Assembly (NCBI GenBank): GCA_001464165.1
Contig: LNEX01000221.1
Coordinates: 1-19,110 of the forward strand
Length of the DNA stretch: 19,110 nt
Source: a bacterium Ga0077546
GTDB lineage: Bacteria > Cyanobacteriota > Vampirovibrionia > Obscuribacterales > Obscuribacteraceae
Reading direction: 5' to 3'
This document shows positions 1 to 19,110 of this stretch, piece after piece. The translations under genes and the position numbers were made by a program. The notes beneath the pieces were generated by a model. The model worked only from the letters and a program-made list of their open reading frames with translations. It had not been told where the DNA came from and did no database searches. Each line of letters starts with the position of its first letter. Position 1 is the first letter of the stretch.

Positions 1-2213
1 AAGCCCGCTCGTACTTTCTGCATCTCTTCATAAGTAAGATTTGAGTCGGCTAGTTGCCCATCGTCCCAACGATTCTGAAAAACTTTATCAAGAGCAGTTT
101 CTACCTCTTCGTTTGTTGGATTTTGCATGCTGTGTGTTACGGCCTCTGAGACATCGGCCAACATTACGATTGCTGTTTCTTTGGTATCTGGCTTTGGTCC
201 TGGGTAGCGATAGAATTCGGCGTCAACTTTGTCAGCGCCATCTCGCAAACAAGCCTTATGGTAAAAATAGGCCATTAGTGTTGTGCCTTGGTGCATTGGT
301 ATAAAGTCTTGAATGGCTTTGGGTAATGCATATTTTTGCGCCAGAGCAATGCCGTCAGTGACGTGGGCTAAAACTCGTGCACGGCTTTCTTCTGGTGTCA
401 TTGAATCATGGGGATTGGCGGCGCCTAACTGATTCTCAATGAAAAACTTGGGGCGTACCATCTTGCCGATATCGTGATACAGAGCCCCTGCTCTTACCAT
501 GTTAGGGTCAGCTGAAATTGCTTTGGCACCAGCCTCGGCGAGGTTTGCTACTGCCAGACTGTGTTGATATGTGCCTGGTGCGTTTTCTTCTAAACGGCGC
601 AAGAGAGGCTGATTAGCGTCGGTCAATTCGGCGAGCCTATAGGGTGTAATTAAACCAAAAATATTTTCTAAGTAAGGGAGGCTGCCAATCGCTAATATTG
701 ATGACGAGATGCCACCAAGGAAGTCTATTCCGGCTTGGCGGCCCAGCATTGACCATGAGGTGATAGACATATTGAAGGCACTAACAGTTAAGTCTCCGGC
801 TACTTGGCCGGCTGCAACCGCCAGTCCGGTGCTGATTACGGCATTTCGTTGCCTTGAATAAGTCCAGATGGCTGCTGCTGAAGCAAGGCAATGGGCGAAA
901 ATATTACGAAGATCAACCAGGCGATCAACAGCGATTAGCATAATCATAGGAACAGTCCATACGATCGCCACACGGGGTCCAAAGAAGATAGTTAGAATCA
1001 GTGCTGCTGCCGGAATTGGAACAAATTGTGGATAGGTTTTTCCAATAATTGAAGCCATGGCACACGCTACCACTGCTACGGTAAACATCAAACCAACTGA
1101 ACTAATCGAGAAAAAGTGTTCTGGCTCATAGGTGTAGAGGAATAGTGCCACTAGTGTTAGAGCGGCAATTAGCGATATGCCAATGCTGAAGATGAAGGGC
1201 CAGCGATTCACATGGGTGATACCAAGAGCCTGGAGAATGTCTAATTTGTCGCTCGTGATCATGGCGCCACGGGGCACTAGAAGTTCACCTTCTATAACGT
1301 TGCGCATTACTGGTTTTATTGATTTGACAACTTCTTCGGCTCTGCCTTGGGTTGATTTGTGGTCAATCACAAGATTCGGCTCTAAGTTTCTTGAAAGAAT
1401 CGATGCTGAGACATTCTTTAGCGCCGAGGGCATGGAGTCTGGTAGAAATTCCTCTGCCATGTCAACCCAGGCTCTTTTGTCTGAGACAGGAAAGCGCTTG
1501 AATTTGCTGGTCAAGCGCTGGGCGCTGGTCATAATCGCTTTTTCATAAGCGGGAAAGTCACCAGGTTGCACTGATAAGGCCGCCAGTAGTTCGGCTCTGT
1601 CTAGGTTCGGAGTGTCTCGACGTAGAGTGGCAATAACAGCTCTGCGCGCCACTAAATCTGAGCGGAGCGGGGCAAGTGCCTCTACTTGACCAGCGAAAGT
1701 TTGATCAGTACTTAAGAGCAGGTCCAGGATTATTGCGGCGTTAGGGCCCACGTTTGGGCGTTCCGCTGTTGAGGTGACCTTTTTGTTGTTGCGTTTATTG
1801 TTTTTTGACTTTGTTATTAAGGCTGGTCCTATGGGAATTAGTCCTGCCGCTTGGTATTGAGCAATACGAGCGAGGGTTGTTTTGACCGCTTCAATAGATG
1901 CTTGATCTTGGTTAAGATCGACTTGAAAGACGGGGTATACAGTTTGCTTGGCAATAGCTATAGCCTTTTCTGTTTCACTACGATCGACCACAGATATGGC
2001 TTCTGGGGCATAGAGATCGCGGTCCGCAACATCGGTTACTTGCAAACCAGGGCTAAACATATGTACCGATGTTAGGGCTAAAAAGAGACTAGCAAAGCCC
2101 AGAATCCCAACTGTTAGCCAGCCGACGAAGGCCTTGCTGCTGGGGAAAACATCATGTTGACCAACTTCGAGCTTGGCAGTATCTGTCAAGCTATGCGCTT
2201 TAGTCTCATTCAC
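1..2213 (-). CDS. 7TM-HD family membrane phosphodiesterase (PgpH-like), 3' end cut off
   Basis: This is the first 737 codons of a large membrane protein that runs out of the window at its C-terminus. Reading from the start there is one membrane segment (about residues 28-52), a long extracytoplasmic domain of the 7TM-HD type ending in VPRGAMITSD near residue 314, a block of membrane helices (about 335-530), and a cytoplasmic HD domain. HD-domain motifs seen are YQHS (His551), YHDIGK (His580, Asp581), AHVTDG (His617), MHQGT (His641, Gln642) and LADVSEA (Asp687). Characterised relatives hydrolyse cyclic di-AMP. The start is GTG at 2213; an in-frame TGA lies a few codons upstream and no ATG precedes the first membrane helix. 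It is divergent from galE. The second His of the usual HHG motif is Gln here. Family assignment is firm; the substrate is inferred. Confidence 0.9.
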   Translation of the reverse strand, partial: MNETKAHSLTDTAKLEVGQHDVFPSSKAFVGWLTVGILGFASLFLALTSVHMFSPGLQVTDVADRDLYAPEAISVVDRSETEKAIAIAKQTVYPVFQVDLNQDQASIEAVKTTLARIAQYQAAGLIPIGPALITKSKNNKRNNKKVTSTAERPNVGPNAAIILDLLLSTDQTFAGQVEALAPLRSDLVARRAVIATLRRDTPNLDRAELLAALSVQPGDFPAYEKAIMTSAQRLTSKFKRFPVSDKRAWVDMAEEFLPDSMPSALKNVSASILSRNLEPNLVIDHKSTQGRAEEVVKSIKPVMRNVIEGELLVPRGAMITSDKLDILQALGITHVNRWPFIFSIGISLIAALTLVALFLYTYEPEHFFSISSVGLMFTVAVVACAMASIIGKTYPQFVPIPAAALILTIFFGPRVAIVWTVPMIMLIAVDRLVDLRNIFAHCLASAAAIWTYSRQRNAVISTGLAVAAGQVAGDLTVSAFNMSITSWSMLGRQAGIDFLGGISSSILAIGSLPYLENIFGLITPYRLAELTDANQPLLRRLEENAPGTYQHSLAVANLAEAGAKAISADPNMVRAGALYHDIGKMVRPKFFIENQLGAANPHDSMTPEESRARVLAHVTDGIALAQKYALPKAIQDFIPMHQGTTLMAYFYHKACLRDGADKVDAEFYRYPGPKPDTKETAIVMLADVSEAVTHSMQNPTNEEVETALDKVFQNRWDDGQLADSNLTYEEMQKVRAG

Positions 2214-2281
2214 AATCTTGTTGATTCTTGCTGTTCAAGGGGTTGTCTAACACATACAATCTTACTCTGTTTTGCCAGAGC

Positions 2282-2290
2282 TGTTAGAAT
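2282..2290 (+). promoter_or_regulatory. possible extended -10 promoter for galE
   Basis: TGTTAGAAT matches the extended -10 pattern (TG, one base, then TAnnnT) and lies 45 bases upstream of the galE start. No convincing -35 box is seen, which is tolerated for extended -10 promoters. It lies in the 122-base gap between two divergent genes. This rests on pattern matching only. Confidence 0.3.
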
Positions 2291-2335
2291 TTTATCTTCT
2301 TTTTGGTTGCGCCAAGAGTCGGGATGGAGTAGCAG

Positions 2336-3373
2336 ATGATTTTGGTAACCGGGGCCGCAGGCTATATTGGCTCCCATTTTGTTCGATACTATCTCAAGCA
2401 AAACCCTGATTATGACTTGGTTGCAGTCGATAATCTGAGCTTAGGTAATGCCCTTTCTCTCGACAGCAGTGATAAGAGGATTCATTTTTACAATGCTGCT
2501 ATAGGCGACCCGATAGCTCTCGACAAAATCTTTGCTAGCCATCAAATTGATGCGGTGGTTCACTTTGCGGCCAATGCATATGTGGGCGAATCGCAGACAC
2601 AACCTTTCAAGTATTTTGAAAACAATGTTTGTGAAACTCTGCGATTTTTTCAATCGATGCAGCAAGCTCAAGTAAAAAAGGTCGTTTTTTCTTCTACCTG
2701 CGCTACCTACGGTAATCCTTGTTACGTGCCAATCGATGAGAAGCACCCACAGAAGCCGATAAACACTTATGGCAGCACTAAGCTTATGATTGAAGAGGCC
2801 TTACGTGCTTTGGCTTTGTCAGTGCAGATAAAGTATGTTTGTTTGCGCTATTTCAATGCTGCTGGGGCCGACCCAAATCCAGCTGAGGGGCATGAAATAG
2901 GTGAAAGTCACGAACCAGAATCACATTTGATTCCTCTGGCTATCTCTGCTGCTTTGAATCTTAATTCTAAGAATAATCGCCTCAAAGTTTTTGGCAATGA
3001 TTATGCAACTGCTGATGGTACGTGTGTGCGCGATTATATTCATGTAAACGATCTGGCAGAGGCGCACTGCTTAGCTCTTAAACTTCTCGGGACTGATAGC
3101 TTCTGTGGCGATGTAGATGAGTCTAATAAGTTGGGTCTAGCTCTTAATTTGGGTACGGCTCACGGGGCGTCAGTGAAAGAAGTAATTGCCGCAGTCGAGT
3201 CTGTCACCGGAAAAACAGTGCCATTTGATCTGGTTGATAGACGCCCGGGTGACCCACCTGCATTAGTTGCTAACTATAGTAAAGCCGCAAAAGTGCTGGG
3301 TTGGCAGCCTCAATTTGACCTAAGGCAAACAGTTGAGAGTGCCTATAATTGGGAACTCAAGCGGCGCTATTGA
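2336..3373 (+). CDS. galE: UDP-glucose 4-epimerase
   Basis: This cytosolic NAD-dependent enzyme interconverts UDP-glucose and UDP-galactose, supplying sugars for envelope polysaccharide. The 345-residue length is normal for GalE. The N-terminal Rossmann motif TGAAGYIGSH is at residues 5-14. The extended-SDR catalytic residues are visible: Thr121 in SSTCATYG, and Tyr145 and Lys149 in YGSTK. The substrate-domain motif LRYFNAAGADP and the late motif RRPGDPPALVA are also family-typical. A loop before the ALNLGT strand (about residues 255-270) looks longer than usual. The ATG start has GGAG about seven bases upstream. Its 3' end faces the glycosyltransferase gene with 20 bases between them. A related 4-epimerase acting on N-acetyl or uronic-acid sugars cannot be excluded from sequence alone. 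Confidence 0.92.
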   Translation: MILVTGAAGYIGSHFVRYYLKQNPDYDLVAVDNLSLGNALSLDSSDKRIHFYNAAIGDPIALDKIFASHQIDAVVHFAANAYVGESQTQPFKYFENNVCETLRFFQSMQQAQVKKVVFSSTCATYGNPCYVPIDEKHPQKPINTYGSTKLMIEEALRALALSVQIKYVCLRYFNAAGADPNPAEGHEIGESHEPESHLIPLAISAALNLNSKNNRLKVFGNDYATADGTCVRDYIHVNDLAEAHCLALKLLGTDSFCGDVDESNKLGLALNLGTAHGASVKEVIAAVESVTGKTVPFDLVDRRPGDPPALVANYSKAAKVLGWQPQFDLRQTVESAYNWELKRRY

Positions 3374-3393
3374 GTTTTATTTTAGTTAGAGTT

Positions 3394-4554
3394 TTATTCT
3401 AGTTCAGCATCGACGTTGAGAGTGCTCTTCACTTTGTAGATGCGTTTACCTTGCGACTCGTGATAAGTACGCATCATAATTTCAGCTTGCAATCCCATTA
3501 ATAACAGTTGCATGCCCATTAAGAAGAATACCGCCACTAGCACTGGCAGTGGTGTCTCGATAAACGAAGTATGGTAGCCATATTTCAGTACTACCATCCA
3601 AGCGAAAATTAGCAGAGATAAAATCCAAGAAGCTAGACCAGCTGTACCAAATACATAGATTGGCTTGGTGAAGTATTTGGCCATAAACTTAACTGTAATC
3701 AAGTCTAGGACAACTTTAAAGGTTCGAGAAATACCATATTTTGACTGGCCGAATTGGCGGGCATAGTGATTAACGGGAATTTCAGCGACCCGAGCACCGA
3801 GCCATGTGGCATAAATAGGTACGAACCGGTGCATTTCGCCATAAAGCCTGACGTCCTTAATGACCTCTTTGCGGTATGCCTTCAGTGAGCAGCCATAGTC
3901 GTGCAGGCGCACGCCAGATATCGATGAAATAATTTTATTGGCTGTCCAAGAAGGAATGAGGCGCAAGAATAATTCGTCTTTGCGCTCTTTGCGCCAGCCG
4001 CTAACGACGTCATAGCCTTCATCGAGCTTGTCGAGCAGACGAATGATGTCAGCTGGGTCATTCTGCAAGTCGGCATCCATTGGGATGATTACATCACCTA
4101 AGGCATGGTCAATTCCTGCTGCTAGTGCCGCTGTTTGACCGAAGTTGCGTACAAAACGGACAACCTTAATTCGAGTATCCCCAGCCGAAATCGCCTTGAG
4201 CTTGTTGTATGACTGGTCTTTTGAGCCATCATCAATTAGGATTGCTTCCCATGTTCGGCCCAGTTGGTCGAGAGCGCTTACTAGTTTTTGGTAGAGCAGC
4301 TCGACATTTTCTTCTTCGTTATATACCGGTACAACCACCGAAATTTCAGGAACTGGACCAACGCCCATGTGCAGAGGCATGGATTTTCTATAGATTGACT
4401 TCTCGAAGGTCAGAGGATCGGCGACAATCTTGGTGTTAGCGACAACTGATTGATTTTGACTTAGACTGGAGCCTGACTCAGAATTCGCAGGGGGTAATGA
4501 CCCCGTTGTTGAACCAGTTGCTGAACTAGATGCTGCAGTTTGAATGGTATTCAT
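3394..4554 (-). CDS. family 2 glycosyltransferase, polyprenyl-phosphate sugar transferase type
   Basis: A GT-A fold transferase followed by two C-terminal membrane helices, the layout of bacterial dolichol-phosphate-mannose-synthase relatives such as GtrB and ArnC, which move a sugar from a nucleotide donor to undecaprenyl phosphate. With ATG at 4554 (386 residues), the motifs are VPVYNEEENV (75-84), DDGS (108-111), NFGQTAAL and the metal-binding DAD (160-162), then QFGQSKYG. Helices lie at about 307-325 and 344-364. A Ser/Thr-rich tail of about 55 residues precedes the catalytic domain. A TTG at 4602 would add 16 residues, but it directly follows an in-frame stop and has no ribosome-binding site. 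The ATG has AGGG upstream, so I prefer it. Proximity to galE is consistent with envelope glycan work. The sugar and acceptor are unknown. Confidence 0.88.
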   Translation of the reverse strand: MNTIQTAASSSATGSTTGSLPPANSESGSSLSQNQSVVANTKIVADPLTFEKSIYRKSMPLHMGVGPVPEISVVVPVYNEEENVELLYQKLVSALDQLGRTWEAILIDDGSKDQSYNKLKAISAGDTRIKVVRFVRNFGQTAALAAGIDHALGDVIIPMDADLQNDPADIIRLLDKLDEGYDVVSGWRKERKDELFLRLIPSWTANKIISSISGVRLHDYGCSLKAYRKEVIKDVRLYGEMHRFVPIYATWLGARVAEIPVNHYARQFGQSKYGISRTFKVVLDLITVKFMAKYFTKPIYVFGTAGLASWILSLLIFAWMVVLKYGYHTSFIETPLPVLVAVFFLMGMQLLLMGLQAEIMMRTYHESQGKRIYKVKSTLNVDAELE

Positions 4555-4691
4555 CGCAAGTATATCCCTGGCATATTTTCGGAAATTTGAAGTGCCAGAC
4601 AATCATAATCAACTTGGCCAGACAAACACCTTGATTACTTCTCATCATCCTCCTGATTACCTACATTAAAGAGCGCGAGCTATTTGCATTA

Positions 4692-5927
4692 ATGACGATT
4701 ATTAAGACTAGCGGTCAGGCTCAAGGTGAGCCCCAACCAGAATCACAGCCTGAACCATTGCCAGGTTTGGCGCCCAAGGTGAAGAGCAAAATTTCAGCTT
4801 CACCCTCTTCTGGGCAGAAAAAGTCTGAAACTATAGAAGAAGTTAACGTAAACCGAAATCGTCGTTCTTCGTTACTTTCTGGTCAAGAAAACACTGCGGA
4901 CCAAAAATCGGACCAAGCAGTTCGTCCTGACAGTTTGCAGGAGTATATCGGTCAGACTCGCCTAAAGGGCATGATGAATATGTCAATTTCGGCGGCGAAG
5001 TCGAGAGGCGAAGCTCTCGATCATGTTCTCTTCTATGGTCCGCCAGGCTTGGGCAAGACAACACTGGCGCGGGTGATAGCCAATGAAATGCAGGCTCGCA
5101 TTCATATGACTTCTGGACCATCCTTGGAGAGGCCACGGGACATTATTGGTTTGGTGCATCAACTAGAAGAAGGCGACGTGCTCTTCATTGACGAAATTCA
5201 CCGCCTCTCTCGCGTAGCCGAAGAGCTTCTCTATCCGGCCATTGAAGACTTTGTTATTGATTTGACTACTGGTAAAGGGCAGGCTACCCGCACCATGCGC
5301 TTGCCGCTGCCTCGCTTTACCTTGATTGGGGCCACCACCAAGGCTGGCATGCTCTCTAATGCTTTGCGCGATCGCTTCGGCTTTGTTTGTCGCCTTGAAT
5401 TTTATGACGAGGCTGAGTTGACCAAAATTGTTGCTCGCACCGCTAAAATTCTTTCTGTAGCAATGGAAATTGAAGCTGTTGTCGCCATTGCCTCAAGGGC
5501 TAGGGGGACACCGCGTATCGCTAATCGCTTGGTGCGTTTAGTGCGCGACTTTGGTCAGTATCAGGGTGCCTCAATAATAGATGGTGCCGTTGCAGAAGCT
5601 GCTTTAGAGTCATATCAAGTTGATAAGCACGGCCTTGATATGACTGATAGGCGTTTGCTTGAAATACTAATTGATCACTATGACGGTGGTCCAGTCGGTA
5701 TTGAAACTTTGGCTGCCACCATTGGTGAAGACTCTGAAACTGTTGAAGATGTTTACGAGCCCTTCTTGATTCAGAAAGGATTTATACAGCGTACCTCTCG
5801 CGGCCGCATGGCCACTCCCTTTGCTTATCAGCATTTGGGCAAGCCTGTCACTAAGCGAATTCTCACCGAAACATCTATTGCCGAGGCTAAGCAATTAGAT
5901 ATTTTTCAACGTAAAAGTGATCAATAA
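4692..5927 (+). CDS. ruvB: Holliday junction branch migration ATPase RuvB
   Basis: The AAA+ motor that, with RuvA, drives branch migration of Holliday junctions during recombinational repair. The Walker A GPPGLGKT is at residues 116-123 and Walker B DEIH starts at Asp167. Sensor 1 is in GATTKAG and the arginine-finger segment is ALRDRFG (224-230). The C-terminal winged-helix part, with DHYDGGPVGIETLA and RGRMAT, completes the family layout. At 411 residues it is clearly longer than the usual 330-350, because a Pro/Gln/Ser-rich, probably disordered tail of about 76 residues precedes the conserved VRPDSLQEYIGQ. The SLERPRD segment, in place of the more common KPGD type, resembles cyanobacterial RuvB. 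No clear ribosome-binding site precedes the ATG. The stop overlaps the next gene's start (TAATG), suggesting translational coupling. Confidence 0.96.
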   Translation: MTIIKTSGQAQGEPQPESQPEPLPGLAPKVKSKISASPSSGQKKSETIEEVNVNRNRRSSLLSGQENTADQKSDQAVRPDSLQEYIGQTRLKGMMNMSISAAKSRGEALDHVLFYGPPGLGKTTLARVIANEMQARIHMTSGPSLERPRDIIGLVHQLEEGDVLFIDEIHRLSRVAEELLYPAIEDFVIDLTTGKGQATRTMRLPLPRFTLIGATTKAGMLSNALRDRFGFVCRLEFYDEAELTKIVARTAKILSVAMEIEAVVAIASRARGTPRIANRLVRLVRDFGQYQGASIIDGAVAEAALESYQVDKHGLDMTDRRLLEILIDHYDGGPVGIETLAATIGEDSETVEDVYEPFLIQKGFIQRTSRGRMATPFAYQHLGKPVTKRILTETSIAEAKQLDIFQRKSDQ

Positions 5928-7000
5928 TGCCACCTGCTCAGCCTACTAACATTACTACCGCCAAGTCTAGCGAAGAAGAGTTTGCCGTTGGTCGAGTGCT
6001 CTCGGTGGGCAAAGCTACTCTAAACAGAGATTTGCTTAAGAGTGTTGGCATGGTTTCCAATCGCCAGATAGTTTCAGTTGAAGTTTTGGAAGGCAAGTTG
6101 AAAGGCGTCACTGTGGCCGTGCCCAACGAAATTACTGATAATCCAGTCTTTAATATCAATGTTAAACCTGGCAGTGAAGTTATACTTTCTGTTGTCACCA
6201 CTGGCGGTGATGTGACGAAAAGTGAGGTCAATATTGCTGACTATCACAGGGCACCAGCCCTTGGTTGGCTATTGATAGTTTTCCTTTTGGCATTTGTTGT
6301 CTTAGGTGGTAAAAAAGGCGTCAAATCACTATTTGCCCTTTTGATAAGCGTTTGCTTGATTGCCTTTGTTCTCTTGCCACTTAGTCTCAATGGCTTCAAC
6401 CCTCTCATGGTTGCCATTGCTATCTGCTTGCTCTCGGCGGGAGCGACAATGTATTTTGTTGCAGGGCTGTCAAAGAAGGCTCTTGCCGCCATTCTCGGCA
6501 CTATCGGTGGGGTAATTGTGGCCGGTGTTGCTGCTCAGCTAGTTATTGTCTATGCGCCTTTGACAGGTTTGTCTTCAGAAGAAGCACAAATTTTGCGGGG
6601 CTCGTTGCTGGTAGTTAGCCCGAAATTTTATAGCGGCCTGCTAGCTGCTGGTATGCTCATCGGCGCACTTGGGGTGATTATGGACGTGGCAGTCTCTATC
6701 GCTTCTGCTGTTTCTGAAGTGGCCAAGATCGGGCACCGTACATTTGCCGAACTATATGAATCTGGTATGAATGTCGGGCGTGACATCATGGGCACCATGA
6801 CAAATACTCTAATTTTGGCCTACACCGGTTCGGCCTTACCGTTGCTTTTGTTGATTAGTCAAATTCCATCTACTAAACTTGTAAATCTTGATTTGGTTGC
6901 AACTGAAGTGGCATCGGCAATTAGTGGTAGTCTAGGATTGGTTCTGACCATTCCACTAACTGCATATTTTGCAGCGCGTTTAATGGCTTCAGAGCCTTAG
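5927..7000 (+). CDS. YibE/F family multi-pass membrane protein
   Basis: A 357-residue membrane protein with the YibE/F family layout: a beta-rich N-terminal region (about 20-105) with EVLEGKLKGVTVAVPNEI, then roughly seven hydrophobic helices. The family core GALGVIMDVAVSIASA and SGMNVGRDIMGTMTNTLILA is clear. Biochemical function is not established for the family; a transport role has been proposed. Members usually begin with a signal anchor that puts the beta-rich domain outside. Here the first 20 or so residues are polar, with no hydrophobic segment, and no earlier start is credible because the ATG overlaps the ruvB stop by one base. Topology may therefore differ from relatives. The overlap suggests it is translated from the ruvB message. 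Confidence 0.85.
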   Translation: MPPAQPTNITTAKSSEEEFAVGRVLSVGKATLNRDLLKSVGMVSNRQIVSVEVLEGKLKGVTVAVPNEITDNPVFNINVKPGSEVILSVVTTGGDVTKSEVNIADYHRAPALGWLLIVFLLAFVVLGGKKGVKSLFALLISVCLIAFVLLPLSLNGFNPLMVAIAICLLSAGATMYFVAGLSKKALAAILGTIGGVIVAGVAAQLVIVYAPLTGLSSEEAQILRGSLLVVSPKFYSGLLAAGMLIGALGVIMDVAVSIASAVSEVAKIGHRTFAELYESGMNVGRDIMGTMTNTLILAYTGSALPLLLLISQIPSTKLVNLDLVATEVASAISGSLGLVLTIPLTAYFAARLMASEP

Positions 7001-7036
7001 AGCTAGTAGCAAATGATTGATTCTTAGAACAGCAAA

Positions 7037-7942
7037 ATGAGACTTCTCTTCGGCTGGCTTTTATTTGCCGGTGCAGTATTCAGTATTATGGCAGGCGGCA
7101 TATTTTTGTCGTTGGCTCTTGGCTATGCCTGTGTCATGGGCGGCCGCGAATTTATTGCCATGGCCAGAAAAAAAGGCATTAACCCCTCTAGTCGCATAGT
7201 TTTGGGCATGATCATTGCCTTTTTTGTGGTCGCTGCTCTTCCCGACATTCCTCAATGGATGATTGGCATAAAGGTCCCGGACAGTTTTTCGATCCAACAC
7301 TTCCCTCTGTTGCTAACTATTGGCATCTATTTGTCCTTCTTTCGTCTGTTGTTTCGTAACGACAATCCCCCAGCTACGATTGCGGATATCGCCTCGACGA
7401 TATTGGGCTTTATCTATGTTGGCTGGCTGCCCAGCCATTTGGTGTTGTTGCGTAATTTAACCCCTGTTGGCATGCCCATTACTGACAATCCTTTGCAGCA
7501 GCCAGGCTTGGCCTATGTTTGGGCAACATTATTTATTATTTGGGGTACAGATGTTTTTGCTTATTATGTTGGCAAGAAGATGGGCAAGCATTTGCTCTAC
7601 CCGCAGATTAGCCCGAAGAAAACTCTTGAGGGCGCTATTGGTGGATTCTGTGTAGCCATCATATTTTCAGTCAGTATTGCCCTCTTGGCCGATAATGTCC
7701 TCTTCGCTTGTCATCCTTTTAAGTTCAATTTATGGCAGGCCCCCCTCATGGGGGCTGTGGTTTCTGTTGCCGCTCAACTTGGTGATCTTTGTGAGTCGCT
7801 GCTGAAGCGCGATGCCGGCATAAAAGACTCTGGCGATATGATTCCTGGTCATGGCGGTTTTTTAGATCGGGGCGATAGCATCATTATTAGTAGTGCGGTG
7901 GCTTACTATTGGGTCAATCTGGTTGTTCTTGGAAATATCTGA
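7037..7942 (+). CDS. cdsA: phosphatidate cytidylyltransferase (CDP-diglyceride synthase)
   Basis: An integral membrane enzyme that makes CDP-diacylglycerol from CTP and phosphatidate, the branch point of phospholipid synthesis. The 301 residues are almost wholly hydrophobic, with about eight predicted helices. The C-terminal family signature is intact: SPKKTLEGAIGG, then AQLGDLCESLLKRDAGIKDS and PGHGGFLDRGDS, containing the conserved Asp residues. The ATG at 7037 is 36 bases after the yibE/F-like gene on the same strand, so co-transcription with ruvB and yibE/F is likely. The ribosome-binding site is weak. The stop codon lies inside a short tandem repeat. Confidence 0.93.
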   Translation: MRLLFGWLLFAGAVFSIMAGGIFLSLALGYACVMGGREFIAMARKKGINPSSRIVLGMIIAFFVVAALPDIPQWMIGIKVPDSFSIQHFPLLLTIGIYLSFFRLLFRNDNPPATIADIASTILGFIYVGWLPSHLVLLRNLTPVGMPITDNPLQQPGLAYVWATLFIIWGTDVFAYYVGKKMGKHLLYPQISPKKTLEGAIGGFCVAIIFSVSIALLADNVLFACHPFKFNLWQAPLMGAVVSVAAQLGDLCESLLKRDAGIKDSGDMIPGHGGFLDRGDSIIISSAVAYYWVNLVVLGNI

Positions 7943-7957
7943 CAACATCTGACAACA
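7938..7957 (+). repeat. perfect tandem repeat of a 10-base unit at the cdsA stop
   Basis: ATCTGACAAC occurs twice head to tail. The first copy contains the cdsA TGA stop codon and the second lies in the untranslated region. It most likely arose by slippage and has no evident function. Confidence 0.8.
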
Positions 7958-7961
7958 TTTT

Positions 7962-7991
7962 TTGGTCAACAGGGCGATTGTGAGCTATCAT
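7962..7991 (+). promoter_or_regulatory. possible sigma-70-type promoter for tRNA-Ser
   Basis: TTGGTC (7962-7967) and TATCAT (7986-7991) are separated by 18 bases, matching the -35 consensus at 4 of 6 positions and the -10 at 5 of 6. Transcription would begin near 7998, about 33 bases before the mature tRNA. This rests on pattern matching only; the tRNA might also be read from cdsA. Confidence 0.4.
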
Positions 7992-8030
7992 AAGAGATGC
8001 CGATTAATCGACCAGAAAATTCGTGCTCTT

Positions 8031-8120
8031 GGAGAGGTGGCTGAGTGGTCGAAAGCACCTTCCTGCTAAGAAGACGTACGGGGTTAACCTGTACCGAGGG
8101 TTCGAATCCCTCCCTCTCCG
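8031..8120 (+). tRNA. tRNA-Ser (anticodon GCU)
   Basis: A 90-base class II tRNA. The seven-base acceptor stem GGAGAGG pairs with CCTCTCC (8113-8119), with G8120 as discriminator. The D arm includes GGCTGAGTGGTCGAAAGC. The anticodon loop CTGCTAA carries GCT at 8065-8067, reading AGC/AGU serine codons. The long variable arm typical of tRNA-Ser forms a stem of about seven pairs around GTTAA. The T arm is GAGGG-TTCGAAT-CCCTC. The top of the anticodon stem has a C-A mismatch. CCA is not encoded and must be added after transcription. An intrinsic terminator follows. Confidence 0.97.
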
Positions 8121-8132
8121 AATATTAAAGAT

Positions 8133-8161
8133 GACGCTTCAGTAATGAGGCGTCTTTTTTT
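8133..8161 (+). terminator. rho-independent terminator after tRNA-Ser
   Basis: GACGCTTC (8133-8140) pairs with GAGGCGTC (8147-8154) over eight positions with one T-G wobble, around the six-base loop AGTAAT, followed by seven T residues. It starts 12 bases after the tRNA. The hairpin overlaps the last codons of the gene convergent on the minus strand. There is no comparable T run for that strand, so it acts mainly on the plus strand. Confidence 0.88.
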
Positions 8162-8999
8162 CTTTTGACCGTACTTCTACTGAATGGAATGTTGCCACCA
8201 TGGGCAGTGCTAGACTGCCAAGTCTTTTGGCCTGATTGGTCACTAAGAAAACAGCACACAGTGTCAGTATAACTGTCGCCATTGTCTGATTGCCTGCAGT
8301 GGTAGAAGTTAGCGTTAGTAGGGCTATCAGCACAAGTAGCACAAGGCCAATGCTATCAATTACTTTGATTTGCTTGTCTTCACTGGTTATCTGTTTCGAA
8401 ATAAGAAAATATGCCATGGGCATCAGCTGTAGGGTGTGCAGAGCGGCGAAGTGGGCCAGCTTTAACCCGCTCGGGAGGCTAAGAGCAGAGCTAGATTGGT
8501 GTTGGCCAATCTCAATAAGCATCAAGCCTCCGGGCAAGCAGCCGAACATTGCAAGGCCAGTTGCCCAGAGCAGAGCGCTGCGCAGAGCCTTTGGAATGCT
8601 TTCATTTAGAAGCTGTCTGAAGGAAACTAATATCAAAAAGGATGGCGGGAGAATCGCTAGGCGACCGATGCTTAGTAGTGCTGTGCTTTGCCAGGTTGGT
8701 GCAAGGGCTTGAATCATTAGGGTGGATAGCTCCAAAGTTCCACCTAGGCAAGCACCTATTGCTGCCCATTCCAGTATTGGGCGGTCGCTAGTTAGCTGCT
8801 TTAACAGCCAGAACATTGTTACTGCATAGAGAGCCAGTGATGCACTAAATTTGGCTAGCTTGATGTAGCCTAGTTGCCTGCTTTCCACGCCTGCAAAGCT
8901 GAGGCAGTGGTGGATGGCGATGAGAAAGAATAATAGGCTGATAGCAGCCAGCAATTTGAGCGAGATCTCTTGTTGAGTGTGGTGATTTTTCATGGTCAT
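8139..8999 (-). CDS. unrecognised multi-pass membrane protein
   Basis: I do not recognise this 286-residue protein. It has about seven or eight hydrophobic helices, starting with one at about residues 15-35, a short polar N-terminus with two His (MTMKNHHTQQ), and a charged C-terminal tail (VRSKEKKTPHY). I see no catalytic motif, binding signature or conserved repeat. Two ATG codons lie at the start (8999 and 8993); the first is used here and has GAGAAG upstream. It is transcribed away from the split beta-CASP gene with 216 bases between them, and its 3' end runs into the terminator of the convergent tRNA-Ser. Continuous hydrophobic coding over the whole frame supports a real gene. Confidence 0.7.
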   Translation of the reverse strand: MTMKNHHTQQEISLKLLAAISLLFFLIAIHHCLSFAGVESRQLGYIKLAKFSASLALYAVTMFWLLKQLTSDRPILEWAAIGACLGGTLELSTLMIQALAPTWQSTALLSIGRLAILPPSFLILVSFRQLLNESIPKALRSALLWATGLAMFGCLPGGLMLIEIGQHQSSSALSLPSGLKLAHFAALHTLQLMPMAYFLISKQITSEDKQIKVIDSIGLVLLVLIALLTLTSTTAGNQTMATVILTLCAVFLVTNQAKRLGSLALPMVATFHSVEVRSKEKKTPHY

Positions 9000-9215
9000 C
9001 GGCTTCTCTATCAGAATGTCGCAATGCCGCAGCTAGCTGCTTTTGCTGCCAGGGATGAAGTTTCTTAGCGTAATAGTCGAATGTTCGAGAAAATTGGGCT
9101 TATGTGCTTTAAAACGAACTGAGAGCAATTAAAGTTCAATTCGGTAGATTAAACTTTGGCGGTAGTTATTCTAAATTCTAAAATGGGTCTGGTTTAAGTA
9201 TCGTATATGGTGTCA

Positions 9216-10004
9216 CTAATTCTGCTCTGGCTCTTGGCCAATTGTCAGCATCTCACCGTGTGATGGAATTTCTGCTTCAATATCAAACCTTGCCTTTAGC
9301 TCGCTTTTTAGTTCGTGCAGCTGATGGTTTTCGCCATGGGTCAAGATAATTCTGGCGCCGCTTTTGGCTATGGGCTCTACCCAATGGAGAAGATCGCTTT
9401 GACCGGCGTGAGCGCTAAAGCCTTGAATGTTAGCTATTTTGGCCCTAACGTTGATTGTCTCACCGAAAATCTTAATGGGTTTAGCTTCTAAAAGGCGCCT
9501 GCCCATTGAGTCTTTAGCCTGAAAACCGACAATTAGAACTAGTGTTTCAGCAATGCCTAAGTTATGGCGAAAATGATGCAAAATCCGGCCAGCGTCGCAC
9601 ATGCCGGACCCAGCAAGAATGAGACAGGGACCACTGATCGCATTCAATGCCTGCGATTCTTCAGCTGTTGCACAATATTTTAGAGTTGGTAGTTGTTGAT
9701 GCAGCTGTCCTTCTCTAAACAGGTCTTTAGCCTCATCATCCATCATATCTAGATGGTCGCTGTAAATGTCAGTGGCCGCCGCTGCCATGGGGCTATCCAA
9801 ATAGATAGGAAAGGGCTCTACTGCTCCCGAGTGAAACATTTGGGCAAGATGGTAGAGCAGTTGCTGCGTGCGGCCCACAGCAAAGGTTGGAATTAGTATC
9901 TTGCCTCTTTTTGCTACGGTCTCTTTAATTAAGTCGATCATGAGCTGCACTGATTCTTCATAGGGTCGATGCTCGCGGCCACCATAGGTCGACTCAAGAA
10001 ACAC
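9216..10004 (-). CDS. metallo-beta-lactamase/beta-CASP RNase-like protein, C-terminal part of a split gene
   Basis: This 262-residue frame holds the beta-CASP and RNA-specificity part of a COG1236-type (YSH1/CPSF73-like) metallo-hydrolase. It begins with FLESTYGGREH, whose Glu is beta-CASP motif A. It continues with PTFAVGRTQQLLY, GSGMCDAGRI and QGFSAHAGQSD (motif B His), and ends with ILTHGE (motif C His). It lacks the Asp and HxHxDH metal motifs, which are in the frame just upstream. The start is GTG at 10004, sharing its first base with the upstream TAG stop; GGAG lies eight bases before it, so re-initiation is possible. Alternatively the gene is broken by a small deletion or an assembly error. 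The N- and C-terminal frames together give 453 residues, a little under the usual family length. Confidence 0.82.
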   Translation of the reverse strand: MFLESTYGGREHRPYEESVQLMIDLIKETVAKRGKILIPTFAVGRTQQLLYHLAQMFHSGAVEPFPIYLDSPMAAAATDIYSDHLDMMDDEAKDLFREGQLHQQLPTLKYCATAEESQALNAISGPCLILAGSGMCDAGRILHHFRHNLGIAETLVLIVGFQAKDSMGRRLLEAKPIKIFGETINVRAKIANIQGFSAHAGQSDLLHWVEPIAKSGARIILTHGENHQLHELKSELKARFDIEAEIPSHGEMLTIGQEPEQN

Positions 10005-10579
10005 TAAATTGGCTCCAAGTCACCAGAAAAAATTAGCCTGAGTTGTTCGCTCTTGCTTTTTTGGGTCATGATTACGCTTGAAGAGCCGATAATATGACCC
10101 GCTTCAACTAGCCTAATGGTGATTTCATCGGCGATTTTTGTTTCGCTGTTGTAAGGCAAAGGGTAAAACAGAGAGAAGACTCGCTCGGCGTCTTTCATGG
10201 CAAATAGCGGCTTTATTGTTGGAAGGCCAGCTTTAATTCTTTTGCGATTTTCACGGTTAGTGTCGTCTACTTGAATTTTTGCGGCATCGCTCAAAATTAG
10301 ACGGGCAATATCTAGTGTGCCAGAGGTACCGTAAATTGGGCCTCTAAAGCCCGCTTTTGTAAGAAGAGGGAGTCGGCCGCAGTGATCTAAATGACCGTGG
10401 GTTAAAACCACAGCTTCAACTTTTTCGGCCACGATCGACTTAGGAATGAAGTTGAATTTGTCGAGACGTTTTGAGCCTTGAAACAATCCACAGTCGACTA
10501 GAAGTCTGGCTTTTTTTGTTTCAATTAGGTAACAAGAACCAGTGACAGCATTGGCTGCACCGTGCAGGGTAATGAACAC
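10004..10579 (-). CDS. metallo-beta-lactamase/beta-CASP RNase-like protein, N-terminal part of a split gene
   Basis: This 191-residue frame holds the N-terminal metallo-beta-lactamase portion of a COG1236-type hydrolase, a family of RNA-processing nucleases. Visible motifs are LLVDCGLFQG, the zinc motif THGHLDHCG (HxHxDH), VEAGHIIGSSSV (motif 3 His) and IFSGDL (motif 4 Asp). Right after SGDL the frame reads EPI and stops. In intact relatives about 15 residues link SGDLG to the ADxxLxESTYG strand. Here the link is missing and the next strand (ANLVFLESTYG) is in another frame. The start is GTG at 10579, six bases after the stop of the 591-residue protein gene, so the two are probably one operon. 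By itself this half lacks the last metal ligand and the beta-CASP domain. Confidence 0.82.
   Translation of the reverse strand: MFITLHGAANAVTGSCYLIETKKARLLVDCGLFQGSKRLDKFNFIPKSIVAEKVEAVVLTHGHLDHCGRLPLLTKAGFRGPIYGTSGTLDIARLILSDAAKIQVDDTNRENRKRIKAGLPTIKPLFAMKDAERVFSLFYPLPYNSETKIADEITIRLVEAGHIIGSSSVIMTQKSKSEQLRLIFSGDLEPI
10013..10016 (-). promoter_or_regulatory. ribosome-binding-like GGAG before the internal GTG of the split beta-CASP gene
   Basis: On the minus strand GGAG is followed after eight bases by the GTG that opens the C-terminal frame. The stop and start overlap as TAGTG. This is the arrangement expected for termination-reinitiation, so both halves could be made from one message. Confidence 0.4.
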
Positions 10580-10585
10580 TTCGGT

Positions 10586-12361
10586 TCAGTTCTCCAGTGA
10601 CTTTTGCCAGTCTTTTGATAATTGCACTATGCCATCTCTCAGTACTTTGAGTGTTTTGGTTTGACGCATAATTGAGCTGACTGCTGCTATATCGTCGGCT
10701 TTCATGGCGTCGACGCCAACTGCTGTTAGGGCGGTAATTGACAGATCTACCGAGTCGAACAGATTTTTAATGGCATGCGCTACTCTGCGGTTGTTTTCAG
10801 CGATATCTTTATCGGTATTTAAGTCAATCTTTTGTGATTCGTCTTCTTCGGGTCGTGCCACAAAGTGGTAGGTGCTTTTTTCGCTGTTGACTCCAGCATT
10901 GCTTAAGGTCTGAGTGGTGGCCTGGCTGGCTATTGCCGCAGCAGTTGCGCTTACTTTTTCGACTGTTTTTGGCTCTGGCTCTGCTTCAGCCTTTACTTTG
11001 ATCTCTGGCTTCGGTTCTGCCTTAAGTTCTGTCTTAAGTTCTGTTTTAAGCTCCACCTTGCTTGGCAAGGGAATATCTTCTGCTTCTTTTGCCACTGGTT
11101 CTATTGGCAGTGGTTCTCTGGCAACTTCAACTTTCGGCTCTACAGTTTCGCGAATTTTTTCGCGCTCTGCTGGTTTGATGGCTTCTTCCTTTTTTGGCTC
11201 TTGCACAGCTTTGCTAAAAAAGCTCAATTCTTCGCGTGGTGCCGCTGTGGGTATCGGCTCTTCAGTCAATTCTTGCGGCTGACTACTAGCGCTACGATTT
11301 AAGTTAGGGCTGGGTGGAGGCAAAGGCGAAATTGACAATTGTCTTGGAGCTGCCGCCGGGCTGGCAAACTGATTGGCTGAATTGTTTGAGTTACCGACTG
11401 TCTGGCTATTTAGATTACTAGCTGCCTGATTGGCTGAATTGCTGCGTTCAGTTTGGGTCTGTCCAAGCAAGTCTGTGTCAGCTGATCTAGAGGCATGAAT
11501 AGATGCGTTTGGCCCACTCAGTGGCATAATGCCTTGACCTTGGCCGACATTGGCTAACTGGGCCAATGTGTGACCGGGACGATCAGCCACTGCTTTCCTC
11601 ACTAATTCGCTTGGTCTTGGTTTCTCGCTGAAAAACATGGTTTGGTCATCCGGTTCGTATGAACGTTCGACCACAACTTCTGGCTGCAGTGCGCTTAAAT
11701 CGTTGGGGTCAAAGACAAAGCGCTCAGTGCTACTGGCTTCGCCGCGAGTGACCTTAACTAGCTGACCAAAGAAGCGGCGCGATAGTGCTGGAATACTTTC
11801 TAGGGCGAGTGCTTGGCCATCTATCGTCCATATCATTTGGCGCGAATTGCCGACTCGGTCTCTAACTAAGAGCAGCTCAACATAAGGTTCAAAATCGCTC
11901 TGGTCAGGCCTAAAGCCAACTAAGAACTTAATGGGTGTGATAAAAGCCCGTACTCGATTTTCTTCAGCTTGCACAAGCAGTGCCCAGTCTCGTGATGAAA
12001 TGTGGCCGATGCAGAAGCGAATCGGTTGGCCGCCCATATCGCTATAGTCGGCCTGGCTGCGCATGCTTGAGGGGCGCTCGCAGTTGACAACGTGCTCGCG
12101 GTGTTCTAACGAGCGATTGAATTCAAAGGCGTATCGTTTAAAGTTGTCGAAGAGCCGGTCTACTACTGAGGCCATATTCTCATTGAGCTTATTGTCGCTT
12201 GAGCCCGTGACTACCGGTTCTTCTGCTTTGCCAGCTGATTCTTCTTGCAGGGCTACCATCCAGCGGTTTGTTTCCTCACCGGTAAATGCCTGGCTGACCG
12301 ACGATAAAATCTTTTCTTTTAGGTCCTCTTCCGTGCGAAGCTTGCGGAAATCGTCGCTCAT
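10586..12361 (-). CDS. unrecognised 591-residue protein with disordered repeat-rich middle
   Basis: I do not recognise this protein. Three regions can be told apart. Residues 1 to about 220 look folded, with mixed helix and strand, including SVVDRLFDNFKRYAFEFNR, a His/Cys-containing stretch and a beta-rich part (WTIDGQALALESIPALSRRF). Residues 225-510 look disordered: first Asn/Gln/Ser-rich, then Pro-rich (PLPPPSP), then a long Lys/Glu/Pro segment with LKTE repeats. Residues 515-591 form a predicted helical domain (NNRRVAHAIKNLFDSVDLS to the end). There is no signal peptide or membrane helix, so it is probably cytosolic. The ATG has AGAGGA four bases upstream. Its stop is six bases before the split beta-CASP gene, suggesting linked function. 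The Lys/Glu tract recalls scaffold or RNA-binding proteins, but that is only a resemblance. Confidence 0.75.
   Translation of the reverse strand: MSDDFRKLRTEEDLKEKILSSVSQAFTGEETNRWMVALQEESAGKAEEPVVTGSSDNKLNENMASVVDRLFDNFKRYAFEFNRSLEHREHVVNCERPSSMRSQADYSDMGGQPIRFCIGHISSRDWALLVQAEENRVRAFITPIKFLVGFRPDQSDFEPYVELLLVRDRVGNSRQMIWTIDGQALALESIPALSRRFFGQLVKVTRGEASSTERFVFDPNDLSALQPEVVVERSYEPDDQTMFFSEKPRPSELVRKAVADRPGHTLAQLANVGQGQGIMPLSGPNASIHASRSADTDLLGQTQTERSNSANQAASNLNSQTVGNSNNSANQFASPAAAPRQLSISPLPPPSPNLNRSASSQPQELTEEPIPTAAPREELSFFSKAVQEPKKEEAIKPAEREKIRETVEPKVEVAREPLPIEPVAKEAEDIPLPSKVELKTELKTELKAEPKPEIKVKAEAEPEPKTVEKVSATAAAIASQATTQTLSNAGVNSEKSTYHFVARPEEDESQKIDLNTDKDIAENNRRVAHAIKNLFDSVDLSITALTAVGVDAMKADDIAAVSSIMRQTKTLKVLRDGIVQLSKDWQKSLEN
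11015..11050 (-). repeat. three tandem 12-base units coding LKTE/LKTE/LKAE
   Basis: On the plus strand the units read TTCTGCCTTAAG, TTCTGTCTTAAG and TTCTGTTTTAAG, in frame with the 591-residue protein. They encode a four-residue charged repeat in its Lys/Glu-rich linker. Copy number in such tracts tends to vary between strains. Confidence 0.8.
11369..11441 (-). repeat. 16-base direct repeat inside the Asn/Ser-rich linker
   Basis: CTGATTGGCTGAATTG occurs at 11369-11384 and again at 11426-11441 (plus-strand reading). Both copies are in the same frame of the 591-residue protein and encode NSANQ. The intervening stretch is also Asn/Gln/Ser-rich, consistent with expansion of a low-complexity linker. 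Confidence 0.75.
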
Positions 12362-12433
12362 TATGTCCTCTCGAATTCAAATTCAAACAATAAGTCTGCC
12401 AGATATATGCCCACATAATTCAAGCTTACTTAC

Positions 12434-13336
12434 TTAAAGTGCCTGGGTGTTTTGCACCATTAATCCCCCGGCGACAATAAGCACGACCCCAGCTAGGCGC
12501 ATCTTGCTCAATTTTTCTTTGAGAAATATGACCGCTCCTAGGTACATCAAGAGTGGGTAGCAGCCTGTAATGACAATGACATATGAAGCTGTTGCCATGG
12601 TCATGGCAAACATGTAGCTGAGGGTGCCAAGTGATAGGCAGATCGATGAAAACCACGAATATTTCCAGGCTTTAGCGTTTCTATAGGCGACTTTGTAATT
12701 TATAAGCCTGAAAACCAGCAGCATCACGGCCAGAATAGCGGCATCCCAAACACACCTGGCATAGTAAATTTTAAATGGCACGTCGAGCTCTAAGGCTTTT
12801 TTGTCAAATAGCCCAGTTACTCCCCAAAGCATAGTAGCCAGTAGGCACATGAGCAAGACAAGACCGTGTTTATTTGCTCTTGCTGCTTTGTGGCCAGCTG
12901 ACGATCCCACTAGAGCGACACCGATGCCAACAAGTAGCGAGCCGAGCATGCGCTCTGGCACCAAGGCTTCGTGTAAGAATAAGTGGGCTAAGACCTGAAC
13001 TATAAGAGGATATGCTGCGGTTATACCTAAGACGAAGCTAGCTTCAGCTTTGGCCATGGCTACTAAATAAAAGAGCATTCCTCCTGATGAAGATAGTGAA
13101 CCCAGGGCCGTCCAGAGCCAGACGGCTGGTGCGACTGTCCAACCACCTTTAAATAGTAGGTTGAGAATTAGCCAGCCAACCGGTACTTCGAGCAGATAGT
13201 AGATGTGTTGAAATAGCAAGACATCTAAGTGGCCGGCGCCTTCCAGTGCTTTCTTGTCAAAAAGTCCCCAGGAGCTCCAGCACAAAAGGGAGATGGCTAT
13301 CAGTACGTTTAATTCCGTACTAAAACTGAAGGGCAT
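12434..13336 (-). CDS. EamA-type (DMT superfamily) transporter
   Basis: A 300-residue inner-membrane protein with about ten hydrophobic helices in two homologous halves, the standard layout of the drug/metabolite transporter superfamily. Each half opens with the same nine residues, GLFDKKALE, at about 24-32 and 175-183. The helix-4 style ASFVLGITAAYPL in half one is matched by ASYVIVITGCYPL in half two, and both halves end with the VG(I/V) and AGG glycine-rich helices typical of EamA. The substrate cannot be told. The ATG at 13336 is preferred; a GTG directly before it (13339) would add one residue. It is divergent from the M50B-like gene and lies 72 bases upstream of the 591-residue gene on the same strand. 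Confidence 0.85.
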   Translation of the reverse strand: MPFSFSTELNVLIAISLLCWSSWGLFDKKALEGAGHLDVLLFQHIYYLLEVPVGWLILNLLFKGGWTVAPAVWLWTALGSLSSSGGMLFYLVAMAKAEASFVLGITAAYPLIVQVLAHLFLHEALVPERMLGSLLVGIGVALVGSSAGHKAARANKHGLVLLMCLLATMLWGVTGLFDKKALELDVPFKIYYARCVWDAAILAVMLLVFRLINYKVAYRNAKAWKYSWFSSICLSLGTLSYMFAMTMATASYVIVITGCYPLLMYLGAVIFLKEKLSKMRLAGVVLIVAGGLMVQNTQAL

Positions 13337-13437
13337 CACTCACATCGTTTAAGCTATGATCATCAAGTCTATCAGCTTGCTTCTATCATGATGCTGATTC
13401 TAGCGTGCTGCCCAACTAATTCGGAAATACATTTCTG

Positions 13438-14478
13438 ATGCCAGCCAAACCTTTTGAAGAAAAGCCTGAAGAAAAGCCACATAAAAAGACCGGTGGTCAA
13501 GCGTTTGGCTTTAGAAAATCACAGCCAAAGCTCAAGGTTTCTGAAACAGTAGAAGAGAAGTTAGCGCGTCTTGAGCATGAAGTTTCTGGAAAAGCCAAAG
13601 TTACTGATTCGTCTGGTTCAAGTCTGCCATCGCCAGTAGTGCCGAAAAAAACTAAGCCTGAGAATATTAACTCTTCAACTGCGTTAGTCGCAGCCAGTCA
13701 ACTGAGCTTCATGCATAATCCCCGTTGGAATATGTCTGTCTTTTGGCTGCTAGTGGTCTTCAGTGTGTTTTTGAGTAATGTTCCGGGCGTTCATTTTTTG
13801 CTGACACCAGTTAGTCAATTTGTAACCATGGTGCATGAAATGGGGCACGCCATTGTTACTATTCTCACTGGTGGTCATGTTGATTTCATGACCGTGGTGA
13901 GCGATGGGCAGGGGCATGCAGGCCTGACTGGCAGTCGCGGTGGTTTGGCTTTTCTCTCTGCACAGGCTGGTTATATTGGCACCACTTTGTTTGGTTGCCT
14001 TTTGATATACCTGGGTCAGTACCCACGATATTCGAAATTGATATTGTCTGGTTTAGGCGTTGCTATGATTGTCGCCTCATTGATATTTATGACCCCAGCT
14101 TTATTCGATCCTATGCGGTTTTTACAAGGTCTAGGAAGCTTGATTTGGGGCCTAGGAATGGGTGCATTCTGCGTTTATCTAGGCAAGAAATTGCAAGCTG
14201 CTTGGGCTAATTTGGTAGTGCTTTTCTTAGCTGTGCAAACAGCTCTTAGCTCGCTAGCTCTAACGTGGTCATTGTTCCCGCATTCACTGGGATTGGCTGG
14301 TGGGGGGTATAGTGACGCCACACTAATGGCTAAAATGATCCCTTTTACACTCCCTGTATTTTGGGTTTTAATCTGGATTGCAATTTCTGTGCTAATGCTA
14401 TTCTTTACTCTCAAACATACCTACGGTGCTGCTTTTATGAAAAAGGGCAGCGCCATGAAACAGATTCCAAAACAATAG
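13438..14478 (+). CDS. M50B-like membrane zinc metalloprotease family protein
   Basis: A 346-residue protein with a charged, probably cytosolic N-terminal region of about 95 residues rich in Lys, Glu and Pro. A membrane helix follows (about 99-118), then the zinc motif HEMGH at 133-137 in MVHEMGHAIVTILTGG, then several more helices. This matches the peptidase M50B-like family, related to site-2 proteases. The segment GGGYSDATLMAKM sits where relatives have the NDA-type Asp, a candidate third zinc ligand. Substrate and proteolytic activity are unknown; many family members are uncharacterised. The N-terminal extension is unusual and is predicted to be disordered. The ribosome-binding site is weak. 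The gene ends 17 bases before the formiminotransferase start and is probably co-transcribed with it. Confidence 0.82.
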   Translation: MPAKPFEEKPEEKPHKKTGGQAFGFRKSQPKLKVSETVEEKLARLEHEVSGKAKVTDSSGSSLPSPVVPKKTKPENINSSTALVAASQLSFMHNPRWNMSVFWLLVVFSVFLSNVPGVHFLLTPVSQFVTMVHEMGHAIVTILTGGHVDFMTVVSDGQGHAGLTGSRGGLAFLSAQAGYIGTTLFGCLLIYLGQYPRYSKLILSGLGVAMIVASLIFMTPALFDPMRFLQGLGSLIWGLGMGAFCVYLGKKLQAAWANLVVLFLAVQTALSSLALTWSLFPHSLGLAGGGYSDATLMAKMIPFTLPVFWVLIWIAISVLMLFFTLKHTYGAAFMKKGSAMKQIPKQ

Positions 14479-14486
14479 ATCTTATT

Positions 14487-14491
14487 GGAGG
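14487..14491 (+). promoter_or_regulatory. ribosome-binding site that fixes the formiminotransferase start
   Basis: GGAGG lies four bases before ATG 14496. The reading frame stays open upstream to 14361 inside the M50B gene, but that upstream stretch codes nothing family-like. The family-conserved MQLVECVPNFSEGR begins exactly at this ATG. Confidence 0.85.
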
Positions 14492-14495
14492 ATCA

Positions 14496-16178
14496 ATGCA
14501 GCTTGTAGAATGTGTGCCCAACTTTTCTGAAGGCCGAAATGAAAAAGTAATAGATGCGATTGCCGATGCTATTCGCGGCGTAAGTGGAGTCAGTCTGCTT
14601 GATGTTGACCCAGGTTATAGTACCAATCGCACTGTGGTTACTTTCGTTGGTCAGCCAGAGCAGGTGGTTGAAGCAGCATATCAAGCCATTTCTAAGGCCT
14701 CGCAACTAATTGATATGCGCAAGCACCAAGGTGAGCATCCTCGCATGGGTGCTACAGATGTTTGCCCGTTTGTACCAGTCAGCGGTATCACCATGGAGCA
14801 ATGTGTAGAGTTAGCCAATACTTTAGGCGAGCGGGTCGGTCGTGATCTTGGCATTCCTATTTATTTGTATGGCGAGGCGGCTAAGAAGGCCGAGCGGCGC
14901 AGTCTAGCTGACATACGGCAAGGCGAATACGAAGCTCTTAACGAGAAAATGAAAGATAGTGGTTTCAAACCCGATTTTGGCCCGTCAGCTTTCAATGCTG
15001 CCAGCGGTGCCACCGTCATTGGTGCTAGGCAATTTCTCATTGCCTACAATGTCAATCTTAATACCCGCTCAAAAAAACTAGCTAACGAAATAGCCTTCAA
15101 TATAAGAGAAGCTGGTCGGGCTAAGCGCAATGGCAAAGGCGAAATAGAGAAAGATGCGTCGGGCAATACTGTTAAAGTTCCAGGCACCTTGAAAGAAGTA
15201 CGAGCAGTTGGCTGGTATGTAGACGAGTATCAGCGGGCCCAAGTCTCAATAAATTTGACTAATTTTGAAATTACTTCTTTGCATCAGGCCTTTGATGAAG
15301 TAGTTCGCCAGGCTGAACTATTGGGCCTGCGAGTAACCGGTAGCGAGATTGTCGGCCTGGTTCCTCTGGCGCCGATGCTTGAGGCGGGGCGGCACTACCT
15401 ACGCAAACAAGGTCGATCAACTGGTATTAGTGAAGCCGAAATTGTTGAGTGTGCGGTTCAGTCTTTGGGGCTGGCTGAACTTTCTCCATTTGTGGCTAAA
15501 GAGAAAATTATTGAGTATCGCGTTGCCCCAGAAGGCAAATTTTTGCGCAATATGAGCTTGTCTGCCTTTGTAGATGAGCTGGCCAGTGAGTCTCCGGCAC
15601 CTGGTGGTGGTAGCGTTGCAGCCCTATGTGGTTCACTATCGGCGGCTTTAAGTGCCATGGTGGCCAACCTCACTTTTGAGAAGAAAGGTTTTGAAGAGAA
15701 GAAGGCCATGATGGAAGGTGTGGGTCGAGATGCTCAACGCCTCAAGCAATGGCTGCTACAAACTGTTGATGACGACATGCTGGCTTTTAATCGCATTCTT
15801 GATGCTCGGCGCATGGCCAAAGGTAGCGAGAGCGAAAAAGCTCTGCGCGATGCTGCCATTTTAGAGGCAAGTAAAGCGGCAACTTTAACCCCGCTGTCAG
15901 TATTGCAGGGTGGGCCAGTATTGCTTGAACTGGCCGCTCGTGTAGTTGAGCATGGCAATCCCAGCTCTTTGTCTGATGGTGCAGTGGCTGCTCTTGTTGC
16001 TGCCGCAGCTGCGGAGGGTGCCTACTATAACGTTTTGATTAATCTGCGGGATTTTGGTCAATCAACTGCTGAGCAAGAATTTGTCAGCGATACTCGCGGC
16101 CAGGCTGACAAATTGATCTCTGTCGTGCGCAGTCGCTCAGAAGAAATCAAGCAATTGGCAATGGCGGCACTAAGTTAA
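14496..16178 (+). CDS. ftcD: bifunctional glutamate formiminotransferase / formimidoyltetrahydrofolate cyclodeaminase
   Basis: A 560-residue fusion close in size and order to animal FTCD (about 540). The N-terminal part (1 to about 330) moves the formimino group from formiminoglutamate to tetrahydrofolate, releasing glutamate. Motifs are VECVPNFSEGRN at the start and GEHPRMGATDVCPFVP, whose His81 matches the catalytic His82 of the animal enzyme. The C-terminal part (about 353-560) is the cyclodeaminase, opening with SLSAFVDELAS and the glycine-rich APGGGSVAALCG, and yields methenyl-THF and ammonia. In many bacteria these are separate proteins. A short insert (KRNGKGEIEKDASGNTVKVP, about 212-231) lies in the transferase half. 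No other histidine-degradation gene is visible here, so the source of formiminoglutamate is open. Confidence 0.95.
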   Translation: MQLVECVPNFSEGRNEKVIDAIADAIRGVSGVSLLDVDPGYSTNRTVVTFVGQPEQVVEAAYQAISKASQLIDMRKHQGEHPRMGATDVCPFVPVSGITMEQCVELANTLGERVGRDLGIPIYLYGEAAKKAERRSLADIRQGEYEALNEKMKDSGFKPDFGPSAFNAASGATVIGARQFLIAYNVNLNTRSKKLANEIAFNIREAGRAKRNGKGEIEKDASGNTVKVPGTLKEVRAVGWYVDEYQRAQVSINLTNFEITSLHQAFDEVVRQAELLGLRVTGSEIVGLVPLAPMLEAGRHYLRKQGRSTGISEAEIVECAVQSLGLAELSPFVAKEKIIEYRVAPEGKFLRNMSLSAFVDELASESPAPGGGSVAALCGSLSAALSAMVANLTFEKKGFEEKKAMMEGVGRDAQRLKQWLLQTVDDDMLAFNRILDARRMAKGSESEKALRDAAILEASKAATLTPLSVLQGGPVLLELAARVVEHGNPSSLSDGAVAALVAAAAAEGAYYNVLINLRDFGQSTAEQEFVSDTRGQADKLISVVRSRSEEIKQLAMAALS

Positions 16179-16218
16179 TTCAAAATCAGCCTATTCTGTA
16201 AAGAGAAGTAAATGGGGC

Positions 16219-16224
16219 TACAAT
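16219..16224 (+). promoter_or_regulatory. possible -10 box upstream of the Glu/Leu/Phe/Val-dehydrogenase homologue
   Basis: TACAAT lies 37 bases before the start codon in the 83-base gap after ftcD. It matches the -10 consensus at 5 of 6 positions, but the -35 position (CTGTAA, 17-base spacer) is weak. The dehydrogenase could equally be read from the ftcD message. Confidence 0.25.
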
Positions 16225-16261
16225 TACCTTACTACCCGATAGGGAGCTGAGAGGGAGCATC

Positions 16262-17566
16262 ATGGCAATTGCTACAGATAGCAAAGACAATAAAGGATTC
16301 GGCAGCGCAGTGACGAATGAATGGGAAACCCCGGACTTCATAAATGCCCAGAAACGCCTTGACAAGGTTGCTCAGCATATGAAACTAGACAACAATGTTG
16401 TTGAACCAATGCGTCATCCTAAGCGTTCTTTGTCTGTGGTTGTTCCGGCGCGAATGGATGACGGTTCGGTGCGAACTTTCATGGGCTATCGCGTTCACCA
16501 TGACCTAGCTCTTGGGCCCGGTAAAGGTGGTTTGCGCTATCACTCTGAGGTAACTCTCGGTGAAGTGGCTTCGATGGCCATGCTCATGACTTGGAAATGC
16601 TCACTAATGAATCTGCCATTCGGCGGCGCTCATGGTGGCATAAGGATGGACCCAAACACTCTGTCTAAAGGTGAGCTTGAGCGAATTACCCGACGCTACA
16701 CTTCTGAAATCTTAGAGATGATTGGGCCGACCCAAGACATTGCTGGGCCTGACCTGAATACTGATGAACAGACCATGGCCTGGATCATGGACACTTATTC
16801 AGTCAACAAAGGTTTTACCGTTCCTTCTATTGTTACTGGCAAGCCCCAATATTTGGGTGGCTCACTCGGTGTTTTGCAGTCAACTGGTTATGGCGTGGCT
16901 CTGGCGGCTAGGCGGGCGGCCACCTTTGCCAAGCTCAAAGGTGATGCACCAGCTGTAGTTATTCAAGGCTTGGGTCATGTTGGTTCGTCAGTTGCGCGCA
17001 ATTTGAGCAAGGCCGGGTTCAAAATTGTGGGAGTATCGGACGCCTTTGGTGGTCTATCAAATGCTAAAGGCTTTGATGTCGAAGACCTCATGGCTTTCAT
17101 CGACAAGAATGGCGCCATGTATGAGTATCCTAATGCTGACAAAGTTAGCAATGAAGAGCTACTTGAGCTAGAGTGCGATATTCTGGCACCGTGCGCAGTG
17201 TCAAGTCAGATTCACGCCGGCAATGCTGATCGTCTCAAGTGTAAAGTTGTAGTGGAAGGTGCTAATTCGCCAACCACGCCAAATGCCGATGATGTCCTTG
17301 ATGGTAAGGGCGTAATTGTCATGCCAGATATCCTCGCAAATGCCGCCGGAGTGACTGTTGGTTACTTTGAATGGGTGCAAGGTTTGATGCGCTTGCTTTG
17401 GACAGAAGAAGAAGTCTACCAGCGCCTAGAAGGCCTGGTTAACAACGTTTGTACCAAAGTATTTGATGTTGCCGATGAGAAGAAATTGACTTTGCGCATG
17501 GCAGCCATGAGTATTGCCGTTGAGCGAATTGTTGAAGCTCGACGTCTCCGTGGACTTTATCCATAA
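16262..17566 (+). CDS. Glu/Leu/Phe/Val dehydrogenase homologue with altered catalytic site
   Basis: A 434-residue protein with full glutamate-dehydrogenase layout: N-terminal substrate domain and C-terminal NAD(P) Rossmann domain (QGLGHVGSS near 239). Compared by motif with clostridial GDH, the substrate lysines Lys88 (GPGKGGLRYH) and Lys112 (MTWKCSL) and the catalytic Asp164 (AGPDLNTDE) are kept. The catalytic lysine of the signature LPxGGxKGG is His124 (LPFGGAHGG, codon CAT). The serine that contacts the glutamate side chain (VSYFEW in relatives) is Gly367 (VGYFEW). In active relatives the reaction is oxidative deamination of an amino acid to a 2-oxo acid. Here the activity may be lost or changed. 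A good ribosome-binding site (GGGAG, 16253-16257) precedes ATG. The gene follows ftcD, whose product releases glutamate, and ends two bases from a convergent gene. Confidence 0.9.
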   Translation: MAIATDSKDNKGFGSAVTNEWETPDFINAQKRLDKVAQHMKLDNNVVEPMRHPKRSLSVVVPARMDDGSVRTFMGYRVHHDLALGPGKGGLRYHSEVTLGEVASMAMLMTWKCSLMNLPFGGAHGGIRMDPNTLSKGELERITRRYTSEILEMIGPTQDIAGPDLNTDEQTMAWIMDTYSVNKGFTVPSIVTGKPQYLGGSLGVLQSTGYGVALAARRAATFAKLKGDAPAVVIQGLGHVGSSVARNLSKAGFKIVGVSDAFGGLSNAKGFDVEDLMAFIDKNGAMYEYPNADKVSNEELLELECDILAPCAVSSQIHAGNADRLKCKVVVEGANSPTTPNADDVLDGKGVIVMPDILANAAGVTVGYFEWVQGLMRLLWTEEEVYQRLEGLVNNVCTKVFDVADEKKLTLRMAAMSIAVERIVEARRLRGLYP

Positions 17567-17568
17567 AT

Positions 17569-18669
17569 TTAGAGTTTTGGTGTCAGCTCAATAAATATAA
17601 GTTGAGGTCGACAGAGAAAGCGCATCCTTGGTGCGTAGCATCTTTCCATGCCCACACCTCGCGACAAAATTAGAGTCGTTCCTGGCTTGGTTTCGACTGC
17701 TTCTTGCTCTTTCGTGCCCTGGGCCCAATGGCGTGGCACTTGGCATAAAGTTATTGGCGGTCCAAATATGGGCAGTTGAACCTGGCCGCCATGGGTGTGT
17801 CCAGCAACCAGTAGATCAGCATCTGGTTTGGCCAGAGCAAAATCAGGGCCATGACCAATAACTATGTGATACTGCTTTGTTGCTGCAATTTTTACCGATT
17901 GATTGAAAGAATCGCTGAAGCTCAGGCCTGTAATTGCAAGCTCGCCTGTATTAATGGTCTTGCTGTCAGGCATAGCTGTTATCGGCAGGCCCTTAAATAT
18001 CGATGGCCAACCGTCTACTTCGACATTGCCTTGAACGGCAAAGACACCAAGCGGGGCTGAAAATCTAGTCTCCTTGAGAAGTTTGCTTAGTTGGCCTTGC
18101 CACTTAACTTGTTCGGGCCAAGTCAAACATTGAATATAGTCACCTGGTAAAAGAATCAAATCGGGCTTTTCTTGCATCACTCTCAGTACCGCAGCTCTTT
18201 CGTATTCACCTATCTGATCTGTCTGCAAGTCAGAGAGAACGGCTATTTTTATTGCTTTTGTAATTTTGCTGCTCGATAACTTGACCTTGGTTACCTCTAG
18301 CCAATGTGGTTCAACAATAAATGCATCAATCGATATTGCCACTACAAGTAGTGCCATGGCGAGTAGTGTGTTAGCCGTTTTGATCAGGTTGTTTTTTCTG
18401 GCTGCTGATTGTGCCATCGCTAAAAATATTGGGCCAGCAATGAAAACGCCCATAGCCAGTAGGTTTATAAGCTCAAATGGTTGGGCTGTGAGAAAAAATC
18501 CGAACAAAGCTGCGGCTACTATGCCTACGGCAAAATAAAAAATTGAAAATACATAGCGCCCAATATTCTTTCCGTCTTTGACAAAATCGTAGTGTAAAGC
18601 CAGCATGCACAGCAGAACGGTGGCCCAGAATACGAGAATGGCCGCCCAATGCTCTGAATGAAATTGCAA
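17569..18669 (-). CDS. membrane-anchored metallophosphoesterase (YkuE/YaeI-like) with degenerate motifs
   Basis: A 366-residue protein with four N-terminal hydrophobic helices (about 8-24, 37-60, 67-86, 98-115) followed by a calcineurin-like phosphoesterase domain. Relatives are two-metal phosphatases acting at the membrane. Recognisable motifs in order are SDLQT (Asp147, usually SDLH), PGDYIQ (Asp177), QGNVE (Asn215, usually GNHE), IGHGPD (His273) and AGHTHGGQ (His291, His293), plus the late LSRGVGMERCYAPRMRF typical of this subgroup. The His of DxH is Gln149 and the catalytic His of GNH is Val216. Most metal ligands remain, but activity is doubtful. The start is TTG at 18669 with GAG eight bases upstream; the first helix begins just after it, and the next ATG (residue 22) would cut that helix. 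Confidence 0.85.
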   Translation of the reverse strand: MQFHSEHWAAILVFWATVLLCMLALHYDFVKDGKNIGRYVFSIFYFAVGIVAAALFGFFLTAQPFELINLLAMGVFIAGPIFLAMAQSAARKNNLIKTANTLLAMALLVVAISIDAFIVEPHWLEVTKVKLSSSKITKAIKIAVLSDLQTDQIGEYERAAVLRVMQEKPDLILLPGDYIQCLTWPEQVKWQGQLSKLLKETRFSAPLGVFAVQGNVEVDGWPSIFKGLPITAMPDSKTINTGELAITGLSFSDSFNQSVKIAATKQYHIVIGHGPDFALAKPDADLLVAGHTHGGQVQLPIFGPPITLCQVPRHWAQGTKEQEAVETKPGTTLILSRGVGMERCYAPRMRFLCRPQLIFIELTPKL

Positions 18670-18704
18670 AATCTATCTCACTGTCTCTATAGCTAAAAAG
18701 ATGG

Positions 18705-19110
18705 CTAGATTGAAGCTAGCGTCAGTGAGCGGTGCACAGAAAAATTAGAGACATAAGGCTCAATATCTGATTCTTTGAGGATGCCTTTTTCTGTTACTAG
18801 CCCAGTAAGAAGATTGAAAGGCACTAGGTCAAACTGTTGGTTCAGCACAGCGACACCCTTTGGCGTGTTGTCCCAAACTTCAACACCTGGTCTTTCATGC
18901 TTTTCAAATTCAAAGAGACGTTCATCTGTGACAAACTTTTCGGTACCTGAAAGAGCATAAAGAGGCACGTTCAATTCGCGACAGGCTACAGCTAGCATCC
19001 AAGAACCGACTTTATTGACTACCCCTGGTCTGGCGATGCAGTCGCAACCCATGAAGGCCGCACTGCAATTGCCTAGCACGAGACCCATAGCGTTGTCGAA
19101 AGTATGAATT
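18705..19110 (-). CDS. eIF-2B alpha/beta/delta-like family protein, C-terminal part only
   Basis: The frame is open from the window end and gives the last 134 residues. AMGLVLGNCSAAFMGCDCIA, PGVVNKVGSWMLAVACRELN and VPLYALSGTEKF align by eye with the family blocks around VGADAI, NKIGTYxLA and PFYV.APxxKF. The fold is shared by eIF2B regulatory subunits, methylthioribose-1-phosphate isomerase (MtnA) and ribose-1,5-bisphosphate isomerase. The conserved Asp in GCD is present. The Arg that follows in MtnA (GADR) is Cys here, so MtnA is unlikely and the exact function is open. The family's usual GADA has become GCDC. The gene is 35 bases upstream of the metallophosphoesterase on the same strand. 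The start is outside the window. Confidence 0.75.
   Translation of the reverse strand, partial: IHTFDNAMGLVLGNCSAAFMGCDCIARPGVVNKVGSWMLAVACRELNVPLYALSGTEKFVTDERLFEFEKHERPGVEVWDNTPKGVAVLNQQFDLVPFNLLTGLVTEKGILKESDIEPYVSNFSVHRSLTLASI

Follow-up and report, generated by a model that had tools for sequence, protein, structure and literature searches.

A lysine-less, probably inactive glutamate dehydrogenase paralogue conserved beside formiminotransferase-cyclodeaminase in Obscuribacterales

The window, as we call the whole analysed stretch of 19,110 nucleotides, encodes a paralogue of glutamate dehydrogenase (GDH) in which histidine takes the place of the catalytic lysine. The lysine-less clade to which it belongs, here named H-type, is real and general, and it is kept under purifying selection similar to that acting on canonical GDH. 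The host group consists of non-photosynthetic relatives of cyanobacteria. What we regard as new is a GDH paralogue, probably inactive, that has acquired another genomic partner, formiminotransferase-cyclodeaminase (FTCD), and has an active-site pattern of its own. Among the papers listed from the open-licence literature searched, a scope outside which subscription papers mostly lie, none described the H-type clade.

Gene and predicted protein

The gene and the codons discussed below are as follows.

16262..17566, + strand: H-type (lysine-less) GDH paralogue, 434 aa, ATG start, GAGGGAG at 16251..16257
16523..16525, + strand: codon 88, Lys, kept in the window gene
16595..16597, + strand: codon 112, Lys, kept
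16631..16633, + strand: codon 124, CAT, His within LPFGGAHGG, replaces the catalytic Lys
16745..16747, + strand: codon 162, Gly, replaces Ala
16751..16753, + strand: codon 164, catalytic Asp, kept
16871..16873, + strand: codon 204, Val; Arg in three canonical GDH sets
16976..16978, + strand: codon 239, CAT, His, replaces Asn of the GxGNxG dinucleotide loop
17345..17347, + strand: codon 362, Ala, replaces Gly
17360..17362, + strand: codon 367, GGT, Gly in VGYFEW, replaces the substrate-contacting Ser

Pfam matches above cut-off (PF02812 and PF00208) extend across both GDH domains of this reading frame, which thus has the two-domain ELFV fold. In HMMER alignments, the protein runs gapless through the region of residue 124 against both T. 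maritima 1b26 and T. thermophilus 3aoe_A, and since these are solved GDHs, the register of residue 124 is secure. A preliminary description of this DNA had reported His124 (CAT) instead of the catalytic lysine, Gly367 instead of the substrate serine, and K88, K112 and D164 present in a secure alignment; the codons and the gapless alignments bear this out in full. Beyond that description, R204, N239, A162 and G362 were found to be changed as well, and the adjacency to FTCD and the canonical GDH of relatives came to light.

We take residues 124, 162 and 367 to be the counterparts of Lys125, Ala163 (side-chain pocket) and Ser380 of clostridial GDH. Position 204 presumably equals bovine Arg211 and 239 the Asn of the dinucleotide loop, and several such positions presumably line the substrate or cofactor sites. 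The canonical hexameric NAD(P) GDH, represented by T. maritima 1b26 and the order's own copies, shares with the H-type its fold, its length, the C-terminus RGLYP, K112, D164 and the loop glycines, and the window protein has 59% identity with the canonical GDH of G001, a close genome. However, canonical GDH has Lys124, Ser367, Arg204, Asn239, Ala162 and Gly362, whereas the H-type replaces all six and adjoins FTCD.

The NCBIfam equivalog cut-off for a GDH type was not reached (best NF041398, 459 bits vs. a cut-off of 620), a shortfall that constitutes weak evidence because those models serve particular lineages. With 29 H-type sequences as input, AlphaFold2 gave a poor model (mean pLDDT 64.4), and one built from 100 mixed sequences reached a mean pLDDT of 88.0 with the GDH fold intact.

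Distribution, phylogeny and selection

Among 53 Obscuribacterales genomes, 47 carry the H- or Q-type gene, with Gln in G040 and G041. It was not found in G005, G011, G017, G034, G045 and G048 within this set, whose assemblies may be incomplete; in G045 it may simply be unassembled, since the FTCD gene of this genome is cut. A class-wide search covered 194 genomes from a larger group. Outside Obscuribacterales, 26 of them matched at E 1e-100 or better, and Lys124 was present in 21 of the 21 that were read (unread: G064, G083, G088, G097 and G099).

A K124 GDH accompanies the H-type in 46 of its 47 genomes. The close canonical copy, whose identity with the window protein is 54-59%, occurs in 44 of the 47 (as fragments only in G019, G039 and G047). 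For the other three H-type genomes, G010, G023 and G028, no such copy was found. Conversely, in G005, G011 and G017 the canonical copy is present and no H-type was detected. In G010, the Pfam search gives a single PF00208 match, the H-type copy itself (L159, G010:C9:820755-822017), in which K88 is also lost, and no canonical GDH was found in this genome. The H-type thus stands alone there and a partner GDH is not obligatory. Many Obscuribacterales genomes furthermore hold a third GDH (several loci: L095, L096, L093 and L185-L204), which shares about 40-46% identity with the window protein; the copies of it that were read have both lysine and serine.

The tree comprises 152 rows and was calculated with a quick method that provides SH-aLRT support only. 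All 46 H-type rows (the window and 45 genomes; the partial copies of G004 and G028 were left out here and in the residue comparison) fall on one side of a branch with support 100. Their sister is the canonical GDH of Obscuribacterales (46 rows, support 98). The two clades united (support 96) nest in turn with 15 of the 19 canonical rows that stem from the rest of the class (support 97). Since the H-type forms one clade that is sister to the order's canonical GDH, the simplest history would be a duplication at or near the base of Obscuribacterales, followed by loss of the lysine. Two checks proposed in the preliminary description thereby came out positive: the relatives have His (or Gln/Asn) and form a single clade, and a second, canonical GDH is present in nearly all of their genomes.

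The median dN/dS was 0.025 for the H-type vs. 0.026 for the canonical copy, measurable for both copies in 14 of 20 genome pairs; these ratios are approximate, because dS exceeds 1 in many pairs and the 14 pairs share genomes and hence are non-independent. Values near 0.02 indicate strong selection and exclude decay, and the order-wide search revealed no internal stop in any H-type match. At the protein level the H-type evolves faster, with a mean identity of 0.64 vs. 0.81 among canonical copies (40 genomes). The distance matrices of both copies correlate (r 0.85), which may merely mirror the species tree.

Active-site pattern of the clade

In the best 120 matches to the window protein, residue 124 is His in 106, Gln in 12, Asn in one and Lys in one. 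Gly367 and D164 are present in all 120 and K112 in 119, while Arg204 occurs in none. The preliminary description would have been contradicted by Lys in close relatives, yet the sole Lys row, P0041, turned out to be a chimera: its residues 1-175 (a cut point chosen by us) match a Paraburkholderia GDH at 72.5% identity, and the remainder matches an H-type row at 98.8%. In a baseline of GDH loci from many phyla (80 listed, a sample of those listed and no census; the misaligned row L037 was left out), Lys occupies position 124 in every readable row but one, the exception among the listed loci being a Chloroflexi copy with Ala (L072:4007).

To delimit the pattern, the 46 H-type rows were compared with canonical sets of 46, 19 and 21 rows, and a site was called changed if one residue occurs in at least 85% of each of the three canonical sets and a different one in most H-type rows. 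Eleven sites are changed by this definition: 105, 124, 161, 162, 190, 204, 210, 239, 336, 362 and 367. Residue 367 is Gly in 44 H-type rows, Ala in one and Ser in one. Position 162, Ala in 86/86 canonical rows, is Gly in 41, Thr in three and Ser in two H-type rows, and position 362, Gly in 86/86 canonical rows, is Ala in 31, Ser in 13 and Thr in two. Asn239 is found in 86/86 canonical rows vs. 5/46 H-type rows, where Q, H, R, N, T and S occur; this change carries less weight, since a second sample of canonical GDHs lacks Asn239 in 14 of 99 rows. On the other hand, K112, D164, G236, G238 and G241 are kept in 46/46 H-type rows, and K88 is lost in six of them (M, L and A, two each).

Parsimony on the tree requires six changes among K, H, Q and N at site 124, and four if Q is set against the rest. 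Given such repeated changes, His itself is not indispensable. Together, the changed sites, the kept residues and the variable residue 124 speak against ordinary catalysis and against a catalytic His, and for a ligand site that would have survived. A metal site formed by His124, C113 and C311 was also considered and rejected, because Gln and Asn rows with C113 occur; moreover, C113 is present in canonical rows and C311 in some of them.

Genomic context

The two genes preceding the GDH paralogue on its strand are:

13438..14478, + strand: M50B-like membrane peptidase (PF13398), which opens the co-directed run and is separated from FTCD by 17 bases
14496..16178, + strand: FTCD (formiminotransferase-cyclodeaminase; glutamate formimidoyltransferase), with PF07837, PF02971 and PF04961, and TIGR02024 above cut-off

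FTCD ends 83 bases upstream of the GDH paralogue, and its start is the first ATG of a frame searched from 14493. Thus the order in the window is M50B-like peptidase, FTCD and GDH paralogue, all on the + strand, followed by a convergent phosphoesterase. The scan for promoters and terminators returned fewer sites than were obtained in shuffles.

Elsewhere in the window, three further features were noted:

3..2213, - strand: frame of 737 aa that extends beyond the window; its middle part is hydrophobic and it carries an HDIGK motif, and we take it to resemble a membrane-bound HD-domain phosphohydrolase
8031..8120, + strand: tRNA gene of 90 bases (RF00005, 57 bits)
9216..10579, - strand: beta-CASP/RMMBL and metallo-beta-lactamase matches on successive ORFs in different frames that join at 10004, possibly one frameshifted gene

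The arrangement with FTCD recurs across the order. Among 46 H-type loci (46 genomes, excluding the window and G028), 37 have FTCD as the immediate upstream neighbour in the same orientation, its aligned part ending at most 270 bases from the GDH gene; in four of these (G010, G018, G042 and G052) the neighbour is the formiminotransferase part only. FTCD is located farther upstream in G033 (4.5 kb, same strand) and, by coordinates, in G004 and G044 (about 2.7 kb), a formiminotransferase-only gene is found on the opposite strand in G008 (partly visible) and G009, and a separate contig carries FTCD in G020, G022 and G032 (the latter with 202 bases of upstream sequence). In G021 it was not found. 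FTCD was beside the canonical GDH at none of 24 canonical loci whose flank reaches 2 kb or more on one side, and among the listed GDH loci of many lineages it was found in the flank of one of 80. Around 30 H-type loci examined, the neighbourhood is conserved more widely: relatives of FTCD turn up at 27 of them, of M50B at 25, of an IF-2B-family gene at 24 and of one more gene, located downstream, at 22. Consequently, adjacency to FTCD could represent an inherited order without a shared task.

Presence and absence point in the same direction, less firmly than gene order does: the H-type tracks FTCD rather than the close canonical GDH. In 53 genomes, both H-type and FTCD occur in 46, neither in four, FTCD alone in two (G045 and G048) and the H-type alone in one (G021), with G030 scored as FTCD-positive from a cut FTCD_C match. 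This association is significant if kinship is not corrected for (Fisher p 2.5e-4), whereas H-type and close canonical copy show none (44/3/5/1, p 0.39, 53 genomes). On the tree there are four independent H-type/FTCD pairs, of which three agree, none opposes and one is neutral (p 0.25); with this number of independent events, significance is out of reach. Urocanase is encoded in 43 of the 53 genomes and its relation to the H-type is weak (p 0.07). Given this frequency, histidine breakdown to N-formiminoglutamate, the pathway feeding FTCD, is likely common in Obscuribacterales.

The residue K88 was also compared with the context. It is lost in six of 13 genomes without an adjacent full-length FTCD vs. 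none of 31 others (Fisher p 2.4e-4); this table covers 44 of the 53 genomes, i.e. minus six without H-type and minus G028, G030 and G047, and a formiminotransferase-only neighbour was scored as not full-length. However, when genomes are compared in pairs on the tree, a link between K88 and FTCD is not supported.

Comparison with other lysine-less GDHs

The Ala124 copy of Chloroflexi, the A-type (L072:4007-5260), stands in tandem with a canonical GDH at L072:2669-5260 (G007:C127). Its best 120 matches include 21 without lysine (Ala in 20, Ser in one; P0121-P0141) and 99 with lysine. Like the H-type, the A-type has lost Lys124 and is changed at 239 and 362 in 21/21 rows. Residue 362 went from Gly to Ala or Ser in all 21 and is Gly in 99/99 canonical rows of the same sample, while Asn239 is lost in 21/21 and also in the 14 of 99 canonical rows already mentioned; residue 162 is Gly in ten, Thr in three and Ala in eight. 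Unlike the H-type, however, it keeps Ser367 (21/21) and Arg204 (20/21). Since the A-type row, one in our tree, stands away from the H-type clade, both losses of the lysine are separate. The parallel change at 362 suggests a route that may be common when a GDH leaves catalysis.

Precedents for such proteins exist. T. thermophilus GdhA is described as a dead GDH paralogue with a regulatory task (excerpt of PMC9570180), and for S. aureus YwlG the possibility is discussed that it is a pseudoenzyme with an activating effect on a GDH (excerpt of PMC9522360). The window protein is not especially close to GdhA, as it scores 333 bits to 3aoe_E (GdhA, judging by its 419 aa) vs. 417 bits to 3aoe_A (GdhB). 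In addition, unlike GdhA, the H-type is linked to FTCD and not to the canonical GDH gene.

Discussion

FTCD converts N-formiminoglutamate and tetrahydrofolate to glutamate, and its second domain yields methenyl-tetrahydrofolate and ammonia. Glutamate and ammonia, in turn, are ligands of GDH. In our best explanation, the H-type protein is a GDH paralogue without catalytic activity, whose role would be to bind a glutamate-like ligand in the service of FTCD and/or canonical GDH, and we consider this about equally likely to be right or wrong. Duplication at or near the base of Obscuribacterales would have yielded a paralogue that abandoned glutamate oxidation while retaining the fold and part of the ligand site. 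Without Lys124, no normal amination or deamination would be expected, and the remaining Lys/Asp site might bind glutamate, 2-oxoglutarate or N-formiminoglutamate, i.e. substrate or product of FTCD. Judging from spacing and conserved order, the H-type gene may be co-transcribed with FTCD, and its product might act as a partner or as a regulator or sensor of the FTCD step. An effect on canonical GDH could possibly be exerted as well, via mixed hexamers or competition for ligands. As an outcome, the glutamate and ammonia released by FTCD would be matched to their further use. One counter-point should be stated: the kept K112, D164 and nucleotide-loop glycines would fit an enzyme too.

The most serious of the other explanations, possible but rather doubtful, holds that the protein is a regulatory subunit, which would assemble with the cell's own canonical GDH into mixed hexamers and relay an allosteric signal such as leucine. 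The T. thermophilus enzyme is such a hexamer of four GdhA and two GdhB, with GdhA inactive and regulatory, and its leucine site comprises R135, D166, a C-terminal Arg and a Tyr (both from the excerpt of PMC9570180). The counterparts of these residues are kept in the H-type rows (R145, D177 and R430 in 46/46, Y433 in 44/46; mapped by eye on the 3aoe_A alignment, in which D177 falls at 167 and not at the published 166), yet they do not discriminate, because most canonical rows keep them. A K124 GDH is at hand in all H-type genomes but one, and the Chloroflexi A-type sits in tandem with its canonical GDH. However, the H-type occurs independently of the close canonical copy and each is found without the other; moreover, both genes are not neighbours in Obscuribacterales, and FTCD is absent from the canonical loci with sufficient flank. 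Less probable than such a subunit, and unlikely in our judgment, is that the GDH was turned into a receptor for N-formimino-L-glutamate. With the cationic Lys124 lost and Asp164, K88 and K112 kept, there would be room and counter-charge for the positively charged formimino group on the alpha nitrogen; two carboxylate-binding lysines would be left, and the protein might sense the FTCD substrate or pass it on.

We regard it as quite unlikely that the H-type is an active amino-acid dehydrogenase that either acts on a new substrate or uses His124 as an alternative acid/base group. D164, K112 and the GxGxxG glycines are kept, and the altered pocket (A162G, S367G) could admit a larger substrate. Against this, a catalytic His should not tolerate replacement by Gln or Asn, as happened in 12 and one of the best 120 matches with Gly367 remaining constant, and in four Q-vs.-rest changes on the tree; in addition, cofactor-loop residue 239 varies freely and 6/46 rows lose K88. 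Very unlikely is a moonlighting regulator, for example a protein of GDH fold that binds a transcription factor or glutamate synthase. The solved matches do include the counter-enzyme complex of GDH and glutamate synthase, 7mfm, and therefore GDH hexamers can dock on other proteins. However, no regulator gene was recognised beside the H-type, whose recurrent neighbours are the M50B-like peptidase, the IF-2B-family gene and other clusters. The chances of a sequencing error, an assembly artefact or a decaying gene are practically negligible. Although one row at site 124, P0041, is truly a chimera, 119 of 120 matches and 47 genomes agree, dN/dS is about 0.02 and internal stops are missing. His124 is also shared by near-identical copies in four genomes (G001, G012, G013 and G015, 98% identity over 434 aa), so that it is no sequencing error. 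The preliminary description, which had held both error and decay to be unlikely, was right in this respect.

That description had further left the choice between a new substrate or chemistry and a non-catalytic regulatory subunit. Its non-catalytic half is the better supported, because His yields to Gln or Asn and further positions conserved in active GDHs are changed. A subunit of the canonical GDH is, however, one option among others, since it is FTCD that the gene order tracks, as does the pattern of presence, though less firmly.

In GDH, a textbook enzyme, the catalytic lysine is regarded as invariant, and here a copy is conserved order-wide without it. Where the H-type proteins are named in their source annotations, they are called dehydrogenases, and metabolic models that count their genes as GDH would be corrected. 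If the receptor explanation were true, a protein binding N-formiminoglutamate would couple histidine breakdown and one-carbon supply to the use of glutamate. The H-type together with the separate Chloroflexi set suggests that loss of catalysis might be a repeated and selected outcome in the GDH family, and with a two-gene system at hand, the role of dead GDH copies becomes testable.
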